Shown here piece by piece: positions 1 to 64,000 of a stretch of 64,000 bases of DNA. This DNA comes from Acuticoccus sp. I52.16.1 (GTDB lineage: Bacteria > Pseudomonadota > Alphaproteobacteria > Rhizobiales > Amorphaceae). The notes under the pieces were generated by a model. It did no database searches. It saw nothing but the letters and a program-made list of their open reading frames with translations, and was not told the origin of the DNA. The stretch spans positions 310,001 through 374,000 of the forward strand of contig NZ_CP094828.1 of assembly GCF_022865125.1 (NCBI RefSeq), written 5' to 3'. The position numbers were made by a program, and so were the translations under genes. Within the stretch, counting starts at the first letter, position 1. Every line of letters begins with the position of its first letter.

Positions 1-810
1 CGCCCGGTGACCTACGGCATCGGCGCCTACTACAACCCGGCCCGCGGCACCTACGGGCGCTACGGCTACGCCTACGGCCCCTATCGCGGCATCGCCTACG
101 GGGCGGCCTACAACCCGCGCACCGGGACCTATGTGCGCGGCGGCGGCGTCTCCGGCCCCTGGGGCGAGCGCGGCTTCGTCTCCGCCTACAACCCGCGGAC
201 CGACACCGGCGCCTTCGCGCGCGGGGGGCATGACGTCTACGGCTCCTGGGGTTCCGCGGGCGTGCGGCGCGGGACGTCCTGGGCGCACGTCTCCGGGGCG
301 GAGAACGGCAACGCCGGTGGGCTGCGGTGGAACACCTCGGCCGGCAACCAGGGGTTCGTCGGCGGGCGCGACGGCAACCTCTTCGCCGGGCGCGACGGAA
401 ACGTCTACCACCACGGCGACGACGGCTGGCAGAAGGTGACACGCCCCGGCGGCGACGGCGCGCTCGCCAACCGGCCCGCAGGCGACGGGGCGCTGGCCAA
501 CCGGCCCGCCGGCGACCGCCCGGCCAACCGGCCCGCAGCGGAACGGCCGCGCGCCGGCAACGCGCCGTCGCGCCAGCCCCAGGCCGCGCGGCCGCGCGCC
601 GAGGTCCCCAGCCACCTCTCCAACGACCGCATCGGCCGCGAGATGGGCAACATGGACGCCATGCGCCAACGCAACTTCACGCGGGCCGGCGGTGGCTTCG
701 GCGGCGGCGGCGGCGAGTTCCGCGGGGGCGGCGGCTTCCGCGGCGGCGGCGGTGGTGGCTTCCACGGCGGCGGCGGCTTCCGGGAGGGCGGCGGCGGCTT
801 CCGCCGCTGA
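1..810 (+). CDS. Gly/Tyr-rich repeat protein, 5' end outside the window
   Basis: The frame is open from base 1, so the GTG at 7 is probably internal and the true start lies upstream. The N-terminal half has repeats built on a YNPRTGTY-like motif (about residues 10, 35 and 60), alternating with Gly/Tyr/Ala-rich stretches. A middle part carries GRDGN repeats. After about residue 150 there is a Pro/Arg/Ala linker with three NRPAGD-like copies. The last 45 residues are an almost pure Gly/Phe/Arg tail (GGGGFR type). This composition is typical of exported or surface-associated low-complexity proteins of Hyphomicrobiales, but no catalytic domain is visible. It ends 145 bases before the convergent acetamidase gene. 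The function is unknown and any signal peptide would be outside the window. Confidence 0.75.
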   Translation, partial: RPVTYGIGAYYNPARGTYGRYGYAYGPYRGIAYGAAYNPRTGTYVRGGGVSGPWGERGFVSAYNPRTDTGAFARGGHDVYGSWGSAGVRRGTSWAHVSGAENGNAGGLRWNTSAGNQGFVGGRDGNLFAGRDGNVYHHGDDGWQKVTRPGGDGALANRPAGDGALANRPAGDRPANRPAAERPRAGNAPSRQPQAARPRAEVPSHLSNDRIGREMGNMDAMRQRNFTRAGGGFGGGGGEFRGGGGFRGGGGGGFHGGGGFREGGGGFRR

Positions 811-955
811 CACCGCCACACCGGATCAAAAGTGCGACCCCATGGCGGGGCCGCACGGGCGGGGGGAAGTTCGCAGCCCTCAGTATGCGCTTCGTCAGCA
901 GTGCCGCGCGGGACGGAGCGGCGCCGTCAGAGCCGGGCGCGCCGTCGCCCGTCGG

Positions 956-1894
956 TCAGAGAACGGCCTTCGGCATCATCATGTGGCAGCCCTTCTCGCC
1001 GTCGACCGTCTGCGTCACGCGCAGGTCGCCCTGGAGCGAGCACAGCATGTAGGCCTGCTCGCGCGTCAGCGTGGTGCGGGCGCACACGTGCCGGATCATC
1101 TGGCGCAGCGCGATGCGGGCCGCCTCGTCGAGGTCCTCGTGCATGCCGATCGAGATGAGGTGGGTGGCATTCTCGGCGAACGGGTAGTCGTAGCCGAGAT
1201 CCTTGCGCACAGTGAGCCGGAAGGTGCCCTTCAGCCCCGTCTCCAGCGCCGTGATGCAGACCTCGCCGTCGCCCTGCACGCCGTGCCCGTCGCCGGCGGA
1301 GAACAACGCCCCCTCGGTGAAGACCGGCAGGTAGAGCGTCGTGCCCGCGCCGAGTTCCTTGTTGTCCATGTTGCCGCCGAACTTGCGCGGCTGCATGGAG
1401 GGGATGCGCCCCCAGTGCGGCGGCGGCGCCACGGCCATGATGCCGAAGAATGGCGCCAGGTCGATGTCGGTCCCCCACGGAAGTCGTGCCGTCCCGGCCG
1501 CGATGTCGATCTCGGGATGGATGCGGGTGAGCGCGTCGAATTCGTCGGGCAGCGTTCCCTTCAGCGGCACGATCTGCACGAAGCCCCAGCGCTCGTTCAA
1601 CGAAACGTCGACGATCTCGATCTCCAAGACGTCGCCGGGCATCGCGCCGTCGACGTGGACCGGACCGGTCAGCATGTGGCTGGTGCCTTCGCGCTGGCAG
1701 CGTGCGATGGCGTCGAGATGGCCCGGCTGCACCAGGGAGCGGTCGGCGGGGAGCGCCTCGGGACCGCCGGCGGCCCAGGCCGTGAGCGTCACCGTGTCGC
1801 CGGATGCGATGTGAAGCACGGGCGGGAGGGCGGCATCGTGATGCCCCCAGTGGATATTCTGCGGCAGCGCGGGCAGCTCGTGGTGGCGGGGCAT
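956..1894 (-). CDS. acetamidase/formamidase family amidohydrolase
   Basis: A 312-residue protein of the FmdA/AmdA family, which hydrolyses short amides to the acid and ammonia in the cytoplasm. Family features are a metal-site GHGVQGDGEVC block near residue 215, GPVHVDGAMPGDVLEIEI near 95, and the normal family length of about 310. The ATG at 1894 follows a strong GAGAGGAG Shine-Dalgarno, which decided this start over longer readings of the same frame. It lies 50 bases downstream of the SDR gene on the same strand, so the two are probably co-transcribed. The real substrate cannot be read from the sequence; the neighbours (acyl-CoA ligase, FAD oxidoreductase, epimerase) suggest degradation of a larger nitrogen-containing compound. 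Confidence 0.85.
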   Translation of the reverse strand: MPRHHELPALPQNIHWGHHDAALPPVLHIASGDTVTLTAWAAGGPEALPADRSLVQPGHLDAIARCQREGTSHMLTGPVHVDGAMPGDVLEIEIVDVSLNERWGFVQIVPLKGTLPDEFDALTRIHPEIDIAAGTARLPWGTDIDLAPFFGIMAVAPPPHWGRIPSMQPRKFGGNMDNKELGAGTTLYLPVFTEGALFSAGDGHGVQGDGEVCITALETGLKGTFRLTVRKDLGYDYPFAENATHLISIGMHEDLDEAARIALRQMIRHVCARTTLTREQAYMLCSLQGDLRVTQTVDGEKGCHMMMPKAVL

Positions 1895-1944
1895 CGCCTC
1901 TCCTCTCCGGTCGATCCCCTCGTCCCTACACGAAATCGCCGCCG

Positions 1945-2667
1945 CTACATCAGATCTTCGCGCGCACGCAGCACCTGGCCGTGGATCCAGTTGGCCTTTT
2001 CCGAGGCGAGGAACTTCACCAGCCCGACGATGTCGGCCGAGCGGTTGTTGCCCTGGCCCGCCATCGGGCTGATCTCGTCGTAGCGGCCGTGGCTGTAGAT
2101 CTCGGTCTCCGCCTCCCCGGGCGACACGGCGACGGCGTTCACCGTGATCCCCTTGGGGGCGAGTTCGTTGGCGAGGACGCGCGTGATCGCCTCGACGGCG
2201 CCCTTGGTGGCGTTGTAGCTCGAATAGCCGGGCGCACTCTGCGACAGCGCGCTGCTCGACACGTTGACGATCCGCCCGCCGGTCTTCATCCGCCGCGCCG
2301 CCTCGCGCATGGTGTGGAAGCAGCCGAACAGATTGACCGCCAGGACCATCTCGAACATCTCGTCGCTCACCTCGGCGAGCGGCGCCTCGTGCATGATGCC
2401 GGCGCAGTTGACGAGGATGTCCACCGAGCCGAAGCGCGATTCGGCGAAATCGAAGAGGTCGGGGGCCGAGCGGCTGTCGGCGACGTTCGCCTGCACCGCG
2501 AAGGCATCCCCGCCGGCGGCTTTGATATCGGCGACGACGTGGGCCGCCGCTTCCTCGCCGCCGTTGCGATAATGAACCAGGACCCGGATCCCGTCGTAGC
2601 CGAAGCACCGTGCAATGGCGGCCCCGATCCCGCCGGAGCCGCCCGTGATCAGTGCCGTGCGCTGCAT
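1945..2667 (-). CDS. short-chain dehydrogenase/reductase (SDR)
   Basis: A 240-residue classical SDR, an NAD(P)-dependent oxidoreductase of alcohols or ketones. The Rossmann cofactor motif TGGSGGIG is at about residues 7-14, NCAGIMHE follows the fourth strand, and the catalytic Ser with YNATK (YxxxK) sits near residues 140-155. The reading frame has a GTG at 2679, but GGAGG lies inside those first codons and is well spaced for the ATG at 2667, so the shorter start is chosen. The residues after the second strand (HYRNGGEE) hint at NADP preference. It is first in a probable two-gene unit with the acetamidase, divergent from the acyl-CoA ligase. The substrate is unknown. Confidence 0.88.
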   Translation of the reverse strand: MQRTALITGGSGGIGAAIARCFGYDGIRVLVHYRNGGEEAAAHVVADIKAAGGDAFAVQANVADSRSAPDLFDFAESRFGSVDILVNCAGIMHEAPLAEVSDEMFEMVLAVNLFGCFHTMREAARRMKTGGRIVNVSSSALSQSAPGYSSYNATKGAVEAITRVLANELAPKGITVNAVAVSPGEAETEIYSHGRYDEISPMAGQGNNRSADIVGLVKFLASEKANWIHGQVLRAREDLM

Positions 2668-3003
2668 GGTTGCCTCCACATAATAGTATTATAAACCACC
2701 AACGGTACCACCGGGCTATCGTTCGCACTTTTTTGTACGATGATAGTCAAATCTTGCTGAATTATGTTGGTGATACGCCTTGAAACGGCCGTAGTTGAGA
2801 CCGCGTGCCGACCCGTGCCGCGGAACCCCTGCGGGAAATGTGACGGCAAAGGGGCACTGTCGAGATTCCAGTTCCGGCCTTCCGAAAAAGACTTTGGTGC
2901 CATGCCCATCGGCCCGCCGCGCGAACGCGCTGTTGCCAAACCGGGCGCGATGTCGCCACGCTCGCACCCTCGACCCTCCTCGACCGATACCGGACCGTCC
3001 CCC
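2668..3003. promoter_or_regulatory. divergent intergenic region with two inverted repeats
   Basis: This 336-base gap separates the divergent SDR and acyl-CoA ligase genes, and its first 100 bases are markedly AT-richer than the surroundings. It holds a perfect palindrome with 6-base arms, ATAATA-G-TATTAT (2680-2692), just upstream of the SDR start. A looser inverted repeat, CTATC...GATAG (2716-2720 and 2742-2746), encloses a T6 run. These could be operator and promoter elements for both units. No regulator gene lies next to them, so the controlling protein is unknown. The remainder, about 2770-3003, shows nothing recognisable. Confidence 0.4.
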
Positions 3004-4629
3004 ATGCCGAACGACAGCGTCTCGCCGTCCTCCATCCCCACCCCCGCGCAGTGCGTCCTTCGCGAGATGCTGACCCATGCGGCCGACCGCCACCCCGAGC
3101 GTGACGCCGTGCGGTTCTGGCGCGGCGAGACGTGGACATATCGTGCGCTGCGTGAGCGCGTCACGCGCCGCGCCGCGGCCCTGCGCGAGGCCGGCGTCGC
3201 CCAGGGCGATCATGTGCTGACGTTCATGAACAACGGCCCGGAGCTGCTCGTCACCTGGTATGCGATCAACTGGCTGGGTGCGGTCTACGTCCCGGTGAAC
3301 ACCGCCGCGCGGGGCCGTCCGCTGGCGCACATCCTCACCAACGCCGACGCCGAGGTGATGATCGCCCACCCCGGCGCCCTCGCCCGGCTGGAAGGGATCG
3401 AGACCGGCGCGCTCGGCACCGTCCTCGTCCCGCCCGGCTTCGCGGGAGAGGGTGAGGCGGCGCCGGTTCCGGGCCTCGTGGTGCGCCCGCTCGCCGAGCC
3501 GGAGGGAGCGGTGGGCGACGTCGCCCCGCAGCGGCCGATCATGCCGTGGGACGCACAAGCGATCATGTACACCTCCGGCACCACCGGGAACGCCAAGGGC
3601 GTCGTCTTCTCCTACGTCCAGCACTGGACGATGGGGCCCGAGGCGATGCATGCCATCACCGAAGACGACGTGACGATGATCTGCGGGCCGATCTTCCACT
3701 GCGGCTCGACGCTCTACGTCAACACCATGCTCGCCCGCGCCGGGACCATCGCCATGGTGCCCGAGTTCCGCACCGCCGACTTCTGGGACGCGGTGCGCGA
3801 AACCGGCTCCACCGCCGTTCTGCTGCTGGGCGTGATGGCGAGCTTCCTCCTCAAGGCGCCCGAGACGGCAGGCGACAAGGACCACCCGCTGGCCAAGGTC
3901 TACATCGTCCCCTTCGGCGAGGATGCGCCGCGCTTCCGCGACCGTTTCGGCGTGAGCCTCTACACTGTCTTCAACATGACCGAGATCGCGAGCCCCCTCG
4001 TCGCCGGCCCCGGCATCGAGACGCCGGGCCTCGCCGGCACGGCCCGTCCGCCGTTCGAGCTGCGCATCGCCGATGCCGACGACCTGCCCCAGCCCGACGG
4101 CACGGTGGGCGAGCTTCTGGTGCGCTCGCACCGGCCGTGGGCACTCTTCTCGGGCTACTACAAGAACCCGGAGGCGACGGCGGCGGCCCTGCGCAACGGC
4201 TGGTTCCACACCGGCGACGCCTTCCGGCGCGAGGCGGACGGCACGTTCACCTTCGTCGACCGGCTGAAGGACGTGATCCGCCGCCGCGGCGAGAACATCT
4301 CCTCGTTCGAGCTGGAGAGCGAGATCCTGACCCACCCCGCCGTGCAGGAGGCGGTCGCCGTCGCGGTACCGAGCGACGTCACCGAGGACGAGGTGCTGGC
4401 CGTGGTGGTCGCGGTGCCCGGCGGCACGATCGACCCGGCGGGGCTGATCGAGCATCTCGCCGAGCGGCTGCCGCACCACATGGTGCCGCGCTACGTGCGC
4501 ATCGTCGACGCGCTGCCCAAGACCGCGTCGGGTAAGCTGCAGAAGCACGAGCTGCGCACCGCCGGCCTGACGGACGACACGTTCGACCGGGAGGCCGCCG
4601 GCATCCGCATCCGCCGCGCCAAGCTGTAG
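3004..4629 (+). CDS. AMP-forming acyl-CoA ligase (CaiC-like)
   Basis: A 541-residue member of the ANL superfamily, which activates a carboxylic acid with ATP and transfers it to CoA. The P-loop TSGTTGNAKG is near residue 190, an adenylate-binding YTVFNMTEIASP block near 320, GWFHTGD near 400, DRLKDVIRRRGENIS near 420, and the C-terminal lysine motif PKTASGKLQK near 510. It resembles the crotonobetaine/carnitine-CoA ligase branch, but the acid cannot be named. The ATG at 3004 is used because homology begins just after it; an in-frame ATG at 2950 is possible and neither has a convincing Shine-Dalgarno. It heads a plus-strand group with the epimerase and FAD oxidoreductase. Confidence 0.85.
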   Translation: MPNDSVSPSSIPTPAQCVLREMLTHAADRHPERDAVRFWRGETWTYRALRERVTRRAAALREAGVAQGDHVLTFMNNGPELLVTWYAINWLGAVYVPVNTAARGRPLAHILTNADAEVMIAHPGALARLEGIETGALGTVLVPPGFAGEGEAAPVPGLVVRPLAEPEGAVGDVAPQRPIMPWDAQAIMYTSGTTGNAKGVVFSYVQHWTMGPEAMHAITEDDVTMICGPIFHCGSTLYVNTMLARAGTIAMVPEFRTADFWDAVRETGSTAVLLLGVMASFLLKAPETAGDKDHPLAKVYIVPFGEDAPRFRDRFGVSLYTVFNMTEIASPLVAGPGIETPGLAGTARPPFELRIADADDLPQPDGTVGELLVRSHRPWALFSGYYKNPEATAAALRNGWFHTGDAFRREADGTFTFVDRLKDVIRRRGENISSFELESEILTHPAVQEAVAVAVPSDVTEDEVLAVVVAVPGGTIDPAGLIEHLAERLPHHMVPRYVRIVDALPKTASGKLQKHELRTAGLTDDTFDREAAGIRIRRAKL

Positions 4630-4631
4630 CG

Positions 4632-4690
4632 GGGGCGGTGCAACAGCGGGAGCGAGGGGCGGTGCGACAGCGGGGCGAGGGGCGGGGCGG
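4632..4690 (+). repeat. imperfect direct repeat, G-rich, 23-24 bases
   Basis: Two and a half copies of a G-rich unit beginning GGGGCGGTGC lie at 4632-4655, 4656-4678 and 4679-4690, filling the space just after the acyl-CoA ligase stop. The core GGGGCGGTGnGAC is shared with the tandem repeat at 56008-56049. The strand is G-rich enough to form quadruplex structure. No function is evident. Confidence 0.7.
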
Positions 4691-4698
4691 ATGGGGGT

Positions 4699-4710
4699 GC
4701 AATGCATTGC
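4699..4710. promoter_or_regulatory. 12-base perfect palindrome upstream of the epimerase gene
   Basis: GCAATGCATTGC is a perfect palindrome 53 bases before the ATG at 4764 and directly after the G-rich repeat. It is a candidate operator for the epimerase/FAD oxidoreductase pair, but no cognate regulator is adjacent, and a chance palindrome is possible. Confidence 0.3.
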
Positions 4711-4763
4711 ATTTCCTGCCCGTCTCGGGCCTCCTGCGGACACGAACCGACGGAGCCGACGCG

Positions 4764-5579
4764 ATGACCACGCCCTACGACACCATCCTCATCACCGGCG
4801 CCGCCGGGGCGCTCGGCACCGAGCTGCGCCGCGGCCTCGCCCCGCTCGCCGAGACGCTCCGCCTCGCCGACCGCATGCCCATCGCCGACCTCGCTCCCCA
4901 CGAGGAGGCCGTCACCTTCGACCTCGCCGACGAAGCCGCCACGATGGCCGCCACCGAGGGCGTCGACGCGATCGTCCATATGGGCGGCGCGCCGGTCGAG
5001 AAGCCGTGGCAGGAGATCCTCGACTCGACCATTCGCGGCACCTACCACCTCTACGAAGGGGCGCGGAAGCACGGGGTGAAGCGCATCGCGTACGCCTCAT
5101 CGGTGCACGCCATCGGCTTCCACCGGCTGAGCGACCATATCGACACCACGACGCCGACGCGGCCCGACACGCTGTACGGCGTGTCGAAGTGCTTCGTGGA
5201 ATCCCTGTCGTCGCTCTACTGGGACAAGTTCGGGATCGAGACCGCGTGCGTGCGGATCTTCTCGTCGTTCCCGGAGCCGGCGGACCGGCGGCACCTGTGG
5301 TCCTGGCTCTCTTATGCCGACCTCGTGCGCCTCTTCTCGGCCTGCCTCACCGCGCCGCACGTCGGCCACACGATCACCTTCGGCATCTCCGACAATCGGG
5401 TGAAACCGGTCGACAACTCGCGCGCCGGCCACCTCGGCTATGCCCCGCAGGACACCACCGAGCCCTACCGCGCGGCGCTCGAGGCACGCACGCCCCCGCT
5501 CGACCCCTACGCACCGGAAACGCTGTGCTACGGCGGTGCCTTCGTCACCTACCCGCACCCGGACGATCCCGCCCGATGA
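4764..5579 (+). CDS. NAD-dependent epimerase/dehydratase, uronate dehydrogenase-like
   Basis: A 271-residue extended-type SDR. It has a TGAAGALG Rossmann motif (about residues 10-17), the active-site Ser in ASSVHAIGF, and YGVSK (YxxxK). These, with SSFPEPADRR and a DLVRLF...GHTITFGISDN tail, follow closely the Agrobacterium-type uronate dehydrogenase, which oxidises hexuronic acids to aldarolactones, and its length of about 265. No other uronate gene is nearby, so a related sugar acid or a different polar substrate is possible. Its stop codon overlaps the start of the FAD oxidoreductase (ATGA at 5576-5579), which implies translational coupling. Confidence 0.75.
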   Translation: MTTPYDTILITGAAGALGTELRRGLAPLAETLRLADRMPIADLAPHEEAVTFDLADEAATMAATEGVDAIVHMGGAPVEKPWQEILDSTIRGTYHLYEGARKHGVKRIAYASSVHAIGFHRLSDHIDTTTPTRPDTLYGVSKCFVESLSSLYWDKFGIETACVRIFSSFPEPADRRHLWSWLSYADLVRLFSACLTAPHVGHTITFGISDNRVKPVDNSRAGHLGYAPQDTTEPYRAALEARTPPLDPYAPETLCYGGAFVTYPHPDDPAR

Positions 5580-6781
5580 GAGACGGCTACGACGTCGTCA
5601 TCGTCGGCGGGGCGGTGATCGGCTCGTCGGTCGCCTACTTCCTCGCCGCCAATCCGGATTTTGCCGGCACCATCCTGCTGGTGGAACGCGACCCGACCTA
5701 CCGCACGGCCTCAACCTCTCTGTCGGTGGCGGGTATCCGCACGCAGTTCTCCAATCCGATCAACGTCAAGATCGGCCTCTTCGGCGTCGCCTTCATCAAG
5801 GCCTTCACCGAGACGATGGAGGTCGACGGCGACCGGCCCGATCTCGGCTTCCAGGAGGGCGGCTACCTCTTCCTCGCCAAAACGCCCGAACAGGTGGCGA
5901 CCTTGCGGGGCAATCATGTGGTGCAGACCGCGAACGGCGCCGACATCGTCCTGTGGGACCCGGCCGAGCTCGGCGCCGCCTTCCCGCACCTTCGCACCGG
6001 CGACCTGGCGCTGGCGTCCTACGGGCGCGCCAACGAAGGCTGGTTCTCCAACACCGGGCTGATGGACGGCTGCCGCAACAAGGCCCGCGCGCTGGGCGCG
6101 GAGGTGATCGCCGACGAGGTGGTCGCCATCGGCCGCACCGGCAACGCCGTCACCACCGTGACGCTGAAGTCCGGCGCCACGGTGAAGGCCGGCACCGTGG
6201 TCAACGCATCGGGTGCCCGCGCCTCGCTGACGGCGCGGATGGCGGGGCTCGCGGTCCCGGTGGAGCCACGCAAGCGCACGCTCTTCGTGTTCGACGCCGC
6301 CCGTTCGCCGCAGGGGAGCGCCACCGTCAACGGCGGGCGGCTGCCGCTGATGATCGACCATACCGGCGTCTTCTGCCGGCCCGAGGGGCGCTACTTCCTG
6401 TCCGGCTGCGCGCCGGTGGAGGATCCCGCCGTCCCGTTCGACGACTTCGAGCCGCGCTACGAGGAGTTCGAGGAGATCGTCTGGCCGGCGCTGGCGGAAC
6501 GATGCGAGGCGTTCGAGGCGATCAAGGTCGTCAACCAGTGGGCCGGCCACTACGATTTCAACGTGCTCGACCACAACCTCATCGTCGGCCGGCATCCGGA
6601 GGTGACGAACTTCGTCTTCGCCAACGGCTTCTCCGGGCACGGCCTGCAACAGGGGCCGGCGGCCGGGCGCGCGGTGTCGGAACTGATCACCTACGGCGGC
6701 TTTCGCACGCTGGACCTCACCGAGGTCGGCTACGAGCGGGTGGTCGCCAACCGTCCCTTCGTCGAACAGGCGGTCATCTGA
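5576..6781 (+). CDS. FAD-dependent oxidoreductase (DAO family)
   Basis: A 401-residue flavoprotein of the D-amino-acid oxidase/sarcosine oxidase fold. The FAD-binding VIVGGAVIGSSVAYFLA motif is at residues 7-23, with a second cofactor element, TVVNASGARA, near 205. A C-terminal FANGFSGHGLQQGPAAGRAVSELI block is the usual isoalloxazine-binding end. Such enzymes oxidise secondary amines or alpha-amino acids with oxygen or an electron carrier. The overlap with the preceding gene and the acetamidase nearby point to breakdown of an amino or amido compound, which is inference. It is followed after 3 bases by the convergent SnoaL-like gene. Confidence 0.85.
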   Translation: MRDGYDVVIVGGAVIGSSVAYFLAANPDFAGTILLVERDPTYRTASTSLSVAGIRTQFSNPINVKIGLFGVAFIKAFTETMEVDGDRPDLGFQEGGYLFLAKTPEQVATLRGNHVVQTANGADIVLWDPAELGAAFPHLRTGDLALASYGRANEGWFSNTGLMDGCRNKARALGAEVIADEVVAIGRTGNAVTTVTLKSGATVKAGTVVNASGARASLTARMAGLAVPVEPRKRTLFVFDAARSPQGSATVNGGRLPLMIDHTGVFCRPEGRYFLSGCAPVEDPAVPFDDFEPRYEEFEEIVWPALAERCEAFEAIKVVNQWAGHYDFNVLDHNLIVGRHPEVTNFVFANGFSGHGLQQGPAAGRAVSELITYGGFRTLDLTEVGYERVVANRPFVEQAVI

Positions 6782-6784
6782 GCC

Positions 6785-7171
6785 TCAGATCTGGCGGGCG
6801 ATGGCGTCCTTGTCGATGATCGACCACACGGTGCGGATGCGCCCGTCCGCGAACTCGTAGAAGATGTTCTCGGCGAACCGGACACGCCGGCCGTTCACGG
6901 CGAGACCGAACAGCGTGCCGACGGGCGTGCAGTCGAACTGAAGGCGGCTCGCGACCCACGGCGGGTCGGCAGTCAGACGCTCGATCTCAAAGTGCAGGTC
7001 GGGGATGGCGCGAACGTCCCCCTCCAGCATCGCCCGGTAGCCGGCGAGGCCGATGGTGGCGCCGTTGTAGGCGACGTCGGTCCCGACGAAGTCGCCCAGA
7101 TGGTCCCAGTCCCGGCGGTTCAGACAGTCGATATAATGCCGGTAGGCCCGGCTCAGTTCATCGCGGGTCAT
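6785..7171 (-). CDS. SnoaL-like (NTF2-fold) ester cyclase-type protein
   Basis: A 128-residue one-domain protein with the features of the SnoaL-like family: [16 protein letters not shown] at the N-terminus, [20 protein letters not shown] in the middle, and a [28 protein letters not shown] ending. The NTF2 fold binds small hydrophobic ligands or catalyses polyketide-type cyclisation and hydration, and the specific role cannot be inferred. The ATG at 7171 is used; an ATG at 7198 is in frame but lacks a ribosome-binding site. It is divergent from tex and convergent with the FAD oxidoreductase. Confidence 0.75.
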
Positions 7172-7306
7172 GGGGCAGTCGACCTTTCGATCCGGCATCG
7201 GGTGGCGCGACGGTTGGGCGCGCTTCTGTGTGCACCGGGCGCGTGTCACTTGGAAGACGCGCGGGGCGGCGTTATCCCCTCCGCTCCGCAGCGAGAGGAG
7301 CCGATC

Positions 7307-9664
7307 TTGGACAAGACCGCCGAGACTATCGCACGCATCATCGCCGAGGACATCGGCGCGCGGCCGGCGCAGGTCACCGCCGCGGTCGAGCTGCTCGACG
7401 GGGGCGCCACCGTCCCGTTCGTCGCGCGCTATCGCAAGGAGGCGACCGGAGGGCTCGACGACACGCAGCTGCGCACCCTGGGCGAGCGTCTCGTCTATCT
7501 GCGCGAGCTGGAGGCCCGGCGCGCGACGATCCTGCAGTCGATCCGCGAGCAGGGCAAGCTGACCGACGACCTCCACCGCGCGGTCGCCGGCGCCACCACC
7601 AAGGCGACGCTGGAGGACCTCTACCTCCCCTACAAGCCCAAGCGCCGCACCAAGGCGATGATCGCCCGCGAGAACGGCCTTGAGCCGCTGCTCGCCGCGA
7701 TCCACGAGAACCGCGCCGCCAAGCCGGAGACCCTCGCCGAGGCGTTCGTGAACGACAAGGTGGCGACGGTGAAGGCCGCTCTGGAGGGCGCGCGCGACAT
7801 TCAGGCCGAGGCGCTGACCGAGAACGCCGCGCTCATCGGCAAGCTGCGCGCCTTCATGCAGCGCGAGGCGCTCATCTCGGCGACCGTGATCCCCGGCAAG
7901 GAAGAGGCCGGCGCCAAGTTCTCCGACTATTTCGACCATCGCGAGAAGTGGGCCGACATTCCCGCCCACCGCGCGCTCGCCGTCATGCGCGCGGCCAACG
8001 AGGAGGTGGTGACGCTCGACATCGCGCCGGAGCCGGAGACCGGGACGGCGCGCGCGGAGGGTATCGTCGCGGCCGCGCTCGGCATCCAGGGCGAGGCACC
8101 GGGCGACCAGTGGCTGCGGCAGGTCGCCGGGTGGACCTGGCGCGTGAAGCTGAAACTCTCGATGTACCTCGATCTCCTGGGCGAGCTGCGCCGGCGCGCG
8201 CACGAGGACGCGATCGCGGTGTTCGCCCGCAACCTCAAGGATCTGCTGCACGCCGCCCCCGCCGGACCGCGGGCGACGCTGGGGCTCGACCCCGGCATCC
8301 GCACCGGGGTGAAGGCCGCCGTGGTCGACGCCACCGGCAAGCTCGTCGCCACGGCGACGCTCTACCCGTTCCAGCCGAGGAACGACGTGCGCGGCGCGCA
8401 GGACACGATCGTCGAGCTGGTGAAGCGGCACGGCGTGGAGCTGATCGCGATCGGCAACGGCACCGCCAGCCGCGAGACCGAGAAGCTCGTCGCCGATACG
8501 ATCCGCCTGATCCCCGACGCGACGCCCAAGCCCACCAAGGTGATCGTCTCCGAGGCGGGCGCGTCGGTCTACTCGGCCTCCGAGCTCGCCTCCAAGGAGT
8601 TCCCGGACCTCGACGTGTCGCTGCGCGGGGCGGTCTCCATCGCGCGGCGGCTGCAGGACCCGCTGGCGGAGCTGGTGAAGATCGAGCCCAAGTCGATCGG
8701 CGTCGGCCAGTATCAGCACGACGTCGACCAGAACCGCCTCGCCAAGGCGCTGGACGCCGTGGTCGAGGACGCGGTGAACGCGGTCGGCGTCGACCTCAAC
8801 ACCGCCTCGGCGCCGCTGCTGGCCCAGGTCGCGGGCCTCGGGCCCTCGTTGGCGCAGGCGATCGTCACCCACCGCGACACGCACGGCGCGTTCGCGACCC
8901 GCAAGGCGCTGATGAAGGTGACGGGCCTCGGCCCCAAGGCGTTCGAGCAGTGCGCCGGCTTCCTGCGGATCCAGGGTGGCAAGGAGCCGCTGGACGGCTC
9001 GGCCGTGCACCCGGAGGCCTACGGCCTGGCGCGGCGCATCGTCGAGGCCTGCGGGCGCGATATCCGCGACATCCTGGGCAACTCGGATGTGCTGAAGGGG
9101 GTGAGGCCGCACGACTTCGTCGACGACACGTTCGGCCTGCCCACCGTGCGCGACATCCTCGCCGAGCTGGAAAAGCCCGGCCGTGACCCGCGGCCCGACT
9201 TCCGCACCGCCAGCTTCGCCGAGGGTGTCGACCAGATCTCCGACCTGAAGCCCGGCATGGTGCTGGAGGGGACGGTCACCAACGTCGCAGCGTTCGGCGC
9301 GTTCGTGGACGTCGGCGTGCACCAGGACGGGCTGGTGCACATCTCGCAGCTCGCCGACCGTTTCGTGAAGGATCCGCACGAGGTGGTGAAGGCCGGCGAC
9401 GTGGTGAGCGTGCGCGTCGTCGAGGTCGACATCGCGCGCAAGCGCATCGGGCTCACCATGCGCAAGGACGTCGCCCCCGGCGAAGCACAGCCCGCGCGCC
9501 GCACGGCGCGAGAGGCACAGCCGGCGGGCGGCGGTCGCGGCCGGCCCGAGCGTGGCGGCAAAGGCGGCGGTTCGCGGGGCGGCGCCGACCAGCGCCCGCA
9601 GCGGGACGAGGGCAACAGCGCGCTCGGCGCCGCGCTCCTCGAGGCGATGAAGAAGTCCTCGTGA
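7307..9664 (+). CDS. tex: Tex family transcription accessory RNA-binding protein
   Basis: A 785-residue cytoplasmic protein of the normal Tex length. After a helical N-terminal region with the tandem helices typical of Tex, a YqgF (RNase H-like) domain starts near residue 325 ([12 protein letters not shown], later [13 protein letters not shown]). Next come the conserved [19 protein letters not shown] and [10 protein letters not shown] blocks and a helix-hairpin-helix part (about 500-570). An S1 RNA-binding domain follows (about 645-720, [26 protein letters not shown]), then a basic Gly/Arg tail. The TTG at 7307 follows GAGAGGAG with 6-base spacing, which fixes the start despite the rare codon. 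Tex binds RNA and aids transcript turnover or transcription-related processes. Its stop overlaps the next GTG (GTGA). Confidence 0.95.
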
Positions 9665-10299
9665 CGTCGGCGGCGCCCTTCCTGTTCGACGGGCCGGAGG
9701 GCGCCGCCACCACCCTCCTCCTCGCCCACGGCGCCGGCGCGCCGATGGACTCCGCGGCGATGACCGCCATCGCGGCGGCGCTCGCCGCCCAGGGCCTGCG
9801 CGTCGCCCGCTTCGAGTTCGCCTACATGGCGGCCCGGCGCGAGGGCGTGCGAAAGCCCCCGCCGCGCGCCGAGACCCTGCTGGGCGAGTACCGCGCCGCG
9901 CTCGACGCGCTGGCGGGGACGGGCCGCGTCGTCATCGGCGGCAAGTCGATGGGCGGGCGGGTCGCCTCCATGATCGCCGACGAGATGCACGCGGCGGGGC
10001 GTATCGCCGGCCTCGTCTGCCTCGGCTACCCGTTTCACCCGCCGGGCAAGCCGGACGCGCTGCGCACCGCGCACCTCGCGACGCTCGCGACCCCCACGCT
10101 CGTCTGCCAGGGCACGCGCGACCCCCTCGGCACTCGCGAGGAGGTCGCCACCTACACGCTCTCGGGCGCGATCGAACTGTCGTGGCTGGAAGATGGCGAC
10201 CACGACCTGAAGCCGCGCAAGCGGCTCACCGGGCGCACCCTCGCCGACCACCTCGCCACCATGGCGCAGACGGTCGCCGCCTGGGCCGCCCGGCTTTAG
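9661..10299 (+). CDS. alpha/beta hydrolase, KANL3/Tex30-like
   Basis: A 212-residue compact alpha/beta hydrolase. The oxyanion turn [10 protein letters not shown] is near residue 22, the nucleophile elbow GGKSMGGR has Ser96, Asp154 is in GTRDPLG, and His181 in [10 protein letters not shown], so the triad is complete. This matches the dienelactone-hydrolase-like family often annotated KANL3/Tex30, whose substrates are mostly unknown. The GTG start overlaps the tex stop (GTGA at 9661-9664), so the two are translationally coupled. Its 3' end overlaps the convergent MFS gene by 4 bases. Confidence 0.88.
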
Positions 10300-11519
10300 G
10301 CGATGGCCGGCCGGACGCGCGGGGTGCGCGTCTTGGCGAGGATCAGCAGCATGATGCCCATGTTCAACACGTTGAAGGCGATGCCGTTGACGAAGGCCAT
10401 GTCGTACGACCCGGTCACGTCGCGGATATAGCCCGACAGCCAGCCGCCGACGCCCATGCCGATGATCGTCGCCATCAGCACGAAGCCGATCACCGTGCCT
10501 GCCTCCCGCGCCGGGAAATATTCGCGCACGATCACCGCATAGGACGGCACGATCCCCCCCTGCGACAGGCCGAAGACGAAGCTGACGATGAAGAGGCCGG
10601 AGACCACCCCGTCGAACGGCAGGTAGAGCGACAGGGCGAAGCACTGCAAGGTGGCGCCGATGAGGAGCGTCTTCACCCCGCCCAGCCGATCCGCGACCGC
10701 GCCGAAGGCGATGCGCGAGACCACCCCGCCGACGAGCATCAGCGACAGGATCTGCGCCCCCACCACCGGGGCGCAGCCGAGGTCCACCGCCAGCGAGACG
10801 ACGTGCACCTGCGGCATCGCCATCGCCACGCAGCAGCCGACGCCGGCCACCGCCAGCAGCAGGCGCAGCGTACCGAGCGAGAGGTCCACCGAGCGGCGGC
10901 GCACGGCCGACAGCGCTTCGGAATGGGCCATCGCCTCGGCCGGTACGCGCCGCTTCAGCAGCAGTGCCAGCGGCACCAGCGAGACGACGACGATGACTGC
11001 GAGCGTGGAGTAGACCCCGCGCCAGCCGGCCTCGGCGAGAATGCCGCTCAGCACCATCGGCCAGAAGGCGCCGGCGATGTAGTTGCCGCTCGCCACCAGC
11101 GCCACGGCGATCCCCCGGCGCCGCGAGAACCAGTGCGAAATATCGGCCAGGAGCGGGCCGAAGCACGACCCGGTCCCGAGCCCGACGAGGACGTGCAGCC
11201 CATAGATGACGAAGAGGTTTTCGGAAACCGCCGTCAACGAGTAGGCCAGACACAGCGTCGCGGTGGCGATGAGCAGCGCCGTGGTGATGCCGAACCGGTC
11301 GACGATGCGGCCGATCAGCAGATTGCCGGCGGCGAAGCCGACCATGGTCATCGTATAGGGGATCGAGGCGTCGGCGCGGTCGATGGCGAAATCGGCCTGT
11401 AGCGCGGGCATGATGACGACGACCGCCCAGATCCCGACATTGCCCACCGCCGCCACGATCAGCGTGAGAACCAGCCGCACCCAGGAATAGCGGCTATCGA
11501 GAATGTCTTCGGCACTCAT
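10296..11519 (-). CDS. MFS transporter (oxalate/formate antiporter-like)
   Basis: A 407-residue inner-membrane permease with about twelve hydrophobic segments and the MFS loop motif after helix 2 (GRIVDRFG) and its second-half counterpart (GAVADRLGGVK). A central loop (RRVPAEAMAHSEAL...) separates the two six-helix bundles. The pattern GLGTGSCFGPLLADISHWFSRRRG is typical of the monocarboxylate/oxalate-formate branch, though substrate and coupling ion are unknown. The ATG at 11519 has a GGGAGCG ribosome-binding site. It is transcribed alone, convergent with the hydrolase gene. Confidence 0.85.
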   Translation of the reverse strand: MSAEDILDSRYSWVRLVLTLIVAAVGNVGIWAVVVIMPALQADFAIDRADASIPYTMTMVGFAAGNLLIGRIVDRFGITTALLIATATLCLAYSLTAVSENLFVIYGLHVLVGLGTGSCFGPLLADISHWFSRRRGIAVALVASGNYIAGAFWPMVLSGILAEAGWRGVYSTLAVIVVVSLVPLALLLKRRVPAEAMAHSEALSAVRRRSVDLSLGTLRLLLAVAGVGCCVAMAMPQVHVVSLAVDLGCAPVVGAQILSLMLVGGVVSRIAFGAVADRLGGVKTLLIGATLQCFALSLYLPFDGVVSGLFIVSFVFGLSQGGIVPSYAVIVREYFPAREAGTVIGFVLMATIIGMGVGGWLSGYIRDVTGSYDMAFVNGIAFNVLNMGIMLLILAKTRTPRVRPAIA

Positions 11520-11824
11520 GGTTCGCTCCCGCTGGCGGCCGCGCGGTCCGCCTTGTTCGTCCCCCGGTCGCATGGGGCCGTCGGGCGGCCGGCCGGGGGT
11601 TCGTGCGAGCTATAGCACCTAACGGGAGGCGCGGGCGATCACCCGCCGCTGGTTCGCCGCACACCGCGAGAGGCCGAAGGCGAGGATCCGCGGGATGGCT
11701 GGCGCCGCCGATCGGCAGCTCGATTCGGAGGGCAGAATCCCCGAATAGGACGCGAGAGCGTGCGCGGTTAAGGCAGAATCGACGGGTTGGGAGACACGAG
11801 GCCGACCTCCCGTCCGCTACCGCT
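11520..11824. other. intergenic stretch without a recognisable gene
   Basis: About 305 bases between the MFS gene start and the pcs stop. A small hairpin, GCGGG-CGATCA-CCCGC, lies near 11627-11642, and a GCTTCA...TGAAGC hairpin overlaps the pcs stop at about 11823-11839. The plus-strand frame at 11603-11836 has no recognisable protein and no ribosome-binding site. The MFS promoter should lie here. Confidence 0.6.
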
Positions 11825-12526
11825 TCATATCAGTGAAGCACTCCGTGACTTGTAAATCATCTGCTGCGCGATACCCGCGAGCAGCAAATAGGCGGACGTC
11901 ACGGCCACGATCCCGGTCAACGCGGACATCGGGGCGAAATCGAACCACGCGGAATATGCAATGCAGCCTGTCCAGATCACCGCCACGGGCAACGACACGA
12001 TCCGCCAGCGCGAAGTCCGCACCGGATGAATAAACCGCAGCATGAGGAACTGAGCGGCGGACAGCAGCAGGACCAGCCCGAGGATCACTCCCCACCCCGG
12101 CTGGATCACCAGCAATGCCAACACCACCATATTCCAGCATGCGGGAAAGCCACGAAACGACGCATCGTCCGTCTTCATCCGTGTATCGGCGAAGTATAGG
12201 GATGAGGCAAACGGGATGAGAAGCACCACGAACCAGCCCGTCCACCCTGGAAGCAAGCCCGATCCATAAAGGGCGTAGGCGGGGATCATCACATAGGTCA
12301 GAAAATCGATGATCAGGTCCAGCAGCGCCCCGTCGAACACGAGCGCGTTGGTGTGAACGTCGTAGCGGCGGGCCAAGGGGCCATCGATCCCGTCGACGAC
12401 GAAGGCGACGGCCAGCCAGATCGCCATCATGGCCCAATCCTGCCGCGCGGCCTCCAGCAGTGCGAGCATGGCAAGCGATGCGCCCGCGGCGGTGAATAGG
12501 TGGACAGCGTAGGCTTTTAATCGCAT
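11825..12526 (-). CDS. pcs: phosphatidylcholine synthase
   Basis: A 233-residue integral membrane CDP-alcohol phosphatidyltransferase that condenses choline with CDP-diacylglycerol to give phosphatidylcholine. The catalytic signature DGx2ARx(n)Gx3Dx3D is visible as Asp48-Gly49, Ala52-Arg53, Gly66, Asp70 and Asp74. The surrounding VVDGIDGPLARR and DGALLDLIIDFLTYV are characteristic of Pcs rather than other family members. About eight hydrophobic segments are present. The ATG at 12526 gives the usual Pcs N-terminus (short, then AVHLFTAAG). Pcs marks rhizobia and other host-associated or membrane-PC-containing bacteria. It ends near a small hairpin and appears monocistronic. Confidence 0.93.
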   Translation of the reverse strand: MRLKAYAVHLFTAAGASLAMLALLEAARQDWAMMAIWLAVAFVVDGIDGPLARRYDVHTNALVFDGALLDLIIDFLTYVMIPAYALYGSGLLPGWTGWFVVLLIPFASSLYFADTRMKTDDASFRGFPACWNMVVLALLVIQPGWGVILGLVLLLSAAQFLMLRFIHPVRTSRWRIVSLPVAVIWTGCIAYSAWFDFAPMSALTGIVAVTSAYLLLAGIAQQMIYKSRSASLI

Positions 12527-12764
12527 TCGACAATGGATACCCTTTTTCCGCCGATGGAGAAAAGCGGATCGTATCGGATGGCCGTTTCGCGGCCGTCGAC
12601 AGCGTCCCGATAGAGCTTTCGCAGTCACAGGAGAGCGGCCGAGGTGGCCGCGCATCGGACGATAACGCGGCATACGGACCGCACTCACGACGAGCGTTCG
12701 TCCCGCGTCGCTCGGGTGAGCGGACGCCACCAAATTCCACATGCCGCAGTGCTTCGGGGATTTC

Positions 12765-12841
12765 TGGTGGGCGGTGAGGGATTCGAACCCCCGACCTACT
12801 GGGTGTAAACCAGCCGCTCTAACCAGCTGAGCTAACCGCCC
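12765..12841 (-). tRNA. tRNA-Val (anticodon TAC)
   Basis: The minus strand folds as a full cloverleaf: acceptor GGGCGGT pairs with ACCGCCC, followed by A and encoded CCA; the D-arm has AGCTCAGCTGGTTAGAGC; the anticodon stem CTGG/CCAG holds loop TTTACAC (anticodon TAC); the T-arm has GGTTCGAATCC. It is 77 nucleotides including CCA, read away from the divergent tRNA-Asp 138 bases away. Confidence 0.97.
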
Positions 12842-12979
12842 GTGGCGGCAGGAATAGCGTGCAGCCGGCGTTCTGGAAAGGTCGTCCACAAAGTCGTCTG
12901 AAAGTCGCTTGACACCTGAGCGGGGGGGCCTTAGTTCAGCAGCTCTCGCGGGCACAGCGGCAACGCAAAGCCCGGATGC

Positions 12980-13056
<77 letters not shown>

Positions 13057-13193
13057 TTCATATCCCCTCTCCCACATCGCAGTCCGCACACGGCTCCCTC
13101 ACACGGCGCCCTCGCCAGGGTCGGCGGATCGCGGGCACTCGCCCGCCGCCGTGCCGTGGCTCGTCCCCCTCGCGTCCCGCATACCTGCCCCGC

Positions 13194-13379
13194 GCGGACC
13201 ACTTCGCCGCGGAGCATCGCCGGCTCGTCGCCGCGGGGGTCGAATTCGAGGTGACGCCTCGGCACGAGACCTATGGGACGGTCGCGGTCTGTCGCGACCC
13301 GTACGGCGACCGCTGGGTCCTCCTGTCGGCCCGATCCGACCCGCGCGCAGGCCACGCACGGGACACGGAGCGGCGCTAA
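13194..13379 (+). pseudogene. C-terminal fragment of a VOC/glyoxalase family gene
   Basis: In frame from 13194 to the TAA at 13377 the translation reads ADHFAAEHRRLVAAGVEFEV, then RHETYGTVAVCRDPYGDRWVLL. This is the typical second half of a vicinal-oxygen-chelate (glyoxalase/bleomycin-resistance) domain, with GTVAVCRDPYGDRW the final beta-strands and metal-site region. No start codon, ribosome-binding site or first half (betaalphabetabetabeta module with the first metal ligand) is found upstream; 13057-13193, after the tRNA, does not encode it in any frame. It is therefore called a decayed remnant. Between it and nuoA nothing else is recognised except an inverted repeat at 13481. Confidence 0.7.
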
Positions 13380-13480
13380 GGTGCCGGCGGGAGAGGCGAT
13401 CGGCAACGCAGTGCACATCCAACCGTCGATGCAAGCGAGCCAAATTCGCGCGTCAGGTTGCGGCGATCAGCGGTTTGAGT

Positions 13481-13507
13481 CATTCCAAGGACGCCATACA
13501 TGGAATG
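13481..13507. promoter_or_regulatory. inverted repeat upstream of the nuo operon
   Basis: CATTCCA (13481-13487) and TGGAATG (13501-13507) form perfect 7-base arms around a 13-base spacer, 50 bases before the nuoA ATG. It could be an operator or a 5'-UTR hairpin. The 500-base gap 13057-13557 is otherwise empty apart from the VOC fragment. Confidence 0.35.
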
Positions 13508-13557
13508 AGGCGACGTGACGGCGCTGACGCGTCCGCCCGCGCCTCGAAGGGGTATGA

Positions 13558-13923
13558 ATGGAAGACCTCCTCACCAGCTACCTTCCGGTGATCATTTTCG
13601 CCGGGATCGCCACCGTCATCGGCCTCGCGCTGCTCGTCGTGCCGTTCCTCGTCGCGTACAAGTCGCCCGACAGCGAGAAGCTGTCCGCCTACGAGTGCGG
13701 CTTCAACGCGTTCGACGATGCCCGCATGAAGTTCGACATCCGGTTCTACCTGGTCGCGATCCTGTTCATCATCTTCGACCTGGAGGTGGCGTTCCTGTTC
13801 CCGTGGGTGCTGTCGTTCGACCATATCGGCTGGTTCGGGTTCGGCTCGGTGATGCTCTTCCTCGGGATCCTCACCATCGGTTTCGTGTATGAGTGGAAGA
13901 AGGGAGCGCTGGAATGGAATTGA
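13558..13923 (+). CDS. nuoA: NADH-quinone oxidoreductase subunit A
   Basis: A 121-residue membrane subunit of complex I with three transmembrane helices (about residues 8-30, 62-85 and 92-112). The conserved loop [22 protein letters not shown] carries the Cys/Asp/Glu residues involved in the active/deactive transition, and [25 protein letters not shown] is the helix-2 signature. Start ATG follows AAGGGG. The gene overlaps nuoB by 10 bases, as in other tightly packed nuo operons. Confidence 0.97.
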
Positions 13924-14504
13924 CCAAGGACAAGCCGATCCTCGACCAGCGTGGTCTGGGCACCGGCGGCGCTCCGGCGATCGCGCAGCCCGTCCCCGGC
14001 AACCAGCCGGACGACGCGTTCTTCAAGTCCGTGTCGGACGAGCTGTCCGACAAGGGCTTCGTCGTCACCTCGACCGAGGCGCTCATCCAGTGGGCCCGCA
14101 CCGGTTCGCTGATGTGGATGACGTTCGGCCTCGCCTGCTGCGCCGTCGAGATGATGCAGATGTCGATGCCGCGCTACGACGTCGAGCGCTTCGGCGTCGC
14201 CCCGCGCGCCTCGCCGCGTCAGTCGGACGTGATGATCGTCGCCGGCACGCTGACCAACAAGATGGCCCCGGCGCTGCGCAAGGTGTACGATCAGATGCCG
14301 GAGCCGCGCTACGTCATCTCGATGGGCTCGTGCGCCAACGGCGGCGGCTACTACCACTATTCCTACTCGGTGGTGCGCGGCTGCGACCGCGTGGTCCCGG
14401 TCGACGTCTATGTCCCCGGCTGCCCGCCGACGGCGGAGGCGCTGCTCTACGGGATCCTCCTGTTGCAGCGCAAAATCCGGCGCACCGGCACGATCGAGCG
14501 TTAA
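13914..14504 (+). CDS. nuoB: NADH-quinone oxidoreductase subunit B
   Basis: A 196-residue peripheral-arm subunit that carries the terminal [4Fe-4S] cluster N2 next to the quinone site. The four ligands Cys75, Cys76, Cys140 and Cys170 are present ([28 protein letters not shown]). The ATG at 13914 is chosen because GGGAG lies 8 bases upstream and it overlaps the nuoA end; an in-frame ATG at 13893 is less likely. nuoC begins two bases after the stop. Confidence 0.97.
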
Positions 14505-14505
14505 G

Positions 14506-15123
14506 ATGGCCTTCGAACCCGACATCAGCGCCCTGGAAGACCTCGCCGAGATGGTCCGCACGCAGGCGGGCGAGGGCGTGGTCTCCTCCGAAATCAGCTT
14601 CAAGCAGCTCACCATCACGGTGACGCGCGAGGCGATCGTCGACGTCGTGCGCTTCCTGCGCGACGACCCCCGCGCGGCCTTCGTCAACCTGGTCGACATC
14701 TGCGGCGTGGACTGGCCCTCGCGGCCGGAGCGGTTCGAGGTGGTCTACCACTTCCTCTCGCCGGTGCAGAACCAGCGCGTGCGCCTCAAGGTCCTGACCG
14801 ACGAAGTGACCCCCGTCGCGTCGATCACGTCGCTCTTCCCGGCCGCCGACTGGTACGAGCGCGAGGCCTACGACCTCTACGGCATCCTCTTCACCAACCA
14901 CCCGGACCTGAGGCGCATCCTCACCGACTACGGCTTCGACGGGTATCCGCTGCGCAAGGACTTCCCCCTGACCGGGTTCGTCGAGGTGCGCTACGACGAC
15001 GAGGCCAAGCGCGTGGTGTACGAGCCGGTGAAGCTGGCCCAGCAGTTCCGCGACTTCGACTTCCTCTCCCCCTGGGAGGGAACGGACTACATCCTGCCCG
15101 GCGACGAGAAGGCGACGAACTGA
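14506..15123 (+). CDS. nuoC: NADH-quinone oxidoreductase subunit C
   Basis: A 205-residue separate NuoC (not fused to NuoD as in enterobacteria). The 30-kDa subunit signature [31 protein letters not shown] is near residues 120-150, followed by [11 protein letters not shown]-like [22 protein letters not shown]. It acts in the connecting fragment of complex I. Its TGA overlaps the ATG of the GFA-type gene by one base (TGATG). Confidence 0.96.
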
Positions 15124-15536
15124 TGGCCGAGGAGAAGCACGGTCACTGCCAGTGCGGCGCGGTCAGCTTCACGGCGACCGTCCCCGGCGACGAGATCGAC
15201 GCATGCCATTGCGGCACCTGCCGGCGGATGAACGCCGGGCCGACGATGGTCGTCCCGGTCCAGGACCTCGTCTACACCGGCGCGGCGCCGGCCACCTACG
15301 CCTCGTCCGAATGGGCGACGCGTTCTTTCTGCGGCACCTGCGGCACGACGCTCGCCTACCAGTCGAACGACGGCAAGTTCGTCGGCATGGCGGCGTTCGT
15401 GTTCGACCCGCCGCTCGACCTGCCGCTGAAGACCGAGGTCTTCATCGACGAGAAGCCCGACGTCTACGCCTTCGCGCACGTCGAGAATCATATGACCGGG
15501 GCTGAGGTCATGGCCGCTTTCGCGGGGAACGAGTGA
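15123..15536 (+). CDS. GFA (CENP-V/glutathione-dependent formaldehyde-activating) family zinc protein
   Basis: A 137-residue single GFA domain inserted between nuoC and nuoD. All expected zinc ligands are present: Cys9 and Cys11 (CQC), Cys28, Cys30 and Cys33 (CHCGTC), and Cys70 and Cys73 (CGTCG). The family includes proteins reported to aid glutathione-formaldehyde adduct formation, but most members have no proven function. It overlaps the nuoC stop by one base and is one base before the nuoD start, so it is translated as part of the nuo message. No complex I subunit of this type is known to me. A role in cofactor handling, or simple hitch-hiking, are both open. Confidence 0.9.
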
Positions 15537-15537
15537 G

Positions 15538-16722
15538 ATGGCCGAGCAATCCGTCCGCAACTTCAACATCAACTTCGGCCCGCAGCACCCGGCCGCGCAC
15601 GGCGTGCTGCGCCTGGTGCTGGAACTCGACGGCGAGATCGTCACCCGCGTCGACCCGCACATCGGCCTGCTGCACCGCGGCACCGAGAAGCTGATCGAGC
15701 ACAAGACCTACATGCAGGCGGTCCCCTACTTCGACCGCCTCGACTATGTCGCGCCGATGAACCAGGAGCACGCCTTCGCGCTGGCGACCGAGCAGCTCCT
15801 CGGCATCGAGATCCCCAAGCGCGCCCAGCTCATCCGCGTCCTCTATTGCGAGATCGGGCGGCTCCTGTCGCACCTTCTCAACGTCACCACGCAGGCGATG
15901 GACGTCGGCGCCCTGACCCCGCCGCTGTGGGGCTTCGAGGAGCGCGAGAAGCTGATGATGTTCTACGAGCGGGCGTGCGGCGCTCGGATGCATTCCAACT
16001 ACGTGCGTCCCGGCGGCGTCCACCAGGACCTGCCGCCCGACCTGATCGACGATATCGAGGCCTTCTGCGACCCCTTCCTGTCGGTGGTGGACGATCTCGA
16101 CCGGTTGATCACCGACAACCGCATCTTCCGCCAGCGCAACGCCGAGATCGGCGTCGTCACCCTGGACGAGTGTTGGGCCTGGGGTTTCTCGGGCGTGATG
16201 GTGCGCGGCTCGGGCGCGGCGTGGGACCTCAGGAAGTCGCAGCCCTACGAGTGCTACGACGAGATGGAATTCGACATCCCCATCGGCAAGAACGGGGACT
16301 GTTTCGACCGCTATCTCATCCGCATGGAGGAGATGCGCCAGTCGGTCTCGATCATGCGTCAGTGCATCGACAAGCTGCGCGTCACGCCCGGCCCGGTCCA
16401 CACGCTGGACGGCAAGGTCGCCCCGCCCAAGCGCCGCGAGATGAAGCGCTCGATGGAGGCGCTCATCCACCACTTCAAGCTCTACACCGAGGGCTACCAC
16501 GTCCCCGAGGGCGAGGTGTATGCCGCGGTGGAGGCGCCCAAGGGCGAGTTCGGCGTCTACCTGGTGTCGGACGGCACCAACAAGCCGTACCGCTGCAAGA
16601 TCAAGGCGCCGGGCTTTGCGCACCTGCAGGCCATGGACACGATGTGCGAGGGTCACATGCTGGCCGACGTGGCGGCCATCCTCGGCTCGCTCGACATCGT
16701 GTTCGGCGAGGTCGACCGGTAA
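15538..16722 (+). CDS. nuoD: NADH-quinone oxidoreductase subunit D
   Basis: A 394-residue 49-kDa subunit that forms the quinone cavity with NuoB. Signatures are [26 protein letters not shown] at the N-terminus, [13 protein letters not shown], the [20 protein letters not shown]-like block near residue 145, and the C-terminal [32 protein letters not shown]. Length is normal for bacteria with separate C and D subunits. The ATG is one base after the GFA gene stop. A 195-base gap to nuoE breaks the otherwise tight spacing. Confidence 0.98.
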
Positions 16723-16731
16723 GAGGGCCCG

Positions 16732-16914
16732 ATGCAGCAGACCGCCGACGGCAACGTCATGACCGAGGTCGACGTCGGCACCCTGTCGCTCGCCCCGCCG
16801 GGCCTTCACCGTGGAAGGGGATGCGCCGTGGCGCGCCCTGCCGTGATGCCTACTGGACTTTCTTTCCCGCGCCTGCCTGCTAGGACAGTCGCGACCGCCG
16901 ACTTTCGGAGCTGA
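16732..16914 (+). other. possible remnant coding segment between nuoD and nuoE
   Basis: A 60-codon open frame starts 10 bases after nuoD. Its first 25 codons have almost only G or C in third position, as real genes here do, then the pattern is lost after about 16800. The peptide (MQQTADGNVMTEVDVGTL...) matches no family I know. It may be the start of a decayed gene once inside the operon, or noise. No good ribosome-binding site precedes it, and the rest of the gap shows nothing else. Confidence 0.25.
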
Positions 16915-16917
16915 CCC

Positions 16918-18333
16918 ATGGCCGTAAGGCGCCTCGCCGAACAACAGCCGCCCTCGTTCGAGTTCACGCCGCAGAACCTCGAATGGGCCAAGGCGAAGAT
17001 CCAGGACTACCCGCAGGGCCGCCAGGCGAGCGCGGTCATCCCGATCCTTTGGAAGGCGCAGGAGCAGCACAACGGCTGGCTGCCCGAGCCCGCCATCCGC
17101 CTCGTCGCCGACATGCTCGAGATGCCGTATATCCGTGTCTTCGAGATCGCGACCTTCTATACGATGTTCCAGCTTCAGCCGGTCGGCACGGTGGCGCATA
17201 TCGGCGTGTGCGGCACGACGCCGTGCATGCTGCGCGGATCGGACGACCTGATGGCGGTGTGCAAGAGCCGGATCGCGCCGCACGCGTTCGAGCTCTCCGA
17301 AGACGGCCGCTTCTCGTGGGAAGAGGTGGAGTGCGCCGGCGCGTGCGTGAACGCGCCGATGGTGCAGATCGGGTCGGACACCTACGAGGACCTGACAGCC
17401 GACAGCTTCAACGCCCTGATCGACACGCTGGCGAACGGCGGCACGCCGACCCCCGGTCCGCAATCCTCCCGCAAGGGCTCCGAGCCGATTACCGGCGCGA
17501 CGACGCTGACCGACCCGAACCGCCACGTCCACGCCAAGGATCCCGACTCACCGGGCGATGGCGCGCCCGACAGCAACGTCGACCCCACGTCTCCGGCGGC
17601 GGCGGGCGAGAACATCGGCCGACCGGACGGTGACAACCGTGTCGAGGTCGAGGCCGCGCGCTCCGAAGGCGGTGCCGCATCGGACAAGGTCGAGAGCGAC
17701 GGCGAGCCGGTGAGCGCCGAGGAGGCCGACCGCGCCGCACCGAGTGGCGACAACGCGCAGACCAGCCCGTCCGCGCAAGAGGCCGAGATCACCCCCTCGC
17801 TCGACACCCGCGCCGAGGAACCCGCAGCGCCGGAATCCGCCGCATCCGAGCCCGCCACACCCGAGACGGAAGAGGCCCCCGCGCCAGAGGCGTCCGACGA
17901 GCCGCCCGCGGGGGAGACCCCCGCCGCACCGGAGCCGGCGCCCGAAGCGCCACCGGCCGAGGAGCCCGTCGCCGAAACCGCCGACACGCCGGACGAAGCC
18001 GGGTCTCCGGCGCCCGTGGAAGCGGCAACGCCGGCCAAGGCCTTCCCGCCCGCACCGGACCCCATGGCCGCCGAGCGCGCCGACGCCGCCGGCGAGCGGC
18101 CCGAGGCCCGCACGCGCGAGGAGGTCGGCGAGCCGGATCGGTTGCAGCGCATCTCCGGCATCGGCCCGGTCATCGAGAAGACCTTGCGCGAGCTGGGCGT
18201 CTTCACGTTCGAGCAGATGGCCGCCTGGAACGACGCCAACAAGGAATGGGTGAACGCCTACCTCGCGTTCAAGGGCCGCATCGACCGCGAGCGCTGGGTC
18301 GAACAGGCTCAGGACATCTTGAAAGAAAAGTAA
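16918..18333 (+). CDS. nuoE: NADH-quinone oxidoreductase subunit E with long C-terminal extension
   Basis: A 471-residue protein, about 300 longer than the core family. Residues 1-165 are the thioredoxin-like [2Fe-2S] (N1a) domain with ligands Cys98, Cys103, Cys139 and Cys143 (VCGTTPC, ECAGAC). Residues about 175-400 are an Ala/Pro/Glu/Asp-rich low-complexity linker. Residues about 406-471 form a helix-hairpin-helix-like domain ([29 protein letters not shown]) of the kind often called a predicted flap-endonuclease-like helix-turn-helix domain. Shorter versions of this tail are known in alphaproteobacterial NuoE; here the linker is particularly long. The domain's role in complex I is unknown. 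nuoF follows after 51 bases. Confidence 0.95.
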
Positions 18334-18384
18334 GACGGGGTCGCACGACCCGTCATTCGACCGACCCCGTCACGGAGCCCGACC

Positions 18385-19701
<1,317 letters not shown>

Positions 19702-19851
19702 CCCGCCCGCGGGCGGCGATCGGGCGGCGATCGGGCTGAGCGGATCGCCCGGTCCCGGCACGGAGCAGGCGCGCGCGCCTGAAGGCGGCGGTTGCACAGG
19801 GAGAGCGACATCGACGGACGAACCCCTGCCCCGTCGTTCTGGGCTACGACG

Positions 19852-21006
19852 ATGAACTGCCACGTTTCGGTGGCGGCGAACGGCGATCCGATCGAATCCA
19901 CCGACGGTACGACATGGAAGCCGGTCGGCCACCAGCGAGCGTCGACCGCACTCGGCGATCTGGCCGACGCCGATCTGTCTCCCGCGGCGTATCACGAGCT
20001 TCGTTTCGCGCTCGAGATTCTGTCGCGCCGCTTCCTCAGCGCGCGGGAAGTCGCCGAGAGGGCGATCGCGGACGGTGCCGTCAGCCCCGCCTTGTGGGCG
20101 CGGCACGCCGCCAACGAGTGCAAGCTCGGCGAGGTCGGCACCGCGCTGGAAGCGGCGCGCAATGCGGGCGACGCGGCGCTGATCGCAGAGATCGAACGGG
20201 TCCAGCGCAAGGTCTACTGGCGCACCGCGCCCGTCCCCGCACGGGTCGAGAGCGACGCCGGACCGTTGGAGCGAATCGGCCTCTTCATCAAAACCTTCCC
20301 CGGCGACGCCGAGCAGCTCGCATATCTGCTACGGTCGATCGACAAATATTGCCGTGGATTCTCGCAGCTCGTCATCGTCAGCGACGAAGGCTTCGAGCCG
20401 GGACCGTTGCCGACCAGCCTGCCCGTCAGCGTCGCCTATGAACGGGTGCCGCAGCTCGAATGGTGCAAGCCGCGCCGCAGGTCGGGCTATTGGTTTCAGC
20501 AGGGCGTGAAACTGACCTGGCCGCGCTACTGCAACTGCGACGCGGTGATCACGCTCGATTCGGATGTCGTCGTCACGGGTGAGATGACGCCGCGCTCCTT
20601 CCTGCGCGACGGCGCGCCGATGGTGCCGCATCGTCCCTGGGGCGCCCTGAAGACACCCCATCCCGGCCCGGTGTGGAAGCTGTCGGCGGACTACCTCCTC
20701 GGTGCGCCGACAACGCGGCAGCACATGGTCTGGCCCGGCGCGATCCTCACCCGCAAGGCCACCACCGCGCTGGACGACTATATCCGCGCGCACCTGGGGA
20801 CCGACGCGATGGACGTCTTCCTGCGCGACCCGGAAGGGCTGCGGCTGTCTGAGTTCGAGTTCTTCGGCACATTCGTCACGCATGTGGAGAGCCACGGCTA
20901 TGTCGGCGTGCCGTTTCACGAGAACCGGCCGCCGATTCGCAAGTTCCAGTCGACGGAGCCGCTGACCGAGGCGCACCTCGCCGAAATCGCCGCGATCCTC
21001 GCGTAG
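19852..21006 (+). CDS. DUF6492-like putative glycosyltransferase
   Basis: A 384-residue protein. The first 130 residues are helical and tetratricopeptide-like. From about residue 150 it looks like a GT-A-fold nucleotide-sugar transferase: LFIKTFPGDAEQLAYLLRSIDKY, then TLDSDVVVTGEM, whose DSD is a DxD-like metal motif near residue 240, then WPGAILTRKA. This matches the uncharacterised DUF6492 proteins of rhizobia as I remember them. The ATG at 19852 is preferred; a TTG at 19792 is in frame. It lies 150 bases after nuoF on the same strand but is not a complex I gene, and mvaB follows convergently. Acceptor and sugar donor are unknown. Confidence 0.65.
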   Translation: MNCHVSVAANGDPIESTDGTTWKPVGHQRASTALGDLADADLSPAAYHELRFALEILSRRFLSAREVAERAIADGAVSPALWARHAANECKLGEVGTALEAARNAGDAALIAEIERVQRKVYWRTAPVPARVESDAGPLERIGLFIKTFPGDAEQLAYLLRSIDKYCRGFSQLVIVSDEGFEPGPLPTSLPVSVAYERVPQLEWCKPRRRSGYWFQQGVKLTWPRYCNCDAVITLDSDVVVTGEMTPRSFLRDGAPMVPHRPWGALKTPHPGPVWKLSADYLLGAPTTRQHMVWPGAILTRKATTALDDYIRAHLGTDAMDVFLRDPEGLRLSEFEFFGTFVTHVESHGYVGVPFHENRPPIRKFQSTEPLTEAHLAEIAAILA

Positions 21007-21035
21007 CGCAGGCTGGCGGCCGTGGATTTGCCGGC

Positions 21036-21935
21036 CTACGCCGCCGCGGTGACGGCGGCGAGGTGGGAAGGCACCGGCCGGCCGATCGCCTCGCCGACGA
21101 AGCGGGCGACGCCGACGAGCGCGTCGAGGTCGATCCCCGTCTCGATCCCCATGCCGTGCAACATGTAGACGAGGTCCTCGGTGGCGACGTTGCCGGTCGC
21201 GCCCTCGGCGTAGGGGCAGCCGCCCACGCCGCCGACCGCCGCATCCAGCACCGCCACGCCGAGGTCGAGGCACGCGTGGATGTTGGCGAGCGCCTGGCCG
21301 TAGGTGTCGTGGAAATGCAGCGCGATACGCTCGATCGGCACCCGCTCGGCGACACGCTCGGTCATGCGGCGCGCGGCCGCCGGGGTGCCGCGGCCGATGG
21401 TGTCTCCGAGCGAGACCTCGAAGCAGCCCATCGCGTGCAGCCGCTCGGAGACCGCGACGACCGCCTCCAGCGGCACGGCCCCCTGGTAGGGGCAGCCGAG
21501 CACACACGAGACGTAGCCGCGCACGCGCACGCCCTCCTCGGCGGCGCGCTCCATCACCGGCGCAAACCGCTCCAGGCTCTCGTTAATCGAACAGTTGATG
21601 TTCTTCTCGCTGAACGCCTCCGAAGCGCTGGCGAAGACGGCGACCTCGTCGCAGCCCGAGGCGATCGCCGCGTCCAGACCCTTGAGGTTCGGCACCAGGA
21701 CGGGATAGCGCACGCCCGGTTTGCGGTGCATCGCGGCCAGGACCTCGGGCGTGCCGGCCATCTGCGGCACCCATTTGGGTGACACGAACGCCCCCGCCTC
21801 GATCACCGGGCAGCCGGCGGCGGCCAGACGGTCGATCAGCTCGGCTTTGACGGCGGGCGGGACGACGGCCTTCTCGTTTTGCAGCCCGTCGCGCGGGCCG
21901 ACCTCCACGATGGTGACGCGGGCGGGAAGAGACAT
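21036..21935 (-). CDS. mvaB: hydroxymethylglutaryl-CoA lyase
   Basis: A 299-residue TIM-barrel lyase that cleaves (S)-HMG-CoA into acetoacetate and acetyl-CoA. Diagnostic blocks are VTIVEVGPRDGLQNE (substrate and metal site) at residues 8-22, the metal-ligand HFHDTYGQALAN near 205, and GGVGGCPYAEGATGNVATEDLVYML near 230-255, which holds the active-site Cys of true HMG-CoA lyases. It lies 9 bases downstream of the MocR-type regulator on the same strand and is probably co-transcribed with it. With the divergent HMG-CoA reductase this defines a mevalonate degradation pathway; leucine catabolism genes, the other usual context, are absent. Confidence 0.93.
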   Translation of the reverse strand: MSLPARVTIVEVGPRDGLQNEKAVVPPAVKAELIDRLAAAGCPVIEAGAFVSPKWVPQMAGTPEVLAAMHRKPGVRYPVLVPNLKGLDAAIASGCDEVAVFASASEAFSEKNINCSINESLERFAPVMERAAEEGVRVRGYVSCVLGCPYQGAVPLEAVVAVSERLHAMGCFEVSLGDTIGRGTPAAARRMTERVAERVPIERIALHFHDTYGQALANIHACLDLGVAVLDAAVGGVGGCPYAEGATGNVATEDLVYMLHGMGIETGIDLDALVGVARFVGEAIGRPVPSHLAAVTAAA

Positions 21936-21944
21936 GGCGGATCC

Positions 21945-23336
21945 TCAGCGAAGTGCGGTCTTGAAGAAGTCGATGAGCCGCGCGTCGGCACCGTAGGCGA
22001 CGTTCACGCGGATGGCGCCCCGCTCGGCCGGGTTCAGGGCGGCTCGGTTGGGGCGGAAGATGCTGCCGGGGGCGAGGAAGATGCTGCGCTCGGCGGCGGC
22101 CTGCACCATCGCCATCTCGTCGACATGCGCCGGCAGCTCGGCCCAGACGTAGAAGCCCGGCACCTTCGGCGGACGGATCGTCAGGCCCACGCCCTCCAGC
22201 GCGCTCAACGTCTTGAGGTGCGCCTTCTCGACGCGCGTGCGCAGGCGGCGCAGGTGCCGCAAGTAGTGGCCGCGCTCGATGAGGCCGAGCACGAACGCCT
22301 CGACATAGTCCGAGCTGGCGACCGAGGTGAGCATCTTGATGTCGCGCAGCGCGGCGACGACGGCGGGCGACCCGGCGACGAAGCCGCAGCGCAGGCTCGC
22401 CGACAGCGTCTTGGAGAAGGTGCCCACGTAGAGGACGCGCTGGAGCTGGTCGAGCGCGGCGAGGCGCGTCAGCGTCGGCGGGACGATGTCGGCGAAGGCG
22501 TCGTTCTCGACGACGATCATGCCGGAGCGCTCCGCCGCCTGCAGGATCGCGAACGCGACCGAGGGGGAGAGCGACGACCCGGTCGGATTGTGCGCCTGGC
22601 TCTGGGTGAAGAACGCCTTGGGGTTCAGCGCCAGCTTGGCGTTCAGCTCCTCGATGTCGGGCCCGTCGTCACCCCGCTTGACGCCCTCCATGCGGATCCC
22701 GGCCAGCGCCAGCTTGCCGAAGAGCGGATAATAGCCGGGATCGTCGACGAGCACCGTGTCGCCGGGGCGAAGGAAGTGGCGGATGATGAGGTCCAGCGCG
22801 TGATTGGCGCCATGGGTCAGGAGGATCCCATCCTCGGCGGCCGAGATGGACCGCTCCAGCAGCATGACGCGCAGCCGCTCGCGCAGCGCCGCCAGGCCGT
22901 AGGACGAGCCGTAGCCGAAGGTGTCCGCCCCCTCGATGTTGCGGCTGGCGGTGAACCAGCGGCGCAGCTCCGAGCCTTCCATCCATGTGGCCGGCGGGCG
23001 CCCGTCGCCGGGGCGCACGGCGTAGCTCTTGTCGAGCTGTTCACGGAGCAATGAAACGAGGTCCACCGCTGCACTGACATGAGGCTGCGGTGCCGTCGCG
23101 ACGGGCATCCGGTCCCGCCGCACCACATAATAGCCCGACCCGGCCCGAACCTCGAGGAGGCCGGCGGCGACCAACCTGTCATACGCTTCGGCCATGGTAT
23201 TTTTTGACACACCATACTCGTCCGCCGCCTTGCGGATCGACGGCAGGCGCTGCCCCACGGCCCACGAATCGGCGTGAAGCCGCGCGCTCACTGCCTCCAC
23301 CACGGCATCGACGCGTGATGCTGGCCGTCCCCTCAC
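21945..23336 (-). CDS. MocR-type (GntR/aminotransferase) transcriptional regulator
   Basis: A 463-residue fusion. A GntR-type winged helix is at residues 1-75 (LPSIRKAADEYGVSKNTMAEAYDRL, GSGYYVV), and a fold-I PLP aminotransferase domain at about 105-463 carries the PLP-binding Lys309 in VGTFSKTLSASL. The GTG start at 23336 immediately follows the TGTCCC repeat region. MocR proteins use the aminotransferase fold as a PLP-dependent sensor and often control the divergent gene. Position therefore suggests it regulates mvaA and the TRAP genes and its own mvaB operon. What it senses is not evident; mevalonate has no amino group, so the effector question is open. Confidence 0.92.
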   Translation of the reverse strand: MRGRPASRVDAVVEAVSARLHADSWAVGQRLPSIRKAADEYGVSKNTMAEAYDRLVAAGLLEVRAGSGYYVVRRDRMPVATAPQPHVSAAVDLVSLLREQLDKSYAVRPGDGRPPATWMEGSELRRWFTASRNIEGADTFGYGSSYGLAALRERLRVMLLERSISAAEDGILLTHGANHALDLIIRHFLRPGDTVLVDDPGYYPLFGKLALAGIRMEGVKRGDDGPDIEELNAKLALNPKAFFTQSQAHNPTGSSLSPSVAFAILQAAERSGMIVVENDAFADIVPPTLTRLAALDQLQRVLYVGTFSKTLSASLRCGFVAGSPAVVAALRDIKMLTSVASSDYVEAFVLGLIERGHYLRHLRRLRTRVEKAHLKTLSALEGVGLTIRPPKVPGFYVWAELPAHVDEMAMVQAAAERSIFLAPGSIFRPNRAALNPAERGAIRVNVAYGADARLIDFFKTALR

Positions 23337-23341
23337 TAGAT

Positions 23342-23404
23342 TGTCCCATTTAATTGTTGGGACAGTCGCGCCAGTTAACCGGCCATCTGTCCCTTGATTG
23401 TCCC
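23342..23404. promoter_or_regulatory. cluster of four TGTCCC half-sites, probable MocR operator
   Basis: Between the regulator and mvaA lie TGTCCCA (23342-23348) facing TGGGACA (23358-23364), perfect 7-base arms with a 9-base AT-rich spacer. Two further direct copies of TGTCCC follow at 23389-23394 and 23399-23404. MocR proteins usually bind paired direct or inverted half-sites in exactly such divergent regions. The first pair abuts the regulator start and would suit autoregulation; the last two would control mvaA. Confidence 0.65.
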
Positions 23405-23462
23405 GTTAGGTAAGCAGACAACAAATGGAAGAAGCGCGCAAGACAAGGTCGGGAGTGGCGCA

Positions 23463-24755
23463 ATGGATCAGGCCCAAAAAGTAAGCTCGCGGTTGGAGGG
23501 CTACCGCAACAAGGCGCCGCAGGCGCGGCTCGAGCAGCTCGCCGCCGCCACCAGCCTGTCGCAGGGCGACAGCGCCGCGCTCGCCGGACAGGGCGCGCTC
23601 TCTGTCGAGCGCGCCAACGGCATGATCGAAAACGTCATCGGCGTGTTCGAGATGCCGATGGGCGTCGCCACCAACTTCACCATCAATGGGCGCGACATCC
23701 TCATCCCGATGGCGGTCGAAGAGCCGTCGGTGGTGGCCGCGGCCTCCTACATGGCCCGCATCGCGCGCGACAACGGGGGCTTCGTCACCTCCTCGACGCT
23801 GCCGATCATGCGCGCGCAGGTGCAGGTGATCGGCGTGACCGACCCCTACGGCGCCCGCTCGCGCATCATGGGCGCGAAGGCGCGCATCATCGAGGCGGCG
23901 AACGCCAAGGACGCCTTCCTCGTCGAGCTCGGCGGCGGCTGCAAGGACATCGAGGTTCACGTCTTCCCGCAGACGCGGCGCGGGCCGATGGTGGTGATGC
24001 ACCTCCTCGTCGACGTGCGCGATGCGATGGGCGCCAACGCGGTCAACACCATGGCCGAGGCGGTCGCCCCGATCGTCGAAGAGGTGACCGGCGGGTCGGT
24101 GCGGCTGCGCATCCTCTCCAATCTTGCGGACCTGCGCCTGTCGCGCGCCACGGTGACGCTGACCGAGGCCTCGCTCGCCTCCAAGGAATTCTCCGGCCGG
24201 CGCATCATGGACGGCATACTCGACGCCTACGAGTTCGCCGCCATCGACCCCTACCGCGCCGCGACGCACAACAAGGGCATCATGAACGGGATCGACCCCG
24301 TGGTCGTCGCCACCGGCAACGACTGGCGCGCGATCGAAGCGGGTGCCCACGCCTACGCCGCGCGCGCGGGCCGCTACACCTCCCTGACGACCTGGGAGGA
24401 GGACAACCAGGGCCGGCTCGTCGGCACCCTTGAGATGCCGATGGCGGTGGGCCTCGTCGGCGGTGCGACCAAGACGCACCCCGCCGCGCAGGCCGCGCTG
24501 AAGGTGATGAACGTCGACAGCGCGTCGCACCTGGGCGAGATCATCGTGGCGGTCGGCCTGGCGCAGAACATGGCGGCGCTGCGGGCGCTCGCCACCGAGG
24601 GCATCCAGCGCGGCCACATGGCGCTGCACGCCCGCAACATCGCCATCGTCGCCGGCGCGGTCGGCGAAGAGATCGAGAAGGTCGCGGCCGAGCTTGCCCG
24701 CCTTCACGACGTGCGCACCGACAAGGCGCGCGAACTCCTGGAGAAGATGCGCTGA
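23463..24755 (+). CDS. mvaA: hydroxymethylglutaryl-CoA reductase, degradative (class II)
   Basis: A 430-residue protein that follows the Pseudomonas mevalonii enzyme closely over its whole length. It has [10 protein letters not shown] near residue 51, the catalytic [13 protein letters not shown] near 86-98, [24 protein letters not shown] near 180, [13 protein letters not shown] with the catalytic Lys, [16 protein letters not shown] with the catalytic Asp, and [14 protein letters not shown] with the C-terminal His. Class II enzymes act in the oxidative direction, mevalonate to HMG-CoA, usually with NAD. The ATG at 23463 aligns with the family N-terminus and has GGGAG upstream. It heads an operon with the TRAP transporter. 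Confidence 0.95.
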
Positions 24756-24861
24756 CGGCTCCGGCCGCCATGCGCTTGCGAGGGCCCCGGCCCTCGTGCC
24801 CCCTTTCCCCAATGCGGCCCTCGAAAGCCGCGCCAGAAGAGATCCCACAGGGAGGACGTTG

Positions 24862-25908
24862 ATGACCAAGATTTCCCGCCGCACGTTCGGCAAACTCGCC
24901 GGTGGCGCGGCCGCATTCGCCGCGGCCGGCTCGCTCGCCGCCCCCGCCATCGCGCAGGGGCAGAAGGTGAAGTGGCGCATGCAGGCGCTGTGGGACGGCG
25001 GCACCACCCCGCTCCAGTTCGAAGAGGACTTCGTCACCCTGGTCGGCGAGAAGACCGGCGGCGACTTCGAGATTCAGCTCTTCTCGGCCGGCCAGATCGT
25101 GCCCCCGGCGCAGGCGTTCGACGCGGTCCGCGGCGGCGCCTTCCAGCTGATGAAGACCTTCGACGGCTACGAGGCCGGCAAGATCCCTGCGCTCGCCTTC
25201 ACCTCGACGATCCCGTTCGGCTTCCCCGAGGCCGCGCAGTACAATGCCTGGTTCTACGAGAACGGCGGCATCGAGATGGCGAAGGAGGCCTACGCCCCGG
25301 CCGGCCTCTCCTACATCGCCCCGTCCGTCTACGGCCAGGAGCCGATCCACTCGAAGGTCCGCATCACCGAGATCGCCGAGTTCGCCGGCAAGAACGGGCG
25401 CTTCGTCGGGCTCGCCTCGGCCGTCATGTCCGGCTTCGGCGTGAAGGTATCGCCGCTGCCGACCTCCGAGGTGTACTCCGCGCTCGACAAGGGCCTGATC
25501 GATATCGCCGACCGGGGCGACCTGCAGGCCAACCTCGACGCCGGCCTGGGTGAGGTGGCCAAGTTCATCATCCTGCCGGGCGTGCACCAGCCGACGACGT
25601 CGACCTCGTACGTCGCCAACACCGCGGCGATGAAGCAGCTGCCGGACGGCTTCGCCGAGGCGCTCGCCGAGGCCGCCAAGGAGACCGCCGAGGCCTACGA
25701 GGCGAACAAGATCGAGAGCGACAAGTCCGCCCTCGCCGCCTTCCAGGAGCAGGGTGTCGAGGTGATCGAGCTGGCGCAGGACGACGTCGTCGCGGCGCGT
25801 CCGAAGGCGCAGGAGCTGTGGCAGCAGGCCACAAAGGGCAACGCGCTCGCCGAGAAGATCCTCGAGTCGCAGGTGGCGCTGATGAAAGAGCTCGGGCTCA
25901 TCAGCTAA
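24862..25908 (+). CDS. TRAP transporter substrate-binding protein (DctP family), probable mevalonate binder
   Basis: A 348-residue periplasmic protein with a twin-arginine signal peptide (SRRTFGKLAGGAAAF..., cleavage near APAIAQG at about residue 32). DctP-family features include FSAGQIVPPAQAFDAVRGG, a conserved Arg-containing region near residue 165 and SALDKGLIDIADRGD near 210. The ATG at 24862 follows GGGAGG. It is 106 bases after mvaA and co-oriented with the two membrane components, so the likely ligand is mevalonate. TRAP-dependent mevalonate uptake is known for marine alphaproteobacteria; specificity here is inferred from context. Confidence 0.88.
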   Translation: MTKISRRTFGKLAGGAAAFAAAGSLAAPAIAQGQKVKWRMQALWDGGTTPLQFEEDFVTLVGEKTGGDFEIQLFSAGQIVPPAQAFDAVRGGAFQLMKTFDGYEAGKIPALAFTSTIPFGFPEAAQYNAWFYENGGIEMAKEAYAPAGLSYIAPSVYGQEPIHSKVRITEIAEFAGKNGRFVGLASAVMSGFGVKVSPLPTSEVYSALDKGLIDIADRGDLQANLDAGLGEVAKFIILPGVHQPTTSTSYVANTAAMKQLPDGFAEALAEAAKETAEAYEANKIESDKSALAAFQEQGVEVIELAQDDVVAARPKAQELWQQATKGNALAEKILESQVALMKELGLIS

Positions 25909-25935
25909 CCGCTGGTCCCCGAACAAGGCTCGACG

Positions 25936-26472
25936 ATGCCCCGCGCACTCAACGCTTTCGCCACCGCCGTGACGACGATCAACCGGCTGTTCTACAAGCT
26001 CGCGAGCCTATTGATGCTCGTGATCGTCCCGGTGATGCTCTACGCCGTGGTGGCCCGCTACGGGTTCGGCGCACCGTCGAGCTGGGGGCTGGAGCTGGCG
26101 ACGCTCCTGTTCGGCCCGTTCTTCCTCCTGGGCGGGCCCTACCTCCTCCACATCAAGGGCCACGTGAACCTCGATCTGGTGCGCCACTCGGCGCCCCCCT
26201 GGCTCAACCGGGCCTTCGACATCGTGAACTTCCCCATCATCGGGGCGTTCGCGCTGATCCTGCTCTATTACGCCTGGCCGTTCGCGGTGCAGTCGTGGGA
26301 GTTGGGCGAGACCTCCTTCACGACCTGGAACCCGCCGATCTGGCCGATCAAGTTCGTGATCCCCCTCGCCCTGGCCCTCCTCTTCCTTCAAGCGCTGGTC
26401 GAGTGGCTGCGCGTGCTCTTCGGCGATCCCGACGCGCTGGAGAACGAAACCAACGCGCCGGAGGCCCTGTGA
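25936..26472 (+). CDS. TRAP transporter small membrane subunit (DctQ)
   Basis: A 178-residue inner-membrane protein with four hydrophobic helices (about residues 22-45, 57-75, 93-120 and 137-160), the standard DctQ topology. The GGPYLLHIKGHVNLDLV motif after helix 2 is typical. It supports the large DctM subunit. The gene starts 27 bases after the binding protein and its stop overlaps the dctM GTG start. Confidence 0.88.
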   Translation: MPRALNAFATAVTTINRLFYKLASLLMLVIVPVMLYAVVARYGFGAPSSWGLELATLLFGPFFLLGGPYLLHIKGHVNLDLVRHSAPPWLNRAFDIVNFPIIGAFALILLYYAWPFAVQSWELGETSFTTWNPPIWPIKFVIPLALALLFLQALVEWLRVLFGDPDALENETNAPEAL

Positions 26473-27782
26473 GCGCCAACGTCATCCTGGTGGCGATGTT
26501 CGCAGGACTCGCCGTCTTCCTCCTCACCGGGCTTCCCGTCGCCTTCGTCCTGGGCGGCCTGTCGATCCTCTTCACGGTCCTCTTCTGGGACCCGAACGCC
26601 CTCATCATCGTCGTCCTGCAGATCTTCGACACCATGCGGTCGGAGTCGCTGCTGGCGATCCCGCTCTACATCTTCATGGCGCTGTTGTTGCAACGCTCGG
26701 GGGTGATCGAGGATCTCTACCGCGCGATGGAGCTGTGGTTCGGGAAGCTGCGCGGCGGGCTCGCGGTGGGGACCGTCCTCATCTGCGTCGTCATGGCGGC
26801 GATGACGGGCGTCGTCGGCGCGGCGGTGACGGCGATGGGCATCCTGGCGCTCCCCGAGATGCTGCGCCGCGGCTACGACCCGAAGCTCGCCACCGGCACC
26901 ATCTGCGCCTCGGGCACGCTCGGGATCCTGATCCCGCCGTCGATCCTCACCATCGTCTACGCGGTGACGGCGCAGGTCTCGATCGGCACCATGCTGATCG
27001 CCGGCATCGTGCCCGGTATCCTCCTGGCGACGCTCTATACCGGCTACATCCTCGTCACCGCGTGGCTGAACCCCGAGAAGGCGCCCGCGCCCGAGGACCT
27101 GCCGGACGTGTCGCTGCGCGACAAGTTGGCGGCGCTGCCGACGCTGATCCTGCCGACGGCGATCATCGTCATGGTTCTGGGGTCGATCTTCTTCGGCATC
27201 GCGACGCCGACGGAGGCCGCCGCGGTGGGCGTCGCCGGTGCCGCGCTCGCCGCCGCGACGCGCCGCAACCTGTCGCTGACGCTGCTGCTCGACGCGTCGG
27301 CGGAGACACTGAAGGCGACGGCGATGATCCTGTGGATCACGGTCGGCGCGAAGGCCTACGTCGCGATCTTCACCTCGCTCGGCGGGGCGGACGCGCTGCT
27401 CGGCGCCATCGAGAGCCTCGAGGTCAGCCCCTACCTGGTGCTGGCGGCGATGATGCTGATCCTGGTCTTCCTCGGCACCGTGCTCGACGAGATCGGCATC
27501 ATCCTCCTCACCGTGCCGGTCTTCCTGCCGGTGGTGCGCACGCTCGGCTTCGACGAGGTGTGGTTCGGCGTCCTCTTCGCGATGACGATCCAGATGGGCT
27601 ACATCTCGCCGCCCTTCGGCTACACGCTCTTCTACATCAAGGCGACGCTCCCGCCGCAGCTCTCGATGTCGACGGTCTATCGCGGCATCCTGCCCTTTTT
27701 CCTGCTGCAGCTCGTCGGCCTTCTCATCCTCGTCGCCGTGCCGAAGCTCGCGACCTTCCTGCCGGCGATGATGATCAACTGA
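26469..27782 (+). CDS. TRAP transporter large membrane subunit (DctM)
   Basis: A 437-residue permease with about twelve transmembrane helices and two re-entrant regions. Motifs of the family are GTICASGTLGILIPPSI near residue 142, TPTEAAAVGVAGA near 245, and MTIQMGYISPPFGYTLFYIKA near 375. It carries the Na+-coupled substrate path. The GTG start overlaps the dctQ stop (GTGA). It is third in the TRAP set of the mevalonate cluster and is followed by the lactonase after 108 bases. Confidence 0.92.
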   Translation: MSANVILVAMFAGLAVFLLTGLPVAFVLGGLSILFTVLFWDPNALIIVVLQIFDTMRSESLLAIPLYIFMALLLQRSGVIEDLYRAMELWFGKLRGGLAVGTVLICVVMAAMTGVVGAAVTAMGILALPEMLRRGYDPKLATGTICASGTLGILIPPSILTIVYAVTAQVSIGTMLIAGIVPGILLATLYTGYILVTAWLNPEKAPAPEDLPDVSLRDKLAALPTLILPTAIIVMVLGSIFFGIATPTEAAAVGVAGAALAAATRRNLSLTLLLDASAETLKATAMILWITVGAKAYVAIFTSLGGADALLGAIESLEVSPYLVLAAMMLILVFLGTVLDEIGIILLTVPVFLPVVRTLGFDEVWFGVLFAMTIQMGYISPPFGYTLFYIKATLPPQLSMSTVYRGILPFFLLQLVGLLILVAVPKLATFLPAMMIN

Positions 27783-27890
27783 CCGCCGCCCCGCCCGAGG
27801 GGCGGGGGACGTTCGTTGCTGCGAACGGTGGCCGCGTCCGCTCGGATGCGACCGCCACCAACGCCAACAAGAAGCTCATGGAGGAAATTC

Positions 27891-28919
27891 ATGAAACGCA
27901 CACTCTGTGCGATCGCGGCCCTGTGCCTGGCGCCCGGCCTCGCTCTCGCCCAATCCGCCGACGGCGACGTCCCGGCCCTGCCGCGCACCGCCGACATGGC
28001 GAGCCCGGTCCCCATCCCGCCCGCCGAGAAGAGCCTGCCGACCATCACCGCCAAGGAATGGTTCAAGGTCTCCGACGAGGGAATGCAGCTCGAGGGGCCG
28101 GTGTTCACCCCCAACGGCGACCTGATCTTCTGCGAAGTGTTCGAGGGCCGCATCTTCCGTCTGACGCCGGAAGGCGAACTCTCCGAGGTGCTGGGCAAGA
28201 ACGAGCTGCGCCCGGCCGGCATCGAGTCCGACAAGGAGGGCAACCTCTACGTCGCCGAGCTCGGCAACTTCGACGACGAGGGCTCGGTGGTGAAGGTCGC
28301 CGCGGACGGCTCGTCCGTGGAGGAGATCGTCCCGCGCAGCGCCGGCTACCTCGCCGACGATCTCGTCTTCGACCGTGACGGCGGGTTCTACTTCACCGAC
28401 TTCAAGGGCGGCTCGACGCGGCCGGACGGCGGCGTCTACTACGTCGGCCCCGAGCGGGGCGAGCCGGTGCAGGTGGTGCCGAACGTCGCCATCGGCAACG
28501 GCATCGGCCTCAGCCCGGACGGCAAGACGCTGTGGTTCACCGAGCTGGCCGCCGGCCGGCTCCACAAGGTGAGCCTCGCCGACGCCACCACCGTCGCCCC
28601 GTTCGGCGCCGTGGTCGCCTACCAGTTCACCGGTCCGGCGCCCGATTCGCTGCGCACCGACGCGGAAGGCAACGTCTACGTGGCGATGTACACGCAAGGT
28701 CGCATCATGGTGTTCAACAAGAACGGCTTCCCCGTCGGCCAGATCCTGGTGCCGGGGCGCGACGAGGGGCACAACCTGCGCACCACGTCGATGGTGATCA
28801 AGCCGGGCACGGACGACATGTACATCTTCACCAACGACTGGGACGGCGGCGAGGGCTCGACGATCTTCCACGCCAAGGCGCTCGCCCCGGCCTCCACCCC
28901 CTACGCCTGGCAGGACTGA
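27891..28919 (+). CDS. secreted SMP-30/gluconolactonase-type lactonase
   Basis: A 342-residue exported protein. A Sec signal peptide covers residues 1-20 or so (MKRTLCAIAALCLAPGLALA), followed by a six-bladed beta-propeller of the SMP-30/Drp35 family: EGPVFTPNGDLIFCEVFEGRIFRL, GIESDKEGNLYVAEL, DDLVFDRDGGFYFTDF, NGIGLSPDGKTLWFTE, LRTDAEGNVYVAMY. Metal-ligand positions (Glu in EGP, Asn in GNGIG, Asp in DSLRTD) appear present. These enzymes open small lactones. Downstream of a mevalonate TRAP system, mevalonolactone is the natural guess (inference). GGAGG precedes the ATG at 27891. It ends 27 bases before a strong terminator. Confidence 0.85.
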   Translation: MKRTLCAIAALCLAPGLALAQSADGDVPALPRTADMASPVPIPPAEKSLPTITAKEWFKVSDEGMQLEGPVFTPNGDLIFCEVFEGRIFRLTPEGELSEVLGKNELRPAGIESDKEGNLYVAELGNFDDEGSVVKVAADGSSVEEIVPRSAGYLADDLVFDRDGGFYFTDFKGGSTRPDGGVYYVGPERGEPVQVVPNVAIGNGIGLSPDGKTLWFTELAAGRLHKVSLADATTVAPFGAVVAYQFTGPAPDSLRTDAEGNVYVAMYTQGRIMVFNKNGFPVGQILVPGRDEGHNLRTTSMVIKPGTDDMYIFTNDWDGGEGSTIFHAKALAPASTPYAWQD

Positions 28920-28945
28920 CCCGCCACGCGCCAACGACCGAGCGG

Positions 28946-28979
28946 ACGGGCCCTCCTTCGCGGGGGCCCGTTTTCGTTT
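28946..28979 (+). terminator. Rho-independent terminator after the lactonase gene
   Basis: ACGGGCCC (28946-28953) pairs perfectly with GGGCCCGT (28964-28971) around a 10-base loop and runs into TTTTCGTTT. This is the clearest intrinsic terminator in the window and closes the mvaA-TRAP-lactonase unit. Confidence 0.85.
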
Positions 28980-29054
28980 CCCGCGCGCGGAGATCGCTTG
29001 CGCCGCGCCGCGGGGTGGTATGGGGTTTCGCAAAAGGACGGGGAGAGGAACGGC

Positions 29055-30005
29055 ATGACCGAGCGGGCGATTTCCAAGGTGGCGGTGATCGGCACCGGCG
29101 TGATCGGGGCGAGCTGGGTGAGCAACTTCCTCGCCCAGGGCCTCAGCGTCGGCGCCACGGACCCGGCCGACGGTGCCGAGGCGCGCCTGCGGGCGGCGGT
29201 CGACGCGCACTGGCCGGCGCTCACCGAAATCGGCCTCGCGCCGGGGGCGGACCGCGGCCGCCTCACCTTCCACCCCACGCCCGAAGCCGCCGCCGAGGGG
29301 GTCGACCTCGTCCAGGAGAACGGGCCGGAGCGGGTGGCGACCAAGCGCACCCTGTTCGCCGCGCTCGACGAGGCGGCGCCGGCCGACGCGATCGTCGCCA
29401 CCAGCACCTCGACCATCATGGTCAGCGAGTTTCAGGACGCCTGCACGCGCCATCCCGAGCGGGTCGTCCTGGCGCACCCGTTCAACCCGCCGCACCTGAT
29501 CCCGCTGGTGGAGGTCGGCGGCGGCAGCGCGACCGCGCCAGAGGTCGTGGCGCGGGCGATCGAGTTCTACCGCGCCATCGGCAAGCACCCGATCCACCTC
29601 AAACGAGAGGCACGCGGGCACGTCTCCAACCGCCTGCAGATCGCCTTGTGGAAGGAAGCCTTCCACATCGTCCAGTCCGGCATCGCCAGCGTGGAGGACG
29701 TCGACGCGGCGATCGCGCACGGGCCGGGGCTGCGCTGGGCGCTGCTGGGGCCGTTCCTCAACATCCACCTGTCGGGCGGGCCCGGCGGCATCCGTGGGCT
29801 GCTGGAAGGGCCGCTCGGCGCCGCGACGACGGGGATGTTCGGCGAGCTCGGCCAGCCGACGATGGACCAGGCGCTGATCGACCAGCTCTCGGAGGGTGTC
29901 GCCGAGGAGCTTGCCGCGCACGACGTCGAGGCCATGATCGAAACGCGCAACCGCCTCCTCGTCGAGCTGGTGCGCGACAAGGCCGCCGCGAGGGTTCTGC
30001 CATGA
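29055..30005 (+). CDS. 3-hydroxyacyl-CoA dehydrogenase family protein (carnitine-dehydrogenase-like)
   Basis: A 316-residue NAD-dependent dehydrogenase. The Rossmann motif VAVIGTGVIGASW is at residues 8-20, VQENGPER near 92, catalytic His in LAHPFNPPHLIPLVEV near 140, and substrate-side Asn in VSNRLQIALWKEAFHIV near 195. The overall pattern is that of L-carnitine dehydrogenase and related beta-hydroxyacyl dehydrogenases. The start has GAGAGGA upstream. Its stop overlaps the next ATG (ATGA). Next to a crotonase and an amidohydrolase it more likely oxidises a beta-hydroxyacyl-CoA, for example a hydroxyphenyl-hydroxypropionyl-CoA, than carnitine; this is inferred. Confidence 0.85.
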   Translation: MTERAISKVAVIGTGVIGASWVSNFLAQGLSVGATDPADGAEARLRAAVDAHWPALTEIGLAPGADRGRLTFHPTPEAAAEGVDLVQENGPERVATKRTLFAALDEAAPADAIVATSTSTIMVSEFQDACTRHPERVVLAHPFNPPHLIPLVEVGGGSATAPEVVARAIEFYRAIGKHPIHLKREARGHVSNRLQIALWKEAFHIVQSGIASVEDVDAAIAHGPGLRWALLGPFLNIHLSGGPGGIRGLLEGPLGAATTGMFGELGQPTMDQALIDQLSEGVAEELAAHDVEAMIETRNRLLVELVRDKAAARVLP

Positions 30006-30784
30006 CCGCGCTGCCCGACTCGCTCTCCGTCACCATCGAGGGGGAGATCGCGGTCGTCGCCCTGACGCGCCCGGCCAAGCGCAACGCTCTCGACATGGCG
30101 ACGGTGAACGGCCTCGCCGCCTTCTTCTCCGGCCCGCCACAGGGGGTGAAAGCCGCCGTCCTCGTCGGCGAGGGGCCGCATTTCTGTGCCGGGCTCGACC
30201 TGTCGGAGATGGTCGCGGTGACGACGCCGATGGCCTCGGTCACCCACTCGCGCGCCTGGCACCGGGCCTTCCAGGAGATCGAGTTCGGCGTCATCCCGGT
30301 GGTCTCGGTGATGCACGGCGCGGTGATCGGCGGCGGGTTGGAGCTGGCGGCGGCGACGCACGTGCGCGTGGCCGAGCGCACGGCCTACTACGGCCTGCCC
30401 GAAGGGCAGCGCGGGCTCTTCCTGGGCGGCGGCGGCTCGGTGCGGATCAGCCGGATGATCGGCGCGCACCGGGTGATGGAGATGATGCTCACCGGGCGCA
30501 CGCTCGCCGCCGAGGAGGCGCTGGGTCTCGGCCTCACGCACTATCTCGTCGAGCCCGGCGAGGGGCGGGCCAAGGGCATCGCGCTGGCGCGCAAGATCGC
30601 CGGCAACGCTTCGGGCAGCAACTACGCGATCATCAACGCCCTCCCCCGCATCGCCGCCAGCGCCCCGGAGGCGGGGCTGATGACCGAATCGCTGACGGCC
30701 GCCTTCGCGGAAGGCGCACCGGAGACCCGGCAGCGGCTGAAGGACTTCCTCGAAAAGCGCGCCGACAAGGTGACGCGGGACTGA
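30002..30784 (+). CDS. enoyl-CoA hydratase (crotonase family)
   Basis: A 260-residue crotonase. The oxyanion-hole element HFCAGLDLSEM is near residue 60, and both hydratase glutamates are present: one in VIGGGLELAAATHVRVAE near 115 and one in YGLPEGQRGLF near 135. It should therefore hydrate a 2-enoyl-CoA. It is translationally coupled to the dehydrogenase upstream and 11 bases from the amidohydrolase. With the feruloyl-CoA-synthase-like gene nearby, a hydroxycinnamoyl-CoA is the probable substrate (inference). It lacks the sequence hallmarks I associate with the hydratase/lyase that gives vanillin directly. Confidence 0.86.
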   Translation: MTALPDSLSVTIEGEIAVVALTRPAKRNALDMATVNGLAAFFSGPPQGVKAAVLVGEGPHFCAGLDLSEMVAVTTPMASVTHSRAWHRAFQEIEFGVIPVVSVMHGAVIGGGLELAAATHVRVAERTAYYGLPEGQRGLFLGGGGSVRISRMIGAHRVMEMMLTGRTLAAEEALGLGLTHYLVEPGEGRAKGIALARKIAGNASGSNYAIINALPRIAASAPEAGLMTESLTAAFAEGAPETRQRLKDFLEKRADKVTRD

Positions 30785-30795
30785 AGGCGGAGCCC

Positions 30796-31680
30796 ATGAA
30801 CATCGACGATCTCGTCGCCATCGACGTGCACACCCACGCCGAGCGCTCCTGCCGCCAGCCGGCGGACACCTTCTGGCAGCCCTACGAGGACGCGGCGACG
30901 CAATATTTCAAGGTCGGCGAGCGGCCGACCATCGCCGACACGATCGCGCATTACCGCGCGCGGAAGATCGGGCTGGTGATGTTCTGCGTCGACAGCGAAT
31001 CGACCATCGGCAACCGCCGCATCTCCAACCTCGAGGTGGCCGAGGCCGCGGCGGCGAACGCGGACATGATGATGGCCTTCGCCTCCATCGACCCGCACAA
31101 GGGGATGATGGGCGTGCGCGAGGCGCGCGAGCTGATCGAGGCCGGGCTCATCCGGGGCTTCAAGTTCCACCCCACCCTTCAGGGCTTCTTTCCCAACGAC
31201 CCGCTCGCCTACAAGCTCTACGAGGTGATCGCCGAGCACAAGCTGCCGGCGCTCTTCCACTCCGGCCACTCGGGGATCGGCACCGGCATGCCGGGCGGCG
31301 GGGGGCTGCGGCTGAAGTACTCCAACCCCATGCACCTCGACGACGTCGCGGCCGACTTTCCCGACATGACGGTCATCATCGCCCACCCGTCGTGGCCGTG
31401 GCAGGACGAGGCGCTGTCGGTGTGCCTGCACAAGCCGAATGTCTACATCGACCTGTCGGGCTGGCGGCCGAAATACTTTCCGCCGCAGCTCGTCCAATTC
31501 GCCAACACGCAGCTCAAGCGCAAGATGCTGTTCGGGACGGACTACCCGCTCATCACCCCGGATGCGTGGATCGCGGACTTCAAGGACGCGGGCTTCCGCG
31601 AGGAGGTACACCCGCTGATCCTGAAGGATAATGCCGTCCGCGCCCTCGGGATCCGCCAAAACTCGCCCCCACCCCAATAA
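30796..31680 (+). CDS. amidohydrolase-2 family protein (ACMSD-like), possible beta-ketoacyl-CoA hydrolase
   Basis: A 294-residue TIM-barrel metal-dependent hydrolase/decarboxylase. Metal-binding IDVHTHAE is at residues 8-15, FKFHPTLQGFFPND near 120, the barrel His in ALFHSGHSGIG near 153, VIIAHPSWPW near 193, and the catalytic Asp in LFGTDYPLITPD near 248. Proteins of this family in hydroxycinnamate clusters are annotated 4-hydroxyphenyl-beta-ketoacyl-CoA hydrolase, which releases the benzoate from the side chain. Position after the dehydrogenase and crotonase supports that assignment here, though a decarboxylase is an alternative. Confidence 0.82.
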   Translation: MNIDDLVAIDVHTHAERSCRQPADTFWQPYEDAATQYFKVGERPTIADTIAHYRARKIGLVMFCVDSESTIGNRRISNLEVAEAAAANADMMMAFASIDPHKGMMGVREARELIEAGLIRGFKFHPTLQGFFPNDPLAYKLYEVIAEHKLPALFHSGHSGIGTGMPGGGGLRLKYSNPMHLDDVAADFPDMTVIIAHPSWPWQDEALSVCLHKPNVYIDLSGWRPKYFPPQLVQFANTQLKRKMLFGTDYPLITPDAWIADFKDAGFREEVHPLILKDNAVRALGIRQNSPPPQ

Positions 31681-31687
31681 TGCTGAC

Positions 31688-31724
31688 GTTCATCCCACCG
31701 AAATCTTGGATGAATCCGATGAAC
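31688..31724. promoter_or_regulatory. two overlapping inverted repeats, mutually exclusive hairpins
   Basis: TTCATCC (31689-31695) can pair with GGATGAA (31708-31714), or GTTCATC (31688-31694) with GATGAAC (31718-31724). They lie just after the amidohydrolase stop in a 170-base stretch of clearly lower GC. No T-run follows, so this is not a standard terminator. It may be an operator or leader for the small gene at 31854. Confidence 0.3.
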
Positions 31725-31853
31725 TCCGGCGCGCCCAAGCAACCAGCAACATAAATCCTCTCGCCGAACCGACAATCGAACACATAAGATCACAAACAAT
31801 CCGACGTTTCGGTGCTATCTCATGGAGGATGGCGTACAACTGGCGAGGCAATT

Positions 31854-32036
31854 GTGAGTGACGTGCATCGAATGCAGCTTCTCATGGCGCTGCTCATCTC
31901 GGCGCGCAAGGCGGCCGACGAGCTGGGATATGTCGAAATGGCAGGCGATCTGGGCGATTTCGCCGAAGGCCTCGTCGACGACGAGCCGGCCGCGGCCCTC
32001 GGCGAGGTCAGCGCGACGATGACCTGGGTGAACTGA
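31854..32036 (+). CDS. small hypothetical protein, 60 residues
   Basis: The frame starts at GTG 31854, 6 bases after GAGG, and encodes a soluble acidic helical protein (MQLLMALLISARKAADELGYVEMAGDLGDFAEGLVDDEP). Third positions are strongly G/C, as in neighbouring genes, which supports real coding. I do not recognise the family. It is preceded by an unusually AT-rich 170-base region and followed by the convergent DUF3237 gene after 23 bases. Confidence 0.55.
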   Translation: MSDVHRMQLLMALLISARKAADELGYVEMAGDLGDFAEGLVDDEPAAALGEVSATMTWVN

Positions 32037-32059
32037 CGGCCCGCGCGGCGGCGACCGCC

Positions 32060-32518
32060 CTACAGAACCTCGAAGACGTGCATTCGCACGGCCGCGGCTT
32101 CACGCGCCCCGGTGCCGATGCAGATCGTGCGGTTGAGCCAGGCATAACGCGGTGCGCCGGTCTCGAACCGCGGATGGGTGCGCATGTAGTATTGCGCGGC
32201 GTCGACGTTTTCGCCCGCAGCGAGACGTGCCAGCACCTCCGGCGACCCGTGCCGGTAGCCGAAGTTGCGGATCTCGATCAGCGCGCCGTCGTCGGTCTCG
32301 ACGAGGTAGCGCGTGTCGAGTTCGGCGAGGCCGTCGTCGAACACCGTCTGCCAGTCGGCGCCATGGTTCGCGATTCGGCCGGTGATGCGCCCCGTCACCG
32401 TACCGCCGAGGATGGGGATGATGCGTCGCCGGCCCGCCCGCCCGCTCCCCAGCTCCATCGGCGGTCCCAGCTCGACCCGCAGGTCGACGAGATGGGCGAG
32501 GCGGGGCGGATCGATCAT
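32060..32518 (-). CDS. DUF3237 family protein
   Basis: A 152-residue protein with DUF3237 features: L-V-D-LRVELGPPMELG at the N-terminus, RRIIPILGGTVTGRITGRI, GADWQ, LDTRYLVETDDGALIEIRNFGYR, and a C-terminal YAWLNRTICIGTGARE with VRMHVFEVL. DUF3237 members often sit in aromatic and hydroxycinnamate catabolic clusters, but no activity is established to my knowledge. It is 5 bases downstream of the dctM-like gene on the same strand, thus last in the TRAP operon. Confidence 0.85.
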   Translation of the reverse strand: MIDPPRLAHLVDLRVELGPPMELGSGRAGRRRIIPILGGTVTGRITGRIANHGADWQTVFDDGLAELDTRYLVETDDGALIEIRNFGYRHGSPEVLARLAAGENVDAAQYYMRTHPRFETGAPRYAWLNRTICIGTGAREAAAVRMHVFEVL

Positions 32519-32523
32519 GACAT

Positions 32524-33816
32524 TCACATCGTCGACGGTAGGAAGAGGATGATCGCCGGGAAGGCGACGTAGAGGATCAGCCGCAGGATATCCGCCGCGA
32601 CGAAGGGCAGGATGCCCCGGAAGATCGTCGTCAGCGGCACGTCGCGTGCGATGGTGTTGATGACGAAGACGTTCATCCCCACCGGCGGCGTGATCATCCC
32701 CAGTTCCACCGTGACGACGATGATGACGCCGAACCAGATCGGGTCGAACCCCAGCCCCTGGATCACGGGAAAGACGATCGGCACCAGGAGGATGATCATC
32801 GCCATCGCGTCGAGGATGCAGCCGGCCAGCAGGAAGAAGCCGAGGATCAGCGCGAGCGTGCCGTAAGCGCCGACGTCGAGGTCGGTGAGGAACATCGTGA
32901 TCTTCTGCGGCGTGCGGGTGATCGCCAGGAAATAGCCGAACAGCACCGCGCCGATGAGGATGGTGTAGATCGCGACCGACGTGCGCAACGCCTCGACGAG
33001 GCTCGCCATGATGAGCCGCGGCCCCAGCCGGCGCCGCACGATGCCGATCAGCATCGTCAGCAGCGCCCCCGTGGCGGCCGCCTCCGTCGGCGTCACGACG
33101 CCGAAGTACATCGCGCCGATCACCATCACGAAGAGGAGCAGCACCGCCCAGATGCCCGAGAGCGACGCCACCGCCTCGCGCATCTGGAAGGGCGTCCCCT
33201 CGGGCAGCTTGTTGCGGTAGGCGAGCCGCACCGCGCCCATGTAGAAGAGGATCGCGATGAGGCCGGGGATGATGCCGGCCACGAAGAGGACGCCGACGTC
33301 CTGCTCGGTGATGTAGGCGTAGACCGCCAGCACCACCGAGGGCGGGATCAGGATCCCCAGCGTGCCCCCGGCCGCGACCACGCCGGACGAGACGTCCTCC
33401 GGGTAGCCGAAGCGGCGCATCTCCGGGAGCGCGATCTTCGTCATGGTCGCGGCGGTGGCGACGGACGAGCCGCAGATGGCGGCGAATCCCGCGCAGGCGG
33501 CGATGGTGGAGAGCGCCAGGCCGCCGCGGAAGCGTCCGAGCCACGCCTGACCCGCCCGGAACATCTCCCGGCTCATGCCCGAATTGGTGGCGAGCACGCC
33601 CATCAGGATGAAGAACGGGATGAGCGAGAGGTTGAAGTCGGCGATCACGCGGATGGGCGATGTCGTCAGGAGGTTGAGGGCCGGCTTCATGCCGCGCACC
33701 GCGCCGAAGCCGAAGACGCCGACGAGGCCCATCGCGATGCCGATCGGCACGCGCAGCGCCATCATGACGAAGAGCGCGACGAACCCGGCGCCGGCGACGA
33801 GGTCGGAGTTCGCCAT
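32524..33816 (-). CDS. TRAP transporter large membrane subunit (DctM), second system
   Basis: A 430-residue permease with about twelve helices and family motifs SSVATAATMTKIALPEMRRFGYP near residue 117, GGTLGILIPPSVVLAVYA near 150, TPTEAAATGALLT near 240, and VELGMITPPVGMNVFVIN near 375. It is translationally coupled to dctQ upstream (ATGA overlap at 33816). Its substrate is set by the binding protein at 34445, probably an aromatic or phenylpropanoid acid, given the neighbours. Confidence 0.92.
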   Translation of the reverse strand: MANSDLVAGAGFVALFVMMALRVPIGIAMGLVGVFGFGAVRGMKPALNLLTTSPIRVIADFNLSLIPFFILMGVLATNSGMSREMFRAGQAWLGRFRGGLALSTIAACAGFAAICGSSVATAATMTKIALPEMRRFGYPEDVSSGVVAAGGTLGILIPPSVVLAVYAYITEQDVGVLFVAGIIPGLIAILFYMGAVRLAYRNKLPEGTPFQMREAVASLSGIWAVLLLFVMVIGAMYFGVVTPTEAAATGALLTMLIGIVRRRLGPRLIMASLVEALRTSVAIYTILIGAVLFGYFLAITRTPQKITMFLTDLDVGAYGTLALILGFFLLAGCILDAMAMIILLVPIVFPVIQGLGFDPIWFGVIIVVTVELGMITPPVGMNVFVINTIARDVPLTTIFRGILPFVAADILRLILYVAFPAIILFLPSTM

Positions 33817-34373
33817 CAGCGCACCGCCTCATCGTCCGCCTGGATCCGCTCGGCATGGTCGAGCGTGTCGCCGCGCACGATGATGAGGCCGAGGCGCGCC
33901 CCCACGGTCACCACCGCCGCCGCGGTGCCGAGCCAGATGACGCCCATCAGCGGCCACACCACGATGCGCAGGTCGAACGTCGCCTCGCCGGACCGGAACG
34001 CGCTCTCGACGCGGCCGAACATCTTCCACGCCAGCAGCACGACGAAGAGGAGGACGAGCGCCCAGGCGAGCGCGTCGACCACGCGCTTCAGCGGCCGCGG
34101 CAGCGCGTCGGCGAAGAGTTCCACCTTGATGTGCGAGCCGCGATAGCCGAGCGCGGCGAAACCCCACATCACGGCGGCGCCGATGAGGAGGCGGGAAAGG
34201 TCGAAGCTGTCCGGCACGGGGAAGGCGAAGAGATAGCGCCCGACCGCCGAGACGACGATGAGGACGGTCACGAGCGCCAGGAGCAGGCCGGCGACGGCCT
34301 CGGTCCCGGCGCAGAAGCGTTCAAGCAAGCGTGCCACAAGGGGTTTCGGGCCGCGGCCCGCCTTTCGTTCCAT
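33816..34373 (-). CDS. TRAP transporter small membrane subunit (DctQ), second system
   Basis: A 185-residue protein with four hydrophobic segments (about residues 27-48, 60-80, 98-118 and 138-158) and the DctQ-type LGYRGSHIKVELFADALP motif after helix 2. The N-terminal 20 residues are basic. Its stop overlaps the dctM start, and 71 bases separate it from the binding-protein gene upstream. Confidence 0.88.
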   Translation of the reverse strand: MERKAGRGPKPLVARLLERFCAGTEAVAGLLLALVTVLIVVSAVGRYLFAFPVPDSFDLSRLLIGAAVMWGFAALGYRGSHIKVELFADALPRPLKRVVDALAWALVLLFVVLLAWKMFGRVESAFRSGEATFDLRIVVWPLMGVIWLGTAAAVVTVGARLGLIIVRGDTLDHAERIQADDEAVR

Positions 34374-34444
34374 GACGGAGCGCCGGGGAGCCGGCCGCCT
34401 GCGCGGCGAGGCCCCCCAGCGTCGTTCGTGTCGCGTCGTTCGGG

Positions 34445-35461
34445 TCAGTCGTCGCCCATCAGCGCCCCGGCCTCCTGCAGCGCGGCGACGTAGCCGTCGT
34501 AGGCGGCTTGCGCGTCGACCCCGCGGGCGTTGACGGCCTCCATCCACTCCTGCGTGAGCGGGGCGGCCGATTCGCGCCACTTGGCGAGGTCCTCGGCGGT
34601 GGGCTTATAGAGGGTGTGGCCCTCTTCGATCATGCGGTCGCGCCCGGCCGCCTCGGCGTCCACCCAGCCGGAAACCACCGTCTCGGTCCACTCCGGCGTG
34701 CAGTGGTCGTCGATGATCTGGCGCAGGTCGTCCGGCAGCCCCTCGACCATGTCCTTGTTCATCACGATCGCCTGGCTGGAAACGTAGAGCGGCGTGTCGA
34801 GGTGGTTGGACACCTCCTTGTCGATGCCGAAGATGAAGATCGAGCCCCACGGGAAGGTGATCATGTCGGCCGCGCCCTTGGCGATCGCCTCGCGCGCTTC
34901 GGGCGCCGGGACCTGCACCGAGGCGCCGCCCATCAGCGAGACCCAGCGCGCCATCGTGGCGTGCGCGGGGCGGACGTTCTTGCCCTCGATGTCGGCCGGG
35001 GTCCGCACCGGATCCTTGGAGTGGAAGGTGCCGGGGTCGTGGCTGTGCGTCATGCAGTAGTAGACGTCGCTCATCTCCTGCGGCGCATACTGGCGGTACC
35101 ACGCGTCGAACGCGCGCGAGCCGGCCTTGGCGTCGGACATCATGAGCGGCAGCTCGCCGATGGCGTGCAGCGGGAAGCGGCCGGGCTGGTAGCCGGGGTT
35201 GATCCAGGTGATGTCGGCGATGCCGTCGCGGGCCATGTCGTAATGGTCGCCTGCGGCGCCGAGCTGCTGGGCGGGGTAGATGTCGATCTTGATGCGCCCG
35301 TCGGAGGCGTCCTCGATCGACTGGATCCACGGCTCGAAGCCGGTGGGCTGCAGCGGGTGGGTCGGCGGCAGCCAGTGGGCGAACGAGAGCGTCACCTCCT
35401 GCGCGGCGACGCTCGCCGGGAGGCCGAGGCACAGGGCGGCCGCCAGCACGGTTCTCAACAT
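34445..35461 (-). CDS. TRAP transporter substrate-binding protein (DctP), second system
   Basis: A 338-residue periplasmic binding protein with a Sec signal peptide (LRTVLAAALCLGLPASVAAQ, residues 2-21). DctP motifs include LSFAHWLPPTHPLQPTGFEPW at the mature N-terminus, IDIYPAQQLGAAGDHYDM near 70, and the ligand-contact region KNVRPAHATMARWVSLMGG near 160. The ATG at 35461 has GGAGGAG upstream. It resembles binding proteins for aromatic or bulky carboxylates, but the ligand is inferred only from the divergent feruloyl-CoA-synthase-like gene. Confidence 0.88.
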   Translation of the reverse strand: MLRTVLAAALCLGLPASVAAQEVTLSFAHWLPPTHPLQPTGFEPWIQSIEDASDGRIKIDIYPAQQLGAAGDHYDMARDGIADITWINPGYQPGRFPLHAIGELPLMMSDAKAGSRAFDAWYRQYAPQEMSDVYYCMTHSHDPGTFHSKDPVRTPADIEGKNVRPAHATMARWVSLMGGASVQVPAPEAREAIAKGAADMITFPWGSIFIFGIDKEVSNHLDTPLYVSSQAIVMNKDMVEGLPDDLRQIIDDHCTPEWTETVVSGWVDAEAAGRDRMIEEGHTLYKPTAEDLAKWRESAAPLTQEWMEAVNARGVDAQAAYDGYVAALQEAGALMGDD

Positions 35462-35756
35462 GGTCGTCTCTCCTCCAACGGCCGGCGATCCATAGTCGCG
35501 GGCCTTGTCGATGCGGCGCCCGGCGGCGCCGATGTGGGCGTCAGGGTGGCGGGGATTTTCGCGCACTGCAACGCCGATCTACAAGGATTTTGGCGCCTCC
35601 GCACCGCGCGTCCGCGGTGCGGCGGCACAGGGGGTGAACGGCCATAGGCGCCATTGTATTCGCCCCATAACGAATTATCGTTCGCCCGGCGCCCCGGCCG
35701 CGAACGGGCGCGCCGCCACGATGCCGGGGCAACCGGCACGTCGCAGGGGGAGAGCC

Positions 35757-37619
35757 ATGGCCGCAGCAACGACCGCACCGCTCAGGACATGGTCGCCCGA
35801 CGTGCGGCACGAGACCCGGTCCGACGGCACCACGCTCGTCTGGCGCGCCGACCCGCTCGGCCCCTACCCCGCCAAGATGACCGAGCGGCTGGAGCACTGG
35901 GCAGCCCTCGCCCCGGACCGCCCCTTCATCGCCGAGCGCGATGGCGAGGGCTGGCGCGTCCTCACCTATGCCGACGGTCTGGCGAAGGTGCGCGCGCTGG
36001 GGGCCGCCTTCCTCGCCCTCGGCCTGTCGCCGGGGCGGCCGCTGGCGATCCTGTCCGGCAACGACATCGAGCACGCGCTGATGGCGCTGGGGGCACAATA
36101 TGTGGGCGTGCCGTCGGCGGCCCTGTCGCCGGCCTACTCGCTGCTTTCGGACGACTTCGCCAAGCTGCGAGACATCGCCCGCCAGCTCACCCCCGGCCTG
36201 GTCTTCGCCGCCGACGGGCGCCGCTTCGCCCGCGCCATCGACGCCGCCTTCCCCGACACGCCGCTCGCGCTGACACGCGGCGAGGTGCCCGACCGCCCCG
36301 CGCTCGACGTCGCCGCGCTCGCCGCCACGCCGGCAACGCCCGCGGTCGACGCCGCGCACGCCGCGGTCGGGCCGGACACGGTGGCGAAGTTCCTGTTCAC
36401 GTCCGGCACCACGGGCTCGCCCAAGGCCTCGATCCAGACGCAGCGGGTGATCTGCGCCAATCAGGCAATGGTGCTCGACTGCTACGCCTTCATGCGCGAC
36501 GAGCCGCCGGTGATCGTCGACTGGGCGCCCTGGAACCACACCGCGGCGGGGAACAAGAACTTCTACCTCGTCCTCAACAACGGCGGCACCTACTACCTCG
36601 ACGCCGGCAAGCCCACGCCGCAAGGGATCGGCGAAACCATCCGCAACCTGCGCGAGATCTCGCCCACCTGGTACTTCAACGTGCCGGCGGGGTACGAGAT
36701 GTTGCTGGGCGCCATGGAGAGCGACGCGGCGCTGCGGCGCACCTTCTTCGCGCGGCTGCAGATGATGGTCTACGCCGCCGCCAGCATGGCGCAGCACACC
36801 TGGGACCGCCTGCACCGGATGGCCGCCGAGACGCGCGGCGCCCCGCTCCTCCTCTCCGCCGGCTATGGTGCGACGGAGACCGGCCCGTTCGCCCTCTCCT
36901 CGATGGAGCCGCAACCGGGGCCCGGCAACGTCGGCATCCCGGCGCAGGGGGTGACGTTGAAGCTCGTCCCGCACGGCGACAAGCTCGAGGCGCGGTTGAA
37001 GGGCCCCAACATCGCGCCCGGCTACTGGCGCAATCCGGCGATGAGCGCGCGCGCGTTCGACGAGGAGGGCTTCTACCTGGTCGGCGACGCGCTGCGCTAC
37101 GCGGTGCCGGGCGAGCCGGCACGCGGCTTCCTGTTCGACGGGCGCATCGCCGAGAACTTCAAGCTCGCCACCGGCACCTGGGTCGCGGTCGGCGCGCTGC
37201 GGGCCGCGTTCGTCGACGCGATGGGCGGCCTCGTCAGCGACGTGGTGATCGCCGGGGAGGACCGCGATCGGCTGGCCGCGTTGATGGTGCCGCACATCGC
37301 CGCGCTGCGCGAGCTGGTGCCGGACGGCGCCGACCTTTCCCGCGCCGCGCTGATCGCCCATCCGGCGGTTCGCGCCGAGGCCGGCGCCCGGCTGACGCGG
37401 TTCGCGGCGAAGGCGACCGGGTCGGCGACGCGGGTCATGGCGGCGATGTTCCTCGACGTCGACCTCTCGTTCGATCGCGGTGAAGTGACCGACAAAGGCT
37501 CCATCAACCAGCGCGCCGTGCTCGCCCACCGGGCGGGCGACGTCGCCGCCCTCTTCACCGACGATCCGCGCGTGATCGGGGCCGACGTCCGCGTGATGGG
37601 CGAGGCTGCGCAGGCCTGA
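35757..37619 (+). CDS. feruloyl-CoA synthase-like ligase
   Basis: A 620-residue AMP-forming ligase of the long feruloyl-CoA synthase type. Motifs are the P-loop TSGTTGSPKASIQTQR near residue 218, the family-specific VDWAPWNHTAAGNKNFYLVLNNGGTYY block near 255, GKPTPQGIGETIRNLREISPTWYFNVP, SAGYGATETGPFAL near 370, and GRIAENFKLATGTWV near 465, which is the form of the hinge and lysine region in this family. It would activate ferulate, p-coumarate or caffeate with ATP and CoA. The ATG at 35757 follows GGGGGAG. It is divergent from the second TRAP operon. Confidence 0.87.
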   Translation: MAAATTAPLRTWSPDVRHETRSDGTTLVWRADPLGPYPAKMTERLEHWAALAPDRPFIAERDGEGWRVLTYADGLAKVRALGAAFLALGLSPGRPLAILSGNDIEHALMALGAQYVGVPSAALSPAYSLLSDDFAKLRDIARQLTPGLVFAADGRRFARAIDAAFPDTPLALTRGEVPDRPALDVAALAATPATPAVDAAHAAVGPDTVAKFLFTSGTTGSPKASIQTQRVICANQAMVLDCYAFMRDEPPVIVDWAPWNHTAAGNKNFYLVLNNGGTYYLDAGKPTPQGIGETIRNLREISPTWYFNVPAGYEMLLGAMESDAALRRTFFARLQMMVYAAASMAQHTWDRLHRMAAETRGAPLLLSAGYGATETGPFALSSMEPQPGPGNVGIPAQGVTLKLVPHGDKLEARLKGPNIAPGYWRNPAMSARAFDEEGFYLVGDALRYAVPGEPARGFLFDGRIAENFKLATGTWVAVGALRAAFVDAMGGLVSDVVIAGEDRDRLAALMVPHIAALRELVPDGADLSRAALIAHPAVRAEAGARLTRFAAKATGSATRVMAAMFLDVDLSFDRGEVTDKGSINQRAVLAHRAGDVAALFTDDPRVIGADVRVMGEAAQA

Positions 37620-37819
37620 TCGGCCCGGTTCCCGGGGGTGATCGGCCGCGGCGGCGCGGCAGACGCGGCAAATCCTAACGCTTCCCGAACGCGACCGGAG
37701 GCGACTTGATCGGCCGCGAATACCACTGGTTTACCGTATCGCGATAAAGACCCTCGTCAAATTCGCTGCAATGCCGACGTTAACCCGGCAACAAGACGAG
37801 CCAGTGAGGTTCGTGGGCA

Positions 37820-38026
37820 ATGGAACCGGCGGACGAGGGTCGCAAGGACATGGCAAATGGGGCCGACATGCCGAGAGTGCGTCGTGGTGCGAAGCCGCCG
37901 CGCGCCGAGGCCTTGACCGAGCTGCCCATGGTCGCCGCGCTGCTGGTGGCCGCCGTCGTGATTGCGATCATGGCGGCTGGAGGCCCGGTTCTCGACATGT
38001 TATCAGGTTTTGGATGGACCTCCTGA
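37820..38026 (+). CDS. small single-pass membrane protein, 68 residues
   Basis: A basic N-terminus (MPRVRRGAKPPRAE) precedes one hydrophobic helix, LPMVAALLVAAVVIAIMAAGG, and a short tail. This is the pattern of small inner-membrane proteins. Start may be 37820, or an internal ATG at 37850 or 37868. A second reading of this region in another frame is Arg-rich and implausible. It ends 15 bases before the aminopeptidase gene. The family is not recognised. Confidence 0.5.
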   Translation: MEPADEGRKDMANGADMPRVRRGAKPPRAEALTELPMVAALLVAAVVIAIMAAGGPVLDMLSGFGWTS

Positions 38027-38041
38027 AGTAACACACGCCCT

Positions 38042-39399
<1,358 letters not shown>

Positions 39400-39403
<4 letters not shown>

Positions 39404-40272
39404 GCGGCACCCTCGACGCGCGCCGCAACGCCATCCGTCCCGACCTCGCCGACGCGGCGCTGAAGGGCAAGGTCGAGGCGGAGCGGTTCGTCACCGGCGA
39501 CGTCCGCCGCATCCGCGAGCCGTGCGTCGCGCTGCGCCGCCACCCTGCGCCGGACGCTCCGGTCGACACCGAGTTCCTCTACGGCGAGCGCGTCACCGTG
39601 TTCGACCGCGACGGCGGCTGGTGCTGGGTGCAGAGCGACGTCGACCGATATGTCGGCTACGTCGAGCATACGGCGTTGGAGCCGGAGGTGGCGTTGGAGC
39701 CGGGCCTGGCGCTGCATCGCATCTCGGTGCCGCTGGCGTTGGTCTTCCCGGAGCCGTCGATCAAGGTGTCTCCGGTGCTGCGCCTGCCGATGGGCGCGGT
39801 GATCGCCGCCGGCGACATGGAGCGCCACGGCAACGAGCACTTCCACAAGACCCCCGGCGGCTACGTGCTGACACAGCACTGCACCCTCGCCACACGCGCG
39901 GCGAAGGACTGGGTGGCGGTGGCGGAGACCTTCGTCGGCACGCCCTACCTGTGGGGCGGCAAGTCGTGGCTGGGGATCGACTGCTCGGGCCTCGTCCAAC
40001 TCGCGTTGCAGATGGCCGGCCGCACCGCTCCGCGCGACAGCGACATGCAGGCGCGCGAGCTGGGAGAGGGGCTGCCGCACGATCCGCTGCCGGACCTGGA
40101 GCGCGGTGATCTCGTCTTCTGGCGCGGCCATGTCGGCATCATGCTCGACCCCAGCCGCCTGCTCCACGCGAACGGCTATCATCATCGCACCGCGATCGAG
40201 CCGCTGGCGGAGACCATCGCCCGTCTCAACGCGCTCGGCCTGCTGCCGACGGCCTACCGCCGCATCCCCTGA
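39400..40272 (+). CDS. NlpC/P60 family peptidase with SH3-like N-terminal part
   Basis: A 290-residue protein. Residues 40-150 form two SH3-like modules (GERVTVFDRDGGWCWVQSDVDRYVGYV, then ETPLG-like repeats). Residues 165-290 are the C40 peptidase domain: PYLWGGKSWLGIDCSGLVQLAL with catalytic Cys195, and RGDLVFWRGHVGIMLD with His244, followed by HANGYHH. No signal peptide is visible, so it probably acts in the cytoplasm on muropeptides, cutting D-Glu-DAP bonds. The GTG start overlaps the aminopeptidase stop, which shows coupling. Confidence 0.92.
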
Positions 40273-40457
40273 CCGGCCCTGCCGCCCGGCACACCTTCCT
40301 CATGCGGCCGCGAACCCTGCACGGGCCGGCGGCTGTTGCACGGCGGGCCGCGAGCGGCCGGTCCCGCCCACACGGCACAGTTGCGCACAGTGCGCCGCTT
40401 GCCCTACTCCCGGCCGAGCGCCGATGTCACTCGGCCAACAATTGCGAAAGGCAGAAG

Positions 40458-41249
40458 ATGTCCGACGAGATGCCCCACGTCGACGTGTCGCGCGATGGCG
40501 CGGTGGCGACCGCGACCCTGGTGAACCCGGCGCGGCGCAACGCCATCTCGCTGGGGATGTGGCGCGAGCTGGAGGACTTCGCGGTGTCGGTGAGCGCGGA
40601 CCCGGACGTGCGCGCCGTCGTCTTCCGCGGCCGGGGCGAGGTGTTTTCGGCCGGAGCCGACATTACCGGTTTCGCCGACGACCGGTCCGACGCCACCAAC
40701 GCGCGCGTCTACGACGATCAGCTGGAGCTGTCCTGCCGCGCCATCGAGGCGATCCGCCAGCCGACGGTCGCACGCCTCGAGGGTCCGGTGGTCGGTGCCG
40801 GTGCGGCGCTGGCGCTCTCGTGTGACATTCGGGTGGCGACGGAGGACGCCTTCTTCATGGTGCCGGCCGCGCGGCTGGGGCTCGGCTACGATCCGCGCGG
40901 GGTGGCGCGGCTCATCCGCATGTTCGGCGAATCGATGGCCCGCTGGGTCATGCTGACGGCGGGACGGCTTCCCGTGCAGCGCGCCTTCGTCATGGGCGCC
41001 GTTCACGAGGTCCTGTCGGATGAGGATATCGACGAGGGGCTGGAGCGCCTTGTGGCGCGTTTGGCGGAGAATGCGCCGCTCAGCCTGGCGGCGGCGAAGG
41101 TCTCAGTCCGCGCCGTGGCGGACGGCACCGAGCCGACCTTGATGGAAGAGGCCTGGCGCCTGGTCGACGCGGCCGATGCCAGCGACGACTACGTGGAAGG
41201 CCGCGCAGCATTCGCCGAAAAGCGGACCCCTCACTTCGAGGGCCGCTGA
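40458..41249 (+). CDS. crotonase-superfamily protein lacking both hydratase glutamates
   Basis: A 263-residue crotonase. The oxyanion-hole element GEVFSAGADITGFADD is intact near residue 60. The two positions that hold the hydratase glutamates are changed: GPVVGAGAALALSCDIRV has Ala where Glu is expected, and FFMVPAARLGLGYD has Ala in place of the Glu of the usual PE motif. It is therefore unlikely to be a standard 2-enoyl-CoA hydratase. Isomerase, thioesterase or decarboxylase-type activity within the superfamily is possible. It stands alone between the peptidase and DUF1127 genes; the ATG at 40458 is preceded by AAAGG. Confidence 0.85.
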   Translation: MSDEMPHVDVSRDGAVATATLVNPARRNAISLGMWRELEDFAVSVSADPDVRAVVFRGRGEVFSAGADITGFADDRSDATNARVYDDQLELSCRAIEAIRQPTVARLEGPVVGAGAALALSCDIRVATEDAFFMVPAARLGLGYDPRGVARLIRMFGESMARWVMLTAGRLPVQRAFVMGAVHEVLSDEDIDEGLERLVARLAENAPLSLAAAKVSVRAVADGTEPTLMEEAWRLVDAADASDDYVEGRAAFAEKRTPHFEGR

Positions 41250-41283
41250 TCGGCTCACTGCGCGGCCGTCCCGCACCGGGGGC

Positions 41284-41541
41284 TCAGTGGGAGGCCCGAC
41301 GCTCGGTCGCCCGCTTGTTGCGGACGACGACCGCGGCATTCTCCTCGAGCGGAAGGGACAGGCCCCAGTAGATGTCGGCACGGCTCAGGCCGATGTCGTC
41401 GAGGACCGCCTGGTCGAGGTCGAGCATACGCGCGAACGCGGCCCGGCGCCGACGGATGGCGTAGGCGTGACGCACCTTCTGTGCGACCGCGGAGAGAAGG
41501 GAGCCGCCGCGCGCGCCGGCGTAGGTCGTGTTGGTTGCCAT
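41284..41541 (-). CDS. DUF1127 (YjiS-like) small protein
   Basis: An 85-residue protein with the DUF1127 core RRRRAAFARMLDLDQAVLDDIGLSRADIYWGLS. GGAGG precedes the ATG at 41541. Small Arg-rich DUF1127 proteins in rhizobia and other alphaproteobacteria are linked to RNA turnover, phosphate and carbon homeostasis; the exact role here is unknown. It is divergent from the LysR gene. Confidence 0.9.
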   Translation of the reverse strand: MATNTTYAGARGGSLLSAVAQKVRHAYAIRRRRAAFARMLDLDQAVLDDIGLSRADIYWGLSLPLEENAAVVVRNKRATERRASH

Positions 41542-41593
41542 GATGGCCTCCGATTCATGGTGGGTGTTGCAGGCTAGATGGGCGCGACCTACT

Positions 41594-41641
41594 GTTCAGT
41601 CGAACGAATAGTTTTGATGCGTCCGAACAAGAAAACTGAAC
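41594..41641. promoter_or_regulatory. inverted repeat in the DUF1127/LysR divergent region
   Basis: GTTCAGT (41594-41600) and ACTGAAC (41635-41641) form perfect 7-base arms 34 bases apart, with two internal near-repeats, TCGAACGAA (about 41601-41609) and TCCGAACAA (41622-41630). The stretch is AT-richer than its surroundings. Such spaced dyads suit a LysR tetramer acting on its own divergent promoter. Confidence 0.4.
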
Positions 41642-41686
41642 GCTCAAACTTTGGTCGCGCCTGAAATTTCACCGTTCGGAGGATCG

Positions 41687-42553
41687 ATGCCCGCCGCCGG
41701 CCTGAACACGGATCTGATGCGCACCTTCGTCGCCGTGGCGGACCTCGGCGGTTTCCGCGCCGCCGCCTCGCGCGTCCATCGCACGCCGTCCGCGATCTCG
41801 ATGCAGATGGCCAAGCTGGAAGAAGACATCGGCACGCCGCTGTTCGTGAAAACCGGCCGGACCACGGCGCTTTCCGCCGCGGGCGAAGAGCTTCTCACCT
41901 ATGCCCGCCGCATCCTCGATCTCAGCGAGGAGGCCATGGAGCGCCTGCGCGGGCGCGAGATCGGCGGCTATGTCTGCTTCGGGGTGCCGGACGACCGGGG
42001 GGCGCGGCTGCTGCCGGGCGTCCTGTCGCGTTTCGCGCGCAGTTATCCCAACGTCGAGGTGGAGGTGCTGCTCGCCCCCAGCAAGCAGCTCCTGGAGCGG
42101 CTGGAAAAGCGCACCGTCGACCTCATCGTCGTCTCCAACACGCCCGGCGCGGTCGAGGCCGGGGGCGAGGTGGTCTATTCCGAAGAGCTCGTCTGGGTGG
42201 GGTTGGAAGGTGGCCGGGCACGCGACAAGCGCCCCGTGCCGCTCGCGGTCGCCGACGCGGGGTGCCAATGGCGCCACATCGCGGTCGAGGCGCTGGAGTC
42301 GGCGGGCATCGCCTACCGCATCGCCGTCACGTCGGGCCATGCCTGGGGCCAGCTCGCCGCGGTGGAGGCCGACCTCGCCATCGCCCCGCTGCCGGTCGCG
42401 CTGGTCGACCCGGGGCTGGAGCGGGTCGACGGCGCCCTACCCCCGCTCGGCCGCTTCCAGGACCGCATGTGCATGGTCCCCAACGCCTCGCGGGCGACGC
42501 AGGCGCTGGCCGAGGCGCTGCGCGAGAGCCTGCACGCCTACCGCGAGGCCTGA
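41687..42553 (+). CDS. LysR family transcriptional regulator
   Basis: A 288-residue regulator. The winged helix-turn-helix at residues 5-65 (LMRTFVAVADLGGFRAAASRVHRTPSAISMQMAKLEEDIGTPLFV) is classical; residues 95-288 are the periplasmic-binding-like effector domain. The ATG at 41687 follows GGAGG with 4-5 base spacing, chosen over an upstream GTG. Its target may be the divergent DUF1127 gene. It ends 18 bases before the convergent fliQ. Confidence 0.92.
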   Translation: MPAAGLNTDLMRTFVAVADLGGFRAAASRVHRTPSAISMQMAKLEEDIGTPLFVKTGRTTALSAAGEELLTYARRILDLSEEAMERLRGREIGGYVCFGVPDDRGARLLPGVLSRFARSYPNVEVEVLLAPSKQLLERLEKRTVDLIVVSNTPGAVEAGGEVVYSEELVWVGLEGGRARDKRPVPLAVADAGCQWRHIAVEALESAGIAYRIAVTSGHAWGQLAAVEADLAIAPLPVALVDPGLERVDGALPPLGRFQDRMCMVPNASRATQALAEALRESLHAYREA

Positions 42554-42571
42554 GCGCCCCGCGGCACCGTC

Positions 42572-42838
42572 TCAGAAGCCGACGACGATGTGGTTATAGA
42601 CCTCTTCGGTCAGCGCATAGATGTGCGCGCCGATGAAGCTCGCCGAGAGCGCGGCGACCACCAGGATGGCGATGATCTTCGGAATGAAGGTCAGCGTCAT
42701 CTCCTGAACCTGCGTCAGCGCCTGCAACAGCGAAATGGCGACGCCCACCACCATCGCCACCGCCACCACGGGCGATGAGGCGATGATGACGGTGAAGATC
42801 GCCTGCTGGACGATGTCGATGGCGTCGACCTCGGTCAT
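42572..42838 (-). CDS. fliQ: flagellar export apparatus protein FliQ
   Basis: An 88-residue protein with two transmembrane helices and the FliQ features VAVAMVVGVAISLLQALTQVQEMTLTFIPKI. It forms part of the FliPQR gate of the flagellar type III export apparatus. Its ATG overlaps the flgD stop by one base. It is the last gene of the flagellar run; flhA, the usual next gene in rhizobia, is absent here. Confidence 0.96.
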   Translation of the reverse strand: MTEVDAIDIVQQAIFTVIIASSPVVAVAMVVGVAISLLQALTQVQEMTLTFIPKIIAILVVAALSASFIGAHIYALTEEVYNHIVVGF

Positions 42839-43254
42839 CAGCTGATCGTCGCGCCCTGACCGAGGGTGACCTTCGTGCCGTCCTCCATCACGGCGATCGT
42901 GCCGTTGGCGGTGACCTGCACCTGCTGCACCACGCCCGATTCACCGCTCGGCATCGTCACCGTCCGCCCGATCAGCGCGCCGGCATCACCCAGCGCCTGC
43001 GCGGTCAGCACCGCCTCCAGCCGCTGGTTGGTGATGATGTTCTGCTCGACGTTGGAGAAGGTCGCGAGCTGGGCGATGTACTCGGTGTCGTCCATCGGGT
43101 TGAGCGGATCCTGGTTCTGCATCTGCGTCACCAGGAGGCGCAGGAAGGCCTCGTAGTCGAGCGAGGACGGACCGGCGGCCTGGCCGAGGGCCGCGGCGCT
43201 GGTCTGTGTCTGCTGGGTGTTGGTGGCCGCACTCACCGAGGTCACGGGGTCCAT
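42838..43254 (-). CDS. flgD: flagellar hook assembly protein FlgD (short form)
   Basis: A 138-residue FlgD. The conserved N-terminal block YEAFLRLLVTQMQNQDPLNPMDDTEYIAQLATFSNVEQ is complete near residues 34-72. The C-terminal part is short, as in rhizobial FlgD, and lacks the full fibronectin-like domain of enterobacterial proteins. It caps the growing hook. The ATG at 43254 is preceded by AAGGAG. Confidence 0.93.
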   Translation of the reverse strand: MDPVTSVSAATNTQQTQTSAAALGQAAGPSSLDYEAFLRLLVTQMQNQDPLNPMDDTEYIAQLATFSNVEQNIITNQRLEAVLTAQALGDAGALIGRTVTMPSGESGVVQQVQVTANGTIAVMEDGTKVTLGQGATIS

Positions 43255-43278
43255 AGGGTCGCTCCTTCGCGTCGGGTG

Positions 43279-43860
43279 TCAGTGGGACGGCAGGTTGGCG
43301 GCGATCGCGCGTCGCGGCTCGCCGACGGCGGCGAAGGCGGTGTCCTCCTCCGTCTCGCTCTTGGCGGGCGCGGCGGGGGCGGCGACCGGCTGGGGCAGCT
43401 CCTCGAAGGCCGAGGCGCCGGCGAGCACCTCCGCTTCCTCGGCGAACAGGCTGCGCAGGGTCTTGAGCGCATGGAAGGGCCGCTCGGCCGCCACCTGGCG
43501 CAGAGCCTCCTCGATCCCGCTCTTCAGTGTCTGCGAACGGAAGATACCGGCGACATCCCGCGCCATCGCCTCGAACAAGGCACGGCTGGCGGCGGCGTTG
43601 GCCGGGTCCATCAGCATCGCTTGGACGGCGAAGTAGAGCTGCCGGATCGGCGTCTTGGTGTCCTCCACCTGAAGGACGTGGTTTTCGAGCAGGAACGTCG
43701 CGTCGTTCAGCAGTTCGAGCGTCACCTTCCGGTCGACGCGCAGGACCGCGCCGTTCAGGAACAGACGCTCGCCCGCGCGCAGCGAGATGTGCATGGGACG
43801 GGGGCTCTCTCGGCGGCCCTCGTCGGCCGGCGGGGAGCGTCGGGAGGTCGAGGCGTTCAT
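43279..43860 (-). CDS. flbT: flagellin synthesis repressor FlbT
   Basis: A 193-residue protein with the FlbT core ISLRAGERLFLNGAVLRVDRKVTLELLNDATFLLENHVLQ. FlbT binds flagellin mRNA leader sequences and limits flagellin synthesis until hook assembly. The ATG at 43860 overlaps the flaF stop (ATGA) and has GAAGGA upstream; an internal ATG at 43794 would match shorter homologues, so the first 22 residues are uncertain. The C-terminus has an Ala/Pro-rich extension. Confidence 0.93.
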   Translation of the reverse strand: MNASTSRRSPPADEGRRESPRPMHISLRAGERLFLNGAVLRVDRKVTLELLNDATFLLENHVLQVEDTKTPIRQLYFAVQAMLMDPANAAASRALFEAMARDVAGIFRSQTLKSGIEEALRQVAAERPFHALKTLRSLFAEEAEVLAGASAFEELPQPVAAPAAPAKSETEEDTAFAAVGEPRRAIAANLPSH

Positions 43861-44207
43861 GTGGCCAGTCCTTCGCGCACGGTTTTGTTGATTTCGATCA
43901 GAGGGGCCCAGTCGTCCTTTCGGTCCCCGAGGATGGCGTCGGCCTCGCGGATGACCCACAGGCCGATGGAGATCAGGTTGCCCTTGAGGTCGTCGGAGAG
44001 ATCGTTCGCGGGCCGTGACAGGTCCTTGATGAGGTAACCCCAGAGGGTCTGCACATGGCGGGCGGCGTCTCGCTTGCGGTCGAAGTTGCCAGGGTCGGCC
44101 TGAGCCGCCTGCATGAGTGCAATGCCCGTGTCGAAGGCCTCGCACTCCTGCTCGCGACCCAGGACGCTGCAGCCCTGGGAGACGTCCGCATAGATACTCG
44201 CCGTCAA
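43857..44207 (-). CDS. flaF: flagellin synthesis regulator FlaF
   Basis: A 116-residue FlaF (ISLGLWVI-type IGLWVIREADAIL, and FDTGIALMQAAQ). FlaF works with FlbT and is needed for flagellin production or secretion. The start is a TTG at 44207 supported by AAGGAGG 8 bases upstream. Its stop overlaps the flbT start. Confidence 0.92.
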   Translation of the reverse strand: MTASIYADVSQGCSVLGREQECEAFDTGIALMQAAQADPGNFDRKRDAARHVQTLWGYLIKDLSRPANDLSDDLKGNLISIGLWVIREADAILGDRKDDWAPLIEINKTVREGLAT

Positions 44208-44219
44208 AGCAGGCCCTCC

Positions 44220-45257
44220 TTACGCGTAGTTGAGGATGGACAGACGCGAGAGCTGGTTGGTGAGCGCGTAGCTCATCTCGATCTGCGTCGTGACGAGGTC
44301 GATGCGCACCTTGGCCTCGACCGGGTCCGCCCCCTCCAGATCCGCGATCTTCTGGGTGAGGATATCGCGCGCCAGGCTCATGCGTTCGTTGGCGTGGCCG
44401 ATGGCGTTCTCGGCGAAGCCCAGCATCGACTTCAGGCTGACGACCTGGGTGATCGCCTCGCCCATGACGAGGCGCGCCTCGGCGACGACGGCGTTGCGCA
44501 CCTCCTGGTTCAACGATTCGAAGCCCAGCCCCGCGATCATCGCAAAGCCCATCGCGACGGTGCGCATCGCGTCCTCGTTGGCGGTCACGCTGGAGACCAG
44601 CCGCTCGGACGGCGAGATGCGGCTGACGATCCTGTCGGACGCCGCGTTCGACCAGTTGGCCGTCCAGGCCGCCATGTCGAACTCCGCCGCGAACTCGTTG
44701 GCGAGGAAGTCCTGCATGTCGCTCACGCTGATGGTGGCGGCGGACGGGTCGCCGACGGGGAAGCCGAACTTCGCCAGGAAGGCGGCCTCGATGGCGGCCT
44801 GCGGGCCGTTGTCGAACCGCTCCAGGGGGCGCTCGTCGGTCCGCTGGCCACCGAAGATGTAGGAGCCGCCATCGGAGGCGTTCAGCCGATCGGCGAAACG
44901 GTCGAGCGAGGAATCGGCCTGGATCGCCAAGGTCGTGGCGGCGGCGTTCCCCGGCGGTAGCGCCGTCAGCGAGGCCAGCATCTCCGAGGCGATGGTCTCG
45001 AGGTCGGCGAGCGCGGTCTGCGTCTGCTCGAGGCGGGCGGTGGCCGAGCCGTTCGAGATCAGCAAAGTCTCGATCAGCGACAGGTCCATGCGGGTGTGCA
45101 CGGTGCGGCCGGTGTCCGCCCCCAGCGCGAGGCCGACGTCGGCGTGCCGCTGCGTCGCAATCTCGATCGTCCGGTCCGCGAGTTCGGACTGCAGGCGGAC
45201 GATCTCCGAGCGCGGCGCATTGCGAAGCGCCGCCGTCGACACGTAGTTCGTATGCAT
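44220..45257 (-). CDS. flgL: flagellar hook-filament junction protein FlgL
   Basis: A 345-residue FlgL. N- and C-terminal helical regions are flagellin-like (HTNYVSTAALRNAPRSEIVRLQSELADR...; VEAKVRIDLVTTQIEMSYALTNQLSRLSILNYA), and ASDGGSYIFGGQRTDERP is in the middle. It forms the second junction zone between hook and filament. The ATG overlaps the flgK stop by one base. Confidence 0.92.
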   Translation of the reverse strand: MHTNYVSTAALRNAPRSEIVRLQSELADRTIEIATQRHADVGLALGADTGRTVHTRMDLSLIETLLISNGSATARLEQTQTALADLETIASEMLASLTALPPGNAAATTLAIQADSSLDRFADRLNASDGGSYIFGGQRTDERPLERFDNGPQAAIEAAFLAKFGFPVGDPSAATISVSDMQDFLANEFAAEFDMAAWTANWSNAASDRIVSRISPSERLVSSVTANEDAMRTVAMGFAMIAGLGFESLNQEVRNAVVAEARLVMGEAITQVVSLKSMLGFAENAIGHANERMSLARDILTQKIADLEGADPVEAKVRIDLVTTQIEMSYALTNQLSRLSILNYA

Positions 45258-46642
45258 CAGAAGATCCTCAGAAGCTCATCGAACATTTCGTCGATCAGCG
45301 TGATCAGCCGCGCCGAGGCGGCGAAGTTGCGCTCGATGGCGAGTTGCTGGGCGTACTCGTCATCCATGTTGACACCGGTGACGCGCGAGAGCGCATCCGA
45401 GGCGCCGTCCAGGATCGCCCGCTCGCGACCGGCCAGCTCGGTCGCCGCCAGGCGGACCTTCTCGATCCAGCCGACCGATTCGGTGGCGAACTCCTGCAAC
45501 GTCGAGGAGCCCGAAAGCTCGGCGTCGGTGTCCCAGGCCTGGATGTCGGTGAAGGTGAGGCCCAGCGCCATGAGGCGGTCGGAGTAGGCGGCGTAGCCGT
45601 TGGGATTGCCGGTCCCGTCGCGCAGGTTCTCCACCGAGCCGCCCTGGAACGGGTCGACGCCGGCCGCCACGCGGATCGTGCCGGCATAATCGGGCCCGCC
45701 GCCGGTGACGAAGAGGCTGCCGATGCCGTCTTGGAACATCGTCTCCAGCGCACGGGCGATCTCGTCGAGTTGCAGGCGGTAGGTCGGCGCCACCTCGTCG
45801 CGCACCTTCGATTGGCCGACGATGAGGCCCGAGCGCAGCGGCATCGGCGCGTCGGGGCCGGTGACCTGCATGCCGTCGATCATGACGACGCCGCCCTGGG
45901 TGTCGACCGTGTAGACCGGGGTCCGCACGAACTCGACCGAGCGCGGGGACTTGTCGAACAGGGTGATGCCGCTGTCGGTGAAGAGGGCCATGTCGCCGCC
46001 TTCGCGCTGCAGGACCGAGATGCCCATGTAGATCGACAGCTCGGCGACGATGGCGTCGCGACGGTCGAGGTCCATCGTCGGGTCCTGCCCGGTGGAATAG
46101 GCCTTCGTGACGGCCTTGTTGGCGGCCTGGAACTCGAGGAGCAGGCGGTTCACCTCGTCGACCGAGTTGGCGAGTTCCCGGTCGGCCTGCTCGCGCAACA
46201 GGTTCAGTTCGCTCGCCGCGCGGTTCAGCGTGTCGGCGAGGTCGCGCGCGTCCTCGATCACCGTCTGCCCGAAGAGGGGATCGTCGGGCGCGTTGGCGTA
46301 GTCGGCGATGGAGGCTTCCAGTTCGCCGATCAGGGCGGCGACGGAGGTTCCGTCTTCCGGGTCGCCCACGGTGTCGGCCAGCACCAGCATGTGCTCCAGC
46401 ACCGCGTCCGCCTCGGCCGTGTTGCTGGTCGCGGCGATCATGCGGGTGAACAGCGCGGCATCCTCGGCGCGGCGCACGCTGGTGACGTGCACCCCGCCGT
46501 CGATGGTCGTCGTCAGGCCGACGCTGGCCCGCGAACGGGTCGGGTCGCCGGCGGCCGCGATGTTGCGGCCCGAGATCGAGATCTGCTGCTGCGCGACGAT
46601 CATCGCCTGTCGCGCAACGTTGGCTGCAACGTCGAGGCTCAT
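45257..46642 (-). CDS. flgK: flagellar hook-associated protein FlgK
   Basis: A 461-residue FlgK. The N-terminal ANVARQAMIVAQQQISISGRNIAAAGDPTRSRASV is a variant of the family helix. The C-terminal GASDALSRVTGVNMDDEYAQQLAIERNFAASARLI is the D0 coiled region with the typical GVN(L)DEE element changed to GVNMDDE. It forms the first hook-filament junction. It begins 16 bases after the flgE stop. Confidence 0.93.
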   Translation of the reverse strand: MSLDVAANVARQAMIVAQQQISISGRNIAAAGDPTRSRASVGLTTTIDGGVHVTSVRRAEDAALFTRMIAATSNTAEADAVLEHMLVLADTVGDPEDGTSVAALIGELEASIADYANAPDDPLFGQTVIEDARDLADTLNRAASELNLLREQADRELANSVDEVNRLLLEFQAANKAVTKAYSTGQDPTMDLDRRDAIVAELSIYMGISVLQREGGDMALFTDSGITLFDKSPRSVEFVRTPVYTVDTQGGVVMIDGMQVTGPDAPMPLRSGLIVGQSKVRDEVAPTYRLQLDEIARALETMFQDGIGSLFVTGGGPDYAGTIRVAAGVDPFQGGSVENLRDGTGNPNGYAAYSDRLMALGLTFTDIQAWDTDAELSGSSTLQEFATESVGWIEKVRLAATELAGRERAILDGASDALSRVTGVNMDDEYAQQLAIERNFAASARLITLIDEMFDELLRIF

Positions 46643-46658
46643 GGCCTACCCTTTCGGT

Positions 46659-48092
46659 TTAGCGCTTGAGGTTCATGAGGACTTCGAGAAGCTCGTTGCC
46701 CGTCATGAAGCTCTTGGAATTGGCGGTGTAGGCGCGCTGCGCGATGATCATGTCGGTCAGCTCGGACGCCAGGTCGACGTTCGACTGCTCGACGGCACCG
46801 ACCACCAGCGCCCCGTTGCCGGCGTCGTTCGGCAGGCCGATCCGCACGTCACCGGACTGCGGGGTGATGCGGTAGACGTTGCCGGGGAGCGGCTCCATCT
46901 GGTCCGGCGAGGGGACATTGGCGAGCGGCAGTCGGTAGAACTCGACCTCCGAGCCGTCCTCGTAGACGGCGAAGACACGGCCGTCGTTGGAGATACCGAC
47001 CTGCTGCACGGTCGCCGGGGCGTTGCCGTTCACTTCCACTTCCAGCGGCTCGTAGTCGGCGGCGAGCTGGGTGGTGCCGGAGAAATTCAGCTCGAGGCGG
47101 TCTTCCGCGTCGGGCAGGGCCAGCGAGAGGATCGCCTGCTCGTCCGGGTTGTTGGGGTCGACCACGGTGACGCCGTTGGACGCGCCGGTCTGCTCGTCGA
47201 ACGTCTCGATGGCGGAGATCGAGCCGTTGGTCGGGTCGAACGTCATGATCGCCTTGCCGACCCAGGCCTCGCTGGCGGCCGGCTCGCCCAGCGGCGGGTT
47301 CGGCACGGCGTAGGGGAAGTCACCCTCGAAGGCGGTGTTGCGGGTCGACTGGTCGTAGATCACCACTTCCCACTGCGGATCGGTCGGCGCCAGCGGGTCG
47401 TAGTCCTGGATCTTGGTCATGTAGACGTCGAGCGTCTTGGCCCGGCCCAGGTCGTCGTAGGCGATGATCGAGCTCTTGACCGTGTAGGCGACGTCGACCA
47501 CCGGGTCGCTCGTGGTGGCGCCGGCGGCGGCGGTACCCGGCGTGGTCATCGTGCCGGTGTCGATCGTGTCGGAGCCCTCGTCGAGGTTCACGCGGAAGGT
47601 ACCGGTGGTCGAGGGGGTGGCACGCATGTTCATGTAGTCGAGGTTCACCACCTCGAGGCCGGCGGTATCGTTCAGCGTGATGACCGGCTCCTGCCCGTCC
47701 ACCGACGGGAAGCCCATCAGCGCGAAGCCGGCGGCGTTGACGAGATCGCCCGACTGGCCGTCGACCACGAAGGAGCCGGCGCGGGTGAGGTAGTGGCCCC
47801 CCTTCGGATCTTCGACCACGAAGAAGCCGTTGCCCTGCACCGCGACATCGGTCGAGGAGAGCGTGTAGGTCAGCGCCCCCTGGCGCGACACTTCGTGGTG
47901 GATGTTGGCCGTGACCGCGCCAGACTGGTAGTTCGACGGCCCCGACTCGAGGATCAGGGACGAGAATTCCGCATCGGCTCGCTTGTATCCGACCGTATTC
48001 GCGTTGGCGATGTTGTCCGCCACGGCGGCCAGTTTGTAGGAATGGGCATTCATACCGGACACGCCGGTGCGAAGAATGTTGTAGAGGCTCAT
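46659..48092 (-). CDS. flgE: flagellar hook protein FlgE
   Basis: A 477-residue hook monomer. The N-terminal rod/hook signature GVSGMNAHSYKLAAVADNIANANTVGYKRADAEF is at residues 10-43, DVAVQGNGFFVVEDPKGGHYLTRAGSF near 83-108, and the C-terminal SNVDLASELTDMIIAQRAYTANSKSFMTGNELLEVLMNLKR completes D0. AAAAGGAAAG precedes the ATG. It is first of a seven-gene close-packed unit down to fliQ; the 121-base gap upstream holds an inverted repeat. Confidence 0.96.
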   Translation of the reverse strand: MSLYNILRTGVSGMNAHSYKLAAVADNIANANTVGYKRADAEFSSLILESGPSNYQSGAVTANIHHEVSRQGALTYTLSSTDVAVQGNGFFVVEDPKGGHYLTRAGSFVVDGQSGDLVNAAGFALMGFPSVDGQEPVITLNDTAGLEVVNLDYMNMRATPSTTGTFRVNLDEGSDTIDTGTMTTPGTAAAGATTSDPVVDVAYTVKSSIIAYDDLGRAKTLDVYMTKIQDYDPLAPTDPQWEVVIYDQSTRNTAFEGDFPYAVPNPPLGEPAASEAWVGKAIMTFDPTNGSISAIETFDEQTGASNGVTVVDPNNPDEQAILSLALPDAEDRLELNFSGTTQLAADYEPLEVEVNGNAPATVQQVGISNDGRVFAVYEDGSEVEFYRLPLANVPSPDQMEPLPGNVYRITPQSGDVRIGLPNDAGNGALVVGAVEQSNVDLASELTDMIIAQRAYTANSKSFMTGNELLEVLMNLKR

Positions 48093-48180
48093 GGACTTTC
48101 CTTTTATCGGCGCCCGACTTGTCGTATTGGCGCCACGCCGATCCGATTAGCGCTCGCGGGCCGACATGCCCGTCCACTCG

Positions 48181-48202
48181 ACACGCATTCTGTTTTGCGT
48201 GT
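48181..48202. promoter_or_regulatory. inverted repeat between fliI and flgE
   Basis: ACACGCA (48181-48187) and TGCGTGT (48196-48202) make perfect 7-base arms with an 8-base loop, 11 bases after the fliI stop and about 90 bases upstream of flgE. There is no U-run on the minus strand, so it is more likely an operator or a weak attenuator than an intrinsic terminator. It may mark a separate promoter for the late hook genes. Confidence 0.35.
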
Positions 48203-48213
48203 TCCTGCTTGTG

Positions 48214-49560
48214 TCAGGCTGATGGTGCGTCGGCTGTGCTGCCGCCGTTGCGGGCGGCCAGGAGCGCGGCAAGCTCGGCGAAAGCGTCTTCCGATGGAGC
48301 GTCTGTCGGGATCTGCACCAGAGCGTCGTAGACGTGCGGCACCAGTTGCACCGCCTTGTCGAGTTCCGGGTCCGAGCCGGACTTGTAGCCCCCCAGGAGC
48401 CGCAGATCGCGCGTGTCCTCGAAGCGCGAGATCAGCGTGCGCAGGCGGCGCGACAGCTCCCACTCGTCGGGACGGAAGGCCTTGTCGGCGAGGCGCGAGA
48501 GCGATCCCAGAGGGTCGACCGCCGGCCAGCGGCCCTGCTCGGAGATCGCGCGGGAGAGGACGATGTGGCCGTCCAGCGTGCCACGGGCGGTGTCGGCGAC
48601 GGGCTCGTCCATGTCGTCCCCGTCGACGAGGACGGCGAAGACGGCGGTGATCGACCCCTGCCCCGCCGTGCGACCCGCCCGCTCCACCAGGCGCGTCATG
48701 TCGGCGAAGACGGACGGCGGGTAGCCGCGCGAGACCGGCGCCTCGCCGGCCGCCAGCGCCACGTCGCGCGCGGCGTGGGCGTAGCGCGTCAGGCTGTCGA
48801 CCACCAGGAGGACGCGCCGGCCCTGTTCGCGGAAATGCTCGGCGACGGACATCGCCGTCATCGGCGCGAGTCGGCGCATCATGGGCGTCTCGTCGCCGGT
48901 GGAGACGACGGCGACGGTGCGGTCGCGATGGGTGGCGAGCGGCCCGTCGAGCAGCTCGCTCACCTCCCGCCCCCGCTCGCCGACCATCGCGGCGACGACG
49001 ACGTCGAACCTGGCCGCAGCGCCGATCATCCCCAGCAAGGTCGACTTGCCGACGCCGGAGCCGGCGAAGATGCCCACCCGCTGGCCCTCGACGAGGGGGG
49101 CGAAGATGTCGAGCACCTTGACCCCGGTGCGCAGGGCACGGTTAAGCGGCGCGCGCTTCAATGCCTTCGGCGGGTCGGCGTCGACCGCGCGCTTGGGTCC
49201 CTTGGCGAGCGGGCCGGCGTCGTCGAGCGGGCGGCCGAGCGCGTCGACGACGCGGCCGAGCCAGGCCTCTCCCGGGCGCAGCTCGAAGCGCCCCATGAGG
49301 GCCGCCTCCGCGCCCAGGAAGGCCGCCGCGCGCCGCTCGTAGGGCGAGGCGGTGACGATCTCCCGGTCGATGCGCACGACCTCTGCGAGCGCGGTGCCGT
49401 CGTGGTGCTGGATGAGGAGCTGATCGCCGAGGGCGGCGTGCGCGGAGAGGCCGCGCATGTAGCGGTCGGTCGAGGTCGCCTCGCTGACGACCCCGGAGAG
49501 GCGCACGGCCGGTTCGGTGTACTCGGCGAGCGCGTCGGCGAGCTGTTCAAGCGCCCCCAT
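48214..49560 (-). CDS. fliI: flagellum-specific ATPase FliI
   Basis: A 448-residue ATPase of the flagellar type III export system. The Walker A motif GSGVGKST is at residues 167-174, MVGERGREVSELL near 195, Walker B VLLVVDSLTRYAHAARDVALAAGEAPVSRGYPPSVF near 245, and DGHIVLSRAISEQGRWPAVDPLGSLSR near 325. The ATG at 49560 follows GGAGG; longer versions of the frame are not supported. In most rhizobia fliI lies with flgF/fliR genes; here it precedes flgE. Confidence 0.95.
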   Translation of the reverse strand: MGALEQLADALAEYTEPAVRLSGVVSEATSTDRYMRGLSAHAALGDQLLIQHHDGTALAEVVRIDREIVTASPYERRAAAFLGAEAALMGRFELRPGEAWLGRVVDALGRPLDDAGPLAKGPKRAVDADPPKALKRAPLNRALRTGVKVLDIFAPLVEGQRVGIFAGSGVGKSTLLGMIGAAARFDVVVAAMVGERGREVSELLDGPLATHRDRTVAVVSTGDETPMMRRLAPMTAMSVAEHFREQGRRVLLVVDSLTRYAHAARDVALAAGEAPVSRGYPPSVFADMTRLVERAGRTAGQGSITAVFAVLVDGDDMDEPVADTARGTLDGHIVLSRAISEQGRWPAVDPLGSLSRLADKAFRPDEWELSRRLRTLISRFEDTRDLRLLGGYKSGSDPELDKAVQLVPHVYDALVQIPTDAPSEDAFAELAALLAARNGGSTADAPSA

Positions 49561-49690
49561 CGCGGGACCTCCATGGTCGCAAACCTTGCATGAAAACAGG
49601 TTTGCACCGCGAAGGTGGTCCGAGGCTGTGATGAGGCGGGGCCGCAGCCGTCGGGGCCCTCCCACCGGGTGCGGCCGGAGCGCCGCCCGG

Positions 49691-50542
49691 TCAGTTGCGC
49701 AGGGCGGCGCGATGCCTGTCGACGAAGGCCGCGAGCGACGTCGCCGGGCGTCCCAGGAGCGACGGCAGGTCGTCGCTCACCGCATTGTGGGCCGGGGCAT
49801 AGGCCTGCGCGATGTGGGCAAGGTCATACGCGCGCCAGCCGGGCGCGCCGGCCGCCAGGAGGCGCGCCTCGAACGCTCGGGGCGAGACCGCCTCGTAGGT
49901 GACGTCGCGTCCCACGGCCGCGGCGAACGTCGCCGCCACCTCGGCATAGTCGACGGCGGCGGGGCCGGTCAGCCTGTAGACCTTTCCGGCATGCGCGGCG
50001 GGATCAACGAGGACCGACGCCGCCGCCGTGCCGACGTCCGAAGTGTCGACCAATGGGTAGCGCCCCTCGCCCATCGGCGCGGCGAGGCGGCCCTCGGTGC
50101 GCATCGCCTCGGCCATGCGCAGGAGGTTCTGCATGAAGAGATGCGGCTCGAGGAACGTCCAGGCGAAGCCACCGGCCTGCACCAGCTCGTCCACCGCGTG
50201 GTGTTCGCGCATCAGCGCGACGGGCGAAGCCGCCGTGGCACCGATCGCCGACAGCTTGACGATGTGCCGAACGCCCGCCCGCGCCGCGTGGTCGAGGACG
50301 CGCCGGTGCTGCTCGACGGCGTCCGGGCCGTCCCTGCCGGCCAGGAGCAGAACGTCGACCCCCTCGCAGGCGACCGCCAGCGCGGCCTCGTCCTCGAAGC
50401 TGCCGGCGGCAATCTCGACCCCGGCGGGAAAGGCATGCCGCGATGGCTCGCGCACCAGGGCCCGCACCGGCACACCCGCCGCCGCGACGCCCACGAGGGC
50501 CGCGTTCCCGACCTGGCCCGTCGCCGCCGTAACAAGGATCAT
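49691..50542 (-). CDS. NmrA-like NAD(P)-binding protein
   Basis: A 283-residue atypical SDR of the NmrA/QOR2 type. The Rossmann motif VTAATGQVGNAALVG is at residues 4-18, SFEDEAALAVACEGVDVLLLAG near 50, and KLSAIGA in place of the catalytic Tyr region. WTFLEPHLFMQNLL near 140 is typical of quinone-oxidoreductase-2-like and NmrA-type redox sensors. Catalytic or sensory role cannot be decided. It stands alone between fliI and the chemoreceptor gene. Confidence 0.82.
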   Translation of the reverse strand: MILVTAATGQVGNAALVGVAAAGVPVRALVREPSRHAFPAGVEIAAGSFEDEAALAVACEGVDVLLLAGRDGPDAVEQHRRVLDHAARAGVRHIVKLSAIGATAASPVALMREHHAVDELVQAGGFAWTFLEPHLFMQNLLRMAEAMRTEGRLAAPMGEGRYPLVDTSDVGTAAASVLVDPAAHAGKVYRLTGPAAVDYAEVAATFAAAVGRDVTYEAVSPRAFEARLLAAGAPGWRAYDLAHIAQAYAPAHNAVSDDLPSLLGRPATSLAAFVDRHRAALRN

Positions 50543-50670
50543 CGCCCCGCCTCTTCACGCCTGCCGCCCACTCCGCCGAGGACGCCGGGCGCGATGGTGA
50601 GGCAGTGACGCAAGCGCGCGCCGGCTTCAAGCCCCCGCGCCTACGGGGGCCGCCGGTCCGGCGCGCGGGG

Positions 50671-52995
50671 CTACACGGCCTTCATCACCTGGAGGAAGGA
50701 ATCCGACTCGCGGCCCAGGTTGTCGTTAGCCTCGCTGAGTTCGGTGGTGGCGCTGGCGAGGCGATTGGCGGCGTCGAGGTTGTCGGCCGAGAGCTGCTCC
50801 ACCTTGGCGATCGTCTTCGACGCCGCCTCCACTCCGACGGCCGCGTGCTGCGCGTTGACCGTAATCTCGTGCGTGGCCGTCTGCTGCTCCTCCACCGCCG
50901 CGGCGACGCTGGAGAACGTGTCGCGCATCTCCTCGATCACCTCGGTCGCGCCGGAAATGCCGTTTACGACGACCGTCACCTGGCTCTGGATCTCGGCGAT
51001 CTGCTCGGCGACCTCCTGGGTGGCCTTGGCGGTCTGCGTGGCGAGGCTCTTCACCTCCTGCGCCACGACGGCGAAGCCCTTGCCCGCCTCGCCGGCGCTC
51101 GCCGCCTCGATGGTGGCGTTGAGCGCCAGAAGGTTGGTCTTGCCGGCGATCTCGGAGATGGCGTCCACCACCTCGCCGATGCGTGCGCTCGCCTCGGCCA
51201 GCCGCTCGGCTTGGAGGGCGACCTCGCGCGTGCTCTTGGCGGCCAGCGCCACATGGTCGGACGAGCGCGTGGTGCGCGAGGCGATCTCGGTGATGGTGGA
51301 GGCCAGCTCCTCCGCCGCCGCGGCGACCATCTGCACGTTGCCCGCCGCCTGGGAGACGGCCGCCGCCCCCGCCGTCAGCTCCGACTGCGTCACCTCCACG
51401 CCGCCGACGATGGTATGGACCCGGTCGCGCATGCCGCCGAAGGTCGACGTCATCTGCTCCATGGTGGCCTTCACCGAGGTCTCGAACACCGAGGTGCTCT
51501 TCACCGTCTTGGTGATGATCTGCCACGAGAGCATGGTGGCGACATACCGGTCCTGGTTGTCGCGCACGGCCGAGCACGTCAGCGTCAGATATTCCTCGCC
51601 GCCCAGGTTGATCGTCGCCGTGTAGGGCAGCCGCGACGGATCCGACAGCAGCTTGCGCTGATGCTGGCCGCTCTTGTGGAAGATGTCGATCGACTGGCCG
51701 TCCATCTCCTCCACGTTGATCGGCAGGAGATGCTCGATCCGCTTCAGCTGCTGGCGCGTCGCCGTGTTCATGAACGTGATGCGGAAGTCGTCGTTGGGAT
51801 CGGCGATCATGACCGGGGTCGGCACCTGCTCGATCATCTGCGCGCGCATCAGCGCCTCGTGTGCGGTGATGCGCAGCTTGCCGATGGCGGTCCAGATCTG
51901 GCCCAGCTCGTCGCGGCTGTTGCGCTCGCGCACCTCGAAGTCGGTGTCCCCGGCGGCGACGCGGTTCATCACGGCCGTCACCCGCCGGATCGGCGGCACC
52001 AGCGACACGACGAGAACGCCCGCCACGACGATGCTGGCGAGCAGCCCCAAGGCGGAGAGCCACAGCGTCATGCTCTTCGCCGCCTCGATGGCGGCGGGCG
52101 AGGCCGCGTCGATCTCCTTCTGCGCCTCCTCCTGGAGGTCGGCGAGGCGCTGCACGTCGGCGACGATCGACTGGCCCATCTCGACCATCGCATTGAGGAT
52201 CCGGGTCCGCTCGGTGAGCACCGGGACCATCCGCTCGAAGGTCGCCTCGAAGGTCGCCAGCGCCGCGACCGAGGCTTTCGTCTCGCGCTCTCGCTGGAAG
52301 TTCGCGGCGCTGTAGCGCTCGATGGCTGCGCGCGCCTCCTCGAACTCGCCGCGGGCGGCGTCGGCGTGGGCGGGGTCGTTGCCGAGGAGGAAGCGCAGCG
52401 TCGCCGCCTCCCCCAGGAGCGCGTGCTCCTCGAAGGTGGCGACGTCGAGGTTGCCCTCCGCCCCACCTTGCGAGAAGGCCCACTTCAACACCGCTTCCAT
52501 CTCCACGCGGAACGCCTCCGCGTTGGCGTCGAGCTCGGCGATGAGCGCGCGGTAGCGTGCCTCGCTCTGGGCCAGATCGTCGAACAGGGCGGCGTATTCG
52601 CCGGTGAGGCCGCGAACCCTGGCGAGATCGACGTCGAGGTCGACGTCTCCGGTGGTCGTCCCGGCGGCACGGTCGGCGGAAGCGACCATCGCGGCCACCC
52701 CCTCGGCCGCCGGCTCCAGCGGATAATCCCCGTCGGCCGCGACGAAGTTGGACACGGCCAGCCGCCCGCCCAGCACCCGCCGGCGCAGATCGGACAGCAG
52801 GATGTCGCGCGCGGTGACGTCGCGGTAGTCGTGGAACAGCCGCTCGATCTGGTCGATGCCCCGGTTGCCGGCGAAGAAGACACCGCCGAGGAAGGCGAGG
52901 ATCAAGACGATCGCCGAGACGAGCTTGATCGGCAGTCCCACATTGTTGATCGGGTTCGCGGCCCGCCCGAATACCTGTTCCACGTCTCTCTCCAC
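50671..52995 (-). CDS. methyl-accepting chemotaxis protein with PAS domain
   Basis: A 774-residue chemoreceptor. TM1 is at about residues 22-42, a long helical periplasmic domain at 43-308, TM2 at about 309-331, HAMP at 331-385 ([22 protein letters not shown]), and a PAS domain at about 395-500 ([21 protein letters not shown]). The signalling domain follows, with the hairpin tip [35 protein letters not shown] near 615-650. No pentapeptide for CheR/CheB is seen. The start is GTG at 52995 or a GTG at 52983, which has a better ribosome-binding site. PAS ligands are often redox or aromatic cofactors. The adjacent molybdoenzyme gene upstream on the same strand is a possible partner. Confidence 0.93.
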
Positions 52996-53180
52996 TGACC
53001 AAGAGTGGGGGACAGGCTATGCGGACGGCCTAGCCGTGGGGCTTGCGCCGCGGGGCTGCGACACCGGCCCCGCAAGGCCGGCGAAAGGTCGGTGGCATCC
53101 GCCGCGGCCGCCGATGCGACGGCGCGAAGACCCCCGCCCTCGGGCGCGGCCGCCTCAGCGCCTCGCGTGTGCGCCTCGCG

Positions 53181-55295
53181 TCAGACCGGCTCGGCCACCG
53201 CGCGCACGTTCGCCGCAGGCTCGGCGACCGCCTCCATCGCGACGCGCACGTCGTGGAACGCGGCGCCGCCGTAGGGGGCCACCTGGTCGGCGCCGGTGAG
53301 CATGTTGATGCCCACCCCGTCACGGAAAGCCTTGTTGCGGTGGAGTCCTTCGCAGATCAGCGTCCCGCGCTGCACCCCGTCGAACAGCTTCGCCGTCAGC
53401 CGGACCGCGCCGCGGGCGTTGACGAGGCGGACCGGCCCGCCTTCGGCCACTCCGGCCGCCGCCGCGTCCTGCGGGTGGACCATCACCACCGGCTCGCCTT
53501 CCTTGGTGAGCGAGCCGGGCGTGTCGTTGAAGGTGGAGTTGAGGAAGGAGCGCGCCGGGGCGGTCACCAGGCGGAACGGCTCACGCGCCGTCGCCGCCTC
53601 GATCACCTCCCAATGGTCCGGGAAGCGCGGCATTTCGGCGACCGGCCCCATCGGTCCGTTGTTGTTGTGCGGGATCTCCGACCAGGCCGGGCTGAAGCGG
53701 AACTTGCCGTCCGGGTAGCCGAAGCCGTTGAGATAATGCGCAGTCTCGAAATCGGGGTTGAGGTCGACGAAGCCTTCCGCGTCGAGTGTGGCGAGGTCGT
53801 AGCCGGACGCTGCCACCATCCACTCGATGTGCTCGCGCGCGCTCATCTCGAAGCCCCGATGGGTGGCGCCGACGCGCTTGGCGATCTCGCAGACGACGAC
53901 GTGGTTCTCGCGCGCCTCGCCCGGTGCGTCGACCAGCTTCGGCCCCAGCATCAGGTGCGTATGGCCGCCGCCTTTGTAGATGTCGTCGTGCTCGGTGAAC
54001 ATCGTCGCGGGCAGGACGATGTCGGCCATCGTCGCCGTCTCGGTCATCATCTGCTCGTGGACCACGGTGAAGAGGTCGTCCCGTGCGAATCCCTGGCGCA
54101 CCAGCGCCTGCTCGGGGGCGACGACCATCGGGTTGGTGTTCTGGATCAGCATCGCGGCGACCGGCGGGCCGTGCTGCAGCGCCTCGGCGTCGCCGGTGAG
54201 GATGCGGCCGATCTGCGACTGGTCGAGCCGGCGTGTCGTCGGATCCAGGGCGTCGGCGCCCTCGATGAGCGATTTGTCGAGCTTGTAGAGCGCGCCGTTG
54301 ATGTGGAATGCGCCGCCGCCCTCGTGCTTCCACGATCCGAGGACCGTCGCGATCGATGTCGCCGCGTGCATCGCCGCGGTGCCGTTGCGCTGGCGCGTGA
54401 AGCCGTATCCGAGGCGGAAATAGGTTCGCGGCGTTCTGCCGATCAGCTTGGCGAAGGCCTCGATCTCGTCGACCGAGAGGCCGGTGATCGCGGCGGCCCA
54501 TTGCGGCGTGCGGGTGGCGAGGTGGGCCTCCAGGCCGGCCGGATCGTCGGCATGGGCGGCCATGAACTCGCGGTCGGCGTAGCCGTCGCGGAAGGCGACA
54601 TGCATCGCCGCGCAGGCCAACGCCGCATCCGTTCCGGGGCGCAGCACGAGGCCCATGTCCGCCTTGGCGACGGTGTCGTTGGCATAGACGTCGATCACGA
54701 CGACCTTGGCGCCGCGCGCCTTGCGGGCGGCCATGGCGTGGGTCATCACGTTGACCTGGGTCGACACCGCGTTGGTGCCCCAGATGACGATACAGTCCGA
54801 CACGCGCATCTCGCGCGGGTCCGGCCCGGAAAGGCGCCCCGTGCCGGCCACGAAGCCGGTGTAGGACATCGCCGTGCAGATCGTGTCGTACTGGCGCGAG
54901 TAGCGCTTGGTGTTGCGCAGCCGGTGCAGCCCGTCGCGCTGCACCTGGCCCATCGTGCCGGCATAGTTGTAGGGCCACACCGCCTGCGACCCCAGCCGCG
55001 CCTCGACGTCGAGGAAGCGTTCGGCGATGCGGTCCAGCGCCTCGTCCCACGAGATCTGCGCGAACTGGCCCGAGCCCTTCGGCCCGGTGCGCATCAGCGG
55101 ATGCAGGACGCGGTTCTCGTTGTGCGAACGCTCCGCGTAGCGGGCGACCTTCGCGCAGATCACGCCCGCGGTGTAGCTGTTGGCGACCGACCCGCGGATC
55201 CGCCCGATCCGTCCGTCGGCCACCTCGACCTCGAGCGCGCAGCACGACGGGCAATCGTGCGGGCAGGTGGAGCGCAGGCGGACAGGTGCATTCAT
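53181..55295 (-). CDS. molybdopterin oxidoreductase (DMSO reductase superfamily)
   Basis: A 704-residue enzyme. The N-terminal [4Fe-4S] domain ligands are in STCPHDCPSCCALEV (residues 8-22) and GVICAK near 49. The Mo-bisMGD domains show IWGTNAVSTQVNVMTH near 173, RLGYGFTRQRNG near 290, NTNPMVVAPEQ near 395, MTETATMADIVLPATMFTE near 425, and the C-terminal cofactor-binding barrel with AGVAEGGPVRLVNARG near 620. No twin-arginine signal is seen, so it should act in the cytoplasm. The family includes formate dehydrogenase and assimilatory nitrate reductase types; the substrate is unknown and no electron-transfer subunit gene is adjacent. The ATG at 55295 is chosen because homology starts there. 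Confidence 0.88.
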   Translation of the reverse strand: MNAPVRLRSTCPHDCPSCCALEVEVADGRIGRIRGSVANSYTAGVICAKVARYAERSHNENRVLHPLMRTGPKGSGQFAQISWDEALDRIAERFLDVEARLGSQAVWPYNYAGTMGQVQRDGLHRLRNTKRYSRQYDTICTAMSYTGFVAGTGRLSGPDPREMRVSDCIVIWGTNAVSTQVNVMTHAMAARKARGAKVVVIDVYANDTVAKADMGLVLRPGTDAALACAAMHVAFRDGYADREFMAAHADDPAGLEAHLATRTPQWAAAITGLSVDEIEAFAKLIGRTPRTYFRLGYGFTRQRNGTAAMHAATSIATVLGSWKHEGGGAFHINGALYKLDKSLIEGADALDPTTRRLDQSQIGRILTGDAEALQHGPPVAAMLIQNTNPMVVAPEQALVRQGFARDDLFTVVHEQMMTETATMADIVLPATMFTEHDDIYKGGGHTHLMLGPKLVDAPGEARENHVVVCEIAKRVGATHRGFEMSAREHIEWMVAASGYDLATLDAEGFVDLNPDFETAHYLNGFGYPDGKFRFSPAWSEIPHNNNGPMGPVAEMPRFPDHWEVIEAATAREPFRLVTAPARSFLNSTFNDTPGSLTKEGEPVVMVHPQDAAAAGVAEGGPVRLVNARGAVRLTAKLFDGVQRGTLICEGLHRNKAFRDGVGINMLTGADQVAPYGGAAFHDVRVAMEAVAEPAANVRAVAEPV

Positions 55296-55422
55296 TGCGG
55301 GGACCCCAACTTGGAACTGGACGAACCTACGCGAACGCGTCCGCCGTGCAAACGGCGGGCCGGTCCGCAAGAATGGTTCGCCGGATTCCCGGTCGCCCCG
55401 CCCGGCCTGCGCCGGCGAGCGC

Positions 55423-55851
55423 CTACATCGGGTAGGAGATGGTCACGGTGGCGGCATTCTCGGCGCCGTCGCTCACCTCGATCTTGGCGTTGTCGAAGCT
55501 GGGCTCGGAGATCGGACTGCCGGAGACCCCCCACGCCTCGCTCGGCGCATCGTCGCCCAGCGTGAAGGTCCCGTCGCCGTTCTCGTCGTGCACCACGGCG
55601 ACGGCGTAGAAGCCGGGCTCCACGCCTTCGAGCACGGTGGTCATCGTGTCGGCCTCGGCGGGAACGACCACCGAATAAGCGCCGCCGCTCGTCAGGAAAT
55701 CGTCCTCGGTCTGGAGCGCGACGAGGATGTTCCCGGTTCCGGGCTGAATGCCGTCGACGGTGATGGTGACGTCCGCGGCCATCGCCGCGCTCGATGCGCA
55801 CACCGCCGTCACGGCGAAGATCGCAGTCAGTCGGGTTCGCAGGCGTATCAT
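55423..55851 (-). CDS. DUF2141 family exported protein
   Basis: A 142-residue periplasmic protein with a Sec signal peptide (about residues 1-25, AVTAVCASSAAMAADV). The DUF2141 pattern is clear: GNILVALQTEDDFLTSG near 40, VEPGFYAVAVVHDENGDGTF near 75, and PSEAWGVSGS near 100. AGGGGGA precedes the ATG at 55851. These proteins are beta-sandwiches of unknown function. The gene follows a G-rich tandem repeat and precedes the molybdoenzyme gene by 127 bases on the same strand. Confidence 0.9.
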   Translation of the reverse strand: MIRLRTRLTAIFAVTAVCASSAAMAADVTITVDGIQPGTGNILVALQTEDDFLTSGGAYSVVVPAEADTMTTVLEGVEPGFYAVAVVHDENGDGTFTLGDDAPSEAWGVSGSPISEPSFDNAKIEVSDGAENAATVTISYPM

Positions 55852-56007
55852 GTCAGTCCCCCTGGTCCGGGCGGTGCCCGTCAGAAGGAATGCGCCAGGT
55901 GGGCGAAAGGTGCCAGCGCCAATCGGCGCGCCCGGCCTGACAGAGGGCCGCACCCGCCGCCTCGCACGGCGGGAGGGCGGGACGGTGCGACGGTGGGACT
56001 CCGGAGT

Positions 56008-56049
56008 GGGGCGGTGGGACGGGGGCGGTGGGACGGGGGCGGTGGGACG
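56008..56049 (+). repeat. three perfect copies of a 14-base G-rich unit, G-quadruplex capable
   Basis: The unit GGGGCGGTGGGACG occurs at 56008-56021, 56022-56035 and 56036-56049 without a mismatch, preceded by degenerate copies from about 55970. At least six runs of three or more G with loops of 2-4 bases satisfy the usual G-quadruplex rule. It lies between the DUF4261-like stop and the DUF2141 promoter region, with G on the strand that is template for both flanking genes. The core resembles the repeat at 4632. Confidence 0.85.
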
Positions 56050-56054
56050 GTGGG

Positions 56055-56987
56055 TCAGACGGCCGCGCCGCCACCCAGGCGCCGGTCGCGCCGCAGCCCG
56101 GCCTGGAGAAGGCGCGTCAACAGCCCGCGCCGGCGGGGCGCCGGGCCCGGTGCCACGTCGGCCGCCATCGCCTCCACAAGCTCGGCCCGCACGCACAGCG
56201 TCTCCTCCTCCACCAACGCGCCGGCGGGCAGCAGCACCGCCATCGGCACCCCCGGAATCAGCCACTCGGCGACGAGGCGGACCCGAACGGCGCCGGTCGC
56301 GGTCTGCATCGTCTCGCCGTCGCGCAGCGCCACCCCTTCGACCAGCTGCCGGCGCACCGCCGCAGCCGCGACGTGGTAGGCGTCGGCGGAACGGCCGGTC
56401 AGCGTCGGCGCCACGGCGATCTCGAACCCTGTGAGCGGGGTGAGGCCCTTCGTCATCATGCCGACGGTGCCGGCGAGGCCGTCGTTCTGCGGGTGGTAGG
56501 GCGCGTACTGCACCAGGATCTCGTGCGGCACCTCGCCGGCGGCGAAGGCGGCCAGCACCGTGCCGACCACGTCAGGCGGCATGTAGACGTCGTTGGGACG
56601 GCTGTGCACCGCGAGCACGTCCCCGCTCGCCTTCGACACCGCGGCGGCCAGCGTCAGGCCGACCTTCATCGCCAGCAGTGCGGCAAGCTCGCTGGCGTCG
56701 CGCGGGGTCACCGTCATCGCCACGTGCGCCACGTGGGCGCCCAGCGCGGCGGACGGCTCCCACACACGCAGCGGAGCGAGGCCGTCGTCGGGGGCCTCGT
56801 AGCGCGTGCGGCGGGCCATCATCAGGACGCGCGTGCCCCCCACCGTGATCGCCAGCGTATCCTCGCCGACGTGCGCCTCGGCGTTGCGGAAGACGAGCTC
56901 GCGGGTGACGATGTCCAGCACCGACGCGAAATCGAGCGGCCGCTCTTCCGAGCGCAGAACCGTGAAGTGCTGCATCATGCCGTTCAT
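56055..56987 (-). CDS. DUF4261-like hypothetical protein
   Basis: A 310-residue soluble protein. An N-terminal part (DTLAITVGGTRVLMMARRTRYEAP...VWEPSAALGAHVAHVAMTV) is followed by an Ala-rich helical segment with LAVHSRPNDVYMPPDVVGTVLAAF near 125, then MTKGLTPLTGFEIAVAP near 180. The order of these blocks resembles DUF4261 proteins, which is a guess from pattern only. The last 40 residues are Arg/Pro-rich and basic. No signal peptide or metal motif is evident. It is transcribed toward the G-rich repeat. Confidence 0.6.
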   Translation of the reverse strand: MNGMMQHFTVLRSEERPLDFASVLDIVTRELVFRNAEAHVGEDTLAITVGGTRVLMMARRTRYEAPDDGLAPLRVWEPSAALGAHVAHVAMTVTPRDASELAALLAMKVGLTLAAAVSKASGDVLAVHSRPNDVYMPPDVVGTVLAAFAAGEVPHEILVQYAPYHPQNDGLAGTVGMMTKGLTPLTGFEIAVAPTLTGRSADAYHVAAAAVRRQLVEGVALRDGETMQTATGAVRVRLVAEWLIPGVPMAVLLPAGALVEEETLCVRAELVEAMAADVAPGPAPRRRGLLTRLLQAGLRRDRRLGGGAAV

Positions 56988-57097
56988 CGTCGTGGTCTCC
57001 CGTATCTGTCGGCCGGGACATTGCGCAGGGGCGGCTTACCGGCGGCTCAAGCCACTCGGTAAAGGAGCGATAGGGAGGGGCCGGACAATTGTCCCGA

Positions 57098-57280
57098 TCA
57101 CGCATCGAACGCGGCGTCGCAATCGAGGGCCCGCCGGCGGCCAGCGCTCCGGGTCGCAGCGCCCGCGCCATCAGGTGCGGCGGCCGTGAGCAGGCGTCGC
57201 GCCGCTGCGACATCGCCGGCGGTCTCGGCCCGGATCCGCCGCGGCGAGAGCGGCGGGTGGTTGTCCTCATCCGACCCCAT
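57098..57280 (-). CDS. doubtful small ORF, 60 residues
   Basis: An open frame with ATG at 57280 (MGSDEDNHPPLSPRRIRAETAGDVAAARRLL...) and G/C-rich third positions, within the 334-base gap 56988-57321. There is no ribosome-binding site of note and no recognised family. It would be divergent from moxR. The rest of the gap shows no other structure. Confidence 0.3.
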   Translation of the reverse strand: MGSDEDNHPPLSPRRIRAETAGDVAAARRLLTAAAPDGAGAATRSAGRRRALDCDAAFDA

Positions 57281-57321
57281 GGGCTACGCCTCGTCGTCCG
57301 TTTCCAACTCTTAGGCCGTTC

Positions 57322-58230
57322 GTGACAGCTCTGCCCCAATCCATCGACGAGACCGAGGCGCTGCTCGCGCAAGCGGACTATATCGCCGACCGCTCGCTCG
57401 CCACCGTCCTTTTCCTGGCGCTGCGCCTCAACCGCCCGCTCTTCCTCGAAGGCGAGGCCGGCGTCGGCAAGACGGAGATCGCCAAGGTCCTGTCGGCGGC
57501 GCTCGGGCGCAAGCTGATCCGCCTGCAGTGCTACGAGGGACTCGACCAGGCCGCCGCGCTCTACGAGTGGAACTACGCCGCGCAGATGATCGCGATCCGC
57601 CAGGCCGAGGCGACCGACGGCGCGCGCGAGGACGTCTTCGCCGAGCGCTTCCTCATCAAGCGCCCCCTCCTCGAAGCGCTGGAGACCCCGCCGGAGGGCG
57701 CGCCCATCCTGCTGATCGACGAGCTGGACCGCGCCGACGAAGCCTTCGAGGCCTTCCTTCTGGAGATCCTGTCGGACTTCCAGGTGACGATCCCGGAGCT
57801 GGGCACGGTGAAGGCGGCCGAGGCGCCGATCGTCATCGTCACCACCAACCGCACGCGCGAGATCCACGATGCGCTGAAGCGCCGCTGCCTCTACCACTGG
57901 GTCGACTACCCCTCGCTGGCGCGCGAGCGGGAGATCGTGCGGCGCAAGGTGCCGGGCGCGGGCGAGCGGCTGGCGGACGAGGTCGTCGGCTTCGTGCAGC
58001 AGCTGCGCGCGGGCGACCTTTTCAAGCCGCCGGGCGTCGCCGAGACGCTGGACTGGGCGCAGGCGCTCGCCGAGCTGGACCAGCTGGTCCTGGAGCCGGG
58101 CGTCGCCGACGACACGCTGGGCGTCCTGCTGAAGTACCAGGACGATATCGCCAAGCTGCGCGGGTCGGAGGTGCAGCGCATCATCGAGGAATTGCGCACC
58201 CATTCCGCCGGCAGCGCGGTGACGCTGTAA
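57322..58230 (+). CDS. MoxR-type AAA+ ATPase
   Basis: A 302-residue ATPase. Walker A GEAGVGKTE is at residues 44-52, Walker B APILLIDELDRADEAFEAFLLEIL near 130, sensor 1 VIVTTNRTREIHDALKRRCLYHW near 173, and a C-terminal lid (GSEVQRIIEELR). The sequence is closest to the CoxD-like branch that works with a VWA protein of the CoxE type. Such pairs remodel or load metal cofactors in target enzymes. The GTG start at 57322 aligns with the family N-terminus. The VWA partner is 500 bases downstream, separated by two tiny genes. Confidence 0.93.
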   Translation: MTALPQSIDETEALLAQADYIADRSLATVLFLALRLNRPLFLEGEAGVGKTEIAKVLSAALGRKLIRLQCYEGLDQAAALYEWNYAAQMIAIRQAEATDGAREDVFAERFLIKRPLLEALETPPEGAPILLIDELDRADEAFEAFLLEILSDFQVTIPELGTVKAAEAPIVIVTTNRTREIHDALKRRCLYHWVDYPSLAREREIVRRKVPGAGERLADEVVGFVQQLRAGDLFKPPGVAETLDWAQALAELDQLVLEPGVADDTLGVLLKYQDDIAKLRGSEVQRIIEELRTHSAGSAVTL

Positions 58231-58342
58231 AGCCCTCGGGGCGACGCGGCGCGGGCCGGCCCGGCGCCGGCGCCGCAACTTGCCGCTCTCCGGCGCTCGT
58301 GACATAATTCCTGTCACGTCAGTTGCATCCAGGTCCGGGCCA

Positions 58343-58447
58343 ATGCTTCACAACATCCCGCGCGAGGTTCTTGCGATCGCCCTTCTCGCCAGCATCGTCG
58401 GCCAGGTCGCCCTGTTCAAATATTTCGCCTTCGCGTCGAGCCTTTGA
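58343..58447 (+). CDS. tiny membrane peptide, 34 residues
   Basis: ATG at 58343 opens a short frame encoding MLHNIPREVLAIALLASIVG and continuing QVALFKYFAFASSL, then TGA. It is one hydrophobic helix with a short charged start. It ends 7 bases before the GTG of the DUF333 gene, a spacing like that of an operon. It is too short for composition tests and may be spurious. Confidence 0.4.
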   Translation: MLHNIPREVLAIALLASIVGQVALFKYFAFASSL

Positions 58448-58454
58448 TCCCCTC

Positions 58455-58688
58455 GTGAGCCGCCTCCTCGTCCTCGTCGCGCTGCTGCCGCTCGCCGCCC
58501 ACGCCGCGGAGGGAGACGCTCCCGTCCCGGGCGCGACGGGCCTCGCCAACCCGGCCTCGGAATATTGTGCCAGCCGCGGCGGCACGGTCGTGATCGAAGA
58601 CGAGGCGGACGGCCAGGTCGGCTATTGCCACCTGCCGGACGGACGGGTGGTGGAAGAGTGGGACCTCTACCGCGCCGAGCATCGATGA
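58455..58688 (+). CDS. DUF333 domain exported protein
   Basis: A 77-residue protein: a signal peptide (SRLLVLVALLPLAAHA, residues 2-17) followed by a DUF333 domain, ANPASEYCASRGGTVVIEDEADGQVGYCHLPDGRVVEEWDLYR. The two Cys of DUF333 (CxxxGG and GYC) are present and could form a disulfide. DUF333 is common in small periplasmic proteins sometimes labelled hemolysin-like without evidence. The GTG at 58455 is used. It sits inside the MoxR/VWA pair. Confidence 0.78.
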   Translation: MSRLLVLVALLPLAAHAAEGDAPVPGATGLANPASEYCASRGGTVVIEDEADGQVGYCHLPDGRVVEEWDLYRAEHR

Positions 58689-58728
58689 GCCGAACCGCGA
58701 AGGACCGAGCGGCCGCGCGCCGCCCCGC

Positions 58729-59925
58729 ATGAACGACACCGCACCAGCGCCCACCGCCCCCGCCGAACCGGCCGCCGGCCGCCTTGCCGAGAACATCGCC
58801 GTGTTCGCAAGGGTCTTGCGCGATTCCGGGCTCCCCGTCGGCCCGGCGCACGCGGTCGACGCGGTGCGCGCGGTGGAGGCCGCCGGCATCGCCTCGCGGA
58901 CCGACGTCTACGCCGCGCTGCGCGCCGTCTTCGTCCACAAGCGGGACGAGATCGCCGTGTTCGACGCCGCGTTCGACGCCTTCTTCCGCGGCCGCAACAT
59001 GCTCGACAAGATGATGGAGCTGCTGTCCCCGGTCGTCGACGAACGCAGGGCCGCCGAGAAGCCGCGCGCCGCCGCCGCCCGCGTCGCCCAGGCGCTGAAG
59101 CCGCCGCAACGCAACGAGCAACGCGAGCGGCCGCAGGAGATGGAGGTCGACGCCCGGCTCACCTCCTCCAACCGCGAGATCCTGCGCACCAAGGACTTCG
59201 CGCAGATGAGCGCGGCGGAACTGGAGGTCGCGCGCCGCGTCATCGCCCGCCTCGCCTTCGATGCCGACCGCGTCACGACCCGCCGCCGCGTCGCCGCCTC
59301 GCGCGGCCGGTTCGACCCGCGCCGCTCGATGCGCTCGGCGATGCGCACCGGTGGCGAGCTGATCACCCCGCGCCTCACCACCCGCGCCGTCAAACCGCCC
59401 CCGATCGTCGCCCTGTGCGACATTTCCGGCTCGATGGCCGACTACTCGCGCGTGATGCTGCATTTCCTGCATGCCCTCGGCGAGCGGCGGCGTGTCTCCA
59501 CTTTCCTCTTCGGCACGCGCCTCACCAACGTCACGCGCGCCCTCACCCGGCGCGATCCGGACGAGGCGCTGTCCATGTGCACCGGTCAGGTGGCCGACTG
59601 GTCCGGCGGGACGCGCATCGGCGAGGCGCTGGAGCGGTTCAACCGCGAATGGTCACGCCGGGTCCTGTCGGGCGGCCCGATCGTCCTCCTCGTGACCGAC
59701 GGGCTGGAGCGCGACGGCGACCTCGCCCGGCTGGCTCGTGAGGCGGACCGGCTCCACCGCTCGTGCCGGCAACTCGTCTTCCTCAACCCGCTGCTACGCT
59801 TCGACGCGTTCGAGCCGCGTGCTCAAGGCATCCGCACCCTTTTGCCGCACGTCGACGCCATGCGCCCGATCCATTCGGTTGAGAGCGTCGCAGACCTTGC
59901 CGCGGCGCTGACAGCGCAGCGCTAG
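58729..59925 (+). CDS. VWA domain protein (CoxE-like)
   Basis: A 398-residue protein. The N-terminal 100 residues are helical (LAENIAVFARVLRDSGLPVGPAHAVDAVRAVEAAG), followed by an Arg-rich linker. A von Willebrand A domain from about residue 225 carries the MIDAS motif DISGSMADYS beginning at Asp231; Thr in GGTRIG and Asp in LVTDG complete the metal site. It ends with a conserved WLNP-like FLNPLLRFDAFEP element. With the MoxR ATPase this makes the known MoxR/VWA chaperone-type pair. The client is not known; the nearest metalloenzyme is the molybdopterin oxidoreductase at 53181. Confidence 0.92.
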   Translation: MNDTAPAPTAPAEPAAGRLAENIAVFARVLRDSGLPVGPAHAVDAVRAVEAAGIASRTDVYAALRAVFVHKRDEIAVFDAAFDAFFRGRNMLDKMMELLSPVVDERRAAEKPRAAAARVAQALKPPQRNEQRERPQEMEVDARLTSSNREILRTKDFAQMSAAELEVARRVIARLAFDADRVTTRRRVAASRGRFDPRRSMRSAMRTGGELITPRLTTRAVKPPPIVALCDISGSMADYSRVMLHFLHALGERRRVSTFLFGTRLTNVTRALTRRDPDEALSMCTGQVADWSGGTRIGEALERFNREWSRRVLSGGPIVLLVTDGLERDGDLARLAREADRLHRSCRQLVFLNPLLRFDAFEPRAQGIRTLLPHVDAMRPIHSVESVADLAAALTAQR

Positions 59926-60109
59926 TGCCGGCCGCCCGACGCCGCACCGATCCGTGATCGTCGACCGCCCCGGAGCACGCGCGATTTTGCCGCGGAGTGC
60001 CCGCGCATGCTCGCGCGCAGGTCACGAAGTTGTTCATTCTGTTGCGAAATCACGGACCGGTTTACGGGCTTGGTAAAGGTCCGCGCGTGTGCCAGAAGAC
60101 TGGCGGACC

Positions 60110-60125
60110 GTGTCACCTAAGACAC
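60110..60125. promoter_or_regulatory. short hairpin in the leader of the 677-residue gene
   Basis: GTGTC (60110-60114) and GACAC (60121-60125) flank a 6-base loop, 28 bases before the ATG. A 227-base gap upstream contains an AT-richer stretch near 60025-60080 where a promoter could lie. No terminator for the VWA gene was recognised. Confidence 0.3.
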
Positions 60126-60152
60126 ACTGTCCGAAAATAAAAAGGGACTCTT

Positions 60153-62186
60153 ATGCGGCTCCGCACGATTGCAACGGCCACCCTGGCCGTCACCCTCAGC
60201 TCAGCCGGCGCCTACGCGCAAGATGCCGCCGATGCGGGCAGTTTCGACGCGCAGAGCGCGATCGAGTCTTTCTTCGGCAACCCCGATTTCCTCGGCACCA
60301 CGTCGAGCAGCGTCGGTTCCGTCACGACGGACGGCGAGAAGGTGATCGCCAACGACGTCGCGCTCACCTGGGAGTTCTCGGTCGGCGGCGGTGAGACGGA
60401 GACCGTCGCGATCAACCTCACCGTCTCGGCGCCGACCCTCGAGGTGACCGACCTCACCTTCGACGAAACCTACGCCGCCGACCTCATCAACATGCCCGAG
60501 AGCCACCTGTCGCTCACGGCCGAAGGCGGCGAGCAGGACCTCGACTACGCGTTTACGGTCAAGGATTACCGCATCACCAACGCGACCTGGGCCCCCTTCC
60601 CCGAGGTGCAGGAGAACGCGGCCGCCCCGATCTCGCGCTTCGCCCCGCTCATCGACGCGATGCTGACGCAAGGCTACGACAGTGCCCGCGTCTCCGGCAT
60701 GAGCGGCACGCTGAAGACCGGCGACGAGACGCAGACCTTCGACTACGGCCCCAGTTCCTACGGCAAGCTCGCGAACGGGCGCCTCGCGTCGTTCAAGATC
60801 GGCGCCGGCACCACGTCGCAGACGATTTCCCAGCCGACCGATCCGAACGCCCCGCCGGTCCCCTCCACCATCACCATCAACTACGGCGAGGCCGCCGGCG
60901 AAAACGTCGACCTGAAGCCGCTGGTCGCCTTCCTCACCGGCACCGGCGCCGGCAGCGGGGCGCAGACCGTCGTCGGCTCCATGACGTTCGACGGAATGGG
61001 CTTCGCCGCCGGCCAGATGGCCTCGTTCAAGCTCGGCAAGGTCACCACGACCGACATCACCGTCGATCCCAGCCGCGGCCCGATCCTGACCCAGGCCGAC
61101 AACCTCTACACCAGCGTCGCCGACGGCGAGGAGCCGGACCCCGCCACGCTGATCGGCTTCATGCTCGACACCTACGGCGCGTTCGGCGTCGGCTCCTACG
61201 TGATCGACGGCATGGACCTGACCTTCGCCGGCGGCGCCGCGACCCTCGGCAAGGTGGCGATCGAGAGCCTCGGCGCCGGCGGCCTCGGCCTCCTGTCGTT
61301 CAACGACGCGACGATCGAGGGGCCGGGCGTCGACGGCCAGCTCGGCAAGGTCGAGATCGCGGACGTGGTCTTCCCCGAGCGCGGCGACTTCATGAACGCC
61401 ATCATGGCCTCGATGGCCGGTATCGAGCCGGATCCGCAGACGGTGCTCAAGGCGGTGCCCTATATCGGCCGCACCACGGTGTCCGATCTCAGCGTCACCG
61501 GCGCCCCCTTCGGCGACATCGCGCTCGGCCTGTTCGAGACGCGGGCCACCAACTTCATCGAGTCGATCCCGACGCAGCTGTCGCTGGCGCTCGAGGGCTT
61601 CTCGATGCCGGCGTCGCTGATCTCCAACCCGATGGCGCAGGGCGTCTTCACCGCGGTCGGCGCCGATCCGATCCAGGCCGACGGCAACATCACGCTGGGC
61701 TGGGACGAAGCCTCCAAGCAGGTCTCGCTCGACGAGGACATCGCGGTGAACAACATCGGCCGCCTGCAACTGAGCGCGCAGATGTCCGGCATTCCGCGCT
61801 TCGTCTTCTCCGAGCCGCAGCGGATTCAGGAGGCGCTGGTGACGGCGGCGATCGACGGCGTGTCCGCCCGCTTCGAGGATGAGGGCATCACCGCCTTCGG
61901 CATCAACATGATGTCGCAGCAGGCGGGCATGCCGGCGAGCGAGTTCCCGTCGATCATCTCGCAGCAGGTGCAGATGCAGGTCGCCGCGATGACCGGCAAC
62001 AGCGACCTCGCCGAACAGGTGTCCGGCGCGCTCAGCACCTTCCTCGGCGACCCGCAGTCGCTGGCGATCGCGGCGACGCCGGCCAGCCCCGTTCCGCTCG
62101 CCCAGGTCATGGGCGCGGCGATGACCGCGCCGCAGGCGATCCCCGAGCTTCTGGGCCTGTCGATCGAGGCCAACGGCGCCCAATAA
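60153..62186 (+). CDS. large exported protein of unknown family with internal repeats
   Basis: A 677-residue protein with a Sec signal peptide (MRLRTIATATLAVTLSSAGA, cleavage after YAQ near residue 23). The mature part is acidic and rich in Gly, Thr, Asp and beta-strand pattern. It has recurring segments: GRLASFKIGAGTTSQTI near 210, GQMASFKLGKVTTTDITVD near 290, AATLGKVAIESLGAGGLGLLSFNDATI near 365 and QLGKVEIADVVFP near 400. Each is preceded by a helical stretch ending in a PLxxFL or TLxGFML-type helix. No Cys is seen. AAGGGA precedes the ATG. I do not recognise the family; the repeated strand/helix design would fit a periplasmic lipid-bridge or scaffold protein, which is speculation. It is monocistronic. 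Confidence 0.85.
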   Translation: MRLRTIATATLAVTLSSAGAYAQDAADAGSFDAQSAIESFFGNPDFLGTTSSSVGSVTTDGEKVIANDVALTWEFSVGGGETETVAINLTVSAPTLEVTDLTFDETYAADLINMPESHLSLTAEGGEQDLDYAFTVKDYRITNATWAPFPEVQENAAAPISRFAPLIDAMLTQGYDSARVSGMSGTLKTGDETQTFDYGPSSYGKLANGRLASFKIGAGTTSQTISQPTDPNAPPVPSTITINYGEAAGENVDLKPLVAFLTGTGAGSGAQTVVGSMTFDGMGFAAGQMASFKLGKVTTTDITVDPSRGPILTQADNLYTSVADGEEPDPATLIGFMLDTYGAFGVGSYVIDGMDLTFAGGAATLGKVAIESLGAGGLGLLSFNDATIEGPGVDGQLGKVEIADVVFPERGDFMNAIMASMAGIEPDPQTVLKAVPYIGRTTVSDLSVTGAPFGDIALGLFETRATNFIESIPTQLSLALEGFSMPASLISNPMAQGVFTAVGADPIQADGNITLGWDEASKQVSLDEDIAVNNIGRLQLSAQMSGIPRFVFSEPQRIQEALVTAAIDGVSARFEDEGITAFGINMMSQQAGMPASEFPSIISQQVQMQVAAMTGNSDLAEQVSGALSTFLGDPQSLAIAATPASPVPLAQVMGAAMTAPQAIPELLGLSIEANGAQ

Positions 62187-62353
62187 GGGCCCCGCCCCGC
62201 GCCGGCCGGGTGCCGCGCGGGGAACCATCCCGGCCCCGGCCGAGTTGCTTTCGCGGCGCCGCGTTCACCTGAGGGTGCACGCGGCGCTGTTGGTTCGGCG
62301 ACCGGCCCGCGTGTCCGCGGCCGGCCCGGACACGCGCAACGGGGGACCGGAGA

Positions 62354-63721
62354 ATGGCCGACGACGGCCCGCACGACACCGCAGAATCAGGCGCGGGAGC
62401 GGAGCCCGCACGCTCCGCCTTGCGCCGCAGCGCGCCGCACGCCCCGCCTCCTTCCCCCGCCGTGCCCTGGCCGCAGGCCGCGCCGCCCGTGCCGACGCGC
62501 GAGCGGTCCCGCGCCCCGCAGCACGCGGCGCTGCCGACCTCGCCCGGCGGCGGATGGCTGGGCGCGGCCGCCGTCTACGGCGGTGCCGCCCTCCTCGGCG
62601 CCTACCTGTTCCAGACCCGCGCCCGCGTCCGCGCCGAACACGAACATCCCCCGAGCGGCCGTTTCCTCGACGTCGGCGGCACGCGCCTCCACTATGTCGA
62701 CATCGGCGCCGGGCCGCCGGTGGTGCTGATCCACAGCGGCGGCACGACACTGGAAGACTGGTTCATCTCTTCGCTGGCCGACGAACTCGTGCCGCACCAC
62801 CGCCTCGTCCTGGTGGACCGGCCGGGCTACGGCTATTCGTCCCGCCCCGCGGGCACGGACTGGTCGCCCGAGCGGCAGGGGCGCGCCCTCGCCCACCTGA
62901 TGCACCGCCTCGGCGTCTACCGCGCGACCCTCGTCGCCCATGCCGACGCCGCGTTGCCGGCGATCGCGCTGGCGCTCGCCTATCCGGGCTTCGCCCGCGC
63001 GCTGACGCTCCTGAACCCGATCGCCTTCCCCGGCGGCGCGCCGGCCAGCGCCGCGGCACCGGTGCCGGGGATCCCGCTCCTCGCCCCGGTGGCGCGGGCG
63101 ACGGCGCTGCCTTCCCTGGCCCGCTCCGGCCTCCCTGCGCTTTTCCGCGCCAGCTTCGAGCCGCAACCCGTGCCGGCCACATATGCCGCGGCCTTCCCCG
63201 CCGGCCTCGTCACCCGCCCCGCCCAGCTGAGCGCGAGCGCACAGGACGCCACTGCGATCGACGCCGCCGCGACACGCCTCTCCCAACGCTATTCTGACCT
63301 CGATATCCCCGTGACGGTGGTGGCCGGCAGCGGCGACGCCATCGTCGACCCCGACGCGCAGGCCCGGCGCCTGGCGCGGACGATCGGCCATGCGCGCTTG
63401 ATCGTCGTCCCGGCGGCGGGCCATATGGTGCACCACTCGGCGCCCTCGCGCGTCGCGGCCGCCATCATCGACACGGCGACGGCGCCTCGCGCCCTCGCCG
63501 CCGCGCCCCCCGGCGCAAAGGACACCATGACCCCGCGAGCTCCCGCCCCGTCCGCGCCCCCCGCCCCGTCCGCGCCCCCGCCCGCCGCGCCGAGCCGGTC
63601 CGCGACCGCCGAGCGCGCCGCGCCCAAGCGCTCCCCCGCCAAGGCGAAGGGCGGCGGCGGCAAACGCTCCCCGGCCCGGCGGCAGACCGCCAAGCGCGGT
63701 CCGACGAAGCCCGCCACTTGA
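62354..63721 (+). CDS. membrane-anchored alpha/beta-hydrolase fold protein without nucleophile
   Basis: A 455-residue protein. A Pro-rich cytoplasmic segment (1-65), one transmembrane helix (about 68-86, LGAAAVYGGAALLGAYLF), and an alpha/beta-hydrolase domain (about 98-375) are followed by a Pro/Ala/Lys-rich basic tail (380-455). The oxyanion turn HSGGTTLEDWF near 125 and the acid (GSGDAIVDP) and His (AAGHMVHH) positions are normal. The elbow that should read GHSxG is VAHADAA, with Ala197 where the Ser should be. It is therefore probably non-catalytic or uses another residue. The tail resembles histone-H1-like tails. Its stop overlaps the next gene (TTGA). Confidence 0.85.
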   Translation: MADDGPHDTAESGAGAEPARSALRRSAPHAPPPSPAVPWPQAAPPVPTRERSRAPQHAALPTSPGGGWLGAAAVYGGAALLGAYLFQTRARVRAEHEHPPSGRFLDVGGTRLHYVDIGAGPPVVLIHSGGTTLEDWFISSLADELVPHHRLVLVDRPGYGYSSRPAGTDWSPERQGRALAHLMHRLGVYRATLVAHADAALPAIALALAYPGFARALTLLNPIAFPGGAPASAAAPVPGIPLLAPVARATALPSLARSGLPALFRASFEPQPVPATYAAAFPAGLVTRPAQLSASAQDATAIDAAATRLSQRYSDLDIPVTVVAGSGDAIVDPDAQARRLARTIGHARLIVVPAAGHMVHHSAPSRVAAAIIDTATAPRALAAAPPGAKDTMTPRAPAPSAPPAPSAPPPAAPSRSATAERAAPKRSPAKAKGGGGKRSPARRQTAKRGPTKPAT

Positions 63722-64000
63722 GCGCGTCGGTCGTCGCCTGGCTCGTCGCCGGCTGGCTCGCGGTCGTCAACGTCGCGGGGTTCGTCGTCTTCTGGCGCGA
63801 CAAGCGGGCCGCGATCGCCGGGCGCTGGCGCGTGCCGGAGCGGGTGCTGTTTACATTCGCCGCGCTGGGAGCATGGCCGGCGATCCTCGGCGGCGCCGAG
63901 ATCCTGCGCCACAAGACCCGCAAGCAGCCCTTTCGCGCGATCCTCTACACCATCATCGCGCTGCAGTTCGCCGCGATCGTGACCTGGTTCACCCTCGTCC
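63718..64000 (+). CDS. DUF1294 membrane protein, 3' end outside the window
   Basis: The frame starts at TTG 63718, overlapping the preceding stop, and runs off the window end. The 94 visible residues contain a first helix (VVAWLVAGWLAVVNVAGFVVF), the DUF1294 pattern DKRAAIAGRWRVPERVLFTFAALGAWPAILGG, and RHKTRKQPFRAILYTIIALQF. DUF1294 proteins are small membrane proteins, sometimes fused to cold-shock domains; no function is known. A downstream alternative start is possible. Confidence 0.82.
   Translation, partial: MSASVVAWLVAGWLAVVNVAGFVVFWRDKRAAIAGRWRVPERVLFTFAALGAWPAILGGAEILRHKTRKQPFRAILYTIIALQFAAIVTWFTLV

Follow-up and report, generated by a model that had tools for sequence, protein, structure and literature searches.

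In Pseudomonas mevalonii, mevalonate is catabolized through the mvaAB operon, and structure 1qax is the HMG-CoA reductase of that organism. In other organisms mevalonate serves as a building block of sterols and terpenes. Regulators of the MocR type usually have an amine as their input, which is read through PLP; mevalonate is without an amine. The lactonase Drp35 of Staphylococcus aureus is cytoplasmic. Its activity on DL-mevalonolactone was 478 umol/min/mg, at least 100-fold over that on the other lactones tested (PMC6052127). A 2023 review noted that a mevalonate-responsive transcription factor had not been identified so far, and among the literature matches listed, which were mostly open-access, no report was recognised on a TRAP mevalonate transporter, on a mevalonate MocR, or on a mevalonate catabolic cluster that includes a lactonase.

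A window of 64,000 nucleotides from Acuticoccus sp. I52.16.1 (contig NZ_CP094828.1, positions 310,001 to 374,000) was analysed, in which a seven-gene island of approximately 8 kb with a terminator occupies positions 21036-28979 (Table 1). Genes were assigned from ORF calls and family profiles, start codons were refined by inspection of intergenic gaps, and signal peptides of the island proteins were assessed by eye. The layout claimed in the first-pass annotation, comprising HMG-CoA lyase, MocR, class II HMG-CoA reductase, DctPQM, SMP-30 lactonase, and a terminator, was recovered from the ORFs and their family matches. The mocR gene begins with GTG and is separated from the lyase gene by 9 bp, dctQ and dctM overlap by 4 bp, and the three TRAP families are found within a single unit. 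Taken as a whole, the island is in all probability a unit for mevalonate and mevalonolactone utilisation, by which the bacterium very likely takes up mevalonate as food.

Table 1. Features of the island, in window coordinates.
Feature	Position	Strand	Basis and remarks
HMG-CoA lyase, mvaB-like	21036-21935	-	NF004283 449 bits, cut-off 246; end gene of mocR unit
MocR-type regulator	21945-23336	-	PF00392 GntR wHTH and PF00155 aminotransferase-like; member of mvaA-linked group
Candidate MocR operator	23341-23404	none	Boxes TTGTCCC 23341-23347, GGGACAG 23359-23365, CTGTCCC 23387-23393, TTGTCCC 23398-23404
Class II degradative HMG-CoA reductase, mvaA	23463-24755	+	TIGR00532 over cut-off; 1qax match
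DctP, TRAP solute-binding protein	24862-25908	+	PF03480
DctQ, TRAP small membrane subunit	25936-26472	+	PF04290
DctM, TRAP large membrane subunit	26469-27782	+	PF06808; TIGR00786 329 bits, cut-off 268
Drp35-type SMP-30 lactonase, signal-like N-terminus, predicted mevalonolactonase	27891-28919	+	PF08450 (SGL); Drp35 2dg0 E 2.7e-86
Intrinsic terminator	28946-28980	+	10-bp G+C stem and T tract

A credible intrinsic terminator follows the lactonase gene. Its stem arms (28946-28955 and 28962-28971) are followed by TTTTCGTTT, and its fold of -25.7 kcal/mol has a z of -1.74, with 10 of 200 shuffles equal or better; it was absent from the output of a simple terminator scanner. Beyond this intervening terminator lie genes for a 3-hydroxyacyl-CoA dehydrogenase, a crotonase, and an amidohydrolase (29055-31680), which were considered as island members and left out because nuoF and the dehydrogenase gene are nearly adjacent (approximately 0.37 kb apart) in a genome of the same genus, G002, in which no reductase match was found. 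Foreign origin by base composition was likewise rejected, the G+C content being 0.687 in the island vs 0.690 and 0.702 in the flanks. The patchy presence of the island, in two of eight genomes of the genus, is the sole hint of gain or loss. The nearest genome with the full island is G005.

Neighbour-gene tables were generated with tblastn; antisense ORFs in high-G+C DNA confound ORF-based neighbour clustering. A MocR of one group was found divergent from mvaA at 30 of the 39 loci counted as proteobacterial (among the best 80 reductase loci). The same arrangement was seen in 6 of 8 further relatives and in 8 of 12 additional genomes of the class whose reductase scored over the cut-off; one of the latter, G378, is the same replicon as L015. 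The group MocR was missing from 9, 2, and 4 members of these three sets, respectively, the last including G085, whose contig is just 5.6 kb; loci L107, L120, L121, and L122 lay outside the analysis. Among 121 relatives, the MocR occurs at 47% identity or more in 7 genomes, and all 7 have the reductase. The 45 MocRs divergent from mvaA form one group in the tree, separated at 97/98 from their closest MocR neighbours; they amount to 44 distinct sequences because those of L015 and L173 are identical, and several other rows are more than 90% identical to each other. The final tree leaves out L024_2535, L030_4831, and L118, which are other MocR types. The MocR beside the reductase of G027 was rejected as a group member, being convergent and clustering with the sister MocRs, and stands outside the 45.

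The domain composition of the regulator, a GntR winged helix-turn-helix with a fold-I aminotransferase domain, places it in the MocR subfamily. The PLP Schiff-base lysine K309, the pocket residues N250, D279, and R316, and also R443 are invariant in 45/45 group MocRs, and PLP binding is predicted. Helix residue 46 is N in all 45 vs S in the 15 nearest MocRs. None of the NCBIfam MocR equivalogs (PdxR, MocR, EhuR, GabR, YczR, PtsJ) scored over its cut-off, the best being PdxR with 212 bits vs 320. The unnamed MocR groups of PMC5320631 may cover the mvaA-linked group. The regulator had been put forward as a new control element; its pairing with mvaA was confirmed, and it proved not to be local, with mvaA as its partner in many genera.

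Boxes of the form CTGT[AC]CC were found at least once in each of the 45 mocR-mvaA gaps, and mostly twice or more, which constitutes a candidate multi-box operator; in L103, where the gap is 1.3 kb, the first 220 nt were scanned. The pattern was picked with 37 of the 45 gaps already viewed and 8 held out. One held-out locus, L173, duplicates L015, and L171 and L172 are close relatives of L015; outside that genus, boxes occurred in 5/5 held-out gaps. No box was found in 52 upstream regions of reductases without a group MocR (0/13, and 0/39 non-proteobacterial), these regions beginning at the tblastn match and not at a curated start codon. The 13 leave out L102 (sister MocR adjoining) and L106 (contig end), and the 39 are 41 loci minus L056 and L081, which have too little upstream DNA. 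One box is also present upstream of 2 of 14 sister MocRs.

In three Tistrella-type genomes, an unlinked lactonase gene is preceded by operator-like boxes. A composite pattern, picked with the Tistrella promoters already viewed, matched two such genomes at two places only, namely the lactonase promoter and mocR-mvaA. It had one additional place each in G000 and G008, occurred solely away from mva in G072, and was not found in G005 or G009; the lactonase promoter of G281 (GGCACAG) did not match it. With the pattern reversed as a control, each genome had 0 to 3 matches. The island appears to be switched by this vitamin-B6-type MocR; its effector, the sign of regulation, and any part for PLP in sensing we infer.

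Several kinds of transporter substitute for each other beside the MocR-mvaA core. At 30 MocR loci, the TctA type was found at 19 and the TRAP type of the window at 5; Liv-type ABC transporters were adjacent at 2 and some kilobases off at 2, a sugar-type ABC binding protein was present at 1, and none was recognised at 1. This variety beside one core fits a single shared imported substrate, and mevalonate is the probable ligand of DctP. The first-pass annotation gave TRAP uptake of mevalonate in alphaproteobacteria as known, which no paper recognised among the open-access matches listed bore out. The TRAP group of DctP takes further ligands too; that of 4yzz is presumably picolinate, and we take 2zzv, like 7e9y, to be TTHA0766. 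It is unlikely that the transporter imports another hydroxy acid, lactate- or ketoacid-like, while the reductase handles mevalonate of other origin. Solved members of the group are named lactate- or ketoacid-binding, the closest among the 60 matches listed being the lactate-binding TTHA0766 group, and no chain among those 60 is named as a mevalonate binder; however, different transporter kinds occupy the one position, and an ADRGD stretch, aligned in 9/9 close mvaA-linked DctPs and absent in 3 distant ones, differs in TTHA0766 (7e9y) and 4yzz, which belong to the same DctP group by sequence.

The closest solved relative of the island lactonase is Drp35 (45.5% identity, 141/310). It has the SGL propeller, and E48, D138, N185, D236, and S237, presumably the metal and catalytic positions of Drp35-type lactonases, are kept in 8/8 SMP-30 proteins aligned; D138 is also flagged by the D138N structure chain 2dso. 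The protein is a predicted mevalonolactonase, its signal-like N-terminus points to export, and once secreted it appears to open the ring form of mevalonate. A Drp35-like gene is present in 4 of 385 class genomes, three of them of one genus, and all 4 are among the 13 with a reductase over the cut-off. That the protein is a lactonase for sugars or xenobiotics in general, in the operon by chance, seems quite improbable. SMP-30 proteins are diverse, and the gene adjoins mvaA in just 4 of 47 reductase loci and the window, so it is optional; yet its nearest relative is a measured mevalonolactonase, it accompanies mvaA with both TRAP (window, G005) and TctA (L003, L008, L034) transporters, and the unlinked Tistrella-type copies follow operator-like boxes. 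As for the dedicated lactonase having been described as a new element, its place and likely co-regulation are new; the activity is not, because Drp35 was assayed as a mevalonolactone lactonase (PMC6052127).

The reductase scored 418.9 bits with TIGR00532 ('degradative'; curated cut-off 259.95) and matched 1qax at E 2.6e-185. By alignment, the catalytic residues E87, K271, D287, and H385 and the NAD-type D150 are invariant in 48/48 aligned sequences; residues 83, 267, 283, 381, and 146 of the P. mevalonii enzyme are taken to be the corresponding Glu, Lys, Asp, His, and NAD-type Asp. H381 is also given in PMC12292504. A single HMG-CoA reductase was found in the genome, dxr is present, and mevalonate kinase gave no match at E<=1 in the assembly, which is 97.25% complete. 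The sequence supports a degradative NAD-type enzyme predicted to oxidize mevalonate in vivo, as well as the claimed import of mevalonate and its breakdown to acetyl-CoA and acetoacetate. The first-pass annotation had named a purely biosynthetic reductase with mevalonate kinase genes elsewhere in the genome as grounds for refutation, and these genome searches did not refute its reading. Some Chloroflexi and archaeal relatives of the reductase are presumably biosynthetic. There is nevertheless very little chance that this reductase supplies mevalonate for isoprenoids, since, although class II reductases are reversible and both directions are reported for a relative in PMC12292504, the unmatched kinase (an overlooked one is possible but unlikely), dxr, the NAD-type aspartate, and the lyase within the island all oppose it.

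In the proposed mechanism, the Drp35-type lactonase would convert mevalonolactone to mevalonate in the periplasm, DctP would capture mevalonate, and DctQM would bring it in together with a cation. Inside the cell, the class II reductase, NAD-linked and running in the oxidative direction, would form HMG-CoA from mevalonate, CoA, and 2 NAD, and the lyase would split HMG-CoA into acetyl-CoA and acetoacetate. The divergent MocR would occupy the TGTCCC/TGTACC boxes between both units, and in Tistrella-type genomes also those before the unlinked lactonase gene, coupling both divergent units to mevalonate or a derivative. The term self-contained, applied to the island by the first-pass annotation, is too strong because acetoacetate needs activation by genes outside it and, besides the island copy, which is the best, the genome has three more genes of the HMG-CoA lyase family that score over the cut-off.

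With the MocR group, the regulator, its operator, and its targets are defined for testing across many genera, and the question arises of how a PLP-type sensor could read an amine-free molecule. Drp35-type lactonases gain a second link to mevalonate through gene context, and mevalonate or its lactone is indicated as a bacterial carbon source. A broader proposal, which we regard as evenly balanced, sees the group ('MvaR') as a family of transcription factors by which Proteobacteria naturally respond to mevalonate. These regulators would retain the PLP site in full, along with the arginine for the substrate carboxylate, though their ligand is amine-free, so that PLP would be built permanently into the sensor instead of taking part in a reaction. 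Their regulon would extend to a Drp35-type mevalonolactonase that is exported, which would make mevalonolactone scavenging wider than the S. aureus case.

The island shares with P. mevalonii mvaAB a class II NAD-type HMG-CoA reductase and an HMG-CoA lyase for mevalonate breakdown, but differs in that its lyase gene is in the MocR unit, uptake is apparently of TRAP type, and a lactonase is added. In the Pseudomonas loci L022, L023, L026, L028, and L034, the reductase is followed by the lyase, with the MocR divergent. The lactonase has the same five metal/catalytic positions as S. aureus Drp35 (PMC6052127); whereas S. aureus has a biosynthetic mevalonate pathway, the island lactonase sits in a catabolic unit and has a signal-like N-terminus. 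The island MocR resembles PdxR, GabR, EutR/EnuR, and TauR (PMC5320631) in its GntR and aminotransferase-like domains, its PLP lysine, and an operator of several boxes whose TGT-bearing repeats are both direct and inverted; unlike them, it falls in a separate group and its target pathway is without an amine.

The seven genes and terminator placed by the first-pass annotation at 21036-28979 were recovered there as open reading frames, family-profile matches and a terminator fold, and their arrangement is listed in the table. A 384-aa ORF (19852-21006) lies between nuoF and the island and had no match in the corresponding regions of genomes G005 (locus L099) and G002 (L116). The terminator is followed (29055-31680) by genes for a 3-hydroxyacyl-CoA dehydrogenase, which resembles carnitine dehydrogenase at a score under the NCBIfam cut-off, for a crotonase and for an amidohydrolase. 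In G002, which is of the same genus, nuoF and the downstream 3-hydroxyacyl-CoA dehydrogenase are about 0.37 kb apart, and no island genes were found between them.

Organization of the island and positions of the candidate operator boxes
Feature	Position	Strand	Details
Leftward unit		-	mocR, HMG-CoA lyase; 9 bp between genes
Rightward unit		+	mvaA, dctP, dctQ, dctM, lactonase
Gap separating divergent start codons	23337-23462		126 bp
mvaA start codon	23463	+	ATG
Lactonase start codon	27891	+	ATG
Four candidate boxes	23341, 23359, 23387, 23398		mocR-mvaA gap

Mevalonate is broken down in P. mevalonii by a reductase and a lyase, through HMG-CoA to acetyl-CoA and acetoacetate, and the island reductase and HMG-CoA lyase are predicted from homology to form this same degradative route. 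The reductase passed the TIGR00532 'degradative' family profile, and its catalytic residues E87, K271, D287 and H385, together with the NAD-type aspartate D150, were invariant in all 48 aligned reductases. The closest solved chains were 6dio and 1qax, from Delftia acidovorans and P. mevalonii, respectively, according to the entries named in PMC12292504. The host genome (5.53 Mb, 6 contigs) contained one HMG-CoA reductase gene. Four genes of the HMG-CoA lyase family scored over the cut-off in it, and the island copy scored best. The first-pass annotation had named, as refuting its reading, a reductase that runs only biosynthetically with mevalonate kinase genes elsewhere in the genome; a mevalonate kinase family search of the assembly, which is 97.25% complete, gave no match at E<=1, and dxr was present.

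Within the own genome, the next MocR-like match was 29% identical to the regulator. Among 121 relatives, MocRs of at least 47% identity occurred in 7 genomes, all carrying the reductase; two reductase genomes (G027 and G085) had none at this level, and below it there was a gap, followed by MocRs at no more than 41% in genomes mostly without reductase. When 45 mvaA-divergent MocRs were placed in a tree with the 15 nearest other MocRs and one outgroup, a branch supported at 97/98 separated all 45 from the others (FastTree support was 0.874 for 37 of them in an earlier tree). All 45 kept K309, which we take to be the PLP lysine, with N250, D279 and R316, and R443, presumably at the place of the aminotransferase substrate-carboxylate arginine. 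Recognition-helix residue 46 was N in 45/45 versus S in all 15 sister MocRs. One sister MocR group (L136-L149), which many reductase-less genomes of the order carry, has repeat-like sequences of its own upstream (GTACAATT...AAACTGTA, noted by eye).

A candidate operator box, CTGT[AC]CC in either orientation, was present in 37/37 mocR-mvaA gaps, which also served to define it; dinucleotide shuffles of these gaps gave a mean of 1.5/37 with a box and a maximum of 6 in 200 shuffles. The box recurred in all eight gaps fetched after motif definition, of which one duplicates L015 and two are its close relatives. It was absent from the 200-bp regions upstream of reductases lacking a group MocR (0/13 proteobacterial, 0/39 other) and occurred upstream of 2 of 14 sister MocRs. 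In 14 pairs, a GG[TG]ACAG box preceded it by 27-28 bp. Gaps with only C-form boxes numbered 13, and their MocRs were the 13 that carry alanine at residue 49; the other 32 MocRs, with V, I or L there, came with at least one A-form box. The alanine-49 MocRs in the 37-MocR tree cluster together, so one event may lie behind this apparent match, which is no more than suggestive. In L103, a Bug/TctC-like binding-protein gene appears by eye to lie inside a 1.3-kb mocR-mvaA gap.

The nearest solved relative of the island lactonase was by far S. aureus Drp35 (141/310 aligned residues identical), matched at E 2.7e-86 against 7.6e-17 for the protein that followed. E48, D138, N185, D236 and S237 were conserved in the island protein and seven other aligned copies (G005, L003, L008, L034 and three Tistrella-type), and N-termini judged by eye to be signal-peptide-like were seen in the lactonases of the window, G005, L003, L008, L034 and L170. 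Drp35 acts on DL-mevalonolactone at 478 umol/min/mg, at least 100-fold over other lactones tested, and mevalonolactone was proposed as its physiological substrate by Reichert et al. 2018 (PMC6052127). Those measurements concern an organism with a biosynthetic mevalonate pathway and do not depend on the gene neighbourhood described in this work. Within the class, 4 of 385 genomes carried a Drp35-like gene (E<=1e-40), and all 4 belonged to the 13 whose reductase scored over the cut-off: the window's own and three of one genus (the Tistrella-type G153, G281 and G378; G378 and L015 have identical MocRs). In these three, lactonase and mvaA lie on different contigs, and the unlinked lactonase is preceded by TTGTCCC-N12-GGTACAG (GGCACAG in G281). 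The composite pattern YTGTCCCN{11,12}GGKACAG, written after these promoters were known, occurred in exactly two places each in G153 and G378: once between mocR and mvaA, and once some 130 bp ahead of the lactonase gene. G281 had it only at mocR-mvaA. The pattern was absent from G005 and G009, lay only away from the mva genes in G072, and had one additional place each in the window's own genome and in G008; a control with the reversed pattern gave 0 to 3 matches per genome. Its presence before an unlinked gene connects lactonase and MocR regulon independently of neighbourhood, in one genus.

Reductase loci were compared for the best 80 of at least 591 matches. A group MocR was divergent from mvaA in 30 of the 39 counted as proteobacterial (L002-L038, L064, L069), and the remaining 41 gave no MocR match. 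HMG-CoA lyase lay within 19 of the 30 loci, and the transporter beside mvaA varied: a TctA-type system with small partner in 19 (the large subunit in L006 is PF01970), the window's DctPQM type in 5, a Liv-type ABC system directly downstream in 2 and some kilobases off in 2, a sugar-type ABC binding protein in 1 and none recognised in 1. DctPs only 26-28% identical to the window's adjoin mvaA without a group MocR in L031 (7952-9016), L175, L176 and L177, and may represent another TRAP family with the same substrate. The survey for the same seven-gene order proposed in the first-pass annotation returned the complete order, besides the window, in G005 and nowhere else among the loci compared; G008 and G009 had six of the seven genes, without the lactonase. 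Distribution is patchy, with TIGR00532 over the cut-off in 9/121 relatives (own genome included) and 2/8 within the genus.

Taken with the observed anatomy, residues, linkage and boxes, the island most likely works as follows. The lactonase, if exported, would open the lactone outside the membrane, the TRAP system would take up the acid as DctP ligand, the acid would be oxidised and then cleaved inside the cell, and the MocR would control both divergent units as repressor or activator. GabR-type sensing uses an external aldimine with PLP, which mevalonate, having no amino group, could not form. The acid might bind next to the internal aldimine, with R443 contacting its carboxylate; alternatively, some other molecule may be the effector.

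The catabolic pathway is already known from P. mevalonii and mevalonolactonase activity from Drp35, so the lactonase, put forward earlier as a new element, is not new in activity; among the open-access papers listed, none was found that deals with MocR control of mevalonate use, with the operator involved or with a lactonase belonging to a regulon of this kind. Suvorova and Rodionov (PMC5320631) do not use 'mevalon' or 'HMG' in their main text, and according to a 2023 review a transcription factor that responds to mevalonate had yet to be identified. The four-box candidate operator of the window agrees with what Suvorova and Rodionov describe for MocR regulators, whose operators have several boxes and bear TGT.
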